Shown here piece after piece: positions 1-64,000 of a stretch of DNA of 64,000 nucleotides. Below the pieces are notes generated by a model. That model made no database searches and was not told the origin of the DNA. It worked only from the letters and a program-made list of their open reading frames with translations. The DNA lies in contig NZ_NCSM01000007.1 of assembly GCF_002224125.1 (NCBI RefSeq), positions 793,371-857,370 of the forward strand, written 5' to 3'. The DNA is from Streptomyces sp. NBS 14/10. GTDB lineage: Bacteria > Actinomycetota > Actinomycetes > Streptomycetales > Streptomycetaceae. The position numbers were made by a program, and so were the translations under genes. The first letter of the stretch is position 1. The number at the start of each line of letters is the position of its first letter.

Positions 1-551
1 TCGTCGAGCACCCGCCCGGCCTCGCCGAGGGTGCGCCCGTCCAGCCGGGTGCGGGACAGCCCGACCAGCTCGCGCAGCGCGTCGAGGCGCGGCCGCAGGG
101 CGCCGGTGACAAAGCCGCGGCCGCCGTGCTCGTACGCCGGCGTGTACGGCTCGCGCGCCACGCCGCCGCGCGCCCCGGCGTACCCGCCGCCCCGCACGCC
201 GTCCCCCTCGCCATACCTCTCGCGGTACGAGTCGCCGTACGTGTCGCCGTACGCCTGGCCGCCCCCTTCGCCGTACGCCGCGCCATGCCCTCCGCCGTAC
301 GCCCCGCCATGCCCTCCGCCGTACGTCCCGTCGCGCCCCTGGCCGTACCCCTCGCCGCGGTTCGCCTCCCCCGCCGGCCCACTCCCCCGCCCCTCCGTCG
401 CGACGGGCGGTCCGGGCGGCCGGCCCACCACCCGCCGTGCGATCAGGCCGTCGTCCCATGTCTGCCGGGGCGGTGCGGGCTTGCGGGCGACGCTCTCCTG
501 AGGGGGCGCGCTTTCCGGCTCGGACGTCGCAGTGGCCGTCACGACCGTCAC
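1..551 (-). CDS. Dynamin-like GTPase, second of pair (partial, N-terminal part only)
   Basis: An open frame starts at GTG 551 (or GTG 542) and runs without a stop to the window edge. Its start overlaps the stop of the upstream GTPase by 4 bases (GTGA), so the two are translationally coupled. About 183 residues are visible. They form a low-complexity, Tyr/Gly-rich N-terminal tail of octa- and tetrapeptide repeats (roughly residues 70-125), then the beginning of a helical region ([20 protein letters not shown]). The GTPase motifs would lie off the window, so the family call is inferred from the coupled partner and from the adjacent dynamin-like gene pairs (DynA/DynB) of streptomycetes, which stabilise FtsZ rings at sporulation septa. 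Confidence 0.65.
216..351 (-). repeat. Tyr-Gly coding repeats in the N-terminal tail of the second GTPase
   Basis: Read on the minus strand this encodes [16 protein letters not shown] and YGEGGGQA, followed by tetrapeptides [12 protein letters not shown] and YGEG. The units share a TACGGC core and differ by single bases, which suggests repeat expansion by slippage followed by drift. The tail should be disordered. Confidence 0.75.
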
Positions 552-2290
552 CTCTCCTTCTGCAGTACGGACAGCGCGGCGATGAGCCGGACCTGGTGGT
601 CCGGGGTGACGTCGAGGGCGTCGAGCGGGGCCAGCCGCCGGTCGCGCTCCGCCGCCAGGACCCGTCCGACGCAGTCGTCGAGCAGCCGCCGACCGCGGTC
701 GCCCAGGCGCAGCGCGCCGTGCGCGCCCAGCGTCTCGGCCAGCCGCTCGCCCGCCGTACGGGTGCGGCGCCCGCCGATGAGGGACGCCACCAGCAGCGCG
801 GCGGCCTCGTCGGGGGCGCAGCCGGCACCGCCCTCGGCGGCCCGGGCGGCCACCTCCTCCTCGGCCAGCTCCTCGACACAGCGCCGCCAGCGCCGTACGG
901 CCACGCCGATCCGCTCGCCGGCGCCGCGCGCATCGCACGGCGCGAGCCCGGCGCGCGCGGCGGGGTCGCGCCGTCCCGCCTCCGCGACCCGTTCGTCGGC
1001 GGAGGCGGTGACGCTGCGCAGCAGGGTGGCGAGGGAGTCGGCGAGGGCGGTGAGGAGTTCTTCGGGCGTGCTGTCGTACGGCCTGCCGTGCCAGTGGGTG
1101 AGCGCGCCTCCCGCGAGCGCCGCCCCGCCGGCCAGTTCGCGCCGCATTCGCTCGGCCGCCTCCTCGTACGCGCCCGCCACGTGCTGCACCAGCCGCACCG
1201 CCGCCGCGTGCTGGGCGGCCGCCGCCCCGGCAAGGGCGGGCATCCGGGCGCGCAGCGAGGCGATCACCCCGGCGGCGGTCCGCTCGGCGGCGGCGTGGCG
1301 GGCGACCGGGTCCTGGGCGTGCCGGGTGAGCCAGTCGCGCAGTGCCGCGACGGCCGTGCCGGGCAGCAGCCCGCTGCCGCCGCCCGCGGACTCGGGGAGC
1401 TCGGGGATGGTGAACCGGGGCACGTCCCCAAGACCGGCGGCCGTGAGCAGCGCCGCGTACTGGTGGGAGACCTCGGCGGCGACCTGGTGGGGCACCCGGT
1501 CCAGGACGGTGACGAGGGTGACGTCGTACTCCTTGGCGGTGCGCAGCAGATGCCAGGGCACGGCGTCGGCGTAGCGGGTGGCGGTGGTCACCAGCACCCA
1601 GATGTCGGCGGCGCAGATCAGCTCGGCGGCGAGGTCGCGATTGCGGGCGACGAGGGAGTCGATGTCCGGCGCGTCGAGGAGCGCGAGCCCGCGCGCGAGC
1701 CCGGGGTCGGTCTCGACGCGCAGCGCTCCGGCCGCCGTCCGCGCCCCCTTGTCCGGCTCGTCGCGCCCCGCGCCCGCGTATGCCGCGCCATCGTGCGCCC
1801 CCTGCTCGTACGCCCCCTGTTCGTATGCCGCCCCCTCGTATGCCGCCTCCTCGTATGCCGTCCCTTCGTACGCCTCGTCCTCGTACCCGCCCTCGGCCCG
1901 CTCGCCCTGCGCGGGCACCCACACCCGGGTCAGCTGCGGCAGCACCCGCTGTCCGGTGAACCACTGGCGGTCCTCCGGATGGCAGACGAGCACCGGCGTG
2001 CGCGTGGTCGGGCGCAGCACCCCGGCCTCGGTGACGCGGCGGCCGACGAGCGAGTTGACCAGCGTGGACTTCCCGGCGCCGGTGGATCCGCCGATGACCG
2101 CCAGCAAGGGCGCTTGGGGGGCACGCAGCCGGGGCACGAGGTAGTCATCCAGTTGGGCGAGCAGTTCGGCGCGGCCACGGCGAGCGCGGTCGGCGCCGGG
2201 AAGGGGGAGCGGAAACCGTGCGGCATCGACGCGATCACGCAGTGCGGTCAGAGCGTCGAGCAGTCGGGGCCGTACGTCCAAGATCGCCAC
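548..2290 (-). CDS. Dynamin-like large GTPase
   Basis: A GTPase of about 580 residues. Motifs in order: P-loop [10 protein letters not shown], a G2 threonine in RPTTRTPV, G3 LLDAPDID, and a degenerate G4 in [11 protein letters not shown], followed by a long helical C-terminal half rich in Ala, Glu and Arg. This layout fits bacterial dynamin-like proteins, often misannotated as ABC transporter. The start is placed at GTG 2290 ([14 protein letters not shown]), where family members begin; an in-frame TTG at 2350 would add 20 unlike residues. The next gene overlaps by 4 bases. In streptomycetes the DynA/DynB pair works at FtsZ rings during sporulation septation, and that role is inferred here. 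Unusual: a run of pentapeptide repeats sits inside the G domain between G2 and G3. Confidence 0.85.
1776..1892 (-). repeat. 15-bp-period repeats coding a YExxA pentapeptide array
   Basis: On the minus strand about eight consecutive 15-base units encode [35 protein letters not shown] and YAGAG. The array lies between the G2 and G3 motifs of the GTPase, where a compact loop is normal. Units are similar at DNA level (cores such as TCGTATGCCG on the plus strand), as expected for tandem expansion. Confidence 0.85.
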
Positions 2291-2669
2291 GGGTGAAGAA
2301 TGCCCGCTTTTGAGGTCTTTTTGAAGCGTATGCCCGCTCGCGCGCGTCAAACAGACCCACCCGGATTACCCCAGATTGACCAAGGGGCGGGCGTGGCGAC
2401 TGGGGCGCGGGCATAACGAGTAGACAACACCCGCTCTCTGAGGCGTGAAAAACGATGCGGGATTCGCACCTGCCTGCGATTATCAAACCGCTTCACCGAA
2501 CCTCCACAACGTGCCACGGAGGTGAAGCAACCGGGGCGAGGCGCACGGAGCCCTATCCTTGTCCCCGGCAAGGTCACGGATCCGCCGAGCCCGGCCACCG
2601 GCACCACGGCCCCGCACCGTCGGAACCGCAGGCACCCGGGGGCTCAGCAGTTGCGTGATCCACCGTCCG
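2291..2669. other. Intergenic region between GTPase gene and tRNA-Arg
   Basis: This gap of about 380 bases must hold the promoters of the GTPase operon (minus) and the tRNA (plus), though no consensus pair stands out. An inverted repeat, GCTTCACC at 2490-2497 and GGTGAAGC at 2521-2528, with a second inner arm CCTCC/GGAGG, could be an operator or RNA hairpin. The stretch 2300-2470 is less GC-rich than its surroundings. No convincing gene was seen. Confidence 0.4.
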
Positions 2670-2742
2670 GCCCCCGTAGCTCAGTGGATAGAGCAGGTGC
2701 CTTCTAAGCACTTGGCCGCAGGTTCGAGTCCTGCCGGGGGCG
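2670..2742 (+). tRNA. tRNA-Arg (anticodon TCT)
   Basis: A full cloverleaf can be drawn. The acceptor stem is GCCCCCG (2670-2676) with CGGGGGC (2735-2741). The D arm is GCTC/GAGC. The anticodon stem is GGTGC/GCACT around loop CTTCTAA, with TCT at 2703-2705. The variable loop has five bases, and the T arm is GCAGG-TTCGAGT-CCTGC. The 3' CCA is not encoded. It decodes AGA, a rare arginine codon in GC-rich genomes. Confidence 0.97.
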
Positions 2743-2755
2743 CTCGCCACCTCTC

Positions 2756-2773
2756 CCTCTACGCACGTAGAGG
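2756..2773 (+). terminator. Hairpin downstream of tRNA-Arg
   Basis: A 7-bp perfect inverted repeat, CCTCTAC-GCAC-GTAGAGG, starts 13 bases after the tRNA. There is no T-run, as is common in this genus. It is likely a terminator or processing hairpin. Confidence 0.5.
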
Positions 2774-2815
2774 CTCGGACGCCGGCGAAGTCGGCAGCCG
2801 CGGCGCCCGGCGCGC

Positions 2816-3307
2816 TCAGTCCGCCGAGCCGGAGACCTCACGCTCATAGGTCTCGATCGTCCGGACGAACACGGCGCGCTGCTCGGGAGTGAGCGGGTCG
2901 AAGGCCGCGCGCCAGGCGTTCGCGCCGTGGGCCAGCCAGGTGTCGATGGCCGAGCGGGTCTCCTCGTCCTCCGTGATGGCGACGATGGTGCGCCTGCGGT
3001 CGGCCGGGTCGGTGTGGCGCTCCAGGACGCCCTGGCGGCTGAGGTCGCTGACCATCAGGCTGACCGTCGTGGGGGCGACCTCCAGGCGGGCGGCGAGTTC
3101 GTTGACCGGCATCGGGCCGTCGAACAGCAGATAGGACAGCAGCGACAGATGCCTGGGGGCCAGGTTGAAGGAGCTCAGCCGCTCCGGGATCCTGGTGCGC
3201 TTGAGCCGGGCGGCGACGCGCGGCATCAGCAGCAGCATGGCCCGGATCGCCTGGTCCGCGCTCAGGGCGGACTCCGGACCGGACCGCGGCTCACGCTCCG
3301 CCGACAT
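2816..3307 (-). CDS. MarR-family transcriptional regulator
   Basis: A 163-residue protein of normal MarR size. The winged helix-turn-helix spans about residues 55-115. It includes the recognition region NELAARLEVAPTTVSLMVSDL and the wing DPADRRRTIVAITEDE, with the DxxDRR signature of the family. Helices at both ends should form the dimer. It lies downstream of, and in line with, the reductase-hemerythrin and alcohol dehydrogenase genes, separated by about 83 bases, so it may control that group. The ligand cannot be told from the sequence. Confidence 0.88.
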   Translation of the reverse strand: MSAEREPRSGPESALSADQAIRAMLLLMPRVAARLKRTRIPERLSSFNLAPRHLSLLSYLLFDGPMPVNELAARLEVAPTTVSLMVSDLSRQGVLERHTDPADRRRTIVAITEDEETRSAIDTWLAHGANAWRAAFDPLTPEQRAVFVRTIETYEREVSGSAD

Positions 3308-3390
3308 GTCTCGTACCCCCTCATAGCTTGCGCCGTCACCTTCCCGGCAAAGCTATCCCGGGGCGCGCGCCGCCGCTCACAGCAGGGTCG

Positions 3391-4317
3391 TTACGACGGG
3401 AGGGGCATCTCCAGGGCGGGGAGCAGGTACTGCTCCTCGTAGGCGAAGTGCTCCTCCAGGCCCGAGACCAACCGGTCCAGCTCGGCGCGGATCTTCTTCA
3501 CATCCGCGGGGTCGGCGGGCAGTCCCCCGTTCAGCAGGGCCTCGAACTCCTCCAGGGCCCGCTCCACCACGTCGTGCTCCTGGCGCAGCCGCGTGAGGGC
3601 CGGGAGCAGATGCGGGAACTGCTGCTCGAAGGCGGTGAACGTGCCGTTCTCCCGGATGTGGTGGGTCTGCAGGGCGTAGCAGAACGTCAGGCAGTGGCGG
3701 CGCAGTTGGCCCACGAGGTCGGCCCCCGAGCCGCCGTCGGCCTCCGCGGATTCCCCCTCCGGCGCCCGGTCGAACTCGGCGCGGACGCGGTGGAGTTCGG
3801 AGCGCAGATCGTTGTGGTGCTGGATCAGCTGTCGGCCGATCATCTGATTGCGCTCTTGATTGTTCGCGCCGAGGTCCAGGAGATGGAGGGCGATGACCGG
3901 AATGGTCCGCTCGGTCTGCTCCGCGTACGTACGGAAGGCCCGGTCGCGTGAGCACCGCAACTCCCAGTAGCGATCGCGCTCCTCGCCCTCCAGCACCACC
4001 GCGCGCGCCGCGAACGGCTTGACGGCCCCCTCCTCGGTGCCGAGTTCCACCGTGAGATGCGGGTTGGCCAGCAGATTGTGGTACCAGTGCGGATGCTTGG
4101 GGCCGCCGGGCCTCCCCGGCCGCCGGCCGACCGGGGCGTTGGAGCCGAAGACCAGATAGCGGTGCCCGTCGCGCAGATACACGGCGGGGGTCGTCTGCGG
4201 CTTGCCGGTCCTGGCACCGGCCGTGGTCAGCAGGATCAGCTGGGCGCCTTCGAACATGCCGCCCACTTGTCCGTTGTTCGCCCGGAATTCGTCGATGACG
4301 TCCTTATTGAGGTCCAT
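3391..4317 (-). CDS. Deazaflavin-dependent nitroreductase fused to hemerythrin domain
   Basis: A 308-residue two-domain protein. Residues 1-135 match the DDN/F420-type deazaflavin-dependent nitroreductase family: [14 protein letters not shown], then [16 protein letters not shown], then [19 protein letters not shown]. Residues 155-305 are a hemerythrin/HHE four-helix domain with candidate iron ligands in [28 protein letters not shown] and EEHFAYEE. A link between F420-dependent reduction and oxygen or nitric-oxide sensing by a di-iron centre is plausible but inferred. The start overlaps the end of the upstream alcohol dehydrogenase by 14 bases, so the genes are co-transcribed. Confidence 0.85.
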
Positions 4318-5359
4318 AGGAACCCTCCATCCTCAGCACCGCGACCCCCTGCACCCGGTCGGCCGCCAGGTCGTCCAGCGCGGCGTCCGCCCGCTCGAAC
4401 GGATACGGCGTCACGGTGACCCGGAGCCGGTGGGCGGCCGCCGCGTTCAGGAACTCCCGGCCGTCCTCCCGGGTGTTGGCCGTGACGCTGCGCAGCGTGC
4501 GTTCGTGGAAGAGATGCCGCTCGTAGTCGAGGGGCGGGATGTCCGAGAGATAGATCCCGGCGACGCTCAGGGTGCCGCCGCCGTCCAGCGCCTCCAGGGC
4601 CACCGGCGCCAGATCCCCCACCGGCGCGAACAGGATCGCCGCGTCCAGCGGCTCCGGCGGCCGGTCGTACGCGTCGCGCGCGGAGGCCGCGCCGAGCTCC
4701 AGCGCGAGCGCGCGAGCCGCCGCCGAGCGGGTCAGGACGTGGACCACCGCGCCCCGGCCGATCGCGACCTGGGCGGTGAGGTGCGCCGAGCCGCCGAAGC
4801 CGTAGATGCCGAGCCGGCCGCCCGGCGGCAGCTCGGCGCGGCGCAGCGCGCGGTAGCCGATGATTCCGGCACACAGCAGCGGGGCGAGTTCCTCGTCGGC
4901 GTAGCCGCCGGGCAGTTCGTACGCGTAGGCGGCGGGGACCGTGGCGTACTCGGCGTAGCCGCCGTCCGCGTCCCAGCCGGTGTACTCCGAGGACGGGCAC
5001 AGGTTCTCCTGACCCCTCAGGCAGTAGCGGCAGCGGCCGCAGGTCCGGCGCAGCCAGGGGATCCCCACCCGGGTGCCGACCGGTGGCCCCTCCGCCCCCG
5101 GGCCCGCCGCGACCACCTCCCCGACCGCCTCGTGGCCGGGGACGACGGGGGTCTTGTGCGGCGGCAGGTCGCCGTCGCGTACGTGCAGATCGGTACGGCA
5201 CACCCCGCAGGCCCGGACCCGCACCAGCAGTTCGTCCACCGCGGGCCGCGGAACCGGCAGCTCCACCTGGTCGATCCGGCCCGGGCGACCTGGGCTGCCC
5301 GGGGTTCGCACCACCCATGCCCGCATTTTCCCTGGGATGTCTGGATTCGCCTGCGCCAC
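4304..5359 (-). CDS. Zinc-dependent alcohol dehydrogenase (MDR family)
   Basis: A 351-residue medium-chain dehydrogenase. The catalytic zinc site is seen in [10 protein letters not shown] and GHEAVGEV. The structural zinc cysteines are in [18 protein letters not shown]. The cofactor fold is a Rossmann segment with [16 protein letters not shown] in place of the usual GxGxxG. This is the AdhP-like subgroup, which oxidises primary alcohols or reduces aldehydes with NAD(P). It is first in the predicted three-gene minus-strand group with the reductase-hemerythrin and MarR genes, and divergent from the fluoride-channel operon. The substrate is unknown. Confidence 0.88.
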
Positions 5360-5454
5360 TGGGGCAACGTACTGCCGCGGCGGTACGGGGATGCGGAGGT
5401 GCGCGTTCCGGGCGCGTCAGCGGGCCCCGGGACAGCGCCCGTAGGCTGAGGCCC

Positions 5455-6030
5455 ATGGGCAGCTCACGGTCTCCGCTGGCGGAGCAGGCCACCGACCCCG
5501 GCGCCACCGCGCCCGCGCACCGCGGCGCCTGGCGTGGACAGGGTCCGGTGGTCTGCGCGGTGGCGGTCGGCGGCGCGGCGGGGGCGGTCGCGCGATACGG
5601 GGCGGCGCTGCTGTGGCCGACCGCGGCGGGCACCTTCCCCTGGACGACGTTCGCGGTCAACGCCGTCGGCTGTGCGCTCATCGGCGTTCTCCTGGTGCTG
5701 ATCACCGAGGTGTGGGCCGCGCACCGGCTGGTGCGGCCGTTCTTCGGGACGGGGGTGCTGGGCGGGTTCACCACCTTCTCGACGTACGCCGTGGACATCC
5801 AGCGCCTGGTCGACGGGGGCAGCCCGGCCACCGGGCTGATCTATCTGGCGGCCACCCCGCTGGCGGCGCTGACGGCGGTATGGGCCGCGGTGGCGGTGAC
5901 GCGGCGCGCCATGGGGGTGTCCGGGGCGGGCCGCGCGAGCGGTGCGGGCAGTAGGGGCAGCGCGGACGGCGCGGACGGCGGGAACGGCTCAAGCGGTGCG
6001 GACAGCACGAGCGGCGGGGGTGCGCGATGA
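5455..6030 (+). CDS. crcB: CrcB/FluC-type fluoride channel subunit (long form)
   Basis: A 191-residue membrane protein with four predicted helices at about residues 30-150. Family motifs are [24 protein letters not shown] and [15 protein letters not shown]. FluC channels export fluoride as dual-topology dimers. The start is ATG 5455; longer in-frame versions would run into the divergent dehydrogenase promoter. An N-terminal tail of about 30 residues and a Gly/Ser/Ala-rich C-terminal tail of about 30 residues are extra to the core. Its stop overlaps the next start (ATGA). No match to the conserved fluoride-riboswitch core was found in 5360-5454. Confidence 0.9.
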
Positions 6031-6383
6031 GCAGTCTGCGGCTGACCGTCTTCGTCAGCGAGAACGACACCTGGCACCGCCGGCCCCTGTTCGCGGAGAT
6101 CGTCCACCGCGCCCACCGCGCGGGGCTCGCGGGCGCGAGCGTCTTCCGCGGGGTCGAGGGGTTCGGCTCGACGTCGGTCGTCCACACCTCGCGGCTGTTG
6201 TCGCTGAGCGAGGATTTGCCCGTCGCGATTGTGATCGTGGACGTGGAGGAGCGGGTACGGGCGTTCCTGCCCGAGCTGGAGGAGATCGTCGGCGAGGGCC
6301 TGGCCGTCCTCGATCCGGTCGAGGTGATCCACTTCCCCCGCCGCGACGACAAGGACTCGGGTAAGGGCGAGGAGGCCCGGTGA
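6027..6383 (+). CDS. DUF190 (PII-like) protein
   Basis: A 118-residue soluble protein of the DUF190 family, which has a PII-like fold. Recognisable segments are [43 protein letters not shown] and [21 protein letters not shown]. It is embedded between two FluC genes with 4-base overlaps on both sides, so all three are made together. A regulatory or accessory role towards the channel is inferred from this context; the family's molecular function is not established. Confidence 0.88.
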
Positions 6384-6754
6384 ACTGGCTGCTGGTGGTG
6401 GTCGGCGCCATGGTGGGCGCGCCGCTGCGCTATCTGACCGACCGGGCCGTGCAGACCAGGCACGATTCGGTGTTTCCGTGGGGCACCTTCGTCGTCAACG
6501 CCTCGGGCTGTCTGGTGCTGGGCCTGCTGACCGGCGCCGTCACCGCCGGGGCCGCCTCCTCGCAGCTCCAGCTGCTGCTGGGCACCGGATTCTGCGGGGC
6601 GCTGACGACGTACTCGACATTCTCGTACGAGACGCTGCGGCTGGCCGAGGACGGCGCCCGACTGTTCGCGGTCGCGAACGTGGTGATGAGCGTGGCGGTC
6701 GGCCTCGGCGCCGCCTTCGGTGGTGCGGCGCTGGCCCGGGCCATCTGGGGCTGA
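6380..6754 (+). CDS. crcB: CrcB/FluC-type fluoride channel subunit (short form)
   Basis: A 124-residue protein, the usual FluC length, with four membrane segments. Motifs are [23 protein letters not shown] and [15 protein letters not shown]. The start is GTG 6380, overlapping the DUF190 stop by 4 bases. With the longer subunit at 5455 it could form an obligate heterodimer, as seen for paired crcB genes in other bacteria. It converges on the LysR gene, with 25 bases between the two stops. Confidence 0.9.
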
Positions 6755-6779
6755 GCACCCCCGAAGACTGACCCGCCAC

Positions 6780-7733
6780 TCAGCCAGAACCCGAGTCGGG
6801 AACCGGCGGCAGCAGCCTCGTACCCGGCGTCAGCTCCTCCCCCGCCCACGCCGACCGCAGATGCTCCCGCAGCACCCGGCTCAGCTCCCGCGCCGCCCGC
6901 GGCGGCGCGACGTCCTTGCGGTGCGCGAGGGAGATGGTGCGCTGCATGCCGTGGCCCGCGAAGGGCGTGGCCCGCAGCCCGGACCTGGCGGCCACCATCC
7001 CCGGGATCACGGCGATCCCGAGCCCCGCCCGTACGAAGCCCAACACCGCGTCCATCTCCCCGCCCTCGACCGAGTACGAGGGCTCGAAGCCGGCCGCCCG
7101 GCAGGCCGAGGTGGTGAACTCCCGCAGGTCATAGCCGCGCCGGAACATGACAAGCGGCTGGTCCCGCAGATCTTCGACGCGGATGTGGCGGCGCCTGACG
7201 GGCGGCGGTGCCGCGGGCGATGAGGCCACGACCAGCTCCTCGCGCAGCAGCTCGGTGGTGGCCAGTGCCGGGGCCTGCCCGGCCAGCGGGGTGATGACCA
7301 GCGCGAGGTCCAGCTCGCCCGCGGCCAGGGTGCGCACCAGGTCCTGCGAGCCGCCCTCGTCCACGATCAGCTCGATTCCGGGGAACTCGTCATGGAAGCG
7401 GCGCAGCACATCCGGGACGAGGCTGGCGCACAGGCTCGGCGGGGCGCCGAGCCGCACCCGGCCGCGCCGTAGCTGGGCGACCTCCTGTACCTCGCGGCGC
7501 GCGGTCTCGGTGTCGGCGAGGATCTGCCGGGCCAGCGGGAGCAGGGCCTCGCCCGCATCCGTGAGGGCGATGTTGCCGCGGGCGCGGTGGAACAGCTCCG
7601 CGCCCAGCTCCCGTTCCAGGGTGCGGATCTGCTGGGACAGCGACGGCTGGGCGACATGCAGGATCTCCGCCGCGCGCGTGAAATGGCGAGTATCGGCCAC
7701 GGTGGCGAAATAACGCAGCTGCTGCAGTCTCAC
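6780..7733 (-). CDS. LysR-family regulator divergent from succinate dehydrogenase
   Basis: A 317-residue LysR-type regulator. The N-terminal winged helix-turn-helix is LRYFATVADTRHFTRAAEIL followed by AQPSLSQQIRTLERELG, and residues 90-300 are the periplasmic-binding-like effector domain. The start is set at GTG 7733 (VRLQQLRYF), since longer readings would extend into the sdh promoter and start. It is transcribed away from sdhC across an 83-base gap containing LysR-type dyads, so it probably controls the sdh operon and itself. The effector is unknown. Confidence 0.88.
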   Translation of the reverse strand: MRLQQLRYFATVADTRHFTRAAEILHVAQPSLSQQIRTLERELGAELFHRARGNIALTDAGEALLPLARQILADTETARREVQEVAQLRRGRVRLGAPPSLCASLVPDVLRRFHDEFPGIELIVDEGGSQDLVRTLAAGELDLALVITPLAGQAPALATTELLREELVVASSPAAPPPVRRRHIRVEDLRDQPLVMFRRGYDLREFTTSACRAAGFEPSYSVEGGEMDAVLGFVRAGLGIAVIPGMVAARSGLRATPFAGHGMQRTISLAHRKDVAPPRAARELSRVLREHLRSAWAGEELTPGTRLLPPVPDSGSG

Positions 7734-7742
7734 CCAGGCATG

Positions 7743-7775
7743 ATAGCTATGGCCTATGGAATCGAGCCATTCCAT
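7743..7775. promoter_or_regulatory. LysR-type binding region between lysR and sdhC
   Basis: Two dyads abut. ATAG at 7743-7746 and CTAT at 7754-7757 give the T-N11-A layout of LysR boxes. ATGGAAT (7756-7762) and ATTCCAT (7769-7775) form a perfect 7-bp inverted repeat. They sit 42-74 bases before sdhC and just upstream of the regulator's start. Confidence 0.6.
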
Positions 7776-7816
7776 GTCTTGGACGAATCGCAAGAGGTTC
7801 CCTAGCGTCTTGTCCC

Positions 7817-8581
7817 ATGGCACTGGCGACGCGGACGGACCCTGAGGGGCCCGCCCAGAAGGGGCCGCGACAGCGGCCGGAACCGCCGCGGAAGCCCGCG
7901 CGGAGCCCGTCCCTCATCGGCTCCGTGTGGCGCTCGACCGTCGGCAAGAAAGCGGTGATGGCCGTCACCGGGCTGGTCATGCTGGCCTATCTGGCGGTCC
8001 ATATGCTCGGCAACCTCAAGATCTTCTTCGGGCCCGGGGACTACAACGGCTATGCGCACTGGCTGCGCACCCTCGGCGAGCCCGCGCTGCACTACGAGTG
8101 GTTCCTGTGGCTGGTCCGGGTGGCGCTGGTGGCCTCGGTGGTGCTGCATGCCGTGGCCGCGTACCAGCTCAGCCGCCGCGATCTGGCCGCGCGGCCGCAG
8201 AAGTACGCGCGCCGCCGACGGGGCGGGAGCTACGCCCAGCGGACCATGCGCTGGGGCGGGGTGATCCTCGGCCTGTTCATCGTCTGGCACATCCTGGACC
8301 TGACCACGCTCACCGTGAACGAGCACGCCGAGCCCGGCCATCCGTACCAGAACGTGGTGGCGACCTTCTCCACCTGGTACGGCAACACCATCTACATCGT
8401 GGCGATGCTGGCCCTCGGCGCACACATCCGGCACGGCCTGTGGAGTGCCGCCCAGACCCTCGGCTCGGGCCGCCCGCACCGCGACCGCACCCTCAAGATC
8501 GTCTCGACGGCCGTGGCGGCCGTTCTGGCCGGCGGGTTCATCGCCGTGCCCATCGGGGTCATGACCGGAGTAGTGAGCTGA
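7817..8581 (+). CDS. sdhC: Succinate dehydrogenase cytochrome b subunit
   Basis: A 254-residue integral membrane protein with five hydrophobic helices, the single-polypeptide di-heme type found in actinobacterial and Bacillus-like SQR/QFR. Histidines that may ligate heme occur in [23 protein letters not shown] and AHIRHGLW. It anchors the catalytic subunits and passes electrons to menaquinone. The N-terminal 30 residues are charged and probably cytoplasmic. sdhA starts one base after its stop. The start ATG 7817 is preceded by a short leader carrying the LysR dyads. Confidence 0.92.
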
Positions 8582-8582
8582 T

Positions 8583-10525
<1,943 letters not shown>

Positions 10526-10529
<4 letters not shown>

Positions 10530-11287
10530 GGCTCACCCTGCGGATCTGGCGCCAGCACGGCCCGAACGAGCCGGGCGCCATGACCGTGTACGAAGTCGAC
10601 GGCATCTCACCCGAGATGTCCTTCCTGGAGATGCTGGACACCCTCAACGAGGAGCTGATCCTGCGCGGCGAGGAGCCCGTGGCCTTCGACCACGACTGCC
10701 GCGAGGGCATCTGCGGGGCGTGCGGCATGGTCATCAACGGCCAGGCGCACGGCCCCGAGCGCACCACCACCTGCCAGCTGCATATGCGGCACTTCTCCGA
10801 CGGTGACACGATCGACGTCGAGCCATGGCGCGCCGCCGCCTTCCCCGTGGTCAAGGACCTGGTCGTGGACCGCTCGGCCTTCGACCGGATCATCGGCTCC
10901 GGCGGCTATATCTCCGCGCCGACCGGCAGCGCCCCGGACGCGCACGCCACGCCCGTGCCCAAGCCGGTCGCCGACACGGCCTTCGAGCACGCCGAGTGCA
11001 TCGGCTGCGGGGCCTGCGTGGCGGCCTGCCCCAACGGCTCGGCGATGCTCTTCACCTCGGCCAAGGTCGTCCATCTGAACGTGCTGCCGCAGGGGCAGCC
11101 CGAGCGCGAGTCGCGGGTGCTCGACATGGTCGGCGCGATGGACGAGGAGGGCTTCGGCGGCTGCACCAACACCGGGGAGTGCGCGGTGGCCTGTCCCAAG
11201 GGGATCCCGTTGCAGAGCATTTCCATGATGAACCGGGAATTCCTGCGGGCGAGCGTCAAGGGCGGCGGCAAGGGCGGCCGCAGCTGA
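10526..11287 (+). CDS. sdhB: Succinate dehydrogenase iron-sulfur subunit
   Basis: A 253-residue protein. The N-terminal ferredoxin domain carries the [2Fe-2S] ligands in [16 protein letters not shown] and, later, a single Cys in TTTCQLH. The C-terminal domain has the [4Fe-4S]/[3Fe-4S] motifs [15 protein letters not shown] and [15 protein letters not shown]. It wires the flavin to the cytochrome subunit. It ends the operon and is followed closely by a strong inverted repeat. Confidence 0.95.
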
Positions 11288-11294
11288 CGGGCCG

Positions 11295-11342
11295 CCGCTG
11301 ACCGTACGAGGGGTCTCGTATGACCGCTCGTACGGTCAGCGG
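11295..11342. terminator. Strong hairpin after sdhB, between convergent genes
   Basis: A 16-bp perfect inverted repeat: CCGCTGACCGTACGAG at 11295-11310 and CTCGTACGGTCAGCGG at 11327-11342. It lies 8 bases after the sdhB stop and before the convergent MFS gene end, so it can terminate in both directions. No T-tract is present. Confidence 0.8.
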
Positions 11343-11369
11343 GGCAAGGTGGCGGCGGTGCGACGGTGC

Positions 11370-12551
11370 TCAGACCGCCGCCGCCACCGGGGTCTCGCGC
11401 CGCGCCTCGCGTCGGCGCAGGGATACCGTCAGGCCGAGCGTGGCCAGCGCGACGAGCATCATCAGCGCGCTGGTCCACACCGGCGAGCGGAAGCCGAGGC
11501 CCGCGTCGATGGCGAGCCCGCCGAACCACGGGCCCGCCGTGTTGCCGACGTTGAACGCCGCGGTGGTGAACCCGCCCGCGAGGGTGGGCGCGCCATCGGC
11601 CAGATAGAAGGTGCGCGAGGTCAGGACCGGCGCGATGCCGAACGCGAGCAGGCCCTGGACGAAGACCAGCACGAACACGGCCACCGCGACCCCGGCGCTC
11701 AGGGCCAGCACGGCCCAGCCGAGCGTCAGCGCGCTCATGCCGGTCAGCAGGATCAGATACGGCCGGGCGTCGGCGATCCGGCCCCCGACGGTGATGCCGA
11801 CGAACGCGCCCACGCCGAACAGCACCAGCATCGCGGGCACCCACCCGGCGCCGTAGCCGCTGACCTCGGTGAGCAGCGGGGCGAGATAGGTGAAGGTGCA
11901 GAAGGTCGCGCCCTGGACCAGGGCGTTCATGGCGTAGGCGGTCAGCAGCTGGGCACCGACCAGCGAACGCAGCTCGGCGCGCAGCCCGGCCGAGGGCGCG
12001 TCGGGGCGACCGGCCGGGATCGAGGCCAGGACGGCGGCGACACCGGCGACGGACAGTACGGCCACCGCCCAGAACGCCGACCGCCAGCCCCACAGCTGGC
12101 CCAGCACAGCCCCGCCGGGCACACCCGCCACACAGGCCACCGTGACCCCGCCCACGACCACGGACATCGCACGGGCCTTTTTGTCCGGCTCGACCATGCT
12201 GACCGCGGCCCCCGCGGCCACGGCCCAGAAACCGGCGCTGGCGAGCGCGCCGACGATCCGGGTCGCCAGCAGTACGCCGTAGTCGTCCGTGACCGCCCCG
12301 ACGACATGGGCGGCGGCGAACGCCACCAGGAACGCCACCAGCGCGGTCCGCCGCGGCCAGCGCAAGGTGAGCATCGCGAGCAGTGGCCCGCCGACGACCA
12401 TTCCGATGGCGAACGCCGAGGTCAGAAAGCCGGCCTGGGGGATGGAGACGCCGAGGTCGGCGGCGATGTCCGGCACCAGACCGGACAGCATGAACTCGGA
12501 AGTGGCCTGGGCGAATACGGCCAGTCCGAGCATGTAGACGGCAAAGGGCAT
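11370..12551 (-). CDS. MFS efflux transporter, chloramphenicol-exporter (Cml/Cmx) type
   Basis: A 393-residue, 12-helix major facilitator. The N-terminus MPFAVYMLGLAVFAQATSEF and the segments LVPDIAADLGVS and FCTFTYLAPLLT closely resemble the Streptomyces chloramphenicol exporters Cml/CmlR. The start ATG 12551 is preceded by GGGGAG. An in-frame GTG at 12641 would add 30 charged residues and is unlikely. The SD is complementary to an upstream segment (see 12556-12617), so expression may be controlled by RNA folding, as reported for cml-type genes. The drug exported here is inferred. Confidence 0.87.
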   Translation of the reverse strand: MPFAVYMLGLAVFAQATSEFMLSGLVPDIAADLGVSIPQAGFLTSAFAIGMVVGGPLLAMLTLRWPRRTALVAFLVAFAAAHVVGAVTDDYGVLLATRIVGALASAGFWAVAAGAAVSMVEPDKKARAMSVVVGGVTVACVAGVPGGAVLGQLWGWRSAFWAVAVLSVAGVAAVLASIPAGRPDAPSAGLRAELRSLVGAQLLTAYAMNALVQGATFCTFTYLAPLLTEVSGYGAGWVPAMLVLFGVGAFVGITVGGRIADARPYLILLTGMSALTLGWAVLALSAGVAVAVFVLVFVQGLLAFGIAPVLTSRTFYLADGAPTLAGGFTTAAFNVGNTAGPWFGGLAIDAGLGFRSPVWTSALMMLVALATLGLTVSLRRREARRETPVAAAV

Positions 12552-12555
12552 ACGG

Positions 12556-12617
12556 GAACTCCCCGAGTGGAAGTGACGGAATCTGCGAACGGGCAGCGTT
12601 CGCCGACGGGAGAGTTC
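12556..12617 (-). promoter_or_regulatory. SD-sequestering leader of the MFS exporter
   Basis: On the minus strand the SD segment GGGGAGTTC (12564-12556) can pair with GAACTCTCCC (12617-12608). Between them sits a perfect 7-bp hairpin, GCGAACG/CGTTCGC (12585-12603). The nested layout would hide the ribosome site until the outer stem is opened, as in translational attenuation. No clear leader peptide was identified. Confidence 0.5.
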
Positions 12618-12640
12618 GCCGAGGTGCGCTCGCCAGAACA

Positions 12641-12672
12641 CGTCACCACACTCGAGTCAAGCGTGTGTGACG
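12641..12672. promoter_or_regulatory. Dyad upstream of MFS leader
   Basis: CGTCACCACAC (12641-12651) and GTGTGTGACG (12663-12672) are inverted copies differing by one inserted C, with an 11-base spacer. A minus-strand TTGACT lies within the spacer (12660-12655) and could be a -35 element, which would make this an operator over the exporter promoter. No matching -10 is convincing. Confidence 0.4.
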
Positions 12673-12745
12673 GAAGGGAGCGCAAGGGAAAGGGATGGGA
12701 ATCGAGTCCGGTCGGAGTCGTCCGCTGCCCATGATTAAGGGGTTT

Positions 12746-13003
12746 TCCGTAATTCGCCGACCCTGCGAGCTGGTATGGTCGGCTATGGCCGATAAGACGG
12801 CCTGCGTGAGTCAACCGCATGAGGTATTGACCACCGGCTTGCCGGTACAACACCTGCGGCAGCCCGCTGAACTGCGGGCCTCTGCTCACCGAATTCCGGA
12901 TAGGCCCCGAGCAACCCCGGATGAGACACCGCAAGGTGACCACGCCGGAGCGCCCGGACCAGCCGAACCGGATGCAGTCCGTAGCTCCTTCGGGAATTAC
13001 GGA
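12746..13003 (+). ncRNA. Candidate structured RNA, family not recognised
   Basis: About 258 bases in a 560-base gap hold no plausible gene but many nested helices. A 10-bp closing stem joins TCCGTAATTC (12746-12755) and GAATTACGGA (12994-13003). Inside it are GCCGACC/GGTCGGC (12756-12762/12777-12783), GGCCG/CGGCC (12787-12791/12798-12802), CCGC-AGGT with ACCT-GCGG (12815-12825/12852-12859), and ACCGG-CTTG-CCGGT (12833-12846). Further on are GCCCGC/GCGGGC (12862-12867/12874-12879), TCCGG/CCGGA (12895-12899/12917-12921), CACC-GCAA-GGTG (12927-12938) and CGGAC/GTCCG (12955-12959/12977-12981). Three loops are canonical stable tetraloops with their preferred closing pairs on the plus strand only: G(CTTG)C, C(GCAA)G, and C(TTCG)G in an alternative 3' hairpin. 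Both flanking genes read minus, so this would be a stand-alone transcript. Confidence 0.6.
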
Positions 13004-13029
13004 TCAAGTCTTAGGGTCTGTCGGACTCC

Positions 13030-13061
13030 GGGCTGCTCATGATCCCGCACCGTAGCAGCCC
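13030..13061 (+). terminator. Possible terminator of the structured RNA
   Basis: GGGCTGCT (13030-13037) and AGCAGCCC (13054-13061) form an 8-bp perfect inverted repeat 27 bases after the closing helix of the candidate RNA. Confidence 0.35.
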
Positions 13062-13112
13062 CGCCCATGCCTGTGCCACGGATTTGCCGGTGTACCGGTG
13101 GGGTTGCTTCAG

Positions 13113-13140
13113 CGGTGGGGCCGCCAGGGTGGCCCCACCG
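13113..13140 (-). terminator. Terminator after the PH-domain operon
   Basis: A perfect 10-bp inverted repeat, CGGTGGGGCC (13113-13122) and GGCCCCACCG (13131-13140), with an 8-base loop, lies 20 bases past the stop of the minus-strand PH-domain gene. Confidence 0.75.
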
Positions 13141-13146
13141 GTCACT

Positions 13147-13188
13147 TCACAAGGAACTCGTCACAAGGAACCCGTCACAAGGAACTCG
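13147..13188. repeat. Three tandem 14-bp units across a stop codon
   Basis: Units TCACAAGGAACTCG (13147-13160), TCACAAGGAACCCG (13161-13174) and TCACAAGGAACTCG (13175-13188). The stop codon of the minus-strand PH-domain gene is the TCA at 13161-13163, in the middle unit. Since 14 is not a multiple of 3, each copy changes the C-terminal reading. Confidence 0.95.
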
Positions 13189-14897
13189 TCGAGGATCCCC
13201 GGAGCCGCCGCATCCGCGAATGCCGCCGCCTCCCCGGCCGCCATATCGGGGATGCGGTAGCCGTCCTCGCCCGCCGCGACGGCCGCCGTCACGGTCGTGA
13301 CCCCGGCCCGGCGCGACATCGGGCTGTCGGTGAACGTCCAGGCCAGTACGGCCCGGCGGTCCAGGGCGACCGTGTCGCGGCTGAAGGTGCCGGAGCGGAT
13401 GAGCAGATAGCCGTCGTGACCACCCGCCAGACCGTGGCCGAGCGCGCGATACGCGTCGCGCGCCAGGGCGTACAGGACGGGGGTCGCGACGAGGAGGAAG
13501 CCCCCGGCGCAGTACAGCAGTACGGGCGTCAGCAGCGCCCCGAGCACGGCGAGGGCGGCCGTCACCGGAGCCACGACCCACACCATGCCGCGCATGACCC
13601 GGCGGCGGAGCGCGGCGCGCGGATGCCGGGTCAACTCGGGCCGGCCGAAGAGCGCTTCACCGATGGGCGCGTGGGCAGGCCGGGTGGGCGAGACGGGCCG
13701 GACGTGCGAGGCGGACCTGGCGTACGAGACAGACCGGACGGGCGGAACAGACCTGGTGTGCGAGGCGGACTGGACGGACGAGGCGGGCAGAGCGTGCGAG
13801 GCGGACGGGGAATGCGAGCCGGACCGGGCGTGCCGGCCGCGTGGCGCGCCGGGGCGCGCGAGCATACCGGTCAGCACCCGCAGGGCCTCCGCGCGCGGGG
13901 CGGGCGGGAGCACCGCGCTGCGCGTACGGTTCTCCTCACGGTTGCCCAAGCCACTCGCCACGGCCCGTACGGCCGCGCCCCCGGCCGCGCGCAGCAGCAT
14001 CGGTTCGCGCAGCACCGCGCCGCGCAGCCGGGCGCGTTCGATGGAGACCGAGCGGGTGGTGAGCAGTCCGCGCCGCACCTGGAGGGTGCCCGCGTCGGCC
14101 CACTCCAGGCGGTACCGCCACCAGTTCTCGGCGTAGACGGCGACCGCGCCGACGCCGCCCACGGCGGCCACGGCCAGCAGGGCGAGCGGGATGGTCACCC
14201 ACAGCACGCTGTTGCCGAAGTCCTCAAAGGCGTGGCGGACGGGGCCGATGCGCCACGGCTCCACGCCAACGCCGTCCAGTACCCGCCACACCGCGCCCAC
14301 GACCACGAACACCCCTCCGAAGACCCAGAACGTGAACGGGGCGTAGCGCAGCCAGCGCGGGTCCCCGGTGGACAGGACCGGCTCGGCGGCGGTGTCGCCG
14401 GTGCCCGCGCGGGCCAGCAGTTCGGCGCGCAGCCGCTCGGCGGCGGGGCGGGTGAGGGCTTCCAGGGTGAGCCCGTCGCGGCTGCCGTTCGCGCCGGTGG
14501 TGCCCGCGCGCAGCACGACGAGGCCGAAGAGCCGCTGTACGGGGTTGGCTGTCAGGTCGACGTTGCGTACGCGGTGCAGCGGGATGGCGCGCCGGCGGCG
14601 GGTGAACAGGCCGCTGCGCAGCTCGAAGGAGTCGGCGGTGACGCGGTAGCGGGTGCGGGACCAGCCGATCAGCCCGGCGATGGTGACGACGGCGAAGGAG
14701 GCCGCGACGATGGCGAGGGTGATCCAGGCCCGGTTGCCCAGGCGGCCGCCGGTGGCCAGCGCGGTGAGCGCGAGCGAGCCGAGCGGGGCCGCCATCCAGC
14801 TGCAGTGGACGGCGATGGTGCGGGGGTCGAGCGAACGCCACCCGGCCCCCTGCGAGTCGGCTGCCGGGTGGCCGGCGCCCATGAGGTGAGCGGTCAC
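13161..14897 (-). CDS. PH-domain membrane protein, YdbT-like
   Basis: A 578-residue membrane protein with pairs of hydrophobic helices (about residues 38-80, 190-260 and 430-480), each followed by a bacterial PH (bPH2/DUF304) domain. The domains include YRVTADSFELRSGLFTRRRR, RYRLEWADAGTLQVRRGLL and DGYLLIRSGTFSRDTVALD. A Ser/Arg/Pro-rich low-complexity stretch (about residues 350-410) interrupts the protein. The GTG start overlaps the YdbS-like stop by 4 bases. In Bacillus the YdbS-YdbT pair protects against certain antimicrobial peptides, so a cell-envelope defence role is a reasonable inference. Tandem 14-base repeats cover its 3' end. Confidence 0.82.
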   Translation of the reverse strand: MTAHLMGAGHPAADSQGAGWRSLDPRTIAVHCSWMAAPLGSLALTALATGGRLGNRAWITLAIVAASFAVVTIAGLIGWSRTRYRVTADSFELRSGLFTRRRRAIPLHRVRNVDLTANPVQRLFGLVVLRAGTTGANGSRDGLTLEALTRPAAERLRAELLARAGTGDTAAEPVLSTGDPRWLRYAPFTFWVFGGVFVVVGAVWRVLDGVGVEPWRIGPVRHAFEDFGNSVLWVTIPLALLAVAAVGGVGAVAVYAENWWRYRLEWADAGTLQVRRGLLTTRSVSIERARLRGAVLREPMLLRAAGGAAVRAVASGLGNREENRTRSAVLPPAPRAEALRVLTGMLARPGAPRGRHARSGSHSPSASHALPASSVQSASHTRSVPPVRSVSYARSASHVRPVSPTRPAHAPIGEALFGRPELTRHPRAALRRRVMRGMVWVVAPVTAALAVLGALLTPVLLYCAGGFLLVATPVLYALARDAYRALGHGLAGGHDGYLLIRSGTFSRDTVALDRRAVLAWTFTDSPMSRRAGVTTVTAAVAAGEDGYRIPDMAAGEAAAFADAAAPGILDEFLVTGSL

Positions 14898-15427
14898 GCG
14901 GCATCACCCGGCACCAGCTGCGCCGCGTCGCCGATGCGCCGCGCCAGTTCCTCCGCGTCGGCGTCGGAGAGCCCGGCGATACGGATGTCGCCCGCCGTGG
15001 AGGCGGTGGTGACGGTGACGGTGGCCAGCCCGAAGGCCTGCTGGAGCGGGCCGCGCGCGGTGTCGACGGTCTGCACCCGCGTCAGCGGGGCGATCCGCCG
15101 CTTGCGCCAGAGCCAGCCGCTCGCCGCGTAGACCGCGCGCTCCCCCAGCTCCCAGGCGTGTGTGCGGTACCGCCACCGCGGCATGGCCCAGACGTATCCG
15201 AGGGCGGGCAGCACCAGCGTGACCAGCAGCAGCGGGCCGAGCCAGGGCAGCGCGCCGGAGAAGAAGAGCAGCGAGAGGACAAGCAGGGTGACGGCGGTCA
15301 GCAGCATGGGCCCGCTGACGACGAGCAGCGCCTGCACGGTCCACCAGCGGCGGGCGCGCGGGTCGACGCCATGGAGCGGTGCCCTGAGCTGGGGCCTGAG
15401 TTGGGGCCTGGGGACGGGCATGGACAT
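14894..15427 (-). CDS. PH-domain membrane protein, YdbS-like
   Basis: A 177-residue protein. Two adjacent hydrophobic helices (about residues 30-85, VQALLVVSGPMLLTAVTLLV and ALPWLGPLLLVTLVLP) are followed by one bPH2 domain (WRYRTHAWELGERAVYAASG, then IAPLTRVQTVDTARGPLQQAF). The start is ATG 15427, 13 bases after a GGGGG-containing SD. A longer upstream reading would pass through the TetR operator region. It is coupled to the YdbT-like gene and divergent from a TetR regulator, which probably controls both. Confidence 0.82.
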   Translation of the reverse strand: MSMPVPRPQLRPQLRAPLHGVDPRARRWWTVQALLVVSGPMLLTAVTLLVLSLLFFSGALPWLGPLLLVTLVLPALGYVWAMPRWRYRTHAWELGERAVYAASGWLWRKRRIAPLTRVQTVDTARGPLQQAFGLATVTVTTASTAGDIRIAGLSDADAEELARRIGDAAQLVPGDAA

Positions 15428-15451
15428 GGGAGATTCCCCCCGAGGGTTTTT

Positions 15452-15505
15452 CAAGTCAACTGTATTGGCACGCGTCCGCCACGGTATAGCAATACGATTG
15501 ACTTG
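15452..15505. promoter_or_regulatory. Divergent operator/promoter between ydbS-like and tetR genes
   Basis: Two inverted 16-mers, CAAGTCAACTGTATTG (15452-15467) and CAATACGATTGACTTG (15490-15505), match except at the three central bases and flank a 22-base spacer. Each contains a TTGACTT that could be a -35 element reading outward. The symmetry suggests one regulator, probably the adjacent TetR, binding both sides. Confidence 0.7.
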
Positions 15506-15529
15506 CAAAAGTGGGAAAGGGAGAACGGC

Positions 15530-16135
15530 ATGCCCAAACGGGTGGACCACGAGGAACGGCGCAGACAGATCGCCCAGGCGCTGTGGCGGATCGCCGCCGC
15601 GCGCGGCCTCGACGGCGCGAGCCTGCGCGATGTCGCCGCGGAGGCGGGCATCTCGCTCGGGCAGCTCCAGCACTACTTCACCAGCAAGGACGACATGATC
15701 GTCTTCGCGCTCGGCCATATCGAGCAGCTGGCCCAGCGGCGCATCCGGGCCCGCATCGAGGCGCTGCCGGGCGCCCCCACGCCCCGGGTCGTCCTCCGCG
15801 AGACGCTTGCCGAGATGCTGCCGCTGGACGAGGCGAGCCGCACCGGCTATCTGGTGCAGGTCTCCTACTTCATACGCGCCGTCAACGACGAGCGGCTGCG
15901 CGCCCACGCCCAGGAGGGCATCGCGGACCTACGGGCCTTCTTCGCCGACCAGTTGAAGGCGGCCATCGCCCAGGGGGAGGTGTCCGCGGACCGGGATCCC
16001 GACCGCGAGGCCGCGCTGCTGATCGCGCTGACGGACGGGCTCTCCGCCGCCGTCCTGATGGAGTACGACAGCGCGCAGGGGGCCCTGGCCCTGGTCGATC
16101 TGCATCTGGCGCGCCTCTTCAGCGGCCCCGCCTGA
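15530..16135 (+). CDS. TetR-family transcriptional regulator
   Basis: A 201-residue protein. The helix-turn-helix is at residues 8-55: RRRQIAQALWRIAAARGLDG, then LRDVAAEAGISLGQLQHYFTSKDDM. The C-terminal part is the all-helical TetR ligand/dimer domain of the BetI-like or TetR_C_6 type. The start is ATG 15530, after GGGAAAGGGAGA. It is divergent from the ydbS/ydbT-like pair across a long inverted repeat, so autoregulation and control of that pair are likely. The ligand is unknown. Confidence 0.9.
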   Translation: MPKRVDHEERRRQIAQALWRIAAARGLDGASLRDVAAEAGISLGQLQHYFTSKDDMIVFALGHIEQLAQRRIRARIEALPGAPTPRVVLRETLAEMLPLDEASRTGYLVQVSYFIRAVNDERLRAHAQEGIADLRAFFADQLKAAIAQGEVSADRDPDREAALLIALTDGLSAAVLMEYDSAQGALALVDLHLARLFSGPA

Positions 16136-16160
16136 GGCCACGCGCCCCCTGCCTGCCGCC

Positions 16161-18251
16161 CTACGTGGTGTGGCCGCCCCGTCCGGGCTTGACCGCGAGC
16201 GCCTGCGGCAGGTCGTCCAGCGCCTCCACCAGCAGTTCGGCGCCGCGCACCGCCACCCCCGGGCGCTCCGCCTCCTCGTCCTGCCACCGCTCCAGTGCCT
16301 CGTGCACCGGACCCCAGTCGGGCGCCCGGCGCCCCCGTACGGCCGTCACCGCCCCCGGCAGCGCCCCTTGGAGCGCCGCCGCGAACTCCTCGGCCCCCTT
16401 GGACGGGGGCGCGTCCTGGGCGGGCAGATGCGCCTCGAGCAGCATGGTGACCCGCCCCGTGGTGGACAGCGCCGTCTGCGCGGCGCGGGCCGCGCCGCGG
16501 GACAGCCCGCGGTGGCGCACCGGCTCATGGTGGGCCCGCGCCTCGCTCTGCTCCCAGGCCGACCGCGCGGCCCGCGCGTCCAGCAGCGCCTCCCGCACCT
16601 GGCGGGGGCGGCGGTCGGCCGGGCGGGCGTGCACATCGAAGACGGCGACGGCGTAACGGCCGTTGGTCTCCAGCCAGTCGGCCAGCCGGTCCCGTAGCAG
16701 CGGCGTCTCCCAGGCGGGGAAGACGACATACGCGGCCATCGCCAGCACCCCGCCCAGCAGGGTCAGCGCCACCCGCGCCGCCACCGTCTGCGACCAGCCC
16801 TCGCCCACGATGCCCAACAGGAAGACGACATACCCGGTCACACAGGCGGAGGCGACGATGAAGCCGGTGCGCATCAGGAGGTAGAGCGCGGCGGCGCAGA
16901 CCACGGCCAGCGCCGCGCTCACATACGGACCGGGGTGGGCCAGCGCCATCACCGCACCGCCGAGCACCACGCCGCCCAGGGTGCCCATGAAGCGCGCGAC
17001 GCCGCGCGAGAAGGTCTGGCCGAAGTCAGGACGCATCACCATCACCGAGGTGAGCGGCGCCCAGTAGCCATGGCCCCACGGCAGCATGCTCCCCAGCAGA
17101 TAGCCGCAGGAGGCGACCGCGGACACCCGCACCGCGTGCCGCAGCACGGGCGAGGACCAGCGCGCCTCGCGCCGCAGGGCGCGCAGCGCCACCGGCACCA
17201 TGCCGGGGACGGTGGGCCGGGGCAGATACCGGCGGTCCTTGGCCCCTTCGGCCGTCACGGCCTCCACCGGTTCGTCCGAGGACTCCACCACATCGGCCAC
17301 CAGCGCCATCAGCCGCAGCGCGGCCCGGCGGGCCGCGCCGCTGAGCATCGGCCCGGTCGGGGGCACCTCGAGCACCGCCATGGCGTCCGGCGGCAGCCGC
17401 ACCGGTTTGCCCCAGCGGATCGCATGCGCCACGGCGTCCAGCACGGTGGCCGTCGCGCCCAGCAGATCGCGCACCCGGTCGCGCTCGGGCCCCTCGGGCG
17501 CGGCGCCGACCACCGGATCGGCGAGCGAGGCCAGCACCGGCCGGATCCGCTCGGCGAGCAGCCGGTAGCCGCGCAGCTGGCGCGGGCGCCGCCGGGCCTG
17601 GCGGGGGGTCAGGGCGGCGGCGCTCCTGGCCTCCATCAGCGGCTGCGGGTCGAACGGCGCCACCGGGTCGTGGCGCAGCCGGCGCGCGTAGTCGGCCACC
17701 GCGGCGAGGGCGTCCGCGAGGGCGTCGCGCTGCACCCCCCACGGCCGGACCGGGAACAGCACGATGAGCGCGGCCTGCACCACCCCGCCGAGCCCGATCA
17801 GGGCGGTGTGCTGGAGCGCGCCCAGCACCGAGGTCGGGAGGGTGACGGTGACCAGCATGACCGCGACCATCTGGGTGGAGACCAGCCCGGACACCGGGCC
17901 GACCGCCCACGCCATCCCGGTCAGCAGCGTCCAGACGGCGACCATGACCACGAAGGTCGCGGTGTGGGCGGCGGCCAGATAGCCGAGGAACGTGGACACC
18001 GCGAGCCCGCCCGCCGCGGCCAGCGCCAGCGCGGGGCGCGGCCGCCAGCTGCGCTGGAAGGTCGCGATCCCCGAGGAGAAGGCGCCGAACGCGGAGGAGA
18101 CGGCGAGCGCCGGTGAGCCGAGCCACATGGTCACACCGATGACCAGCGCGACCCCGCACGCGCCGCGCAGCGCGACCAGCGGCTCCATCCTGGTGCGCTC
18201 GATCGCAAGCCCGGCGCGTGCGGTCGCCTTCAAGGCGTGTGACCAGGTCAT
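16161..18251 (-). CDS. FUSC-family membrane transporter
   Basis: A 696-residue protein with two clusters of about five to six membrane helices (residues 25-170 and 375-520), each followed by a cytoplasmic helical region, the layout of FUSC/aromatic-acid-exporter proteins (YccS/AaeB-like). Recognisable segments are LVALRGACGVALVIGVTMWLG and WAPLTSVMVMRPDFGQTFSRGV, the latter a strong FUSC signature. Members are thought to export aromatic acids or similar small molecules. The start is ATG 18251. It is a single gene, convergent with the tetR gene (25 bases apart). Confidence 0.85.
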   Translation of the reverse strand: MTWSHALKATARAGLAIERTRMEPLVALRGACGVALVIGVTMWLGSPALAVSSAFGAFSSGIATFQRSWRPRPALALAAAGGLAVSTFLGYLAAAHTATFVVMVAVWTLLTGMAWAVGPVSGLVSTQMVAVMLVTVTLPTSVLGALQHTALIGLGGVVQAALIVLFPVRPWGVQRDALADALAAVADYARRLRHDPVAPFDPQPLMEARSAAALTPRQARRRPRQLRGYRLLAERIRPVLASLADPVVGAAPEGPERDRVRDLLGATATVLDAVAHAIRWGKPVRLPPDAMAVLEVPPTGPMLSGAARRAALRLMALVADVVESSDEPVEAVTAEGAKDRRYLPRPTVPGMVPVALRALRREARWSSPVLRHAVRVSAVASCGYLLGSMLPWGHGYWAPLTSVMVMRPDFGQTFSRGVARFMGTLGGVVLGGAVMALAHPGPYVSAALAVVCAAALYLLMRTGFIVASACVTGYVVFLLGIVGEGWSQTVAARVALTLLGGVLAMAAYVVFPAWETPLLRDRLADWLETNGRYAVAVFDVHARPADRRPRQVREALLDARAARSAWEQSEARAHHEPVRHRGLSRGAARAAQTALSTTGRVTMLLEAHLPAQDAPPSKGAEEFAAALQGALPGAVTAVRGRRAPDWGPVHEALERWQDEEAERPGVAVRGAELLVEALDDLPQALAVKPGRGGHTT

Positions 18252-18327
18252 ACGGTGAGACTACGGCGCTGATCCAGAGAAACTGAACCGGCCGTTCCGC
18301 ACTGGTTCATCACACCCGCGCGGTGTT

Positions 18328-18807
18328 TCAGCCGTCAGTGCCGCAGTAGACGTCGAGCAGCTTCATCGGCTTGCTGCCGTCGAGGTCCACGTACGCGGTG
18401 AAGGACGCGGTGCGCGGCGAGCCGTCCCATGTGGTGGTGATCGTCGCCCAGCCCACCCCTGCCGACTGGGCCGTGGTGACCTCTCCGACCTCGATGTCGC
18501 GCGGCGCGTTCTGCGCGCACAGCAGCACATCGAAGCCGGGGTTCTCGGCGGCCTTCTCCTTGAGCTGGTCCGAGACCAGGTGCTCCCGCTCCCAGGCGGT
18601 CGGGCCGTGGTTGCCGTAGAAGCCCTCCAGGAAGTGGTGGATCTCCTCCGCGGTGTAGCGGCCGTTGGGGTCGGTCTGTACGGAGGTCTGTACGGAGGTC
18701 TGCGCGGCAGCGGTCGCGGGCGAGCCGGCGGCGAGGACGAGGCCGAGGCCGAGCGCGGCCACGCAGCCACCGGCAAGGGCCGTCGAGCGGCGAAGAGAAC
18801 GAAGCAT
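18328..18807 (-). CDS. Small secreted protein of unknown function
   Basis: A 159-residue protein with a clear Sec signal peptide: RSLRRSTA, then a hydrophobic core and cleavage near ATAAA at about residue 35. The exported part begins with a short QTSV repeat. It has two cysteines (LLCAQN and VYCGTDG at the very C-terminus), which may form one disulfide. The fold looks like a small alpha/beta domain ending in TASFTAYVDLDGSKPMKLLD. No family was recognised with confidence. The start is supported by GGGGGA 8 bases upstream. Confidence 0.75.
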   Translation of the reverse strand: MLRSLRRSTALAGGCVAALGLGLVLAAGSPATAAAQTSVQTSVQTDPNGRYTAEEIHHFLEGFYGNHGPTAWEREHLVSDQLKEKAAENPGFDVLLCAQNAPRDIEVGEVTTAQSAGVGWATITTTWDGSPRTASFTAYVDLDGSKPMKLLDVYCGTDG

Positions 18808-18990
18808 CGAAAATCCCCCTGTGCAGTGCTGTATAGGTCTGTGTGCGGTCTTGTGACCATTGATCGGTCGAGTATCAAGAGAGACCCGCGCGCGGATCGG
18901 ATGGTTGCCCCCTCGCTCGGCAACGGGCGTGTAACGGCGATTAGCCTGTAGCGGTCATCGACCTGGAACCACCACAGGGGACTCGTAAAC

Positions 18991-20070
18991 ATGCGCCACC
19001 ACATATCCGGATCCGGGCGAGCGGTCGTATCCGCAGTCGCACTCGCCGTCGCACTCACCGCCTGCTCCGGATCCGACGGTGGAGCGGACTCTTCCGACAA
19101 GAGCGGCAAGGACAGCAAGACCGCCACGGACACATCGTCTTCGCCGAGCGGCGTCATCTCCCTCAAGGCGGCGCAGGACGTCCTGCTCAACTACGCGAAG
19201 ATCAACAACGAGGCCAACGCCGCACAGAATCCGAAGAAGATAGCCGAGGTCGAGGACGGCGCGCTGCGGCAGCAGAGTCAGGCGACGTTCACCCAGTTCA
19301 AGACCCTGCCGAAAAAGGAACGGGATTCCTACCGGGTCCCCTTCTACTATCCGGTCAAGGGCGCCCACTTCTACATTCCCCCCAAGGGCTCCGAGAACGT
19401 CTTCTTCGTCGACACCCGCATCACCGGCAAGAACATCGACGAGGGCCGCCGCCGGCTGATCGCCTTCAAACAGACGAAGGGCAACGAGGGTGCCGCCTGG
19501 AAGGCGGTGGGCGTCGGCAACCTCGACAGCAAGAACAAGATGCCGAAGATCCAGCTGGACGGCGACGGATTCGCCTCAGTGCTCAAGGATTCGGACCAGG
19601 TGGGCGGCACGAAGCTCGCCGAGCTGCACGGACTCTCCCAGGACTTCTATCTGACCGGCGGCAAGAGCGCGGACCGCACGTTCGCTCAGAACGCGTTCGT
19701 GAAGAGCTGGAAGAAGGACTACGCGGACCGCGCCGACTTCCCCGACGGCTGCGTCAACGGCAAATACAAGGCCGCCCCCACCGCGGACGACACGGTGTAC
19801 GGACTCAAGACCGCCGACGGTGGCGCCGTGACCCTGTACGGCTTCGGCATCGACTACCTTAACTGGCCGAAGTCCGACGGCATGAACTGCACCACCGTCA
19901 TGCAGATCGGCAACATGCCCACGGTCACGGACGTCTACCTGGACGGCAGGGACACCTCCACCTTCCTGACCCGGACCGATTCGTCGCTCACCATGGCTGT
20001 CGTACCGCCTTCCGGCAAGCGGGTCCAGGTCACCGGATACAGCTTCCAACTCATCGACGCCAAGGGCTGA
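18991..20070 (+). CDS. Lipoprotein of unknown function
   Basis: A 359-residue protein with a lipobox (ALTAC) at residues 21-25 after a hydrophobic signal. A Gly/Ser/Asp/Lys-rich linker follows, then a globular domain with ISLKAAQDVLLNYAKINNEA near residue 55. It ends VQVTGYSFQLIDAKG. Several segments (FYYPVKGAHFYIPPKG and DGGAVTLYGFGIDYLNW) suggest a beta-rich extracellular domain. It resembles the many streptomycete lipoproteins without assigned role. It is convergent with the large sensor-like gene, 6 bases apart. Confidence 0.8.
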   Translation: MRHHISGSGRAVVSAVALAVALTACSGSDGGADSSDKSGKDSKTATDTSSSPSGVISLKAAQDVLLNYAKINNEANAAQNPKKIAEVEDGALRQQSQATFTQFKTLPKKERDSYRVPFYYPVKGAHFYIPPKGSENVFFVDTRITGKNIDEGRRRLIAFKQTKGNEGAAWKAVGVGNLDSKNKMPKIQLDGDGFASVLKDSDQVGGTKLAELHGLSQDFYLTGGKSADRTFAQNAFVKSWKKDYADRADFPDGCVNGKYKAAPTADDTVYGLKTADGGAVTLYGFGIDYLNWPKSDGMNCTTVMQIGNMPTVTDVYLDGRDTSTFLTRTDSSLTMAVVPPSGKRVQVTGYSFQLIDAKG

Positions 20071-20076
20071 CGCGGC

Positions 20077-22926
20077 TCAGCCGTCCTTCGGGCAGGCGAA
20101 CTCACCGTTCGGCCCCCAGCGTTCGACCCGGCCCGTGTTCTGCGCGAACGCGCCGCAGAACAGGACCGGTTCGGAGCCCTTGGCCGTGTGGTGCAGGATC
20201 ACCAGCGGCTTGTCGCGTGAGACCCTGGCGCCCCGCCCGAAGTCCAGATAGCCGCTGGCACCTTCCTTGCTGATGCCGTTGTCGAGGCTGATCTGCACAT
20301 TGGACCGCTCCACGTCGCCGGTGCTGGCGAATGCCTCGTTGGCCGCGGCGGCCATCAGCTGCATCGCGTCATGGGCCAGCGCCGCCCGGCCGTCGTTGCG
20401 CCACAGGTCCTTGGCGCCGAACGCCGCGGCGTATTCGGCGTTGAACTCCTTGGTGATGTCACTGCCGCGCGGATGACCGGCCGGCAGCACATGGGCCGTG
20501 TGGTAGAGCCGCAGCCAGGGACGGTCCTCGTATTCGCCGGACAGGGCGGCGGTGGTCAGCTCATTGCCGCCCAGGACCGTCAGCTTCCGCCCCTCGCAGG
20601 AGGTGTCGTCCCCGAAGACATCGAGGAACGCGGTGAACTCACGCGCCCGGGACGCCCAGTACAGCACCGTACGAGGCTGCTCCTTGATCCGCTCGCAGAC
20701 CGCGTCCGCCACGTCCTCGATACTGTCCTGCCGCGTGACGCGGCCCCCGCCCGGCTCCGGGGCGCCGCCGGACCGGCCGCCGGGTGAGTACTCCAGCTTG
20801 GACCAGTCCCCGCCGAACTGCTCGGCGAAGAGATCTCCGATCTCGTTGCTGTACAGATCCTGGGGGTCCTGGACCACCACCGCGGCCTCGGCCGGGGAAC
20901 ACCCGCCCGAGCCGCTGTCCGTGATGTTTCCCCGGTGGGCGAAGTCGGCCTCGATCCGCGCCTCGCGGCTGTTGGTCGGCGCCACCCGGCGGTAGTAGCG
21001 GCTCCCGTCCATCGCGTCGGCCGTGGCCGTGGTGCCGACCACGGGAATCTTCGCCCGGCCCAGCTCGCGGATGGCTCCCTGAGTCTGCTTCAGGCTCTTC
21101 GAGAAGCCCACCACGCCGATGATGTCGGAGCCCTTCCGCCCCGCCTCCACGACCACCTGCCGCGCACGGCTCTCGGCGTCCTTGAACTCCTCGCCCGCGT
21201 TGAGCATCCGCACGCGCAGCCATACTTTCCGCTCGTCGTTGCGCGCTTCGTCGTTGAGGGCGCGCTGGGCCAGTGCGATACCGCGCAGCTCCGGTACGGC
21301 GCCGTTGTACCGCTGGCCCTCCTGGTCCCTGGCGACCTCCGCCCCGATGTGCACGACCGTACGGGCCTCGACCCCGCGCCGCCGCACCGCCTCGTCGACC
21401 CGCCCGTTCTCCTCCTCGACCATGCGCGCCGCGGCCTCGTACTGCTGACGGGGCGGTGCCGCGCTCAGCTCCGCCCGGCCCGAGAGCGGGCCGCCGGCCT
21501 GGCCGCCGAGACAGGTGTCGTCCCGGCCACCGATCGTCATGGGGATCAGCCACGCCCCCAGCACACTCGCCACCGCCACCAGCGCCACCCCCTCCAGCAC
21601 CACCTCGGCGACCGGGCCCATCCGGAAGTCCGGCGGCGAGACCGGGCCAGAACGGGGCCCGGAGCGCGGCCGGGTGCCCGGCGGCAGCGGCGCCAACGGC
21701 GCGAGCAGGGGCTCGAGGTCGCCCTCGGGCGCCCCGGTGGCGTGGTCCAGCGCCGCGGCGGCGTCCGACAGCCTGGCGCAGCGCTCCCCCGGGACCGCCG
21801 CCCCGGCCGGGCCCGCGGCCACCACGACCACGGCCGCGCACGACAGCTCTTCGGCCGCGGTCCCGTACTCCCGCAGAAAGCGCGCCGCCGGATCGCCGCT
21901 TCCACCGTCCGCCAGCTCCAGCAGCACGGTGAAGCGGGTGGCCCTCCGGCGCCGCCATGGCGAGACCCGTCCGGGACCGGCCGCGGCCTTCAGATCCGCC
22001 AGCAGCGCGCGCAGCAGCAACTGCTCCAGCCCGTCCGGCGCCCCGTCCCCTGCCCCGTCTCCCGTTTCGTCCTGCGGCGCGGCCGAGTCCGCCAGCTGCG
22101 CGACGCTGTCGAAGAACTCCTCGGCGCGCCGCCCATGGCCGATGTCCCGCCAGTCGGCGAACCAGCCGGTCGAGCGCGACCACAGCAGCCGACGGGTGCA
22201 GCGGCGCGCCCACCACCAGCGCGGAAGGACCTGCAGCACCGGGCGGGCGACGGCGCCCAGCACCAGCCCGATCCAGCCCGGGCTCTGCGCCGCGCTCTGC
22301 GCGGTCGGCGGATCACCCCCGCCCAGCCGCCATAACGTCCGCAGCACCGGTCCTCGTCCGCGGCGCCCCTCGTAACAGCGGTCGCGCAGCTGCTCGCCGG
22401 TGAGCGGCGGAGCCTCGGGGCCCTGCTCCAGGGCGCGTTCGACGACGTCGCGCATCAGCTCGAAGTCCCGCAGGCGCAGCCGCCCGGTCCTGGGCGGAAC
22501 GTCCTCGCACAGCCGCTGCCCGACGGCCAGCGTCAATGGGCGGCGCCCCCGCGCGGCACGCGCCGCCTCGGCCGCCCCCAGCGCGGCGTACGGCACCAGC
22601 TTGCCGCCGCGCTCGCGGCGCAGACACCGTTCCAGACCGCGCACAGCCCCGTGCGCCCGCCCGGCCGGGCCCTCGCCCCCGTCCTCACCCCCACCGTCGC
22701 CTTCGCCGCCCTCGGCAAGCAGCACCACAGGCGGCAGCACATCGCGCGCCGCGGCCCGCCGGTCGTCCGGCACCACCGCCCGCTTGAACGCCGCCATGAA
22801 CTCGTCGGCGCCGTCCCCCTCCAGAAGCCTCGCGCCCTCCTGACGCCCTCTCCTCGCCACCGCCATCGCCCCCAAATCCCTCCACGCGCCCGTCCCCCGT
22901 GCGCGATGTCCGTTTGCGATCCCCAC
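20077..22926 (-). CDS. Membrane protein with cytoplasmic helical region and type 1 periplasmic-binding ectodomain
   Basis: A 949-residue protein. Residues 1-420 are probably cytoplasmic, Ala/Arg/Glu-rich, with segments like those next to NTPase domains (TRFTVLLELADGG, LSCAAVVVVAAG), but no Walker A motif was found. One membrane helix follows at about 455-480 (EGVALVAVASVLGAWLIPM). Residues 500-949 resemble the Leu/Ile/Val-type receptor fold: IIGVVGFSKSLKQTQGAI, AKIPVVGTTATADAMDGSRYYRRVAP, VLYWASRAREFTAFLDVFGD and HDAMQLMAAAANEAF. This layout suggests a transmembrane sensor rather than a transporter component, as no permease or ATPase gene is adjacent. The GTG start is uncertain; ATG sites lie 33 bases up and 60 down. 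Confidence 0.65.
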   Translation of the reverse strand: MGIANGHRARGTGAWRDLGAMAVARRGRQEGARLLEGDGADEFMAAFKRAVVPDDRRAAARDVLPPVVLLAEGGEGDGGGEDGGEGPAGRAHGAVRGLERCLRRERGGKLVPYAALGAAEAARAARGRRPLTLAVGQRLCEDVPPRTGRLRLRDFELMRDVVERALEQGPEAPPLTGEQLRDRCYEGRRGRGPVLRTLWRLGGGDPPTAQSAAQSPGWIGLVLGAVARPVLQVLPRWWWARRCTRRLLWSRSTGWFADWRDIGHGRRAEEFFDSVAQLADSAAPQDETGDGAGDGAPDGLEQLLLRALLADLKAAAGPGRVSPWRRRRATRFTVLLELADGGSGDPAARFLREYGTAAEELSCAAVVVVAAGPAGAAVPGERCARLSDAAAALDHATGAPEGDLEPLLAPLAPLPPGTRPRSGPRSGPVSPPDFRMGPVAEVVLEGVALVAVASVLGAWLIPMTIGGRDDTCLGGQAGGPLSGRAELSAAPPRQQYEAAARMVEEENGRVDEAVRRRGVEARTVVHIGAEVARDQEGQRYNGAVPELRGIALAQRALNDEARNDERKVWLRVRMLNAGEEFKDAESRARQVVVEAGRKGSDIIGVVGFSKSLKQTQGAIRELGRAKIPVVGTTATADAMDGSRYYRRVAPTNSREARIEADFAHRGNITDSGSGGCSPAEAAVVVQDPQDLYSNEIGDLFAEQFGGDWSKLEYSPGGRSGGAPEPGGGRVTRQDSIEDVADAVCERIKEQPRTVLYWASRAREFTAFLDVFGDDTSCEGRKLTVLGGNELTTAALSGEYEDRPWLRLYHTAHVLPAGHPRGSDITKEFNAEYAAAFGAKDLWRNDGRAALAHDAMQLMAAAANEAFASTGDVERSNVQISLDNGISKEGASGYLDFGRGARVSRDKPLVILHHTAKGSEPVLFCGAFAQNTGRVERWGPNGEFACPKDG

Positions 22927-22943
22927 CTCTCATACACACGAAA

Positions 22944-22972
22944 CCTCCCGCCGGATCCATACCGGCGGGAGG
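22944..22972 (-). terminator. Terminator after iolA
   Basis: An 11-bp perfect inverted repeat, CCTCCCGCCGG (22944-22954) and CCGGCGGGAGG (22962-22972), with a 7-base loop, is 57 bases downstream of the iolA stop. Between them are ACGA/AACC tetranucleotide runs (about 22980-23012). Confidence 0.8.
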
Positions 22973-23028
22973 CTTCACTCGAACGAACGAACCAACCAAC
23001 GAGCGATCGATCAGAAACTGACCGCCCC

Positions 23029-24534
<1,506 letters not shown>

Positions 24535-24576
24535 GGGTGCGGAGCCTTTCTCTTCGTAAACCGGACGGTGACCAGG

Positions 24577-26466
24577 TCAGAGGTGGCGGCGGCGGGCCGC
24601 GGCCTGTCGGTCGTAGGTTTCGCGGGCCTTGACGGCCGCGGGGCGGGTCGCGGTCTGGGCGACAGGCACGTCCCACCACGCCTGAGCCGCGGGCGCGCCC
24701 GGCACCGGGCCGGCCGTTTCGGTCTCCACATAGACGCAGGTGGGCCGGTCCGAGGCGCGCGCGGCGGCCAGCGCCGCGCGCAACTCGGCCACGCTCCCGG
24801 CGCGGATCACCTCCATACCGAGCGAGGCGGCGTTGGTCGCCAGATCGACCGGGAGCGGGTCGCCGGTGTACGTGCCGTCGGCGGCGCGAAAGCGGTAGGC
24901 GGTGCCGAAACGCTCACCACCAGTCTCCTCCGACAGGCCGCCGATGGAGGCGTAGCCGTGGTTCTGGATCAGCACAATGTTGATGTTGATGCCTTCCTGG
25001 ACCGCGGTGACGATCTCGGTCGGCATCATCAGATACGTACCGTCCCCGACCAGCGCCCACACCGGGCGGTCGGGCGCCGCGAGCCGGACGCCGATGGCGG
25101 CCGGGATCTCGTAGCCCATGCAGGAGTAGCCGTATTCGAGGTGGTACTGGCGCGGCGAGCGGGCCCGCCACAGCTTGTGCAGATCGCCGGGGAGCGAACC
25201 GGCGGCGTTGATGACGACGTCGTCGTCGCCGACGGTCTGGTCCAGGGCGCCCAGGACCTGGGTCTGGGAGGGCCGGGCGGACTCGTCGTCCGCGGCGTAC
25301 GCGGCGTCGACCCGCTGCTCCCAGCGCGCCTTCCCGGCGGCGTACTCGGCCTCGTACCCCTCCTCGACCCGGTGCCCGGCCAGCGCCTGGGTCAGCGCCT
25401 CAAGACCGGCGCGGGCGTCGGCGACCAGGGTCGTCGCGCTCAGCTTGTGGGCGTCGAACGGCGCGATGTTGAGGTTGAGGAAGCGGACGGCGGGGTCGGC
25501 GAAGAGGGTCGCGGAGGCGGTGGTGAAGTCGCTGTAGCGGGTGCCCACGCCGATGACCAGGTCGGCGGTGCGGGCCAGGTCGTCCGCGACGGAGGTGCCG
25601 GTGTGCCCGATGCCGCCGATGTCGGCGGGGTGGTCATGGCACAGCGAGCCCTTGCCCGCCTGGGTGGAGGCGACGGGGATGCCGGTGGCGTCGACGAGCG
25701 CGCGCAAGGCGTCCTCGGCCTCGCTGTGGTGGATGCCGCCGCCCGCGACGATCAGCGGCCGCCGGGCGGCGCGTACGGCCTGGGCGGCCGCGGCGAGCTC
25801 GGCCGGCTCGGGCGCGGGGCGGCGTACATGCCAGACGCGGTCGGCGAAGAACTCCTCGGGCCAGTCGTACGCCTCGGCCTGGACGTCCTGCGGGAAGGCG
25901 AGGGTGACGGCGCCGGTGTCGGCCGGATCGGCGAGCACCCGCATGGCCTGGAGCGCGGCCGGGATCAGCGACTCGGGGCGGACGATCCGGTCGAAGTAGC
26001 GGGAGACCGGCCGCAGACAGTCGTTGACCGACACATCGCCCGCGAAGGGAACCTCCAGCTGCTGCAGCACCGGGTCGGCGGGGCGGGTCGCGAAGGTGTC
26101 GCCGGGCAGCAGCAGCACGGGCAGCCGGTTGACGGTGGCCAGGGCGGCGCCGGTGACCAGGTTGGTGGCCCCGGGGCCGATGGAGGTGGTGACGGCCTGG
26201 GCGGCGAGCCGGTTGGACTGGCGGGCGTAGCCGACGGCCGCGTGCACCATGGCCTGCTCGTTGCGGCCCTGGAGGTACGGCATGGTGTCCTGGCCGGTCT
26301 CCAGCAGCGCCTGGCCGAGGCCCGCCACATTGCCGTGGCCGAAGATGCCCCAGCAGGCGTTGATGAGGCGCCGGCGCGTCCCGTCGCGCTCGGTGTACTG
26401 GTGGGCCAGGAACTCCACCAGGGCCTGGGCCGTGGTGAGCCTGCGGGTGGCTCCGGCTCCACTCAT
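24577..26466 (-). CDS. iolD: 3D-(3,5/4)-trihydroxycyclohexane-1,2-dione hydrolase
   Basis: A 629-residue ThDP-dependent enzyme. The N-terminal pyrimidine-binding part contains AVGYARQSNRLAAQAVTTSIGPGATN. The C-terminal cofactor motif is ALVGDGTYLMMPTEIVTAVQEG followed by LIQNHGYASIGGLSEE. It opens the ring of the trione from IolE to give 5-deoxy-glucuronate. Its length fits IolD (about 640). The ATG start overlaps the iolB stop by 4 bases. Confidence 0.94.
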   Translation of the reverse strand: MSGAGATRRLTTAQALVEFLAHQYTERDGTRRRLINACWGIFGHGNVAGLGQALLETGQDTMPYLQGRNEQAMVHAAVGYARQSNRLAAQAVTTSIGPGATNLVTGAALATVNRLPVLLLPGDTFATRPADPVLQQLEVPFAGDVSVNDCLRPVSRYFDRIVRPESLIPAALQAMRVLADPADTGAVTLAFPQDVQAEAYDWPEEFFADRVWHVRRPAPEPAELAAAAQAVRAARRPLIVAGGGIHHSEAEDALRALVDATGIPVASTQAGKGSLCHDHPADIGGIGHTGTSVADDLARTADLVIGVGTRYSDFTTASATLFADPAVRFLNLNIAPFDAHKLSATTLVADARAGLEALTQALAGHRVEEGYEAEYAAGKARWEQRVDAAYAADDESARPSQTQVLGALDQTVGDDDVVINAAGSLPGDLHKLWRARSPRQYHLEYGYSCMGYEIPAAIGVRLAAPDRPVWALVGDGTYLMMPTEIVTAVQEGININIVLIQNHGYASIGGLSEETGGERFGTAYRFRAADGTYTGDPLPVDLATNAASLGMEVIRAGSVAELRAALAAARASDRPTCVYVETETAGPVPGAPAAQAWWDVPVAQTATRPAAVKARETYDRQAAARRRHL

Positions 26467-27413
26467 CGTGTGTCTCCCGTGGGGGCGTCAGGGTCGGCAG
26501 GTGCGTCAGGGGCGTTGTAGAGGGGAAGGCGGGGGTCGACGGCCCGGTCCGGCCAAGTAGCGCGGATCCAGGCGTGGTCGGGGTGGTCGCAGATCAGCCA
26601 GTCGCGCTCCTGGCCGGGGCCCGCCATGACGTTGAGGTAGTACATGTCGTGGCCGGGGGCGGCGATGGACGGGCCGTGCCAGCCGTCGGGGATCAGGACC
26701 ACGTCGCCGGAGCGGACCTCGGCGAGCACGTCCGTACCGCGGCCGTGGCCGGAGGGCGAGACCCGCTGGTAGCCGACGCCTTCGCTGCCGTGTGCCTCGG
26801 CGATCTCGAAGTAGTAGATCTCCTCCAGCTCGGACTCCTCGCCCGGACGGCACTCGTCGTGCTTGTGCGGCGGGTAGGAGGACCAGTTGCCGCCGGGGGT
26901 CAGCACCTCGACCGCGATCAGCTTGTCACACTCAAAGACCCCCGCCGCGCCGAAGTTGTTGACCTGGCGGGAGCAGTTGCCGGTGCCACGCAGCTCGACG
27001 GGGACGGCGGAGGCCGGTCCGTAGCGGGCGGGCAGCCGGCGCTCGCAGCGGGCGCCGGTCAGCGCGAATCGCCCGCCGGCCGCGCTGGCGATCCGCGCGT
27101 GCGCGTCGCGCGGCAGATACGCGAAGTCGGTGACGCCGCTGAACACGCTGTCCCGGCCGTGCAGTTCGAAGGTCCGGCCCTCGGTCTCCACGGTGCAGCC
27201 GCCGCTCAGCGGCAGCACGATCCACTCGCTGTCGCCGGTGGCCAGCTGCTGCGAGCCGCCGGCCGGCAGGTCGAGGACGCGCAGCGAGGAGTGGCCCCAT
27301 TCGGCCCGCGCGGGGTCGATGTCCACGGCGTACGGTCCGCCGGCCGCCTTGCCGGCCTGCAGATGGAAGCCGGTGGAACTGGTGTAACCGGCGTAAGGAT
27401 CGCTAGTGGTCAT
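26463..27413 (-). CDS. iolB: 5-deoxy-glucuronate isomerase
   Basis: A 316-residue cupin-fold isomerase. Metal-ligand-type motifs are SYPPHKHDECRPGEESELEE and IPDGWHGPSIAAPGHDMYYLN, both strongly conserved in IolB. It converts 5-deoxy-D-glucuronate to 2-deoxy-5-keto-D-gluconate in the cytosol. It lies between the aldolase-like gene (57-base gap) and iolD (overlap). The ATG start is 27413. Confidence 0.94.
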   Translation of the reverse strand: MTTSDPYAGYTSSTGFHLQAGKAAGGPYAVDIDPARAEWGHSSLRVLDLPAGGSQQLATGDSEWIVLPLSGGCTVETEGRTFELHGRDSVFSGVTDFAYLPRDAHARIASAAGGRFALTGARCERRLPARYGPASAVPVELRGTGNCSRQVNNFGAAGVFECDKLIAVEVLTPGGNWSSYPPHKHDECRPGEESELEEIYYFEIAEAHGSEGVGYQRVSPSGHGRGTDVLAEVRSGDVVLIPDGWHGPSIAAPGHDMYYLNVMAGPGQERDWLICDHPDHAWIRATWPDRAVDPRLPLYNAPDAPADPDAPTGDTR

Positions 27414-27470
27414 GTCGTCAGTCTCCGCCTTGTTCCCTGGTCCTGGCGCTGTTCCCTGGTCCCGGCGCCG

Positions 27471-28364
27471 TCACAGCAGTCCGACGGCCGTGTCGACGGC
27501 CTGCTCGACGCTGCCCTCCGCCGGGTAGAGCAGCGCCCGGCCGACCACCAGGCCCTGGACGGTGGGCAGGCTCAGCGCCTTGCGCCACTTCTCGTACGCG
27601 CCCTCCTGGTCCCGCGGGCTCTTGCCGACGTCCCCGCCGAGCAGCACCGCGGGCAGCATGGAGGTCTCCATGACGGCGGCCATGTCGTCGGCGTCCTCGG
27701 TGACCGGCACCTTCAGCCAGGTGTACGCGGAGGTCCCGGCGAGCCCGGAGGTGATGGCGATGGACTTGGTGACGGCCTCGGCGCTCAGGTCGTTGGTGAC
27801 CTTGCCGTCGATCCGGCGGGAGATGAAGGGCTCGACGAAGATGGGCAGCCGGCGCTCGGCCATCTCGTCGATGGCTCTGGCCGTCGACACCATGGTGGCC
27901 AGCGAGCCCTCGTCGGAGTAGTCGATGCGCAGCAGCAGCTTGCCGGCGTCGAAGCCGAGCCGGGCGATGTCCTGGGGGCGGTGGCCGGTGAAGCGGTCGT
28001 CGAGTTCGAAGGAGGCGCCGGCCAGGCCGCCGCGGTTCATCGAGCCCATGACGACCTTGTTGTCGAGGGCGCCGAGCAGCAGCAGGTCCTCGAGGATGTC
28101 GGCGGTGGCGAGCACGCCGTCGACGCCGGGGCGGGACAGCGCCACGCACAGCCGCTCCAGCAGTTCGGTGCGGTTGGCCATGGCCAGCTTGTGGCCTCCG
28201 ACGGCGAGGGCGCCGCGCGCGGGGTGGTCGGCGGCCACGATCATCAGACGGCCGCTGTCGCCGACGAGGGGGCGCCGGACGCGGCGGGCGGCCGCCTCGG
28301 CGATCGCCTCCGGGTGCCGGGCCCGCACCTTGACCAGGTCGGAAATGCTGATACCGCTACTCAA
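27471..28364 (-). CDS. Cgl0159-family (beta/alpha)8 protein, probable DKGP aldolase of the iol pathway
   Basis: A 297-residue TIM-barrel protein of the DhnA/LacD-like class I aldolase type. Segments are MIVAADHPARGALAVGG, GVLATADILEDLLLLGALDNK, KLLLRIDYSDEGS, YTWLKVPVTED and VLLGGDVGKSP; the lysine of TWLKVPV is a candidate Schiff-base residue. The start is TTG 28364, after GAGGAG at 7-base spacing; longer readings cross a dispersed repeat. In Corynebacterium iol loci a related gene (Cgl0159) sits in the same place. No iolJ-type fructose-bisphosphate-like aldolase is present, so this protein most likely cleaves 2-deoxy-5-keto-gluconate 6-phosphate. That function is inferred. Confidence 0.82.
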   Translation of the reverse strand: MSSGISISDLVKVRARHPEAIAEAAARRVRRPLVGDSGRLMIVAADHPARGALAVGGHKLAMANRTELLERLCVALSRPGVDGVLATADILEDLLLLGALDNKVVMGSMNRGGLAGASFELDDRFTGHRPQDIARLGFDAGKLLLRIDYSDEGSLATMVSTARAIDEMAERRLPIFVEPFISRRIDGKVTNDLSAEAVTKSIAITSGLAGTSAYTWLKVPVTEDADDMAAVMETSMLPAVLLGGDVGKSPRDQEGAYEKWRKALSLPTVQGLVVGRALLYPAEGSVEQAVDTAVGLL

Positions 28365-28378
28365 CGGGTGCTCCTCTT

Positions 28379-28424
28379 TTTTAGGGCTCGGTTCTCCCCC
28401 AGCTACCGCTGGGAGGTGCCCCCT
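28379..28424. repeat. Dispersed palindromic repeat, copy A
   Basis: It contains TTTAGGGCTCGGTTC, then CCCAGC-TACC-GCTGGG (a 6-bp stem), then GAGGTGCCCCC. The same sequence with three differences occurs at 46923-46966. It lies just upstream of the aldolase start on the minus strand. Elements of this look are scattered through many Streptomyces genomes. Confidence 0.85.
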
Positions 28425-28610
28425 GGGGGCGCTACAGCCCCTGTCGACGGTCGACCACGCGGCGGTAGCCGCATATTGATTGCAGCCTCGCCCGCTCATT
28501 CCTCGCGGCCTCCGCGCGCTCTCCCTTTCGACAGCGGCCGCGCCCCTTCGGCTCACTCGCCGAAAGACGGGGGCGGGTGATCAAGAGAAGGGGTGGCTGG
28601 TCACCTGTGG

Positions 28611-29558
28611 TCAGTCCCCGGCGAGCAGGGCCTCGACCTCGGCTTCGGTGGGCATCGCGGAGGAGCAGGCGAGACGGGACGCGACAATGGCGCCCGCGGC
28701 GTTGGCGTACCGCATGATGCGCTCCAAGTCCCAGCCGGACAGCAGGCCGTGGCACAGGGATCCGCCGAACGAGTCGCCCGCGCCCAGGCCGTTGACGACC
28801 TCGACGGGGACCGGCGGCACCTCGGCCGTGGTGCCGTCGCGGTGTACGGCGAGTACGCCCTTGGGGCCCTGTTTGACGACGGCCAGCTCCACCCCCGCCT
28901 CCAGCAGGTGCTCGGCGCAGGCCGTGGGCTCCCGTACCCCGGTGGCGACCTCGCATTCGTCGAGGTTGCCGACGGCGACGGTGGCGTGGCGCAGCGCCTG
29001 GGCGTAGTACGGGCGGGCCTCGGCCGGGTCCGGCCAGAACATCGGCCGCCAGTCCAGGTCGAAGACGGTCGGGCCGGCCTTGGCGCGCGCCTCCAGGGCG
29101 GCCAGGGTGGCGGCGCGGCTGGGCTCTTCGCTGAGGCCGGTGCCGGTCATCCAGAAGATCCGGGCGGCGCGTACGGCGTCGAGGTCCAGCTCACCGGGGT
29201 GGATCTCCAGGTCGGGGGCTTTGGGCCGACGGTAGAAGTACAGCGGGAAGTCGTCGGGCGGGAAGATCTCGCAGAAGGTGACGGGGGTGGGGTAGGCGTC
29301 GACGGGGGTGACCCAGCGGTCGTCCACGCCGAACTCGCGCAGCGCCTGGTGGATGTACTCGCCGAAGGGGTCGGCCCCGGTGCGGCTGATCACCGCCGTG
29401 CGGCGGCCGAGCCGGGAGGCGGCCACCGCGACATTGGTCGCGGAGCCGCCGAGGAATTTGCCGAACGTCTCGACCTGCGGCAGGGGGACACCGATCTGCA
29501 GGGGATAGATGTCCACCCCGATCCGGCCCATCGTGATCAGGTCGTACGGCTCACTCAT
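28611..29558 (-). CDS. iolC: 5-dehydro-2-deoxygluconokinase
   Basis: A 315-residue PfkB-family kinase. The N-terminal motif is MGRIGVDIYPLQIGVPLPQV with FLGGSATNVAVAASRLGRR. The C-terminal signature is VVNGLGAGDSFGGSLCHGLL, with the catalytic Asp in GAGDSF. It phosphorylates 2-deoxy-5-keto-D-gluconate. The start is ATG 29558, after AAGGGG; an upstream GTG would add unrelated residues. A gap of about 246 bases separates it from the next gene, so the aldolase-B-D-A genes may have their own promoter. Confidence 0.93.
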   Translation of the reverse strand: MSEPYDLITMGRIGVDIYPLQIGVPLPQVETFGKFLGGSATNVAVAASRLGRRTAVISRTGADPFGEYIHQALREFGVDDRWVTPVDAYPTPVTFCEIFPPDDFPLYFYRRPKAPDLEIHPGELDLDAVRAARIFWMTGTGLSEEPSRAATLAALEARAKAGPTVFDLDWRPMFWPDPAEARPYYAQALRHATVAVGNLDECEVATGVREPTACAEHLLEAGVELAVVKQGPKGVLAVHRDGTTAEVPPVPVEVVNGLGAGDSFGGSLCHGLLSGWDLERIMRYANAAGAIVASRLACSSAMPTEAEVEALLAGD

Positions 29559-29676
29559 GCGTACCCCTTCAGGAAAGACGCAGCTCAGGCGGCAGCTCAG
29601 GCTCACGGTCCGCGCGATGTGCGGGCGGCTGTGGCCCTTCAGGTCTAAGGGTGTCCCCCGCCCCCTGTCAAGAATT

Positions 29677-29768
29677 TGTCCTTACATTCGGACCTTTCAA
29701 GAGCGCCGACGGGTGACGTTATCGCCTCGTTACGTCCAGATGAAATGTTGTCATGACAAAGCCTTGAC
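29677..29768. promoter_or_regulatory. Divergent iol control region
   Basis: The palindrome TTGTCATGACAA (29748-29759) fits the IolR consensus reported for Corynebacterium (KGWCHTRACA) exactly, and TGTCCTTACA (29677-29686) fits at 9 of 10. TTACGTCC (29730-29737) and AAGCCTTGAC (29759-29768) recur, in order, before the iolE gene at 32882-32912. The block lies between iolC (minus) and the binding-protein gene (plus). Confidence 0.6.
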
Positions 29769-29848
29769 AGCCGGCGGCCCCGGGGAGTTGGCTCCCCTTC
29801 GCAACGGCCGTGTCAACAACGGTCCCGGCTTGAGAGGTGCTGGAACAG

Positions 29849-30865
29849 ATGGACCTCAGAATCAACCGAACCCGCAGAGCTTCGGCCCTGGCTGCCCTGG
29901 TCACGGCAGGCGTCCTCATCGCCACCGGCTGCAGCAGCAGCAGCGGCGGCAAGAAGGCCCAGGAAGCCTCGGACGACATCTCCGCCGGCAAGGCGAACAC
30001 CCCCCGGCTGAAGATCGCGATGATCACCCACGCGGCACCGGGCGACACCTTCTGGGACACCATCCGCAAGGGCGCCAAGGCGGCGGCCGCCAAGGACAAC
30101 GTCGACCTGGTCTACTCCAGCAACCCCAACGCGGCCGACCAGGCGAACCTCATCCAGAACGCCATCGACCAGCACGTCGACGGCATCGCGGTCACCCTCG
30201 CCAAGCCCGACGCCATGAAGGGCGTCATAGCGAAGGCCGAGAAGGCCGGTATCCCCGTCGTCGGGTTCAACGCCGGACTCGACAACTGGAAGGACATGGG
30301 CCTGCTGGAGTACTTCGGCCAGGACGAGAACATCGCCGGCCAGGCCTTCGGCAAGCGGCTGAACGAGATCGGCGCCAAGCACAACATCTGTGTGATCCAG
30401 GAGCAGGGCCATGTCGCCCTCGAGGCCCGCTGCGCCGGTGTGAAGAAGACCTTCAAGGGCAAGACGGAGAACCTTTACGTCAACGGCACCGATATGCCGT
30501 CGGTCAAGTCGACGATCACCGCGAAGCTCAGGCAGGACTCCAGCATCGACTACGTCGTCACCCTCGGCGCCCCCTTCGCCCTGACCGCCGTCCAGTCCGC
30601 CGACGAGGCCGGGGGCAAGGCCAAGGTCGCCACCTTCGACCTCAACAAGGACCTCGTCAACGCGGTCAAGAGCGGCGATGTGCAGTTCGCCGTCGACCAG
30701 CAGCCGTATCTCCAGGGCTATCTGTCGATCGACTCGCTGTGGCTCTACAAGGTCAACGGCAACTTCAGCGGCGGCGGCGAGAAGCCCGTCCTGACCGGGC
30801 CCGCCTTCGTCTCCAAGGACAACGTCGAGACCATCGCCAAGTTCGCCGCGAAGGGCACCCGGTGA
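29849..30865 (+). CDS. Inositol/sugar ABC transporter substrate-binding lipoprotein
   Basis: A 338-residue type 1 periplasmic-binding protein with lipobox ATGC at about residue 29 (VLIATGCSSSS). Recognisable segments are AMITHAAPGDTFWDTIRKGA, NAIDQHVDGIAVTLAKP, VGFNAGLDNWKDMG and DSSIDYVVTLGAPFALTAV. It belongs to the CUT2 (ribose/inositol-type) group. The start ATG 29849 is preferred; GTG 29837 is in frame but too close to GAGAGG. It is followed at 8 bases by the permease and sits within the iol genes, so myo-inositol is the likely ligand. Confidence 0.88.
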   Translation: MDLRINRTRRASALAALVTAGVLIATGCSSSSGGKKAQEASDDISAGKANTPRLKIAMITHAAPGDTFWDTIRKGAKAAAAKDNVDLVYSSNPNAADQANLIQNAIDQHVDGIAVTLAKPDAMKGVIAKAEKAGIPVVGFNAGLDNWKDMGLLEYFGQDENIAGQAFGKRLNEIGAKHNICVIQEQGHVALEARCAGVKKTFKGKTENLYVNGTDMPSVKSTITAKLRQDSSIDYVVTLGAPFALTAVQSADEAGGKAKVATFDLNKDLVNAVKSGDVQFAVDQQPYLQGYLSIDSLWLYKVNGNFSGGGEKPVLTGPAFVSKDNVETIAKFAAKGTR

Positions 30866-30872
30866 TCGTCCG

Positions 30873-31940
30873 ATGACCCAGACCACGACGCCGTCGGCGG
30901 CGACGCCGCCGGCCTCCCCCACCGTCCACAAGGCCCGCACCACCGAGCGCTCGCTGCTCCGCCGGACGCTTGCCCGCCCCGAGATCGGCGCGCTGGTCGC
31001 GGCCATCGGCGTCTACGTCTTCTTCTTCGCCGCCGCCCCGACCTTCCGCCAGGCCGACTCCTTCGCCACGGTCCTCTACCAGGGGTCCACCATCGGCATC
31101 ATGGCCTTGGCCGTCTCCCTGCTGATGATCGGCGGCGAGTTCGATCTGTCGGCCGGTGTCGCGGTCACCTCCTCGGCGCTGACCGCGAGCATGCTCAGCT
31201 TCCAGCTCACCACCAATGTGTGGGTGGGAGTCGTGGTCGCCCTGGGTGTCTCGCTCCTCGTTGGCCTGATCAACGGCATCCTGCTGATCAAGACCGGACT
31301 GCCCAGCTTCCTGGTCACCCTCGCCAGCTTCCTGATGCTCCAGGGCGCCAACCTGGCCGTCACCAAGCTGCTGACCGACAATGTCGCCACCGACACGATC
31401 AATGACATGGACGGCTTCGACCAGGCCAAGTCGGTCTTCGCCTCCGAGATCTCGATCGGCGGCATGGATGTGAAGATCACCGTGCTGTGGTGGCTGTTCT
31501 TCGCGGCCATCGCCACCTGGGTGCTGCTGCGTACCAAGTTCGGCAACTGGATCTTCGCGGTGGGCGGCTCCAAGGAGAGCGCCCGGGCCGTGGGCGTCCC
31601 GGTGACCTTCACCAAGATCGCGCTGTTCATGACCGTGGGCTTCGCGGCCTGGTTCGTCGGGATGCATCTGCTGTTCGAGTACAACACCGTGCAGGCCGGC
31701 GAGGGCGTGGGCAACGAGTTCTACTACATCATCGCGGCGGTGATCGGCGGCTGTCTGCTCACCGGCGGCTATGGCTCGGCGATCGGCGCGGTCCTGGGCG
31801 CCTTCATCTTCGGCATGGTCAACCAGGGCATCGTCTACGCCAACTGGAACCCCGACTGGTTCAAGTTCTTCGTCGGCGTGATGCTGCTGCTCGCGACGCT
31901 GGTCAATCTGTGGGTGCGCCGCCAGGCGACCAGGAGGTGA
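30873..31940 (+). CDS. Inositol/sugar ABC transporter permease (CUT2)
   Basis: A 355-residue permease with 8-10 membrane helices. RbsC-family motifs are MIGGEFDLSAGVAVTSSA, GLPSFLVTLASFLMLQG and YYIIAAVIGGCLLTGGYGSAIGA. The cytoplasmic N-terminus of about 40 residues is Thr/Ala/Pro-rich. It should form the membrane pore with the adjacent ATPase and binding lipoprotein. Confidence 0.9.
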   Translation: MTQTTTPSAATPPASPTVHKARTTERSLLRRTLARPEIGALVAAIGVYVFFFAAAPTFRQADSFATVLYQGSTIGIMALAVSLLMIGGEFDLSAGVAVTSSALTASMLSFQLTTNVWVGVVVALGVSLLVGLINGILLIKTGLPSFLVTLASFLMLQGANLAVTKLLTDNVATDTINDMDGFDQAKSVFASEISIGGMDVKITVLWWLFFAAIATWVLLRTKFGNWIFAVGGSKESARAVGVPVTFTKIALFMTVGFAAWFVGMHLLFEYNTVQAGEGVGNEFYYIIAAVIGGCLLTGGYGSAIGAVLGAFIFGMVNQGIVYANWNPDWFKFFVGVMLLLATLVNLWVRRQATRR

Positions 31941-31945
31941 TGGCA

Positions 31946-32812
31946 ATGGCCACGAACGTGACCAAGGAAGCCGCCGCGGGCCGGAGCCCGGAGCCGGTGG
32001 TCCGGCTGGGCGGCGTCGGCAAGCTCTACGGCAACGTCCGCGCGCTGAGCGGAATCGACCTGGCCGTACGGCCGGGCCAGGTGACCTGCGTACTGGGCGA
32101 CAACGGCGCCGGCAAGTCCACCCTCATCAAGATCGTGTCCGGGCTGCACCAGCACGACGAGGGGGAATTCCTCGTCGACGGCAATCCGGTACGCCTCTCC
32201 AACCCGCGCGACGCCCTCAACCTCGGCATCGCCACCGTGTACCAGGACCTGGCCACCGTGCCGCTGATGCCGGTGTGGCGGAACTTCTTCCTCGGCTCCG
32301 AGCTGACCCGCGGCCCCTGGCCCGTACGCCGCCTGGACATCGAGCGGATGAAGCGGATCACCGACGAGGAGCTGTCCGCCATGGGCATCCACCTCGACGA
32401 CCTGGACCAGCCCATCGGCACCCTCTCCGGCGGCCAGCGCCAGTCGGTGGCCATCGCCCGCGCCGTGTACTTCGGCGCCCGGGTGCTGATCCTGGACGAG
32501 CCGACGGCCGCGCTCGGCGTCAAGCAGTCCGGGGTGGTGCTCAAGTACATCGCCGCCGCGCGCGAGCGCGGGCTGGGCGTCATCTTCATCACCCACAACC
32601 CCCACCACGCCTATATGGTGGGCGACCATTTCTCGGTGCTCAGGCTCGGTGCGCTGGAGCTGAACGCCGCCCGTGCGGACGTCACCCTGGAAGAGCTCAC
32701 CAACCACATGGCGGGCGGGGCCGAACTGGCCGCGCTCAAGCATGAGCTCGCGCAGGTCCGCGGGGTCGATGTGGAGGAGCTGCCGGAAACGGTGCAGACC
32801 CCCTCCGCCTGA
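31946..32812 (+). CDS. Inositol/sugar ABC transporter ATP-binding protein (single domain)
   Basis: A 288-residue ABC ATPase with one nucleotide-binding domain: Walker A GDNGAGKST, signature LSGGQRQSVAIARA, Walker B VLILDEPTAALG and switch His in IFITHNPHH. CUT2 ATPases normally have two domains (RbsA-type); this one works as a single-domain homodimer, a known variant. The start is ATG 31946, 8 bases after AGGAGG; ATG 31940 overlaps the permease stop and is too close to the SD. Confidence 0.9.
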   Translation: MATNVTKEAAAGRSPEPVVRLGGVGKLYGNVRALSGIDLAVRPGQVTCVLGDNGAGKSTLIKIVSGLHQHDEGEFLVDGNPVRLSNPRDALNLGIATVYQDLATVPLMPVWRNFFLGSELTRGPWPVRRLDIERMKRITDEELSAMGIHLDDLDQPIGTLSGGQRQSVAIARAVYFGARVLILDEPTAALGVKQSGVVLKYIAAARERGLGVIFITHNPHHAYMVGDHFSVLRLGALELNAARADVTLEELTNHMAGGAELAALKHELAQVRGVDVEELPETVQTPSA

Positions 32813-32881
32813 TCCCCGCCCCGCCGGCCCGTCCCACCGGCCCGCCCCATCTCCTGGCATCCTGCTCCTGACATCCTGACA

Positions 32882-32912
32882 TTACGTCCGAATGTCCTGA
32901 CGAAGCCTTGAC
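32882..32912 (+). promoter_or_regulatory. iol motif before iolE, matching the transporter promoter
   Basis: TTACGTCC (32882-32889), TGTCCTGACG (32893-32902, a 9/10 fit to the IolR consensus) and AAGCCTTGAC (32903-32912) repeat the arrangement at 29730-29768 with a shorter spacer. The terminal TTGAC could be part of a -35 box. Confidence 0.55.
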
Positions 32913-33030
32913 GGATGGCCACCCGGCCCATGAAGCTGCCCAAAACAGCATCACCCGGGCACCACAGCCTCACCCGCACCGCACGCCCCCTTCCCCGGTC
33001 ACCGACGACCGGTGAGAGGAGTTCCCCTTC

Positions 33031-33948
33031 ATGACTGCCGCCTCCCCCGTACCCGCCCTGGACCGCATCCGGGTCGGTTCGGCCCCCGACTCCTGGGGCG
33101 TGTGGTTCCCCGACGACCCGCAGCAGGTCCCCTGGCAGCGCTTTCTCGACGAGGTCGCCGAGGCGGGCTACGAGTGGATCGAGCTGGGCCCGTACGGCTA
33201 TCTGCCGAGCGACCCGGCGCGGCTCACCGAGGAGGTCGGCCGGCGGAATCTGAAGGTCTCGGCGGGCACGGTCTTCACCGCCCTGCACCGCGGCCCCGGC
33301 GTCTGGGACGCCACCTGGGAGCATGTCTCCCAGGTGGCCGGGCTCACCCAGGCCATGGGCGCCCGCCATCTGGTCGTCATCCCGTCCTTCTGGCGGGACG
33401 ACAAGACCGCCGAGCTGATCGAGCCCCCGCAGCTGACCGCCGAGCAGTGGCGCCATCTGTCCACCGGTATGGAACGGCTGGGCCGCCAGGTGCGCGAGCG
33501 CTTCGGGCTCGACATCGTGGTCCACCCGCACGCCGACACCCATATCGACGGCGAGGAGAACGTCGCCCGCTTCCTCGACTCCACCGACTCCGACGTGGTC
33601 AACCTCTGTCTGGACACCGGGCACTACGCCTACTGCGGCGGCGACAGCGTCAAACTCATCGAGACCTACGGCGAGCGCATCGGCTATCTCCACCTCAAGC
33701 AGGTCGACCCGGAGATTCTGGCCGACGTCGTCAAGAACGAGGTGCCCTTCGGGCCCGCCGTGCAGCGCGGGGTCATGTGCGAACCGCCGAACGGCGTCCC
33801 CGCCCTCGAACCCGTGCTGACCGCGGCCCAGCAGCTGAACGTGGATCTGTTCGCCATCGTCGAGCAGGACATGTACCCCTGCCCGCCCGACAAGCCGTTC
33901 CCGATCGCCCAGCGCACCCGCCGCTTCCTGCGCTCCTGCGGCGCCTGA
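33031..33948 (+). CDS. iolE: Inosose dehydratase-type TIM-barrel protein
   Basis: A 305-residue xylose-isomerase-like TIM barrel. Segments are [15 protein letters not shown] (very IolE-like), [34 protein letters not shown] and [16 protein letters not shown], with metal-ligand-type Glu, Asp and His. It should dehydrate scyllo-inosose to the trione used by IolD. Inosose isomerases (IolI/IolH) share the fold, but as the only such gene here it must supply the dehydratase step if the local pathway is complete. The start is ATG 33031, after GAGAGGAG. Confidence 0.85.
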
Positions 33949-34009
33949 CGCTTTCACCCCGCCACACCGGAACAGCCCGCCACACCAGAACAGGGAGAGA
34001 AGACACACC

Positions 34010-35029
34010 ATGACGCAGCAGGGGACGCTCGGGGTCGCCGTCATCGGGACCGGCATGATGGGCGCCGATCACGTCCGTCGGATCAACGACGTGATCAGCG
34101 GGGCGCGGGTGGCCGCCGTCGTCGACATCGACGAGGCGCGCGCCAAGCATGTCGCCGACGGTGTCGAGGGCGCCGCGGCCTACACCGACCCGGCCGCCGC
34201 CATGGCCGCGCCGGACGTGGACGCCGTGCTGATCGCCTCACCGGGACCGGCCCACGAGGCCGCGCTGCTGACCGCCTTCGAGCACGACCTGCCGGTGCTG
34301 TGCGAGAAGCCGCTCACCCCGGACCCGGAGTCCGCGCTGCGGGTGCTTGAGGCCGAGCAGCGGCTGGGCCACCGCCGGGTGCAGGTCGGCTTCATGCGGC
34401 GCTACGACAGCGAGTTCATGAAGCTCAAGTCGCTGCTCGCGGGCGGCGAGCTCGGGCGCCCCCTGCTGCTGCACTGCCGCCACCGCAACGCCTCCGTGCA
34501 CTCCTACTTCACCAGCGACATGCTCATCACCGACTCGGTGGTGCATGAGATGGACCAGTCCCGCTGGCTGCTGGAGCAGGAGATCACCGCGGTGACCGTG
34601 CTGCGCCCGACCCCCAGCGCACACGCCCCCGAAGGGCTCAGCGACCCGCAGTTGGTGATTTTCGAGACCGACGGCGGCTCGCTCGTCAACGTCGAGATCT
34701 TCGCGACCTGCGGCTTCGGCTACCAGGTGCAGGCCGAGGCGGTCTGCGAGCGCGGCACCGCGCGCGTCGGCGACGCCCACGGCATGCTGATCAACCGCAC
34801 GGGCGGCTGGGGCGGCGAGATCGCCCCGGACTTCGTGGCCCGCTTCGAGGAGGCGTACGACCGCGAGGTGCAGGCCTGGGTGAACGCCACCCGGCGCGGC
34901 GAGGTGGAGGGCCCCAGCACCTGGGACGGCTACGCCGCGGCCGCCGTCAGCGCGGCGGGGGTCCGGGCGCAGACCACGGGTGAGCGCACGGCGGTCGAGA
35001 TGATCGAGCGCCCCGCGTTCTACGGCTGA
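34010..35029 (+). CDS. iolG: Inositol 2-dehydrogenase (Gfo/Idh/MocA family)
   Basis: A 339-residue oxidoreductase. The N-terminal Rossmann motif is [18 protein letters not shown], the family motif is CEKPLT near residue 100, and the active-site region is [13 protein letters not shown]. It oxidises myo-inositol to scyllo-inosose with NAD, the entry step. It is 61 bases after iolE, preceded by GGGAGAGAAG. A 16-base tandem duplication covers its stop codon. Confidence 0.9.
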
Positions 35030-35048
35030 GCCGTTCTACGGCTGAGCC
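35017..35048. repeat. Two tandem 16-bp units across the iolG stop
   Basis: GTTCTACGGCTGAGCC occurs twice without a gap (35017-35032, 35033-35048). The first copy encodes the final FYG and the stop; the second is untranslated. Confidence 0.97.
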
Positions 35049-35063
35049 AACTCTCGTACCGCG

Positions 35064-35101
35064 GCAGGGTGACCCGGTGTTCTCACGCTGGGTCACCCTG
35101 C
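35064..35101 (+). terminator. Terminator after iolG
   Basis: A perfect 12-bp inverted repeat, GCAGGGTGACCC (35064-35075) and GGGTCACCCTGC (35090-35101), is 34 bases after the stop. It closes the plus-strand iol transcript. Confidence 0.8.
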
Positions 35102-35304
35102 GTTGTCCCGCTGGGTCACTCGGCTGTCACGGCCGTCACATCTCCGCGATCCTTCCGTCACAGACGTTCAACAACGCCTATCCGGACGTCACTCACCGTC
35201 GTTGACCGGGCACAGGCTGAGTGATCACAAGCGGTCGCGCCGCAGCTCCCCCCAACGGCCCTTGTCGGACCGTTGACTGCGGCGCCCGCAGGAAGGCGCG
35301 AGAG

Positions 35305-35511
35305 ATGACCGACCGGAGGCTTTGGTCGTACAAGGAGATCGCCGCGCACATCGGTGTGCGGACGGACACCGTACGGTCATATCGCAAGCACGGCCTGCTG
35401 CCGCCCCCCGATCATGTGGAGGGCGGCAAGCCGTATTGGTACGCCGACACGATCCGGACCTGGGTGACCCTCAGACCCGGCAACCGCTCCCGGCGTGAGC
35501 CCAGAGACTAG
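35305..35511 (+). CDS. Small helix-turn-helix protein (MerR/excisionase-like)
   Basis: A 68-residue DNA-binding protein. LWSYKEIAAHIGVRTDTVRSYRKHGLLPPPDH is a MerR/AlpA-type winged helix-turn-helix, and a second segment (GKPYWYADTIRTWV) completes the small domain. No effector domain is present. The start is ATG 35305, after GGAAGG. Many streptomycetes carry such stand-alone proteins. No integrase is nearby, so an excisionase role has no support. It is convergent with the GH4 gene. Confidence 0.75.
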   Translation: MTDRRLWSYKEIAAHIGVRTDTVRSYRKHGLLPPPDHVEGGKPYWYADTIRTWVTLRPGNRSRREPRD

Positions 35512-35529
35512 GCCCCCGGGCGGACACCG

Positions 35530-36897
35530 TCAGGCGGAGCGGTGGAACACCGCCGCGACCTCGGGGATGCGGTCGATATAGCCGTCCAGCAGCTTCCGGC
35601 CGACCGTGACCGAGTCGACCAGCGGGTGCAGCGAGAACGCCTTGACGGCGTCCGCCCGGGACCCCGTCAGCGCGGCGCTGATGGTCAGCCGCTCCACGGC
35701 CTTGACCTGCTGCATCAGCCCCGCCTGGGACAGGTCGGGCGGTGTCGTGGCCAGCGGGTGGACTCCGTTGGCGTCGACCGTCACGGGCACCTCGACCACC
35801 GCGTCGGCGGGCAGCGCGGCGATCGTGGTGCCGTTGCGCACGTTGAGGATCATCGTGGCGCGGTCATCGCGGCTGATCGCCGCCATGACGGAGAGCGCCA
35901 CCCCCGCGTACCCCTGGTGGGCGGGGTCGGGGCTGAACGCCTCATCGGGCGGTGTCTCGCCCTGCACCGTGCCCTTGGCCTCGGCCATGTAGTTGGCGCT
36001 GCGGTTGGCGACCGTCTCGCGCCACAGCTCCACCGGCGACGCGCCCGCCGCCTGCGCCACCCGCTCGTAGAACTCACCCTGCTGACGGGACAGGAACTCC
36101 CCGCGGGTGCGCGGGGCGTCGAGGATGCCCCGTACCGCGTCCCGGTTGAAGTAGTAGTAGTACAGATACTCGTTGGGGATCAGCCCCAGGTCGCGCAGCC
36201 ATTCGCGGCCGAAGACCACGCCCTCCTCGAAGTCGCCGAGCAGGTCGTCGTCGGCGAGCAGCCGGGGCAGTACGTCCTCGCCGTCCACCAGCACCCGGCG
36301 CATCCAGCCCAGGTGGTTGAGGCCGACGTAGTCGAACTGGGCCCGGGAGGCATCGAGTCCGAGCGCGGTGGAGACCCTGCGGCCCAGGCCGGACGGCGTA
36401 TCGCAGATGCCGAGCACCCGGCCGCCGAGCACGCTCTGCATCGCCTCGGTGATCATCCCCGCGGGGTTGGTGAAGTTGATGACGTACGCCTTGGGCGCCA
36501 GCTCCCGCACCCGCCGGGCGATGTCCATCATCACCGGAATGGTCCGCAGCCCGTAGGCGAGACCGCCGGGCCCGGTGGTCTCCTGGCCGAGTACGTTCAG
36601 GTCGAGCGCCACCCGCTCATCGCACACCCGGCCCGCGAGACCGCCCACCCGGATGGCGGTGAAGACGAAGTCGCTGCCCTCCAGGGCGGAGTCGAGCGAG
36701 GTGGTCGCGGTGACCTTCGGGGCGTCGGGGTGACCGTCGGCGAACCGGGCGAGCACGTCGGTCATGGCCTTCAGCCGTTCGGCGTCGGTGTCGTACAGCC
36801 AGACGTCGTCGATACGCGGCGAGCCCTGGTCACGCAGCAGGGCCTGGTAGACGTACGGCACCCGGAAGCCGCCACCGCCGAGGATGGACAGTTTCAT
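35530..36897 (-). CDS. GH4-family 6-phospho-glycosidase
   Basis: A 455-residue NAD- and Mn-dependent glycoside hydrolase of family GH4. Motifs are SILGGGGFRVPYVYQALL (nucleotide binding), FTAIRVGGLAGRVCDERVALD, INFTNPAGMITEA, GICDTPSG (metal-ligand Cys) and GLNHLGWMR. The family cleaves phosphorylated or unphosphorylated alpha- or beta-glycosides by a redox-elimination mechanism; the CDTPSG form suggests the 6-phospho-beta-glucosidase branch. The ATG start overlaps the DeoR stop by 4 bases, so both are made from one transcript. Confidence 0.88.
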   Translation of the reverse strand: MKLSILGGGGFRVPYVYQALLRDQGSPRIDDVWLYDTDAERLKAMTDVLARFADGHPDAPKVTATTSLDSALEGSDFVFTAIRVGGLAGRVCDERVALDLNVLGQETTGPGGLAYGLRTIPVMMDIARRVRELAPKAYVINFTNPAGMITEAMQSVLGGRVLGICDTPSGLGRRVSTALGLDASRAQFDYVGLNHLGWMRRVLVDGEDVLPRLLADDDLLGDFEEGVVFGREWLRDLGLIPNEYLYYYYFNRDAVRGILDAPRTRGEFLSRQQGEFYERVAQAAGASPVELWRETVANRSANYMAEAKGTVQGETPPDEAFSPDPAHQGYAGVALSVMAAISRDDRATMILNVRNGTTIAALPADAVVEVPVTVDANGVHPLATTPPDLSQAGLMQQVKAVERLTISAALTGSRADAVKAFSLHPLVDSVTVGRKLLDGYIDRIPEVAAVFHRSA

Positions 36898-37649
36898 GCG
36901 GAGATCACCTTTCCGCCCGCCTCGCGGCAGAACTGGACGGTCTGAGGATCGGCGCCCTGCGTGGTGATCAGGACGTCGATGTCGGAGAGGGAGCACAGGC
37001 GCAAGGAGCCCGAACCGGGGAACTTCGCCTCGGAGGCGAGCAGCACCACCTGGTCGGCGGCCTCGATCAGGGCCTGCTTGATCGGCGCCTCGACCGCCAT
37101 GTTGTCCACCACATGGCCGCCTGAGCGCACTCCTGTGCAGCTGAGGAACACCAGGTCGGCGCTGACCTGGCGCATCGCGGTCTCGGTGAGCGAGCCGACG
37201 AACGAACGGAAGTTGCGCCGCAGCACACCGCCCAGCAACACCAGCCGTACGGTGTCGTCGTCGCGCAGCTCGTCCAGCACCGCCAGATTGCTGGTGATGA
37301 CGGTGACCGGACGGCCGCGCAGCCGGCGGGCCAGCAGCGGGGTGGTGGTGCCGATGTCGAGCACCACCACGCTGTCGTCGGGGATCAGCGCGGCGGCCTG
37401 CTCGGCCATGCGCTCCTTCATCGCCCGGTCCTTCGCCGCCGAGACATCGAACGGCGCCTCGGGCTGGCGCATGGTCAGGGCGGCGCCGCCGTAGGTGCGT
37501 ACCAGCTCTCCGTCCTGATCCAGCTGCTTGAGATCACGCCGGATGGTGGATTCGCTCACCTGCAGGCTCTCGGCCAGGTCGCGCACCGACGCGACGCCGG
37601 TGGCCCGCAGCGACTCGACGATTCTCGCATGCCGATTTCTCGAAGTCAC
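36894..37649 (-). CDS. DeoR-family transcriptional repressor
   Basis: A 251-residue regulator. The N-terminal helix-turn-helix is RHARIVESLRATGVASVRDLAESLQVSESTIRRDL (residues 5-40). The C-terminal DeoRC sensor domain includes VVLDIGTTTPLLARRL and VRSGGHVVDNMAVEAPIKQALI, which bind sugar phosphates in this family. The GTG start at 37649 is chosen because the helix-turn-helix follows at once. It is divergent from the PfkB kinase across a region with inverted repeats, so it likely represses both transcripts. Confidence 0.88.
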   Translation of the reverse strand: MTSRNRHARIVESLRATGVASVRDLAESLQVSESTIRRDLKQLDQDGELVRTYGGAALTMRQPEAPFDVSAAKDRAMKERMAEQAAALIPDDSVVVLDIGTTTPLLARRLRGRPVTVITSNLAVLDELRDDDTVRLVLLGGVLRRNFRSFVGSLTETAMRQVSADLVFLSCTGVRSGGHVVDNMAVEAPIKQALIEAADQVVLLASEAKFPGSGSLRLCSLSDIDVLITTQGADPQTVQFCREAGGKVISA

Positions 37650-37666
37650 GCAGTGACGGTAGCACC

Positions 37667-37717
37667 GATGACTGACTTCGGTCATCGATGGAAGAAACAA
37701 TCACTTTGCTGACCGAA
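37667..37717. promoter_or_regulatory. Likely DeoR operator region
   Basis: GATGAC (37667-37672) with GTCATC (37681-37686), and TTCGGTCA (37677-37684) with TGACCGAA (37710-37717), form overlapping inverted repeats immediately upstream of the DeoR start. Confidence 0.55.
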
Positions 37718-37786
37718 CCTTGTCATCAGCCGATCTCATTGCTCATAGTTGAGCATCCACCGGCCACGGCCGCCGTGTCATCGGCA

Positions 37787-37830
37787 CATGGACGGCGCTT
37801 GGACGACGCATGCACGGCGCTTGGACGGCG
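37787..37830. repeat. Two tandem 22-bp units upstream of the kinase
   Basis: Units at 37787-37808 and 37809-37830 differ at two positions and begin CATGGACGGCG and CATGCACGGCG. A third partial unit (CATGG) follows. They lie in the untranslated leader just before the kinase SD. Confidence 0.9.
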
Positions 37831-37847
37831 CATGGAAAGGTGCTCCC

Positions 37848-38858
37848 TTGCTTGATGCTCTCTTCGCGGGCGGGGTCTTCTGCGACCTCGTCTTCGGCGG
37901 TGTCCCGCACCTCCCCTCGCCCGGCAGCGAGGTCTACGCCGACCGGTTCGCGGTGGTCGCCGGCGGCACCGCGACCCGCTGCGTCGCGGCCGCCCGGCAG
38001 GGCCTTGCGACCGGGCTGTTCGCCGTGATCGGCACCGACCTGTTCGGCGACCACCTCGCCGCCGTCCTCGGTGCCGAACCGGGCCTGGACCTGCGCTGGC
38101 TACGGCGTGACCCCTCCATGCACACCCCGATCACGGTGGCCGTCGCCAATGAGCACGACCGCGCCTTCATCACCTATGAGGAGAGCGGCGCCGGCCGCCC
38201 GGACACCTGGGACGGCGAACTGCCGCGGGTGCGCATCCTGCACCTGGGCATCGCCGAGCCGCTGCCCGGCTGGGCCACCGAACTGCGCGCCCGCGGCACG
38301 CTCGTGGTCGGCGGCGTGGGCTGGGACTCCACCGGGACGTGGTCCCCGGACCTGCTCACCCGGCTCGGCGACGTCGATGTGTTCGTCCCCAACGCCACCG
38401 AGGCGATGCACTACACCCGGACCGACACCGTCGAGAAGGCCGTCAAGGTGCTCGCCGACCACGTCCCGCTGGTCGTCGTCACCGACGGCCCCCACGGAGC
38501 GGTCAGCGTGGACCCGGACTCCGGCGGTCTGCTCCGTATCCCCGCCCCGCCGGTCACCGCCGCCGATCCCACCGGAGCCGGCGACGTCTTCACCGCCTCC
38601 TTGGTGACCGCTCTGCTCCACGACGACTGGCCGCTCACCACCCGGCTCAGATACGCCGCGATCTGCGCCTCGATGTCCGTACGGACGCTCGGCGGCGCCG
38701 CGAGCGCCCCCACCCCCGCCGCCATCCGCGCCTTCGTCGACCGGCTGCCAGGCAGTGACCTGCCCGCCCAGGACCGCGCCGTCATCCGGACCGCCCTCCA
38801 GAACGCCGCCCACCAGGACGCCGCCCAGGACGCCGCCCACCAGGAGAACGACTCTTGA
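37848..38858 (+). CDS. PfkB-family carbohydrate kinase
   Basis: A 336-residue ribokinase-like kinase. The start is taken as TTG 37848 (LLDALFAGGVFCDLVFGGV), with GGAAAGG 7 bases upstream. Motifs are VVAGGTATRCVAAARQG and the catalytic DPTGAGDVFTASLV. The C-terminus is a run of A, H, Q and D repeats (AAHQDAAQDAAHQ). The stop codon is formed by the TTGAC at the edge of the IS605-type element, so the original C-terminus may have been changed. The substrate is probably a sugar from the GH4/DeoR system. Confidence 0.82.
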   Translation: MLDALFAGGVFCDLVFGGVPHLPSPGSEVYADRFAVVAGGTATRCVAAARQGLATGLFAVIGTDLFGDHLAAVLGAEPGLDLRWLRRDPSMHTPITVAVANEHDRAFITYEESGAGRPDTWDGELPRVRILHLGIAEPLPGWATELRARGTLVVGGVGWDSTGTWSPDLLTRLGDVDVFVPNATEAMHYTRTDTVEKAVKVLADHVPLVVVTDGPHGAVSVDPDSGGLLRIPAPPVTAADPTGAGDVFTASLVTALLHDDWPLTTRLRYAAICASMSVRTLGGAASAPTPAAIRAFVDRLPGSDLPAQDRAVIRTALQNAAHQDAAQDAAHQENDS

Positions 38859-40006
38859 CTTCCTCCCCCCTCCCGAAGGAGGGGGATTCCTACGGCTCGC
38901 GCCGTAGGGGTTCCTGCTTCATCGCCGACTGCCCGCCCGGAATGCTCCGTTGAGGTCTTACACCGGCTCCACAGACCGACACCGCCAGCCCGGCGGCCTT
39001 GACCGCGATCACTTCGCGTCCGTACCACTGGGCCTTGTACTCCAGCATGCTGCGGAACTCCGACCAGGCCGCGTCGGAGATGGCGCGGGCGAGATGGCCG
39101 TTCTTCAGCAGGTTCCGAACGGTGAGGTCCTCGATCACGATCGTTTGGTTCTCACGAACGAGCCGAGTGGTGAGCTTGTGCAGGTTGTCGCGTCGCCGGT
39201 CGGCGATGCGGGCATGGATGCGCGCGACCTTCCGTCGGGCCCTGGCCCGGTTCGCGCCGTCGCCGTCGCCCTTGGCCTTGCGGGAAAGTGCCCGCTGGGC
39301 CTTGGCCAGGCGCGCCCGGTCGCGCCGCTCGTGCCGGGGGTTGGTGATCTTCTCCCCCGTGGACAGGGTCAGCAGATGGTCCAGGCCGGCATCCACGCCG
39401 ACCGCCGTATCCGTAGCGGTCAGCGGCTTCACGGCCGGGTCCTCGCACAGGAGGGACACGTACCAGCGTCCGGCCGCATCCTGCGACACGGTCACCGTGG
39501 ACGGCGTTGCGCCTTCCGGAAGGGGACGGGACCACACGATGTCCAGCGGCTCCGCCATCTTCGCCAAGGTCAGCTTCCCGTCACGAAACCGGAACGCGCT
39601 GGTGGTGTACTCGGCGGACTTCCGGGACCTCTTCCGCGATTTGAATCGCGGGTACCCAGCACGCTTGGCGAAGAAGTTGGTGAACGCCGTCTGAAGATGG
39701 CGCAGGGCCTGCTGGAGTGGCACGGAGGAGACGTCGTTGAGGTACGCCAGCTCCTCGGTCTTCTTGCACGCCGTCAGCATCGCCGACGTCACGTTGTAGT
39801 TCACCCGCTCCTGCCGCAGCGTCCACGCCTCCGTGCGCGCGGCAAGCGCCAGGTTGTAGACCTTCCGCACGCACCCGAACGTGCGCGACAGCTCCGCTGC
39901 CTGCGCATCGGTCGGATAGAAGCGGTGGTGGTTGGAGGAAGACGCCGGTCCGCCCTGGCGGCGAACCGGCTTCCTTGCCCTGCTCCGCAGGGGTCCGATT
40001 CCTCCC
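38855..40006. mobile_element. Decayed IS605/IS1341-type element carrying tnpB only
   Basis: At the kinase side, TTGACTTCC is followed by two perfect hairpins: CCCCCTCC-CGAA-GGAGGGGG (38866-38885) and CCTACGGC-TCGC-GCCGTAGG (38889-38908). These are typical subterminal structures of this IS group. At the other side GCCGGT-CCGCC-CT-GGCGG-CGA-ACCGGC forms a double hairpin (39944-39970). No tnpA is present. The outer boundary on the 40-kb side is approximate: host-like coding sequence resumes at 40007. Confidence 0.7.
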
Positions 40007-40011
40007 CGCAC
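38890..40011 (-). pseudogene. tnpB: TnpB-like RNA-guided nuclease remnant with internal deletion
   Basis: 373 codons remain. The core is clear: HRFYPTDAQAAELSRTFGCV near the N-terminus, RuvC Asp in GVDAGLDHLLTL, and Glu in IVIEDLTVRNLL. After REVIAVK the sequence jumps to AAGLAVSVCGAG. This removes the stretch that in intact relatives holds the CxxC...CxxC zinc finger and the DxDxNAARN motif with the third catalytic Asp. The first 25-30 residues are also unlike normal TnpB starts. The protein should therefore lack nuclease activity. RNA binding could survive, as in domesticated TnpB derivatives, but that is speculation. Confidence 0.8.
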
Positions 40012-40084
40012 CGCCTTCGTACGGGAGCTGATGGCCGGGCAGATCAGCCCGGAGGAGTTCGGCCAGACGCTCCAGGGCTACTGA
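40007..40084 (+). pseudogene. C-terminal scrap of a probable sugar-binding protein gene
   Basis: 26 codons, including the stop, read RTAFVRELMAGQISPEEFGQ and then TLQGY. This resembles the extreme C-terminus of carbohydrate ABC substrate-binding proteins. It begins exactly where the mobile element ends, so the rest of the gene is gone. Confidence 0.5.
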
Positions 40085-40126
40085 CGAGCGTACTGGCGAT
40101 CCTCGCACCTGCCGCAGACCGCCTAG

Positions 40127-40435
40127 TCGCTCGCCTTTGGCGTCTTCTGGATGCGGAACTTCTTCCGCTCGGTGCCGCGCAGCGTGATCGAGGCGGCCCA
40201 GCTCGACGGCACCTCGGACTGGCGGGTGCTCTGGGGGACCCTGGTGCCCGCCGGCCGACCGGCCCTGCTGACCATGGCGATGGTGGTGTTCATGTGGACC
40301 TGGAACGAGTTCCTGCTTCCGCTGGCCATGATCACCGACGAGGCCAAGCGGACCGTGCCGCTGGGGCTGGCCTTCTTCCAGGACCAGCACACCACCCCGT
40401 TCTCGCTGCTGGCCGCCGCCTCGGTGATCGCGGGG
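40127..40435 (+). pseudogene. Truncated MalG-type sugar ABC permease
   Basis: About 103 codons read as the C-terminal half of a CUT1 permease: FGVFWMRNFFRSVPRSVIEA, with the EAA loop EAAQLDGTSDWRVLWGTLVP, then WTWNEFLLPLAMI and LAAASVIA. There is no start or N-terminal half, and the frame breaks off at the MMPL stop codon without its own natural end. The MalF-type partner is missing from the 42 bases before it. It marks a deletion that fused the sugar locus to the MMPL region. Confidence 0.8.
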
Positions 40436-42748
40436 TCAAGGGATAGTGACCCGCTCGGCGCGGGGCTCGGCGCCGCCGGCCTCCTCGACGGGGGCGGCGC
40501 CGGTCGCCGGGCCGGCCGATTCCCCCTCGCTTTCCCCCTCGCTGAGGCCGATACGGGCGTGCAGCCGGCGCAGCGGGCCCGGGGCCCACCAGGTCGCCCG
40601 GCCGGTCAGCCGCATCACCGCGGGCACCAGCAGGCTGCGCACCACCATGGCGTCCATCAGAACGGCCAGGGCGATACCGAGACCGAGCATCTTGGTGTTG
40701 GTCACCCGCGAGGTGCCGATGGCGACCATGACGACGGCGAGGATGACCGCGGCGGCGGTGATCAGCCCGCCCGTGCGCCGCACGCCGAACTCGACGGCCG
40801 CGCGGTGGTCGCCCGTGCGGTCGTACTCCTCCTTGATCCGGGAGAGCAGAAAGACGCCGTAGTCCATGGAAAGACCGAAGGCCACACAGAACATCAGCAC
40901 CGGCAGCGTGGTCTCGATGTCCCCGGTGCTGGTGAAGGACAGCGGGCCGGAGAGGTGCCCCTCCTGGAAGACCCAGACCACCGCCCCGAACATCGCGGTG
41001 AGGCTGAGGGCGTTGAGCAGCACCGCCTGAAGGGGGATCAGCACGCTTCCGGTGAGCAGGAAGACCAGCAGCAGGGTGACGACGACGATGATGGCCAGGG
41101 CCCAGGGCAGCCGGTCGGCTATGGAGTCCTTGCTGTCCACCAGCACCGCGGCGACCCCGGTGACCGAGGCGGTGAACGGCGGGTGCTGGGCGCGGATGTC
41201 GCGCACCAGCTGCTGGCTCGTCTGGTCCACGATCTCGCCCTTGGACAACACGGTGACATACGCCGCCCCGTCGGCTGCGCGCGCCGCCTCCGCCGGGCCG
41301 GGCTCCGCCACCCGCCGGCCGCCCGCGAACTGGCCGGCCGGGCTGTCCACGCGCGCCACTCCGGGCAGGGCCGAGATCTTGCCGCTGTAGTCGGCGAGGG
41401 CCGCCGGGTCGGGCCGGGAGCCGGGCCGGGAGTCGATCAGGATGTCGATCGCCCCGCCGGGGCTGCCGGGGAAGTTCTCCCTGATGTGCTGCTGGACCAC
41501 ATGGGACTCGGCGCTCGCGGGCAGCTGACGGTCGTCGGCGGTGCCGAACTCCACCCGCAGGAAGGGCAGTCCGAGGACCACCAGACCGGCGACGGTGGCC
41601 AGCGCGAACAGCGGCGCCCGGCGCATCACCAGCCGGGCCACCCGGCCCCAGCCCACTCCCGGCTCGCCCCGCTCCGAGCGGCGGCGGCGGAACACCCGGG
41701 TCAGATCCAGCGCGTTCACCCGCTCGCCGAGCAGGGCGAGTGCGGCGGGCAGCACCACCAGCGCGGCCGCCGCGGCGATCACCACCACCGCGATGCCCGC
41801 ATAGGCGAACGAGCGCAGGAAGTACTGCGGGAAGACCAGCATGGCGGCGAGCGAGACGGCGACGGTCATCGCCGAGAACAGCACCGTGCGCCCCGCGGTG
41901 CGCAGCGTGGTGGCGATGGCGGGCAGCGTTTCCGCGCCCTGGCCCAGCTCCTCCCGGAAGCGCCGCACGATGAACAGGGCGTAGTCGATGGCGAGCCCGA
42001 GGCCGAGCGCGGTGGTCAGGTTCTGCGCGAACACCGAGACATCGGTGAACTCGGTGAGACCGCGCAGCACGGCGTCGGTCCCCAGGATCGCGATGATGCC
42101 GACGCCCAGCGGGAGCAGGGCCGCGACCGCGCTGCCGAAGACCATGACGAGCAGCAGCAGGGTGATGGGCAGGGCGATCATCTCCGCCCGCAGCAGATCC
42201 TCCTGGATGGTGGTCTGCAGCTCATGGCGCACCGCGACCGGGCCGCCGATCGTGACCTTCACCGGCCCGTGGTCGCCCCGGTAGGCGGGGGCTATGCGGT
42301 CCAGCACCTTCGCGGCGGCGCTCTCGTCGCCCACGATCCGCGCGGCGATCAGCGCCTCGCGCCCGTCCCGGTCGCGCAGAGCGGCGGCCCCGTCCCAGTA
42401 GGAGGTGACGCCGGTGACCGACTCCTCGCCTGCGAGCTTCTTGGCGAGGTCGCGGCCCTCGGCGGCGACCGCCGGGGCGTCGACCGTCGCCTTGCCGCTG
42501 TCGACCATCAGCAGCAGATTCGGCTGGGAGGCGGGGAAGTGCTTCTCGAGCGCCTTCGTGGCGTACGCCGATTCGGCGGCAGGGTCCTGCCACCCTCCGC
42601 TGCCCAGCCGGTCGGCCACCCCGCTTCCAGCCACGACGGCCAGCGCCGTGAACAGCAGGACGAGCAGCAGAGTCAGCCGCGGGCGGGCGGTCACCACTCC
42701 CGTCCAGCCTCGCGTCCGGCCCCTGTGCGGCCGGTTGACAACGGTCAT
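40436..42748 (-). CDS. MMPL-family RND-like exporter
   Basis: A 770-residue membrane protein with the MmpL layout: helix 1, a large external domain, five helices, then a repeat. Segments are AQNLTTALGLGLAIDYALFIVRRF and LPVLMFCVAFGLSMDYGVFLLSRI, carrying the D-Y pairs of the proton relay in both halves. Such proteins move lipids, siderophores or pigments in actinobacteria. The start ATG 42748 faces a TetR gene across a long inverted repeat. Its stop coincides with the breakpoint of the adjacent permease fragment. Confidence 0.92.
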   Translation of the reverse strand: MTVVNRPHRGRTRGWTGVVTARPRLTLLLVLLFTALAVVAGSGVADRLGSGGWQDPAAESAYATKALEKHFPASQPNLLLMVDSGKATVDAPAVAAEGRDLAKKLAGEESVTGVTSYWDGAAALRDRDGREALIAARIVGDESAAAKVLDRIAPAYRGDHGPVKVTIGGPVAVRHELQTTIQEDLLRAEMIALPITLLLLVMVFGSAVAALLPLGVGIIAILGTDAVLRGLTEFTDVSVFAQNLTTALGLGLAIDYALFIVRRFREELGQGAETLPAIATTLRTAGRTVLFSAMTVAVSLAAMLVFPQYFLRSFAYAGIAVVVIAAAAALVVLPAALALLGERVNALDLTRVFRRRRSERGEPGVGWGRVARLVMRRAPLFALATVAGLVVLGLPFLRVEFGTADDRQLPASAESHVVQQHIRENFPGSPGGAIDILIDSRPGSRPDPAALADYSGKISALPGVARVDSPAGQFAGGRRVAEPGPAEAARAADGAAYVTVLSKGEIVDQTSQQLVRDIRAQHPPFTASVTGVAAVLVDSKDSIADRLPWALAIIVVVTLLLVFLLTGSVLIPLQAVLLNALSLTAMFGAVVWVFQEGHLSGPLSFTSTGDIETTLPVLMFCVAFGLSMDYGVFLLSRIKEEYDRTGDHRAAVEFGVRRTGGLITAAAVILAVVMVAIGTSRVTNTKMLGLGIALAVLMDAMVVRSLLVPAVMRLTGRATWWAPGPLRRLHARIGLSEGESEGESAGPATGAAPVEEAGGAEPRAERVTIP

Positions 42749-42832
42749 AACGGGGTGTCCCCTTCACCTGTGTCCATGCGGGCCTCACCGGTGCGGCGGC
42801 AGGCAGCATGGGTCGACGATTGCCCAAGGAGC

Positions 42833-42891
42833 GGCAAACACGAGCGACCGCTCGCATTTCCCAAGAATGCGAGCGGGTACTCGCGTTTGTC
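42833..42891. promoter_or_regulatory. TetR operator between mmpL-type and tetR genes
   Basis: Two 26-base arms (42833-42858 and 42866-42891) are inverted copies with few mismatches. The inner 11 bases, CCGCTCGCATT and AATGCGAGCGG, are perfect, separated by 7 bases. The size suggests two overlapping TetR dimers. Confidence 0.75.
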
Positions 42892-42921
42892 AATGGACCA
42901 CCGAGAGCTGGGGATAACCGC

Positions 42922-43581
42922 GTGACCGAGACCAAGGCAGGACAGCCCGTCGGCGAGGCGAAGCCGCGCCGCAGGCAGGCGCGCGGCGAGCGCCGTATCC
43001 AGCAGCTGCTCGACGCCGCGGCCAACGTGTTCTGCAGGACCGGCTACACCTCGGCGAGCACCAACGCCATCGCCCGCGAGGCCGGCGTCTCCCCCGGCAC
43101 GCTGTACCAGTTCTTCCCGAACAAGGAGGCCATCGCCGTCGAGCTCGGCGAGCGCCTGACCAACCAGATGCGCGAGGCCCACGGCGTGGTCTTCACCCCC
43201 GAGTACGCCGCGCTCCCCCTCGGCGACATGCTGGACGCGGTCGTCGACCCGCTGGTCGAGTTCAACTGCCAGAACCCCGTCTTCCTGACACTCATCCATT
43301 CGGGTGACATCCCCGGCATCATGACCGAGGACCATGACGCGCTGCATGTGGCCCTGCATGCCCGCATCGAGGAGCTGATCGGGTTCATCCAGCCGAAGCT
43401 GCCCCCGGAGCGCAGGACCCGCACCGCGACGATGACGTTCTCCCTGTTCAAGGCCGGTCTCGAGCTCGTACTCGCCCATGAGGGCGAGGAGCAGGCCGCC
43501 TACATCGAGGAGCTGAAGGCCTCCCTCCACGGCTATCTCGCCCCGATCATCGGCACAGAGGCGCCGTCCCGCGCTCCCTGA
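42922..43581 (+). CDS. TetR-family regulator of the MMPL exporter
   Basis: A 219-residue regulator. The helix-turn-helix is RIQQLLDAAANVFCRTGYTS with NAIAREAGVSPGTLYQFFPNKEAI. The C-terminal ligand domain is of the TetR_C_17-like type. The GTG start at 42922 fits the spacing; a longer reading from 42808 would pass through the operator. It is divergent from the exporter, whose repressor it probably is. Confidence 0.9.
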   Translation: MTETKAGQPVGEAKPRRRQARGERRIQQLLDAAANVFCRTGYTSASTNAIAREAGVSPGTLYQFFPNKEAIAVELGERLTNQMREAHGVVFTPEYAALPLGDMLDAVVDPLVEFNCQNPVFLTLIHSGDIPGIMTEDHDALHVALHARIEELIGFIQPKLPPERRTRTATMTFSLFKAGLELVLAHEGEEQAAYIEELKASLHGYLAPIIGTEAPSRAP

Positions 43582-43661
43582 CCGCCGACCGGAGTCCGTT
43601 AGCCGGAGCCCGTCGACCGGAGTCCGTTGGATCACACCCGGTGGGCGACACCCCTCCCGTC

Positions 43662-43678
43662 ATACCCCCTAGGGGTAT
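43662..43678. promoter_or_regulatory. CsoR-type copper operator
   Basis: ATACCCCCTAGGGGTAT is a 17-base palindrome matching the known CsoR pattern (TACCC-N-GGGTA). It lies 97 bases before the copper chaperone gene, with TATTAT immediately following as a possible -10. The csoR gene itself is not in this window. Confidence 0.85.
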
Positions 43679-43774
43679 TATGCTGTCATTGTCAGGGGAC
43701 ACAGGAGGATCCCGCGTCCCCTGGACACCGATGAACACAGCCGCAGCCCACCCGCTCACCGCACAGGAGAAGCC

Positions 43775-44014
43775 ATGAGCTCCGAGGCCACCACCGCGTC
43801 CGGCACCACCACCGTCTACCAGGTGACCGGCATGACCTGCGGACACTGCGAGGGCGCCGTCTCCGAGGAGATCTCCGCCCTCGCCGGCGTCAGCTCGGTC
43901 AAGGCCGTCGCCGCCACCGGTCAGGTCACCGTCGTCTCCGCCGCCCCGCTCGACGACGAGGCCGTGCGCGCCGCCGTCGACGAGGCCGGTTACGAACTCA
44001 CCGGCCGGGCCTGA
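43775..44014 (+). CDS. copZ: Copper chaperone (heavy-metal-associated domain)
   Basis: A 79-residue single HMA domain. The metal motif [11 protein letters not shown] is at residues 19-29, with the usual beta-alpha-beta-beta-alpha-beta length. It carries Cu(I) to the ATPase encoded 74 bases downstream. It is under the CsoR-type palindrome. Confidence 0.93.
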
Positions 44015-44088
44015 CCGCCCGAGGACACCCCCATCGGGCCGCGCGGCGGCGCCCCGCACGGCCCGGCCCTCCTCCCAGGAGACCCAGA

Positions 44089-46512
44089 ATGACCAGCACG
44101 GCCCCGGAAGCCGCCAGGGAGCAGACACCGACGGCGGAGCAGGTCCCGCCGCAAACGGCCGCGACCTCCCGGGTGGAGCTCGCCATCGGCGGTATGACCT
44201 GCGCCTCCTGCGCGGCGCGGGTCGAGAAGAAGCTCAACCGCATGGACGGCGTCACCGCCACGGTCAACTACGCCACCGAAAAGGCCAAGGTGACCTACGG
44301 CGGCGAGATCGAGATCGCCGATCTGATCGCCACCGTCGTCAAAACCGGCTACACCGCCGAGCCGCCGAAACCCGCAGAACCCGAGCGCGAACCTGAGCCG
44401 GGACCCGAGCCCGAAGCCGCGCCCGGCCGCGCCACGGCGGAAGCCGGAGAGGCCGCAGAGGCCGGAGCAGCCGCCCCCGCCGTCGCGCGGACCAGCACGC
44501 GGACCAGCACGCGCACCGAAGCAAAGACAGACGCGAAGACCGACGCGCTACGCCACCGCCTCCTGGTCTCGCTCTCCCTCTCCGCGCCCGTCGTCCTCCT
44601 GGCGATGGTGCCGTCGCTGCAGTTCACGTACTGGCAGTGGCTGTCCCTCGCCCTCGCCGCGCCCGTCGTGGTCTGGGGCGGTCTGCCCTTCCACAAGGCC
44701 GCCTGGACGAACGCCCGGCACGGCGCGGCCACCATGGACACCCTGGTCTCCCTCGGCACCCTGGCCGCCTTCGGCTGGTCGCTGTGGGCCCTGTTCTTCG
44801 GCGACGCGGGCATGCCGGGCATGCGCCACGGCTTCGACCTCACCGTCGCGCGTACGGACGGGTCGTCCTCGATCTACCTGGAAGCCGCCGCGGGGGTGAC
44901 CGTCTTCATCCTCCTCGGCCGCTATCTGGAGGCGAAGGCCAAGCGCCGGGCGGGCGCCGCGCTGCGGGCGCTGATGGAGCTGGGCGCCAAGGACGTGGCC
45001 GTGCTGCGCGAGGGCCAGGAGGTCCGTATTCCGGTCTCCCGGCTGGCCGTCGGCGACCGCTTCGTGGTGCGCCCCGGCGAGAAGATCGCCACGGACGGCA
45101 CGGTGGTCGAGGGCGCCTCGGCCGTGGACGCCTCCATGCTGACCGGCGAGTCGGTGCCGGTGGACGTCGCGGTGGGCGACAGCGTGGCGGGCGCGACCGT
45201 GAACGCCGCGGGCCGCCTGGTCGTCGAGGCCACCCGCGTCGGCGCCGACACCCAGCTGTCCCGGATGGCCGCGCTGGTGGAGGACGCGCAGAACGGCAAG
45301 GCGGAGGTGCAGCGCCTCGCGGACCGGGTCTCCGGGGTCTTTGTGCCGGTCGTCGTCCTCATCGCCGTCGGCACCCTGCTGGTCTGGCTGCTGCTGACCG
45401 GCGACGCGACCGCCGCGTTCACCGCCGCCGTGGCCGTACTGATCATCGCCTGCCCGTGCGCCCTGGGCCTGGCCACCCCGACCGCCCTCATGGTCGGCAC
45501 CGGGCGCGGCGCCCAGCTGGGCATCCTGATCAAGGGCCCCGAGGTCCTGGAGTCGACCCGCCGGGTGGACACCGTCGTCCTCGACAAGACCGGCACGGTG
45601 ACGACGGGCCGGATGCGGCTGTACGGCGTGCACACCGCCCCCGGCGTGACCGAGGACGAGCTCCTGCGGCTCGCCGGGGCCCTGGAGCACGCCTCGGAGC
45701 ACCCCGTGGCCCGCGCCATCGCCGACGGGGCCACCGCCCGCACCGGCGCCGCCCTGCCGGCCGCCTACGGCTTCGAGAACATCCCCGGGCTCGGCGTCCA
45801 GGGCACCGTGGACGGACACACCGTCCTCGTCGGCCGGGAGAAGCTGCTCGCGGCCCATGGGACCGAGCTGACCGGGGAGCTGGCGGCCGCAAAAGGCAGG
45901 GCCGAGTCGGAGGGGCGTACGGCCGCCGCCGTGGCCTGGGACGGCCGGGCGCGGGGCGTGCTGGTGGTCGCCGACGCCATCAAGGAGACCAGCGCCGAGG
46001 CCGTGGCCCGGCTGCGCGGGCTCGGCCTGACCCCGGTGCTCCTGACCGGCGACAACCGGCTGGTGGCCGAGTCGGTGGCCCGGGAGGTGGGCATCGAGCA
46101 GGTCATCGCCGAGGTGCTGCCGCAGGACAAGGTGGACGTGGTCCGGCGGCTGCGCGAGGAGGGCCGTACGGTCGCGATGGTCGGCGACGGTGTCAACGAC
46201 GCGGCCGCCCTGGCCACCGCCGACCTGGGCCTGGCGATGGGCACGGGGACGGACGCGGCCATCGAGGCCGGGGATCTGACGCTGGTACGGGGCGATCTGC
46301 GGGTCGCCGCGGACGCGATCCGGCTGGCGCGCCGGACCCTGGCCGTCATCAAGGGCAATCTCTTCTGGGCCTTCGGCTACAACGTCGCCGCGCTGCCGCT
46401 CGCCGCGGCGGGGATGCTCAACCCGATGATCGCGGGCGCCGCGATGGCGTTCTCCTCGGTTTTCGTGGTCACCAACAGCCTGCGGCTGCGGACCTTCACC
46501 GAATCTCCATAG
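44089..46512 (+). CDS. copA: Copper-exporting P1B-type ATPase
   Basis: An 807-residue P-type ATPase. The N-terminal HMA domain has [15 protein letters not shown], followed by a Pro/Glu/Ala-rich linker and a short RTSTRT repeat (residues 95-150), then eight membrane helices. Motifs in order are TGES (actuator), [12 protein letters not shown] (metal site CPC), DKTGTVTTG (phosphorylation), SEHPVA and [10 protein letters not shown]. The CPC motif and HMA type indicate Cu(I) export. It forms an operon with copZ. Confidence 0.95.
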
Positions 46513-46867
46513 ATTCACCAAGTCCCCATAAGCCGCACAACACCCATACACCGGAGCCTTGATCTTCAGAACGGGGCTCTTGCCCTTTTACGCCCCCATA
46601 TGGCAAGAGACGCAGATCACAGGCGACCGAACGTAACCATCGCGGGGGGTGGGGAGTCTAATGGGGCGGTGAGGGTTCGTCTTGGGGGACGGATCCCACT
46701 ACGCGTGGCCGGGGCGACGTACCCGGGGAGCTTTGAGCGGCCCTCCCGTAACGTACGCGTCCCGGCAGCTCGCGTTGTGCGTGACGACAGTGTGGGCTTC
46801 TGTGGGCTTTACTCGGCCAACAGACCCCCGGCCGGATCCCGTGGGGGGAATCCGTAACCGGGAATGG
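46513..46867. other. Gap after copA, mostly unexplained
   Basis: CTCTTGCC (46577-46584) and GGCAAGAG (46602-46609), a perfect 8-bp inverted repeat, may be the copA terminator. The remaining 250 bases contain short open frames without convincing SD or codon bias (for example 46600-46857) and several GGGG runs. The 46868-46914 terminator ends a plus-strand segment, so a small transcript from 46620 onward is possible but not shown. Confidence 0.4.
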
Positions 46868-46914
46868 AAAGCGCCCCGCTCCGACCCGTGGGGGGATCGG
46901 CAGCGGGGCGCTTT
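46868..46914. terminator. Bidirectional terminator after gltA
   Basis: AAAGCGCCCCGCT (46868-46880) and AGCGGGGCGCTTT (46902-46914) are a perfect 13-bp inverted repeat ending in AAA/TTT. It serves citrate synthase (minus) and anything reading from the copA side. Confidence 0.85.
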
Positions 46915-46922
46915 CTGCACCT

Positions 46923-46966
46923 CTTTAGGGCTCGGTTCGCCCCCCAGCTACCGCTGGGAGGTACCC
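46923..46966. repeat. Dispersed palindromic repeat, copy B
   Basis: It matches copy A at 28379-28424, with the same TTTAGGGCTCGGTTC and CCCAGC-TACC-GCTGGG core; it differs by one extra C and two substitutions. It lies between the gltA stop and its terminator. Confidence 0.85.
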
Positions 46967-46988
46967 CCGGCCCGGGTGGCACCCGGTG

Positions 46989-48278
46989 TCAGCGCTGCTC
47001 CACCGGGACGAAGTCGCGCTCGACGACGCCCGTGTAGATCTGGCGCGGACGGCCGATGCGGGAGCCCGGCTCCTTGATCATCTCGTGCCACTGGGCGATC
47101 CAGCCCGGCAGCCGGCCGAGCGCGAACAGGACCGTGAACATCTCGGTCGGGAAGCCCATCGCCCGGTAGATCAGACCGGTGTAGAAGTCCACGTTCGGGT
47201 AGAGCTTGCGCGAGACGAAGTAGTCGTCGGCGAGGGCGTGCTCTTCGAGCTTGAGCGCGATGTCGAGCAGCTCGTCGGACTTGCCGAGGGCCGAGAGGAC
47301 ATCGTGCGCCGCCGACTTGATGATCTTCGCCCGGGGGTCGAAGTTCTTGTAGACGCGGTGCCCGAAGCCCATGAGCTTCACGCCGTCTTCCTTGTTCTTC
47401 ACCTTGCGGATGAAGGTGTCGACGTCGCCGCCGGACGCCTGGATGCCCTCCAGCATCTCCAGCACCGACTGGTTGGCACCGCCGTGCAGCGGGCCCCACA
47501 GCGCGTTGATGCCCGCCGAGATGGAGGCGAACATGTTGGCCTGCGAGGAGCCGACGAGGCGGACCGTGGAGGTCGAACAGTTCTGCTCGTGGTCGGCGTG
47601 CAGAATCAGCAGCTTGTCCAGGGCGCTGACCACGATCGGGTCGAGCTCGTACTCCTGCGCCGGGACCGAGAAGGTCATCCGCAGGAAGTTCTCGACGTAC
47701 CCCAGGTCGTTACGCGGGTAGACGAACGGGTGGCCGACGGACTTCTTGTACGCGTACGCCGCGATCGTGGGCAGCTTGGCCAGCAGCCGGATCGTGGAGA
47801 GGTAGCGCTGCTTCTCATCGTGCGGGTTGTGGCTGTCCTGATAGAACGTCGACAGCGCGCTGACCACGGAGGACAGCATCGCCATCGGATGGGCATCACG
47901 CGGGAAGCCGTCGTAGAACCGCTTGACGTCCTCGTGCAGCAGCGTGTGCGTGGTGATCTGGTCGCGGAACTCGGCCAGCTCGTCGACGGTCGGCAGCTCC
48001 CCGTTGATCAGCAGGAAGGCCGTCTCGAGGAACGTGGCGCGCTCCGCCAGCTGCTCAATGGGATAGCCGCGGTAGCGCAGAATCCCCTGCTCACCGTCGA
48101 GATAGGTGATCGCGGATTTGTAGGCGGCGGTGTTGCCGTAACCGGAGTCCAGGGTCACCAGACCGGTCTGGGCGCGAAGCTTGCCGATGTCGAAGCCCTT
48201 GTCGCCGACAGTGCTGTCGACCACCGGGTAGGTGTATTCGCCGTCCCCGTACCGCAGTACTACAGAGTTGTCACTCAC
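46989..48278 (-). CDS. gltA: Citrate synthase
   Basis: A 429-residue type II citrate synthase. Catalytic segments are ILHADHEQNCSTSTVRLVGSS, LWGPLHGGANQSVLEML (His), MGFGHRVYKNFDPRAKI (His) and NVDFYTGLIYRAMG (Asp). It condenses oxaloacetate and acetyl-CoA. The start is GTG 48278 (VSDNSVVLRYGDGEY), with AGGG upstream; GTG 48290 is an alternative. The same neighbour, a RecD-type helicase gene, follows citrate synthase in other streptomycetes. Confidence 0.95.
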   Translation of the reverse strand: MSDNSVVLRYGDGEYTYPVVDSTVGDKGFDIGKLRAQTGLVTLDSGYGNTAAYKSAITYLDGEQGILRYRGYPIEQLAERATFLETAFLLINGELPTVDELAEFRDQITTHTLLHEDVKRFYDGFPRDAHPMAMLSSVVSALSTFYQDSHNPHDEKQRYLSTIRLLAKLPTIAAYAYKKSVGHPFVYPRNDLGYVENFLRMTFSVPAQEYELDPIVVSALDKLLILHADHEQNCSTSTVRLVGSSQANMFASISAGINALWGPLHGGANQSVLEMLEGIQASGGDVDTFIRKVKNKEDGVKLMGFGHRVYKNFDPRAKIIKSAAHDVLSALGKSDELLDIALKLEEHALADDYFVSRKLYPNVDFYTGLIYRAMGFPTEMFTVLFALGRLPGWIAQWHEMIKEPGSRIGRPRQIYTGVVERDFVPVEQR

Positions 48279-48545
48279 GTCATCCCTCACCGACGTCTGG
48301 TTCTCTTCTTCGAGGTGCCCTGACTCCCCCCACCTTCCCCCATTCGGACGATGAACGTGCACTCGGGGTCGGCCGAAGGGCCTTTTGGCGGCACTGAGTG
48401 CCGCGTCCACGGCCATCCTGCCCCGTTCGTGACGGTCCGGAAACCCTCCCGACACGTTCGCTGCGAACCTCACGTATGAACTTCATGACCGAATCCACCG
48501 AATCCACCGCAGCTCACCGAGCCGCACCGAATCTCGCCGAACCCT

Positions 48546-50756
48546 TCAGGTGCCGAACGCGCCGAGCCGGTGGTCCAGTGCGGTGCACCTCCTGCCCGCC
48601 GACACCGTGCGCACCGCCTGTCCCAGGGCGCGGCGCGAACCGACGAGCACCACCAGGCGCTTGGCGCGGGTCACCGCCGTATACAGCAGATTGCGCTGCA
48701 GCATCATCCAGGCGCCGGTGGTCACCGGGATGACCACGGCCGGGTACTCGCTGCCCTGTGAGCGGTGGATGGTCACCGCATAGGCGTGTGCCAGCTCGTC
48801 CAGCTCGTCGAAGTCGTACGCCACCTCCTCGTCCTCGTCGGTCAGCACAGTCAGGCGCTGCTCATCGCTGTCGAGGGAGGTGACGACGCCCACCGTGCCG
48901 TTGAAGACCCCATTGGCCCCTTTCTCATAATTGTTGCGGATCTGGGTCACCTTGTCGCCGACGCGGAAGATCCGGCCGCCGAAGCGTCGCTCGGGCAGAT
49001 CCGGCCGGGCCGGGGTGATGGACTGCTGGAGCAGGCCGTTGAGCGTCCCGGCGCCCGCCGGACCGCGGTGCATCGGGGCCAGGACCTGCACATCCCGGCG
49101 CGGGTCGAGGCCGAACTTGGCGGGGATCCGACGGGCCGCCACATCCACCGTGAGCTTCCCGGCGGCCTCGGTGTCCTCCTCGGCGAACAGGAAGAAGTCG
49201 GGCATGCCGTGGGTGATCGGCGGCACGCCGGAGTTGATCCGGTGGGCGTTGGTCACCACGCCGGACTGCTGGGCCTGGCGGAAGATCCTGGTCAGCCGAA
49301 CCGCCGGGACGGGGCTGCCGTCGGCCAGCAGATCGCGCAGCACCTCGCCCGCGCCGACGCTCGGCAGCTGGTCCACATCCCCGACGAAGAGCAGATGGGC
49401 GCCCGGCGGGACCGCCTTGACCAGCTTGTTGGCCAACAGCAGATCGAGCATGGATGCCTCGTCCACCACCACCAGATCGGCGTCCAGCGGCCGGTCCCGG
49501 TCGTACGCCGCGTCCCCGCCGGGCTTGAGCTCCAGCAGCCGGTGGACCGTGGACGCCTCGGCGCCGGTCAGCTCGGCCAGCCGCTTGGCGGCCCGGCCGG
49601 TGGGGGCCGCGAGCACCACCCTGGCCTTCTTGGCGCGCGCCAGCTCCACCACGGACCGCACGGTGAAGGACTTGCCGCAGCCCGGCCCGCCGGTCAGCAC
49701 CGCGACCTTCTCGGTCAGCGCGAGCCGGACGGCCTGGCTCTGCTCGGGGGCCAGATCGGCCCCGGTGCGCTGAGCGAGCCAGGCGAGCGCCTTGTCCCAG
49801 TCCACGTCCTGGAAGCCGGGCATACGGTCCTCCGCGCCGCGCAGCAGCCGCAGCACCTGGCCGGCGAGGGAGATCTCGGCGCGGTGGAAGGGCACCAGAT
49901 ACACGGCCGTGACCGGCTCGCCGCCGTCCGGGCCCGGCACGCGCTCGCGCACCACGCCCTCCTCGTCGGCCAGCTCGGCCAGGCACTCGATGACCAGGCC
50001 GGTGTCGACCTGGAGCAACTTGACCGAGTCCGCGATCAGTTGCTCCTCGGGGAGGAAGCAGTGGCCGTTGTCCGTCGACTGGGACAGCGCGTACTGCAAT
50101 CCGGCCTTCACCCGCTCGGGGCTGTCGTGCGGGATGCCGACGGACTGGGCGATCTTGTCGGCGGTCAGAAAGCCGATGCCCCAGACATCGGCGGCCAGCC
50201 GGTACGGCTCGTTCTTCACGACCGAGATCGAGGCGTCGCCGTACTTCTTGTAGATCCGCACGGCGATGGACGTGGACACCTCCACCGTCTGGAGGAAGAG
50301 CATGACCTCCTTGATCGCCTTCTGCTCCTCCCAGGCATCGGCGATCTTCTTCGTGCGCTTCGGGCCGAGGCCGGGGACCTCGATCAGCCGCTTCGGCTCC
50401 TCCTCGATGATCTGCAGGGTGTCCAGGCCGAAGTGCTCGGTGATGCGGTCGGCGAAGACGGGCCCGATGCCCTTGATCAGGCCGGAGCCCAGATAGCGCC
50501 GGATGCCCTGGACGGTGGCGGGCAGCACGGTGGTGTAGTTCTCGACGGTGAACTGCTTGCCGTACTGCGGGTGGGAGCCCCAGCGGCCCTCCATCCGCAG
50601 CGACTCGCCGGGCTGCGCGCCCAGCAGCGAGCCGACGACGGTCAGCAGATCGCCGGAGCCGCGGCCGGTGTCGACCCGGGCGACCGTATAGCCGTTCTCC
50701 TCATTGGCGTAGGTGATCCGCTCCAGGACCCCTTCGACCACCGCGAGTTTGAGCAT
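48546..50756 (-). CDS. recD2: RecD2-like ATP-dependent DNA helicase
   Basis: A 736-residue SF1B helicase. The N-terminal OB-like domain is LAVVEGVLERITYANEENGY; helix-hairpin-helix motifs include GSGLIKGIGPVFADRI and IEVPGLGPKRTKKI. Walker A is LTGGPGCGKSFTVRS, Walker B VVVDEASMLDLLL, and the C-terminal motif AYAVTIHRSQGSEYPAVVIP. RecD2 acts in DNA repair outside RecBCD. The start is ATG 50756; longer readings enter the GC-poor leader. It is upstream of gltA on the same strand with a 267-base gap. Confidence 0.92.
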   Translation of the reverse strand: MLKLAVVEGVLERITYANEENGYTVARVDTGRGSGDLLTVVGSLLGAQPGESLRMEGRWGSHPQYGKQFTVENYTTVLPATVQGIRRYLGSGLIKGIGPVFADRITEHFGLDTLQIIEEEPKRLIEVPGLGPKRTKKIADAWEEQKAIKEVMLFLQTVEVSTSIAVRIYKKYGDASISVVKNEPYRLAADVWGIGFLTADKIAQSVGIPHDSPERVKAGLQYALSQSTDNGHCFLPEEQLIADSVKLLQVDTGLVIECLAELADEEGVVRERVPGPDGGEPVTAVYLVPFHRAEISLAGQVLRLLRGAEDRMPGFQDVDWDKALAWLAQRTGADLAPEQSQAVRLALTEKVAVLTGGPGCGKSFTVRSVVELARAKKARVVLAAPTGRAAKRLAELTGAEASTVHRLLELKPGGDAAYDRDRPLDADLVVVDEASMLDLLLANKLVKAVPPGAHLLFVGDVDQLPSVGAGEVLRDLLADGSPVPAVRLTRIFRQAQQSGVVTNAHRINSGVPPITHGMPDFFLFAEEDTEAAGKLTVDVAARRIPAKFGLDPRRDVQVLAPMHRGPAGAGTLNGLLQQSITPARPDLPERRFGGRIFRVGDKVTQIRNNYEKGANGVFNGTVGVVTSLDSDEQRLTVLTDEDEEVAYDFDELDELAHAYAVTIHRSQGSEYPAVVIPVTTGAWMMLQRNLLYTAVTRAKRLVVLVGSRRALGQAVRTVSAGRRCTALDHRLGAFGT

Positions 50757-50890
50757 GTCCCGACGGTACCGCCGGACACCGACACGCCCCCGGGCCCTGT
50801 GCACAACCCTGTGCATAACCCCCATGGGCACCCAGTGACCGGAATATTACGATCCGGTTTCAGCCGCTCCAGGGCTCTTGTCCAGCCTCG

Positions 50891-50926
50891 TGTAATCGAT
50901 TCCAATCCTCCTTGTAATCGATTCCA
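50891..50926. promoter_or_regulatory. Twin LacI-family operators before the ribose operon
   Basis: TGTAATCGATTCCA occurs at 50891-50904 and 50913-50926, centred on the palindrome AATCGATT, with the centres 22 bases apart (two helical turns). The second site ends just before the GAGGAGG SD of the lacI gene, so autorepression is likely. Confidence 0.85.
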
Positions 50927-50938
50927 CGAGGAGGTGGA

Positions 50939-51946
50939 ATGGCGAGCATCAAGGACGTGGCGCAGCACGCCGGAGTGTCCGTGGCAACGGTCTCCCGCGT
51001 GCTCAACGACCACCCGTCCGTCCGCGCGGACACCCGTGACCGGGTGCTCAGCGCCGTCGCCGAGCTCGGCTACCGCCCCAACGCCGTGGCCCGTTCGCTG
51101 CGCACCGACCAGACCCGGACCCTCGGGCTGGTGATCAGCGACGTACTCAACCCGTTCTTCACCGAGCTCGCCCGCTCGGTCGAGGACGAGGCCCGCGCGC
51201 TGGGCTACAGCGTGGTGATCGGGAACGCCGATGAGCGCCCCGAGCTCCAGGACCACCATGTGCGCACCCTTATGGACCGCCGCATCGACGGCCTGCTGGT
51301 CAGCCCCACCGACGGCGGCTCCCCGCTGATGCTGGACGCCGCCCGTTCGGGCACCCCTATGGTCTTCGTCGACCGCTGGATCAAGGGTGTGGACGTGCCG
51401 GTGGTCCGTACGGACGGCACGGACGCCGTACGCGACCTGGTGGCCCATCTGCACGCGCTCGGCCACCGCCGGCTCGCCATCATCGCCGGACCGGCCGCCA
51501 CCACCACCGGACGCGAGCGCGTGGAGGCCTTCCGGTCCGCGCTGCGCGAGTTCGGGCTCGCCCTGCCTGCCGACTTCATAGGCCAGGGCGACTTCCAGGC
51601 GGACAGCGGACGGCGGGTGACCGCCCGCTTCCTCGATCTGCCCGAACCCCCGGACGTCATCTTCGCCGCGGACAACCTCATGGCGCTCGGCGCGATGGAC
51701 GAGATCCGCGCGCGCGGTCTGCGGGTGCCCGACGACGTGGCGCTCGCCGCGTTCGACGACATCCCGTGGTTCGTCCACACCGATCCCCCGATCACCGCCA
51801 TCGCCCAGCCGACGGGCGAACTCGGCCGCGCCGCCGTACGCGCGCTGATCGACCGCGTCGAGGGGCGGACCACCGACTCGGTGATCCTGTCCGCCCGCCT
51901 GGTCACCCGCCGCTCGTGCGGCGAGCCCGAAGGGAGCAAGCCATGA
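50939..51946 (+). CDS. LacI-family repressor of the ribose operon
   Basis: A 335-residue regulator. The helix-turn-helix is ASIKDVAQHAGVSVATVSRVL, the hinge helix RPNAVARSLRTDQTRTLGLV, and the rest a type 1 periplasmic-binding core ending near AQPTGELGRAAVRALIDRV. It is first gene of the operon, overlapping rbsA by 4 bases, and should release the twin operators when ribose or a related sugar binds. It is RbsR-like by context. Confidence 0.92.
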   Translation: MASIKDVAQHAGVSVATVSRVLNDHPSVRADTRDRVLSAVAELGYRPNAVARSLRTDQTRTLGLVISDVLNPFFTELARSVEDEARALGYSVVIGNADERPELQDHHVRTLMDRRIDGLLVSPTDGGSPLMLDAARSGTPMVFVDRWIKGVDVPVVRTDGTDAVRDLVAHLHALGHRRLAIIAGPAATTTGRERVEAFRSALREFGLALPADFIGQGDFQADSGRRVTARFLDLPEPPDVIFAADNLMALGAMDEIRARGLRVPDDVALAAFDDIPWFVHTDPPITAIAQPTGELGRAAVRALIDRVEGRTTDSVILSARLVTRRSCGEPEGSKP

Positions 51947-53568
51947 GCACGCCGAGCGCCACAGAGCCGCCGCAGCCGCCGCAGGGCGTGCCGCCGAGTG
52001 CGGGGGGCGCGGTCGCGGGAGGCGCGGCCGAACTGCTGCGCATGGAGGGCGTCCGCAAGACGTTCCCCGGCGTGGTCGCGCTCGACGGCGTCGACTTCGA
52101 TCTGCGCCGCGGTGAGGTGCACGTCCTGCTGGGCGAGAACGGCGCGGGCAAGAGCACGCTGATCAAGATGCTCTCCGGCGCCCACCGCCCCGACGGCGGC
52201 CGCATCCTCGTCGACGGCTCCCCGGTGCGCATCCACGGCGCCCAGGACGCCGAACGGCTCGGAATCGCCACCATCTACCAGGAGTTCAACCTCGTCCCCG
52301 ACCTCAGCGTCGCCGAGAACATCTTCCTGGGGCGCCAGCCGCGCCGCCTGGGACTGATCGACCGCAGGACCATGAACGAGCGGGCCGCCGAGCTGCTGGC
52401 CCGCGTCGGGGTCGACGTCTCCCCCACCGACCGCGTACGCGACCTGGGCATCGCCCGGCTCCAGATGGTCGAGATCGCCAAGGCGCTGTCCCTGGACGCC
52501 CGCGTCCTGATCATGGACGAGCCGACCGCGGTGCTCACCACCGAAGAGGTCGACAAGCTCTTCCGGATCGTCCGCGCCCTGCGCGCGGACGGCGTCGGCG
52601 TCGTCTTCATCACCCACCACCTGGAGGAGATAGCCGCCCTCGGCGACCGCGTCACCGTCCTGCGCGACGGCCGCAGCGTCACCCAGGTCCCGGCCACCAC
52701 CGAAGAGAACGAGCTGGTCCGGCTGATGGTGGGCCGCTCCATCGAGCAGCAGTACCCGCGGCAGTCCGCCGAGGCCGGGGCGTCCCTGCTCAAGGTCCAG
52801 GGCCTGACCCGCAATGGCGTCTTCCACGACGTCGCCTTCGAGGTACGGGCCGGCGAGGTGGTGGGGCTCGCCGGACTCGTCGGCGCGGGCCGCACCGAGG
52901 TCGTACGGGCCGTCTTCGGCGCCGATCCGTACGACGCCGGCACCGTCGAAGTCCTCGGCGAACGGCTGCCCCGGCACGACGTGGGCGCCGCCATGGCCGC
53001 CGGCATCGGGCTCGTCCCCGAGGACCGCAAGGGCCAGGGCCTGGTCCTGGACGCCTCAGTCCAGGAGAACCTGGGTCTGGTCACGCTGCGCTCCGCCACC
53101 CGCGCCGGACTCGTCGACCGGGCCGGACAGCGCCGCGCGGCGGCCCGGATCTCCGAGCAGCTGGCGGTCCGCATGGCCGGTCTCGAGCAGCGCGTACGCA
53201 CCCTGTCCGGCGGCAACCAGCAGAAGGTCGTCATCGGCAAGTGGCTGCTGGCCGACAGCAAGGTGCTCATCCTCGACGAGCCCACCCGCGGTATCGACGT
53301 GGGCGCCAAGGTCGAGATCTACCAGCTCATCAACGAACTCACCGCCTCCGGGCACGCGGTGCTGATGATCTCCAGCGACCTCCCCGAGGTGCTGGGCATG
53401 AGCGACCGGGTGCTGGTCATGGCGCAGGGCCGGATCACCGGCGAACTCAACCGCGAAGAAGCGACCCAGGACGCCGTGATGGCCCTGGCCGTGAAGGACG
53501 TCAAGGTCGTCGAGCCCGTCGAAGCGCTCAACGACACAGAGGAAAGGGAGGGCTCCCGTGGCCACTGA
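51943..53568 (+). CDS. rbsA: Ribose ABC transporter ATP-binding protein (two domains)
   Basis: A 541-residue CUT2 ATPase with tandem nucleotide-binding domains. Domain 1 has GENGAGKSTLIK, the signature region IARLQMVEIAKAL and LIMDEPTAVLT. Domain 2 has a degenerate Walker A (GLVGAGRTEVVR), LSGGNQQKVVIGKWL and LILDEPTRGIDVG, as is normal in RbsA. An Ala/Pro-rich N-terminal tail of about 25 residues is extra. It is coupled at both ends by overlaps. Confidence 0.93.
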   Translation: MSTPSATEPPQPPQGVPPSAGGAVAGGAAELLRMEGVRKTFPGVVALDGVDFDLRRGEVHVLLGENGAGKSTLIKMLSGAHRPDGGRILVDGSPVRIHGAQDAERLGIATIYQEFNLVPDLSVAENIFLGRQPRRLGLIDRRTMNERAAELLARVGVDVSPTDRVRDLGIARLQMVEIAKALSLDARVLIMDEPTAVLTTEEVDKLFRIVRALRADGVGVVFITHHLEEIAALGDRVTVLRDGRSVTQVPATTEENELVRLMVGRSIEQQYPRQSAEAGASLLKVQGLTRNGVFHDVAFEVRAGEVVGLAGLVGAGRTEVVRAVFGADPYDAGTVEVLGERLPRHDVGAAMAAGIGLVPEDRKGQGLVLDASVQENLGLVTLRSATRAGLVDRAGQRRAAARISEQLAVRMAGLEQRVRTLSGGNQQKVVIGKWLLADSKVLILDEPTRGIDVGAKVEIYQLINELTASGHAVLMISSDLPEVLGMSDRVLVMAQGRITGELNREEATQDAVMALAVKDVKVVEPVEALNDTEEREGSRGH

Positions 53569-55522
53569 CACGATGAAGCCCGGTCAGGCACAGCAGGGCT
53601 CCGGCGGCCCGGCGGTGCTGCGCCGGGTGCTGCTCGACAACGGCGCGCTGAGCGCCCTGGTGCTGCTTCTCGCGGCCATGTCGCTGCTGTCCGGCGACTT
53701 CCTCACCACCGACAACCTGCTCAACGTCGGCGTCCAGGCGGCGGTCACCGCGATCCTCGCCTTCGGCGTCACCTTCGTCATCGTCTCGGCCGGGATCGAC
53801 CTGTCGGTCGGCTCGGTGGCCGCGCTGTCCGCCACCGTGCTCGCCTGGTCGGCGACCTCACAGGGCCTGCCGGTGTGGCTCGCGGTGATCCTCGCGCTCG
53901 CCACCGGTCTGGCCTGCGGCCTGGTCAGCGGCGCGCTGATCTCCTTCGGCAAGCTGCCGCCGTTCATCGCCACCCTCGCCATGCTGTCGGTCGGCCGCGG
54001 TCTGTCCCTGGTCATCTCCCAGGGCAGCCCGATCCCCTTCCCCGACTCGGTCTCGCACCTCGGCGACACCATCGGCGGCTGGCTGCCGGTCCCGGTGATC
54101 ATCATGGTCGTGATGGGCCTGATCACCGCGGGCATCCTGGCCCGTACGTACGTCGGCCGCACCATGTACGCGATCGGCGGCAACGAGGAGGCCGCCCGGC
54201 TCTCCGGCATCCGCGTCAACCGCCAGAAGCTGGCCATCTACGCCCTGTCCGGCGCCTTCGCGGCCGTCGCGGGCATCGTGCTCGCCTCCCGTCTGTCCTC
54301 CGCGCAGCCCCAGGCCGCGGTCGGCTACGAACTCGACGCCATCGCCGCGGTCGTCATCGGCGGCGCCAGCCTCTCCGGCGGCGTCGGCAAGGCGTCCGGC
54401 ACGCTCATCGGCGCGCTGATCCTCGCCGTCCTGCGCAACGGGCTCAACCTGCTGGAGGTCTCCGCCTTCTGGCAGCAGGTCGTCATCGGCGTCGTCATCG
54501 CGCTGGCCGTGCTGCTCGACACCGTGCGCCGCCGCGCCGGTTCCCGCCCGGGCGCGCCCGGCGGTGCCGCGGGCGGAGCCGGCGGCACCGGGGGCAGGCT
54601 GACGCCCGCCCAGATCGGGAAGTACGCGGTCGCGGCCGTCGTCGTGGTGGCGGTCGTGGTCGGCGCCTCGGTGTGGCGCTCCGACTCCTCCGGGAGCGGC
54701 GGCAAGATCAAGGTGGCCCTGTCGGTCTCCACCCTCAACAACCCCTTCTTCGTCCAGCTGAAGCAGGGCGCGCAGGCCGAGGCCAAGGCCCAGGGCATCA
54801 GCCTCTCCGTCACCGACGCCCAGAACGACGCCTCCCAGCAGGCCAACCAGATACAGAACTTCACCAGCCAGAACGTGAAGACGATCATCATCAACCCGGT
54901 GGACTCGGACGCCTCTGGCCCGTCCGTCCGGGCGGCCAACAAGGCCGGCATCCCCGTCCTCGCCGCCGACCGCACCGTCAACAAGGCCGACATCGCCACC
55001 CTCGTCGCCTCCGACAACATCGCGGGCGGCAAGCTCGCCGCCAAGACGCTGGCGGAACAGCTCGGCGGCAAGGGCCGGATCCTGATCCTCCAGGGCACCG
55101 CCGGCACCTCGGCCTCGCGCGAGCGCGGCCAGGGCTTCGCGGAGGGCCTGAAGTCCTACCCGGGCATCCAGGTCGTCGCCAAGCAGCCCGCGGACTTCGA
55201 CCGCACCAAGGGCCTGGACGTGACCACCAACCTGCTGCAGGCCCACTCGGGCATCAACGGGATCTTCGCCGAGAACGATGAGATGGCGCTCGGCGCGGTC
55301 AAGGCGCTCGGCTCCAAGGCGGGCAAGTCCGTCAAGGTCGTCGGCTTCGACGGCACCCCGGACGGCCTCAAGGCGGTCCAGAACGGCACACTCGCGGCGA
55401 CCGTCGCCCAGCAGCCCAAGGAACTGGGCAAGATGGCCGTGCAGAACGCGATCAGGGTCGCGAAGGGGCAGAAGGTCGACCAGATGGTGAAGGTGCCGGT
55501 GAAGGTCGTCGCCGCGAAGTGA
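53558..55522 (+). CDS. Fused ribose permease and substrate-binding protein (RbsC-RbsB)
   Basis: A 654-residue fusion. Residues 1-330 are an RbsC permease with about ten helices (IVSAGIDLSVGSVAALSATV, KLPPFIATLAMLSVGRGLSL, VIGGASLSGGVGKASGTLIGA). A Gly/Ala-rich linker follows (330-350), then an extra helix (about 357-375, AVAAVVVVAVVVGAS) that places the C-terminus outside. Residues 385-654 are an RbsB-type binding protein (VSTLNNPFFVQLKQGAQAEA, IINPVDSDASGP, FAENDEMALGAVKAL). No separate binding protein gene is present. The GTG start overlaps rbsA by 11 bases. Confidence 0.92.
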   Translation: MATDTMKPGQAQQGSGGPAVLRRVLLDNGALSALVLLLAAMSLLSGDFLTTDNLLNVGVQAAVTAILAFGVTFVIVSAGIDLSVGSVAALSATVLAWSATSQGLPVWLAVILALATGLACGLVSGALISFGKLPPFIATLAMLSVGRGLSLVISQGSPIPFPDSVSHLGDTIGGWLPVPVIIMVVMGLITAGILARTYVGRTMYAIGGNEEAARLSGIRVNRQKLAIYALSGAFAAVAGIVLASRLSSAQPQAAVGYELDAIAAVVIGGASLSGGVGKASGTLIGALILAVLRNGLNLLEVSAFWQQVVIGVVIALAVLLDTVRRRAGSRPGAPGGAAGGAGGTGGRLTPAQIGKYAVAAVVVVAVVVGASVWRSDSSGSGGKIKVALSVSTLNNPFFVQLKQGAQAEAKAQGISLSVTDAQNDASQQANQIQNFTSQNVKTIIINPVDSDASGPSVRAANKAGIPVLAADRTVNKADIATLVASDNIAGGKLAAKTLAEQLGGKGRILILQGTAGTSASRERGQGFAEGLKSYPGIQVVAKQPADFDRTKGLDVTTNLLQAHSGINGIFAENDEMALGAVKALGSKAGKSVKVVGFDGTPDGLKAVQNGTLAATVAQQPKELGKMAVQNAIRVAKGQKVDQMVKVPVKVVAAK

Positions 55523-55607
55523 AGCGGGACCGGCCGGCCCCGCCCCGGGGCCGGCCGGAGCACCTGAACCCCTCAGGCACACACAGCAGAACGAAAGGAC
55601 ATACAGG

Positions 55608-56567
55608 ATGCCCGACTACGACCTGCTGGTCGTAGGGTCGGCCAACGCCGACCTGGTGATCGGAGTCGAACGCCGCCCGGCCGCCGGGGAGACCGTCCTC
55701 GGTTCCGACCTCGCCGTCCACCCGGGCGGCAAGGGCGCCAACCAGGCCGTCGCCGCCGCCCGGCTGGGCGCCCGTACGGCCCTGCTGGCCCGCGTCGGCG
55801 ACGACGGACACGGCCGTCTGCTGCTGGAGTCGCAGCGGGACGCGGGCGTGGACACCGCGGGCGTCCTGGTCGGCGGCGCGCCCACCGGCGTGGCGCTGAT
55901 CACCGTGGACCCGTCCGGCGACAACAGCATCGTGGTCTCCCCCGGCGCCAACGCCCGGCTGAGCCCGGAGGACGTACGGGCCGCGGCCGGTCTGCTGGCC
56001 TCGGCTGGTGTGGTCTCGCTGCAGCTGGAGATACCGCTGGAGACGGTCGCGACCGTGGTGGAGGTGGTCCGTACGGGGCGGGCCGGTGCCGGTGCCGGTA
56101 CGGGCGAGGGGGGTACGGGCGAGAGCGGGCCGCGTATCGTCCTCAACCCCTCGCCCCCCGCCCCGCTCCCCGCCGAGGTGCTGGCCGCCTGCGATCCGCT
56201 CGTGGTCAACGAGCACGAGGCGCGCTTCCTGCTCGGCGACGACCCGGCGGGCCGGGAAGAGGCCCCCGAAGCCTGGGCGGCCGCCCTGCTGGCGCGCGGC
56301 CCGCGCTCGGTGGTGATCACTCTGGGCGCCGCGGGCGCGCTCGTCGCCGACCGCGACCGTACGACCCTGGTCCCCAGCCTCCCGGTCAAGGCGGTGGACA
56401 CCACCGGCGCCGGGGACGCCTTCACCGGCGCGCTGGCCTGGCGCCTGGGCGTCGGCGACGGCCTCGAGACGGCCGTCCGGTTCGCCGTACGGGTCGGCGC
56501 CGCCGCGGTGACCCGCGCCGGCGCGCAGGAATCCTTCCCCACGGCCGAGGAGGTCGCAGCGCGATGA
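55608..56567 (+). CDS. rbsK: Ribokinase
   Basis: A 319-residue PfkB-family kinase. Motifs are VVGSANADLVIGVERRP, HPGGKGANQAVAAARLG (substrate site) and VDTTGAGDAFTGALAWRLG (catalytic Asp). It phosphorylates ribose at O5. A Gly/Ala/Thr-rich insert (about residues 158-178) lengthens one loop. The ATG start follows GAAAGG. It overlaps rbsD by 4 bases. Confidence 0.93.
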   Translation: MPDYDLLVVGSANADLVIGVERRPAAGETVLGSDLAVHPGGKGANQAVAAARLGARTALLARVGDDGHGRLLLESQRDAGVDTAGVLVGGAPTGVALITVDPSGDNSIVVSPGANARLSPEDVRAAAGLLASAGVVSLQLEIPLETVATVVEVVRTGRAGAGAGTGEGGTGESGPRIVLNPSPPAPLPAEVLAACDPLVVNEHEARFLLGDDPAGREEAPEAWAAALLARGPRSVVITLGAAGALVADRDRTTLVPSLPVKAVDTTGAGDAFTGALAWRLGVGDGLETAVRFAVRVGAAAVTRAGAQESFPTAEEVAAR

Positions 56568-56968
56568 AACGATCCGGGATCTTCAACCGCCAGCTGAGCG
56601 GGGCGATAGCCGAGTTGGGCCACACCGACCTGGTGATGGTCTGCGACGCCGGACTCCCCATCCCCGCCGGCCCGGGCGGGCCGGCCGTGGTCGACCTCGC
56701 CCTCGTGGCGGGGGTGCCGTCCTTCGAGCAGGTGCTCAGGGTGCTGCTCGACGAGCTGGTGGTCGAGGGGGCCACGGCGGCGCTGGAGGTACGGGAGCAC
56801 AACCCGTCCGCGACCGCACTGCTGGACGGCCTCTTCCCCGGGCCGGCGCTGGAGCTGGTGCCGCACGAGGATCTGAAGGCACGGACGGCTACGGCGCGGC
56901 TGGTGGTACGGACGGGGGAGGCGCGGCCGTACGCGAATGTGCTGCTGAGGTGCGGCGTTCCGTTCTGA
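56564..56968 (+). CDS. rbsD: D-ribose pyranase
   Basis: A 134-residue RbsD. Signature segments are MKRSGIFNRQLSGAIAELGH with the catalytic His, VCDAGLPIPAGP, and a C-terminal RTGEARPYANVLLRCGV, where the Y and N belong to the active site. It converts pyranose ribose to the furanose used by ribokinase. It is the last gene of the operon. Confidence 0.94.
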   Translation: MKRSGIFNRQLSGAIAELGHTDLVMVCDAGLPIPAGPGGPAVVDLALVAGVPSFEQVLRVLLDELVVEGATAALEVREHNPSATALLDGLFPGPALELVPHEDLKARTATARLVVRTGEARPYANVLLRCGVPF

Positions 56969-57003
56969 TCGCGCCGCGTCGACCCACCACGCGGACATAT
57001 TTC

Positions 57004-57033
57004 GAGGGGCCCGGTCCATGGACCGGGCCCCTC
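57004..57033 (+). terminator. Terminator of the ribose operon
   Basis: A perfect 15-bp palindrome-like stem: GAGGGGCCCGGTCCA (57004-57018) and TGGACCGGGCCCCTC (57019-57033), 35 bases after rbsD. Confidence 0.85.
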
Positions 57034-57336
57034 GCTTCCCCCTCCGCAAGGCTTCCTCTTATTCCCTGGATTCCCCCCCGGAATCCTCCCCCAGGAAGCC
57101 TGACGCCACATACGACCCGCGTGAAGCCGGAAGGGTTGCACGATTTTCTGGAGTTATCAATCCGTGACGTCTCGTCAATCACGTGGTCTGCGGCCGGGGT
57201 CCGCACACTGACCGGAACGACCCCCTCCAGTGACCGGAAACCGTCTATGACCTGGCCCGCATGACAACCCGCTGTCAGGCAACGGGCCCACCCCGCGCGT
57301 CCCCCCCTGTTGGCGGCCGGAACGGGAGGGTGTCCG
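57034..57336. other. Intergenic stretch before the PEP-domain/phosphatase gene
   Basis: No gene is seen. GGATTCC (57068-57074) and GGAATCC (57080-57086) form a 7-bp inverted repeat over a C5 spacer. GGGAGGG at 57324-57330 is the SD of the next gene, whose promoter must lie here. Confidence 0.4.
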
Positions 57337-58452
57337 ATGGCGACGATCGACACGCGCACGACCCATGTTGTCCCTCTGGATCATCCCCTCGCGCGGCAGC
57401 CCGCCGCCGCGGGCTCCAAGGCCGCGCATCTGGCCCGCGCGGCCGGTGCGGGACTCCCCGTCCTGCCCGGTTCTGTGATCCTTCACAGCTCCGAGTCCGA
57501 GACACCGGACGAGGACGGGTTGACCACGCAGCAGGCGTGGCGCGAGCTGTCCGCCGACGGGACCCGCCCGCTGGTCGTACGGTCCTCCTCGCCGCAGGAG
57601 GACACCCATGAGTCCTCCATGGCCGGGCAGTCCGCATCCGTCCTCGACGTACGCGGCTGGGACGCCTTCCGCGCGGCCGTACGGACCGTCCTGGACTCCG
57701 CGCGCCGCACCCGGTCCGGTCCCGCGGCGCACATGGCGGTGCTCGTCCAGCCCATGCTCACGGTCCGCGCCGGCGGCGTACTCTTCACCGCGGACCCTCT
57801 GACGGCGCGGCTGGACCGGATGCTGGTCAGCGCTGTGGACGGCGGACCCGACACACTGGTCAGCGGCGCGCGGTCCGGCACCGACTACCACCTCACGCGG
57901 CGCGGCAGGCTGCTGCGTACGGAGCCGCCGGGCGGCGCGGCCGCCGACCAGAGCCGCCCCATCACCGGGCTGGCCGCCCGCCCGGCGCGCGGCGCCAGCC
58001 TGCTCGGGGACGGCTACCGACGGCTGGCGCGGCTGCGCTTCACCACCGTCGTCGACCTGCGCGCCGAGGACCTGACGGCCCGGCAGCTCGCGTTGCCGGA
58101 GCGGGCCGGGCCGCGGGTGGTCCGGCTTCCGATCCGGGACGGTCAGACGCCCGAGCCCGGCGAGGTCGACCGCTTCCTTGACGTCGTCCGCAATGCCCCC
58201 GGCCGGGTGTTCGTCCACTGTGGCGCGGGGGTGGGCCGTACGGGCACGATGTCCGCCGCGTATCTGGTCCGTACGGGCGAGCAGACCGGCCCCGCGGCCG
58301 CCCGCCGCAACCTGGCCGTCGGCCCGCCCTCGCTGGAGCAGATCTGCTACGCGCTCACCCTCACCCCCGACCGGGCCGCCCAGCCGCCGCTGCCGGTCGT
58401 GGCGCTCAGCCGTTTGATCGACGCCCCGCGCCGCATCTGGTCGAGATTGTGA
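57337..58452 (+). CDS. PEP-synthase-like N-terminal domain fused to a tyrosine/dual-specificity phosphatase domain
   Basis: A 371-residue fusion. Residues 1-185 resemble the start of the pyruvate-phosphate dikinase/PEP synthase ATP-grasp domain (GSKAAHLARAAGAGLPVLPG, PLVVRSSSPQEDTHESSMAG, AVLVQPMLTVRAGGVLFTAD) but stop well short of its full length. Residues 200-350 are a cysteine phosphatase: TTVVDLRAEDLTARQLALP, RVVRLPIRDGQTPEPGEV with a possible acid Asp, and the P-loop VFVHCGAGVGRTGTMSAAYL (HCxxGxxRT). The start is ATG 57337. The truncated ATP-grasp part probably cannot make PEP; binding or regulation is more likely. The substrate is unknown. Confidence 0.75.
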   Translation: MATIDTRTTHVVPLDHPLARQPAAAGSKAAHLARAAGAGLPVLPGSVILHSSESETPDEDGLTTQQAWRELSADGTRPLVVRSSSPQEDTHESSMAGQSASVLDVRGWDAFRAAVRTVLDSARRTRSGPAAHMAVLVQPMLTVRAGGVLFTADPLTARLDRMLVSAVDGGPDTLVSGARSGTDYHLTRRGRLLRTEPPGGAAADQSRPITGLAARPARGASLLGDGYRRLARLRFTTVVDLRAEDLTARQLALPERAGPRVVRLPIRDGQTPEPGEVDRFLDVVRNAPGRVFVHCGAGVGRTGTMSAAYLVRTGEQTGPAAARRNLAVGPPSLEQICYALTLTPDRAAQPPLPVVALSRLIDAPRRIWSRL

Positions 58453-58510
58453 TGATCGCACCCGGAAGGTGATCACCACACGCGACGAATGGGAAGGCGG
58501 GAGCGGCGGC

Positions 58511-59341
58511 ATGCGCGTGATGACGTGGAATGTGTGGTGGCGGTTCGGCCCGTGGGAGCGGCGCCGGGAAGCCATCCTCGCCGTCCTCCGCTCGGTGCGG
58601 CCGGATGTGCTCGGGCTGCAGGAGGTGTGGGCGGACGGCGACGAAAACCTCGCGGGCTGGCTCGCGCAGCGGCTCGGCATGCACTGGACCTGGGCCGCCT
58701 CCGACTCCCCCCAGAAGTGGCAGCGCCGTATCGGAGACCCGACCGTCGACTTCGGCAACGCGGTGCTCAGCCGCTGGCCCATCGCCGAGCGGGACGTGGC
58801 GCGGCTGCCGGCCGCGGGCGGCCCGGACGACGGGCGGCTGGCCCTGTACGCCCTGGTGGACGCGCCCGGCCACCCCGCGCCGTTCTTCACCACCCACCTC
58901 AACGCCGACCCGCACGAGTCCGCGGTCCGCTGTGCCCAGGTCACCGCCCTGGCCCGCTTCATCGCCGAGCGCCGCGGCGCCGGTCCCTTCCCGCCGGTGG
59001 TCACCGGGGACTACAACGCCTGGCCGGACTCCGACGAGATGCGGCTGCTCGGCGGATACCGTACGGCCCCGGCCGTCCCCGGGCAGGTCCTCCTGGACGT
59101 CTGGGAGTACGCCGACCCGGCGGCGCCGTGGGCCACCTGGGACGCCGCCAACCCGTACGTCGCCCGGACCTTCGAGCCGAGCGCGCGTATCGACTACATC
59201 CACGTCGGCCCGCCGGGACCCGACGGGCTCGGCCACGTACGCTCCGTACGCCGCGCGGGCGACGGACCTGTCGAGGAGGTCGGCGTCTGGCCCTCCGACC
59301 ACGCGGCGGTCGTGGCGGAGCTGGCGACGGGCAACTGGTAG
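58511..59341 (+). CDS. Endonuclease/exonuclease/phosphatase-family protein
   Basis: A 276-residue EEP-fold protein. Motifs are RVMTWNVWWRFGPW, VLGLQEVWAD (metal-binding Glu), TTHLNADPHESAVRCAQV, VVTGDYNAWPDSDEMR (D and N) and the final WPSDHAAVVAEL (Asp-His). The order matches Mg-dependent phosphodiesterases/nucleases of the family. The start ATG 58511 has GGGAG upstream. No signal peptide is seen, so it should act in the cytosol. The substrate cannot be told. Confidence 0.85.
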   Translation: MRVMTWNVWWRFGPWERRREAILAVLRSVRPDVLGLQEVWADGDENLAGWLAQRLGMHWTWAASDSPQKWQRRIGDPTVDFGNAVLSRWPIAERDVARLPAAGGPDDGRLALYALVDAPGHPAPFFTTHLNADPHESAVRCAQVTALARFIAERRGAGPFPPVVTGDYNAWPDSDEMRLLGGYRTAPAVPGQVLLDVWEYADPAAPWATWDAANPYVARTFEPSARIDYIHVGPPGPDGLGHVRSVRRAGDGPVEEVGVWPSDHAAVVAELATGNW

Positions 59342-59368
59342 CCCACCCGCCGCCTCCGGCCACACGGC

Positions 59369-60169
59369 CTACTGCTCCGCCACCGGCTTGCCGCCCTCCA
59401 GGAGCGTCTTCAGGGCCGAGAGGATCATCACCCAGCCGCCGCTCACGCCCTCCAGCATCTTGCTGTCCAGGCTGTCGAACCCGTCGTGCGTGATGGTCAG
59501 CTTCACACCCATCTCCGGCACCTCCGCCGGCTCGATGTCGAAGGCGACCCTGGACTTCTCCTTGCGGGCCTCCTCGTATTCCTCGTCCGAGCCGAACAGT
59601 TCCCGGTGCATCGGGAAGATCCGGTGCCAGCTGTACGCGAGCCGCTTGCCCGGCTCCGCCTCCAGCACCTGCTGGTCCAGGTCCTCGTAATCCCCGTCGG
59701 GGCCCATTTTCCACAGCACCGGCGACCCCACCTTCCAGTCGGACTTGGGCCCCCAGCCGCCGAAGTACCGCTGGGCGAACTCGGCGTCGGTCAGCGCCTC
59801 GTACAGCCGCTCCGGTGTGGTCTGGATGTAAATCACGTAGACGAATTCGGGCTTGCTCACAGTCGTTCCTTCCAGGGTCCGCTTGAGATGGCCGAGGGCG
59901 CTCAGCCGCCCGCGCTCGTATTTGCCGATCCATCGATCCGATATCTCCTGGATGGGCACCGGATTCAGATAGTGCAGCTTCTCCCGCCCCCGCCGGACGG
60001 CCGTGACCAGGCCGGCCGCCTCCAGTACCGCCAGGTGCTTGCTCACGGCCTGCCGACTCATTTCCAGGCCCTCGCACAGCTCCCGCAGGGTCTGCCCGTT
60101 CCGCGTATGGAGCCGGTCCAGCAGACGCCTGCGACTGGCGTCGGCGAGCGCCCGGAATGCGTCGTCCAT
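59369..60169 (-). CDS. ArsR-type helix-turn-helix fused to SRPBCC (AHSA1-like) domain
   Basis: A 266-residue fusion. Residues 1-95 are an ArsR winged helix: DAFRALADASRRRLLDRL, LRELCEGLEMSRQAVSKHLAVLEAAGLV and the wing RRGREKLHYLNP. Residues 105-265 are an AHSA1/SRPBCC ligand-binding domain: VIYIQTTPERLYEALTDAEF, YFGGWGPKSDWKVGSPVLWK, and an ending GGWVMILSALKTLLEGG. In many actinobacteria these are two adjacent genes; here one. The start is ATG 60169. A perfect inverted repeat upstream is its likely operator. Confidence 0.88.
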   Translation of the reverse strand: MDDAFRALADASRRRLLDRLHTRNGQTLRELCEGLEMSRQAVSKHLAVLEAAGLVTAVRRGREKLHYLNPVPIQEISDRWIGKYERGRLSALGHLKRTLEGTTVSKPEFVYVIYIQTTPERLYEALTDAEFAQRYFGGWGPKSDWKVGSPVLWKMGPDGDYEDLDQQVLEAEPGKRLAYSWHRIFPMHRELFGSDEEYEEARKEKSRVAFDIEPAEVPEMGVKLTITHDGFDSLDSKMLEGVSGGWVMILSALKTLLEGGKPVAEQ

Positions 60170-60196
60170 GTGGTCATCCCTCCGTCGACCCAGAAT

Positions 60197-60214
60197 GGCA
60201 ACCATCCGGTTGCC
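60197..60214. promoter_or_regulatory. ArsR-type operator
   Basis: GGCAACC-ATCC-GGTTGCC, a perfect 7-bp inverted repeat 28 bases upstream of the ArsR-SRPBCC start, is typical of autoregulated ArsR-SRPBCC genes. Confidence 0.75.
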
Positions 60215-60437
60215 TGTCAACCCGCGGCGGATCTGTCCGGGACGTCAAGGACGACCGCCGCGCACCTCTCTGACCAGGCAGGACGTTGCCGGACAGGGGC
60301 CGGACGGCAGCAGACTGTCCGGGACGCCGTCCATCCGTTGTTCCGCCCGGTCCGCGTTGGTAGGCATTGATTGCCGGCATTCACACGGCATCACGGTCTG
60401 CTCGATCTCGACGAGCTGGAAAACGGGGAGAAGAGAG

Positions 60438-61316
60438 TTGACGGCCATCAAGACAGCCATGAAAAGCGAGGGTGAAACGGCGGCCCTCTCGACCATCGAC
60501 CGGGACCCACGCGCGGCGGAATCGCTCATGCTCTTCAGAGTTCTCGGCCCCATGAAAGTCCTCGGCGGAGACGAACCGTCCTCGCCACTCCGGCGAGCCA
60601 TTCTCACCGCCCTTCTGCTCCGCGGCGGACAGGCCATCACCATCGCCGAGTTCACCGAACTGCTGTGGGATGAGCCGCCCGCCTCCGCCGCGGCCAACAT
60701 CCGCAGTCACCTCACGGCGCTGCGCCGCGACCTCGACGACATCGAACCGGGCCTGAGCCGACGGGTGCGGACCTGCCGCGGCAGCCTCAGCGGCTACGCG
60801 CTGGACGTCGCCCCCGAGGAGTTCGACGTACCGATGTTCATGGTGTCCGCCCGGCACGGCCGCAACCTGCTGCTGCGCGGCCACGCGGACCGGGCGGTGG
60901 CCGCGCTGGAGAAGACGGTGGCGCTGTGGCGCGGTCCGTTCGGTCCGAGCCTGCCCCCGACCCGCTGGTTCGGCGCGCATGTCGCCGGGCTCAACAGCGC
61001 GCGCTTCGACGCGTACCAGGACCTGTTCACCGCCGCCGTCCTGGCCGACCGCACCGAAACGCTTTCCTATCGGATCGAGAGCGCCATCGCCGAGGCGCCC
61101 TATCGGCAGCGCTTCTGGGAGCTGTTGTCGGCGGTGCACTGCATCAACGGCGATGCCGTCGGCGCCCTGGACGTCATCGGGCGGTGTCAACGCCTGTTCG
61201 CCGACGACCTGGGGCTGGACCTGCCGCCGAACGTCGCGGCGATGCGGACCGCGGCGCTGAACTGGGACCGCGCGGAGGCCCAGCGTCTCGTGGGGGCCCT
61301 GGCGCCGGCCGCCTGA
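60438..61316 (+). CDS. SARP-type (OmpR-like HTH + BTAD) regulator of the lanthipeptide cluster
   Basis: A 292-residue regulator. After about 30 unstructured residues comes an OmpR-like winged helix (MLFRVLGPMKVLGG, LRRAILTALLLRGGQAITIA, WDEPPASAAANIRSHLTAL). The BTAD helical domain follows (FDVPMFMVSARHGRNLLLRG, ALWRGPFGPSLPPTRWFGAH, RQRFWELLSAVHCINGDAVG). The start is TTG 60438, 7 bases after GGGGAG; ATG 60459 is an alternative. Only the small SARP core is present, without an NTPase extension. It lies 197 bases before the precursor genes and probably activates them. Its DNA sites were not identified. Confidence 0.88.
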   Translation: MTAIKTAMKSEGETAALSTIDRDPRAAESLMLFRVLGPMKVLGGDEPSSPLRRAILTALLLRGGQAITIAEFTELLWDEPPASAAANIRSHLTALRRDLDDIEPGLSRRVRTCRGSLSGYALDVAPEEFDVPMFMVSARHGRNLLLRGHADRAVAALEKTVALWRGPFGPSLPPTRWFGAHVAGLNSARFDAYQDLFTAAVLADRTETLSYRIESAIAEAPYRQRFWELLSAVHCINGDAVGALDVIGRCQRLFADDLGLDLPPNVAAMRTAALNWDRAEAQRLVGALAPAA

Positions 61317-61513
61317 CGCCTGACGCCTCACACCGACACCCGATACCCGATACCCGGCGCCCGACGCCTGTGCGGGCCGTATGCACGGCCTGTGCGCGAA
61401 CCCCGCTCTTCGCGATGCGGCCAGTCAACAACGGCCTCGCAGAATGAATTCACGGGCCGCCGGAGCAGCGGGGCAACCGGGGCCCGTATTCAATCCGACG
61501 AAGGAGAAAGAAA

Positions 61514-61717
61514 ATGCGTGAGGAATTCGAGGGAGACCTTCCCCTCATGGAAGAGCTCGCGGAGCAGGACTTCCACGACGCCGCACAGAACGGCGGCACG
61601 ATCGGCCCGGAGCAACTGGCCCCCCTCATCATGCGCGTCAGTGCGCACTACGGAGGGAAAGGCGGGTTCGGAATGTTCTGCACCCTGACCAAGGAATGCC
61701 AGCCCAACTGCAACTGA
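61514..61717 (+). CDS. Two-component lantibiotic precursor, alpha type (CTLTKEC)
   Basis: A 67-residue precursor. The acidic leader (residues 1-28) ends in NGG, a double-glycine cleavage site. The core would be residues 29-67, starting TIGPEQ and ending FCTLTKECQPNCN. The end matches the lipid-II-binding motif of haloduracin-alpha and lichenicidin-alpha (CTLTVECMPSCN-type). Ser43, Thr57 and Thr59 could pair with Cys56, Cys62 and Cys66 to give three thioether rings. There is no N-terminal disulfide pair. The SD GAAGGAG is 8 bases upstream. A later GG at 47-48 is a less likely cleavage site. Confidence 0.9.
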   Translation: MREEFEGDLPLMEELAEQDFHDAAQNGGTIGPEQLAPLIMRVSAHYGGKGGFGMFCTLTKECQPNCN

Positions 61718-61743
61718 CGAACCAAACACAGAAGGGAATTGCC

Positions 61744-61944
61744 ATGCAGAAGGACACCGACATCCTCGGCGCATGGGACGAAACCGAGCTCGTCGAACTG
61801 AGCGAGGCGGACGTCCATGGGGGCACCGGGCCCGCGTGCGTCGCCACCGGCCTCATCCTCGGCATCACCGCCATCCAGGCCGGGGTCGCCACCGCGGTCT
61901 CCGCCGCGTTCTGCCCCACCACCAAGTGCAGCAGCAGGTGCTGA
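61744..61944 (+). CDS. Two-component lantibiotic precursor, beta type (CPTTKC)
   Basis: A 66-residue precursor, 26 bases after the alpha gene. The acidic leader has ELVELSEADVHGG, with cleavage after Gly27. The 39-residue core starts TGPACVATG, has a hydrophobic middle (LILGITAIQAGVATAVSAAF) and ends CPTTKCSSRC, almost identical to the end of lichenicidin-beta and close to haloduracin-beta. Cys32, Cys57, Cys62 and Cys66 allow four rings with upstream Thr/Ser. Thr28 at core position 1 could become a 2-oxobutyryl cap. The pair strongly indicates a synergistic two-peptide lantibiotic. Confidence 0.92.
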   Translation: MQKDTDILGAWDETELVELSEADVHGGTGPACVATGLILGITAIQAGVATAVSAAFCPTTKCSSRC

Positions 61945-61986
61945 GCGCCGGGTGCCCGGTTCGGTGAGTGCGTAACGCATCGCGGT

Positions 61987-62019
61987 GGAACGGGGGCCCG
62001 CGTACGGGCCCCCGGTTCC
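61987..62019 (+). terminator. Attenuator-like hairpin between precursors and lanM
   Basis: GGAAC then GGGGGCCCG (61987-62000) pair with CGGGCCCCC then GGTTCC (62005-62019) around a CGTA loop, a very stable stem with one bulge. In lanthipeptide operons such hairpins limit readthrough so that precursor is made in excess of synthetase. Confidence 0.75.
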
Positions 62020-62071
62020 GCCCCGTCCGCCGAATCCGGCGCGCCCGCATGAATATGGAGTATGACGAGTC

Positions 62072-64000
62072 GTGAAAACCACAGCCCCGTACTATCCGGA
62101 ACTGAGCGAAGCCCAGCTTTCGGATTCCATTGCGCCGCTGGCGCAATTCGACGCACAGACCCTGGAAGTATTCCGAGACATCGCAAGCCCCCGGGCCGCC
62201 GGATCCCCGGGCGCCGCCACGCGCGGCGCGGCCGCACAGTGGTGCGCGGCCCCCGAGCGCTACCCGTTCCAGAGGATCATCAGAAACGCCGCCGCCTCGC
62301 TCGCGGACCCCGATCCGGTCGCATCGTTCGCGCCGCTGTTCGCCGATCCCCCGGCTGCGCTGCGGCAGTTGCTTGAGCGCGCCGAGGCCCGGCTGCGCGA
62401 GGTGTGCACCAGGCCGTTGGTCGCCGCCATCAACCACGCACGCCGGCACGGTCGGCTCATGGGCGCGGACCCGGCTCTGCGCTACCAGCATTTCGTCGAC
62501 CAGTCGATCCGCGGGTCCTTCGAGGAACTGAGCGGCCTGTCGTTTCCCGTACTGCGGGATGTCACGCGTGTCGTACTGACCTACGAGGCGCACAACTTCC
62601 GGGAGCTCTGCCAGCGGCTCACGGCCGACCGGGACGCGATCGCCGCCACCTTCGGCATCGACCCGGCGGACCAGGTCGTCTCCTGCGGGTTCGCCGACGG
62701 CGACGCGCACCACCAGGGCCGCAGCGTGTCCGTCCTGGAGTTCCGGTCCGGCAGGAAGCTGGCCTACAAGCCGCGGGACGTGTCGTGCGAGGCCGCGTAC
62801 GCCGTCATCGCCCGCGAGGCCAACGACTGGCTGGGCACCTCCCTGGTCGCCGCCAAGGTCCTGGAGCGGGCCGGCTATGGATACGTGGAGTACGTGGCGG
62901 CGGAGGACGTCGCCGATATCTCCGCAGGGTTCATGCGGGCCAGTGGCGAGCTCGCCGCCGTGATGTACCTGCTCAACGCGCAGGACATGCATTTCGAGAA
63001 TGTCGTGGCCACCCGCCGCGGCCCGGTGCCGATCGATCTGGAGACGATCCTCCAGCCCGTCCGGCTCCACCTCGGTACGCCCGCCGAGACTCCGGACAAC
63101 GCCCATCACAGGATCACCCAGTCGGTCTACGGCATCGGGATCCTGCCCCTGCTCATGGGCGGCCGGGACGAGGACTCCGGCTATGTCGACCTCGGCTTTC
63201 TCGGCGAACAGGGCGGCGGCGAATCGCCGTTCAAGTCATTCCAGCTCGAGGCTCCGTTCACCGACGAGGTGCGACTGACGCTGGGCAAGCAGGCGGCGGA
63301 GCAACGGCAGACGGTCGTGGGGACGCTCGGTCAGGACGAGGTCCACGCACTGGGCGAGGGGATGGCGGCCGGATTCGTCCGGGTGTGCCGCGCGGTGATG
63401 TCGGACAAGGAGCGCTGGACGGCGCTGGTACGCAAGGCCGCCGCGGGTGTGCGCGTGCGCTACCTCCACCATCCGACGATGGTGTACGCGCAGACGCTGC
63501 GTACGGCGTCGAGTGCCCGGGCCATGAGCGACCGCGCGTCCTATCTGGCGGCGCTGAAACGGGTGGCCATCGCCAGCCAGTCCGCCGCGCGCGCGATCGT
63601 CCGCTCCGAGCTGCGGCAGCTCGCGGGGCGCGACATCCCCTACTTCACCGTCGCCGCGGCGGACGTGGCCCTCATGGACGGCGAGGGCGCCGAGGTCGGG
63701 GCGGTGCTCACCACATCGCCACTCGATCTGGCCGCGGCGAAGGTCACCGCCCTGACCGAGTTCGAGATGAGCGAGCAGCTGAGGCTCATCCACTCCGCCT
63801 TCTCCTGCCGCTTCCCCGACGACCATCTGGCCTCGGCCGACGACTTCGAAGCCCCGCTGCCCGGCGCCACGGCGGGCGGGCGGCCGACGGGGGACCCGGG
63901 CGACACGCTCGCCGGGGTCGTGACCCGGCTGTGCGACACCATGGTCGCCTCGGCCCTGCCCGACCGGTACGCCGATCTTCCCCACACCTGGATCGGCCCG
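62072..64000 (+). CDS. lanM: Class II lanthipeptide synthetase LanM (partial, N-terminal 643 codons)
   Basis: The frame is open from GTG 62072 to the window end. The visible part is the LanM dehydratase domain (DUF4135): KLAYKPRDVSCEAAYAVIAR with Lys at about residue 233, LLNAQDMHFENVVATRRGPV with His at about 307, and PIDLETILQP at about 321. These are phosphorylation and elimination residues that dehydrate Ser/Thr. The zinc cyclase domain lies beyond the window. It should modify one or both precursors upstream. SD GGAG is 11 bases upstream, a little far; ATG 62062 is out of frame. Confidence 0.93.
   Translation, partial: MKTTAPYYPELSEAQLSDSIAPLAQFDAQTLEVFRDIASPRAAGSPGAATRGAAAQWCAAPERYPFQRIIRNAAASLADPDPVASFAPLFADPPAALRQLLERAEARLREVCTRPLVAAINHARRHGRLMGADPALRYQHFVDQSIRGSFEELSGLSFPVLRDVTRVVLTYEAHNFRELCQRLTADRDAIAATFGIDPADQVVSCGFADGDAHHQGRSVSVLEFRSGRKLAYKPRDVSCEAAYAVIAREANDWLGTSLVAAKVLERAGYGYVEYVAAEDVADISAGFMRASGELAAVMYLLNAQDMHFENVVATRRGPVPIDLETILQPVRLHLGTPAETPDNAHHRITQSVYGIGILPLLMGGRDEDSGYVDLGFLGEQGGGESPFKSFQLEAPFTDEVRLTLGKQAAEQRQTVVGTLGQDEVHALGEGMAAGFVRVCRAVMSDKERWTALVRKAAAGVRVRYLHHPTMVYAQTLRTASSARAMSDRASYLAALKRVAIASQSAARAIVRSELRQLAGRDIPYFTVAAADVALMDGEGAEVGAVLTTSPLDLAAAKVTALTEFEMSEQLRLIHSAFSCRFPDDHLASADDFEAPLPGATAGGRPTGDPGDTLAGVVTRLCDTMVASALPDRYADLPHTWIGP

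Follow-up and report, generated by a model that had tools for sequence, protein, structure and literature searches.

A miniature Streptomyces element that probably carries the guide RNA gene of a tnpB-bearing IS5-like transposon

TnpB nucleases normally go with the IS200/IS605 and IS607 families, as stated in the excerpt of PMC10711439. The same excerpt describes TnpB scaffolds that can absorb fixed flanking bases and a pseudoknot known in TnpB reRNAs, and an excerpt of PMC10278001 reports that TnpB processes its own mRNA into omegaRNA. Eukaryotic Fanzor elements (e.g., SfAV Fanzor1) combine a TnpB-like nuclease with a terminal-repeat transposon, and their target bases adjoin the scaffold. Members of the IS5 family make a short target duplication at CTAG/YTAR.

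In the 64,000-nucleotide stretch of Streptomyces sp. NBS 14/10 DNA analysed here (the window), the segment 12735-13014 is probably an omegaRNA-only, non-autonomous derivative of an IS5-like transposon with tnpB; it would be moved by a transposase and would provide a guide for TnpB in trans. As in the omegaRNA/reRNA of IS200/IS605 elements (ISDra2; RNA processing by AmaTnpB), a structured RNA lies at the right end of the family, on the tnpB strand and overlapping the end of the ORF, and may run to the element boundary (mapped by empty sites), where the flank is a candidate guide. Unlike in IS200/IS605, a DDE transposase and terminal inverted repeats are found here instead of a Y1 transposase, TnpB has about 670 aa, and the RNA is kept in copies lacking tnpB. 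With the IS607 TnpB reRNA (ISXfa1) the locus shares fixed flanking bases that may belong to the scaffold and a conceivable pseudoknot near the 3' end; in contrast to ISXfa1, the target is CTAG instead of GG, and no serine recombinase was found among the ORFs searched. The Fanzor arrangement is comparable, but here the host is bacterial, the transposase is IS5-like and RNA-only miniatures occur. The component parts are of known kinds; their combination is absent from the literature matches listed, whose titles and abstract beginnings mention neither TnpB on an IS5-type element nor omegaRNA-only miniatures (absence from print is not thereby shown). The features are collected in Table 1.

Table 1. 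Features of the miniature element and its surroundings in the window.
Feature	Position	Strand	Support
Whole miniature element (TTAAGGGG...GTCTTAG), without tnpB or transposase	12735..13014	+	BLAST copies, alignment, end mapping
Left terminal inverted repeat TTAAGGGGTTTTCCGTAATTC; common family form CTAAGAGGTGTTCCGTAATTC	12735..12755	+	
Right terminal inverted repeat GAATTACGGATCAAGTCTTAG; final three bases TAG match target site	12994..13014	+	
OmegaRNA/reRNA scaffold candidate	12786..13014	+	Covariation, 22 TnpB-less and 39 TnpB-bearing copies
Hairpin 1, 12786-12791/12798-12803	12786..12803	+	Double changes in 5/6 pairs across the set
Long helix 12804-12811/12884-12890	12804..12890	+	Covariation alignments
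Inside long helix: 12815-12818/12856-12859, 12827-12828/12849-12850, 12862-12867/12874-12879		+	
Inside long helix: 12834-12837/12842-12845, CTTG loop		+	
Second domain: 12895-12899/12968-12972, 12907-12912/12952-12957, 12917-12920/12945-12948	12895..12972	+	
Second domain: 12927-12930/12935-12938, GCAA loop		+	
3' terminal hairpin 12977-12982/12999-13004 and 12987-12988/12993-12994, TTCG loop	12977..13004	+	
Pseudoknot candidate, UGAG with CUUA 13010-13013, 4 bp	12922..12925	+	Inferred, weak
Right flank, candidate guide if the scaffold stops at the element boundary; length assumed	13015..13034	+	Inferred from TnpB biology
Leader-peptide ORF MSSPESDRP*; stop TAA completed by the element	13011..13040	-	Conserved
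Cmx/CmrA-type MFS efflux gene downstream of leader peptide	11370..12551	-	NF033135, 526 bits (cut-off 400)

The element is multi-copy. BLAST of 12730-13020 finds nine places in the own genome (counting that of the window; some are short) and matches in 32 of 392 genomes of the same genus. The alignment reaches at least 80 bp in 20 of these 32 genomes, counting the own one; the remaining matches are short. A pattern scan of the contigs of 84,980 genomes gives 41 loci, all Streptomyces by title. The genome of Streptomyces sp. AP-93 alone contains 28 places, 12 of which (with the probe) are 91-100% identical over at least 270 bases. A search of a phage collection gave no match to the element, and a plasmid search gave one matching Streptomyces plasmid, which is without annotation. 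The collected set comprises 67 copies with different right flanks; tnpB is matched in 43 and not in 24, and CTTAG is the terminal sequence in 62 of the 67. In L117, a second CTAAGAG precedes the left end, a pattern that resembles insertion into another copy's left terminus.

The right ~220 nt of the miniature share homology with the 3' part of elements that bear tnpB. The miniature has kept just the two terminal repeats and the putative omegaRNA gene. Like bacterial MITEs, it is shorter than 300 bp, non-coding and multi-copy, with terminal repeats, and related elements of the autonomous, parental type exist; unlike in MITEs, its interior is a conserved candidate guide-RNA gene. The original prediction had placed a folded unit at 12746-13003, whereas the actual unit is the whole element, 12735-13014. 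The absence of a plausible gene is borne out: the three longer ORFs of the stretch (115 aa on the plus strand; 173 and 74 aa on the minus strand) give no Pfam family above the cut-off. Rfam (4227 models) likewise yields no match in 12500-13250, even at E<=10, in agreement with the earlier statement that RNase P RNA, tmRNA, 4.5S RNA, 6S-like RNA and familiar riboswitch classes are not resembled. Elsewhere in the window, the Scr2736 sRNA (RF02831) is located at 46825-46893 on the plus strand (52.9 bits) and tRNA-Arg at 2670-2742. The empty Rfam result could speak for an independent new gene for a small RNA or ribozyme that has nothing to do with mobile elements, but this is extremely improbable given the multiple copies, the defined ends and terminal repeats, the element-free relatives and the homology to tnpB 3' ends. 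What is retained of the earlier proposal of an unassigned trans-acting or ribozyme-like RNA is a structured RNA on the plus strand with a possible function in trans; the "unassigned" part falls away because the RNA is homologous to the (omega) RNA region at the right end of a transposon family with TnpB, and the "ribozyme-like" part is also dropped.

Full-length relatives of 2.4-3.1 kb are organized as terminal repeat, IS5-like DDE transposase, small ORF, tnpB, omegaRNA and terminal repeat. Their extents were obtained by comparing tnpB-bearing copies with each other, several of which reach 2.8-3.1 kb; motif detection of the left ends was unsuccessful in most of the 20 copies tried, and the element-element comparison succeeded. 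Next to the left repeat (CTAAGA..TGTTCCGTAATTC) stands a divergent gene whose domains are HTH_Tnp_4, DDE_Tnp_1 and DDE_Tnp_4. Both ends, transposase and tnpB occur together in 6 of 16 loci (L246, L248, L043, L089, L039 and L116), a set that holds two duplicate pairs, L046/L247 and L108/L246. Of the 24 copies in which 2.3 kb or more of upstream sequence is available, 10 have transposase pieces upstream of tnpB and 14 are without a match, the query having come from two of the ten positive copies. L114 also has transposase pieces and only 31 aa of tnpB left. The transposase frame is broken in most copies; L242, in which it is intact and a left repeat was recognised, ends at the contig end.

An intact transposase copy exceeds the Pfam cut-offs for PF01609 (44.4 bits), PF13613 (37.6 bits) and PF13359 (30.1 bits). 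Against the NCBIfam IS5 model NF033581 (cut-off 140), the composite transposase scores 41.6 bits and a transposase-only relative 122; the IS5_4 model is matched by the composite transposase in part, below its cut-off. Transposase-only relatives with related repeats are present in the same genomes, with 40% identity over 216 aligned positions. Such Streptomyces IS5-like elements (e.g., L227, 884 bp) share DDE_Tnp_4, HTH_Tnp_4, related repeats and CTAA...TTAG ends with the composite, which differs in adding the small ORF, tnpB and omegaRNA; the transposases of both types stay under the NCBIfam IS5 cut-off. The small ORF that separates the transposase from tnpB is conserved (L242 1929-2120, L246, L089 1553-1744), and its profile search gave an HTH_17 match only, below threshold. 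In the transposase-only L220, L226 and L230, additional ORFs seem to lie between the terminal repeats, by eye HAD-like in L220 and VOC-like in L226.

The RNA could also belong to an ordinary IS200/IS605 or IS607 element into which an unrelated DDE transposon has been nested. The usual company of TnpB favours this, as does the subterminal right-end hairpin, which presumably resembles IS200/605 ends. However, 21-22 bp separate the left repeat from the DDE gene in five loci (L242, L243, L043, L116 and L218), and this repeat matches both the right repeat and the left end of the miniature, and related repeats flank the transposase-only relatives. Moreover, none of the nine ORFs of at least 60 aa that separate tnpB from the left repeat in L243 is a Y1 or serine recombinase, only DDE being above the Pfam cut-off; six of the nine were also compared with NCBIfam, again with no Y1 or serine recombinase, and ORF pieces of L043, L046 and L089 likewise gave DDE only above the cut-off. 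A nested insertion is thus considered very unlikely, and the larger relatives suggest that TnpB rides a cut-and-paste transposon of a kind not commonly reported to carry it.

In the tnpB-bearing copies, an ORF for the ~670-aa protein extends into the RNA region, and the structured RNA lies at the right end on the tnpB strand, overlapping the 3' end of tnpB, with a conserved secondary structure, as is characteristic of omegaRNA. The tnpB frame is open across nearly the entire RNA, e.g., in L083 (2031-4121). This stretch appears to serve as protein tail and RNA scaffold at once. PF07282 is above its cut-off in two of three TnpB proteins (the third reaches 16.8 bits vs 26.3), whereas the NCBIfam model NF040570 (cut-off 100) remains at 48.2 and 25.3 bits; TnpB models match in part only. 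Across 34 aligned homologues, GGVDGNVSN, EDCD and four zinc-ribbon cysteines are kept at 90-100% per column; these we take to be the RuvC and zinc-ribbon residues of TnpB. Among 1049 homologues, the 120 listed come mostly from Streptomyces and commonly bear the name transposase or zinc ribbon protein. A sequence search for relatives of TnpB with a solved structure returned none at E<=10. Relatives with 43-48% identity are found on plasmids of Mycobacterium, Mycobacteroides and Euzebya (NZ_CP015269.1, NC_021278.1, NZ_CP012886.2, NZ_CP031166.1). Two long tnpB frames without interruption, C64 and C51, exist in the own genome and could supply TnpB.

The predicted RNA structure was derived from two alignments. 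The TnpB-less alignment contains 22 of 24 copies (L003 and L091 were dropped as truncated; L004 failed the filter), and the TnpB-bearing alignment contains 39 of 43 (L053, L071, L110 and L114 were left out as fragments or a near-duplicate). Compensatory changes are present in both. In the 22 TnpB-less copies, 55 internal pairs are paired in 97.9% of 1210 cells and 16 pairs (71 cells) are doubly changed, values reached by 0 of 500 shuffles. In the 39 TnpB-bearing copies, 97.3% of 2083 cells are paired and 21 pairs (121 cells) are doubly changed, again with 0 of 500 shuffles; in both cases the structures come from the same alignments, which gives them an advantage over slid controls, and relatedness remains after shuffling. 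The CTTG, GCAA and TTCG loops noted earlier all lie in conserved helices. The outermost pair of hairpin 1 is U-U in the window copy. Within the pseudoknot candidate, a fifth pair is possible in the window but lost in 17 of the 22 TnpB-less copies, and a 5-bp form was rejected.

The 10-bp closing stem of the original prediction (12746-12755/12994-13003) does not hold as an RNA helix. It is paired at 81.0% in the 22 copies versus 81.4% in shuffles (395 of 500 as high), is without covariation and competes with the 3' terminal hairpin; full complementarity is found in the window copy and the nearest aligned copies, L002 and L009, as expected of the terminal inverted repeat that it represents. The fold itself is well below chance, with -118.3 kcal/mol on the plus strand (z -4.88; 0 of 200 shuffles as low), and the minus strand reaches -131.8 kcal/mol (z -5.01). 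Folding energy cannot fix the orientation, because both strands are at z of about -5, and was discarded as proof of it. The plus-strand assignment is nevertheless favoured by G-U over A-C cells (75 vs 17 in the TnpB-less copies and 155 vs 38 in the TnpB-bearing copies) and by the tnpB coding strand of the relatives.

The RNA of the miniature could be a functionless, decaying leftover of the tnpB 3' end in a dead relic mobilised via its terminal repeats alone. Consistent with this, the window element is without tnpB or any other family-supported protein, the pooled covariation could be inherited from tnpB-bearing ancestors, and double changes within one genome (12 AP-93 copies) concern only 2 pairs. 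However, among these 12 TnpB-less copies divergence is lowest at paired sites (0.042), intermediate in unpaired RNA (0.085) and highest (0.172) in the left part, which includes the terminal repeat, and the 11 copies besides the probe keep 91-94% identity to it over at least 270 bases. Since paired sites diverge least and the left part most, retention of the RNA itself, beyond the ends alone, is suggested. A dead relic is therefore considered unlikely, and the omegaRNA-only derivative remains the preferred reading.

Insertion occurs at CTAG. At seven of seven AP-93 sites searched for element-free relatives (L100 and six of ten further insertion sites), CTAG stands just before the right flank in at least one such relative. 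L100 is the clearest case: the CTAG is common to the TAG stops of two convergent genes (empty sites L150, L152, L155 and L156). For L113 and L121, the nearest element-free relatives read TCAG (TGA stop), not CTAG. Exactly one coding-like ORF enters the element in 45 of 67 right flanks (21 have none and 1 is ambiguous), by a lenient criterion, as an open plus-strand frame is also found in 33 of 67 flanks. In 41 of these 45, the ORF ends in frame at a TAA stop rebuilt by the element (binomial P 8e-16), the other frames accounting for 2 and 2. Among the 25 copies with a recognisable left end, 2 of 10 scorable left flanks are in frame. The elements thus face a gene with their right end, given 41/45 right vs 2/10 left flanks in frame. 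At the left junction, bases 2-3 read TA in 13 of 25 copies, TG in 6 and other in 6, with no clean target duplication. The target is CTAG, usually the stop codon of a gene, which is rebuilt by the right end.

The window copy follows the leader peptide of the efflux gene. The exact motif MSSPESDR occurs in 19 of 33 loci entered (own and 17 other genomes; L058 and L283 are one and the same), and an orthologous exporter follows in 19 of 19. The MSSPESDR leader before Cmx/CmrA-type exporters looks like a drug-responsive leader. In relatives, it ends in CTAG in G070, G044, G313 and G075 and reads on in others. Thus for the window's own site CTAG is seen in element-free relatives on the right side only: in 392 genomes no two-sided empty site was found, the right side (leader peptide) alone being recovered, and the left flank of the window is unlike element-free relatives. 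In most relatives a CCACCGG/CCGGTGG-type hairpin follows the leader peptide (by eye); in the window the element takes its place.

The fold could act mainly on the minus strand, as a leader or attenuator of the Cmx/CmrA-like efflux gene. The position of the element between a conserved leader peptide and this gene fits such a role, as does the minus-strand fold, which is as far below chance. However, among 66 loci with a copy (1.9 to 13 kb each), the efflux gene is near the element at the window's own locus only, conservation favours plus-strand pairing, and element-free relatives carry a different hairpin there. A main function of this kind is very unlikely; a side effect of this one insertion is conceivable. 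Since the element sits at the leader stop, the leader transcript of the efflux gene would carry the antisense of the RNA. A 68-aa exporter piece (49%) is present in L083.

For the omegaRNA-only derivative, the following mechanism could be proposed. An IS5-like transposase supplied in trans would recognise the terminal repeats and move the element into CTAG; the window copy would have landed in this way at the leader-peptide stop of the efflux gene. A plus-strand RNA (about 12786-13014 plus flank) would be expressed and bound by TnpB from another copy, and TnpB could then cut CTAG-flanked alleles without the element, by which retention or copying-in would be favoured. Guidance in trans is plausible because processing of tnpB mRNA and flank-absorbing scaffolds are known (excerpts of PMC10278001 and PMC10711439). 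A search of the own genome for a second guide target gave three matches besides the own site, each with 3 mismatches, versus two control matches.

A broader reading would comprise a bacterial TnpB lineage outside IS200/605 and IS607, residing on an IS5-like transposon that targets CTAG stop codons; a scaffold that has absorbed the target TAG; guide-RNA-only miniatures that parasitise both transposase and nuclease; and a biased orientation, as it places the guide within conserved coding sequence. The case for and against this whole is judged to be evenly balanced. An IS5-like transposase paired with a bacterial TnpB would be of direct relevance to the question raised by Yoon et al. With many guide-RNA-only miniatures, whether RNA-guided cutting helps a protein-less element could be tested in one genome. 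Insertion at CTAG with rebuilding of the stop would be a simple account of low-harm spread in a GC-rich genome.
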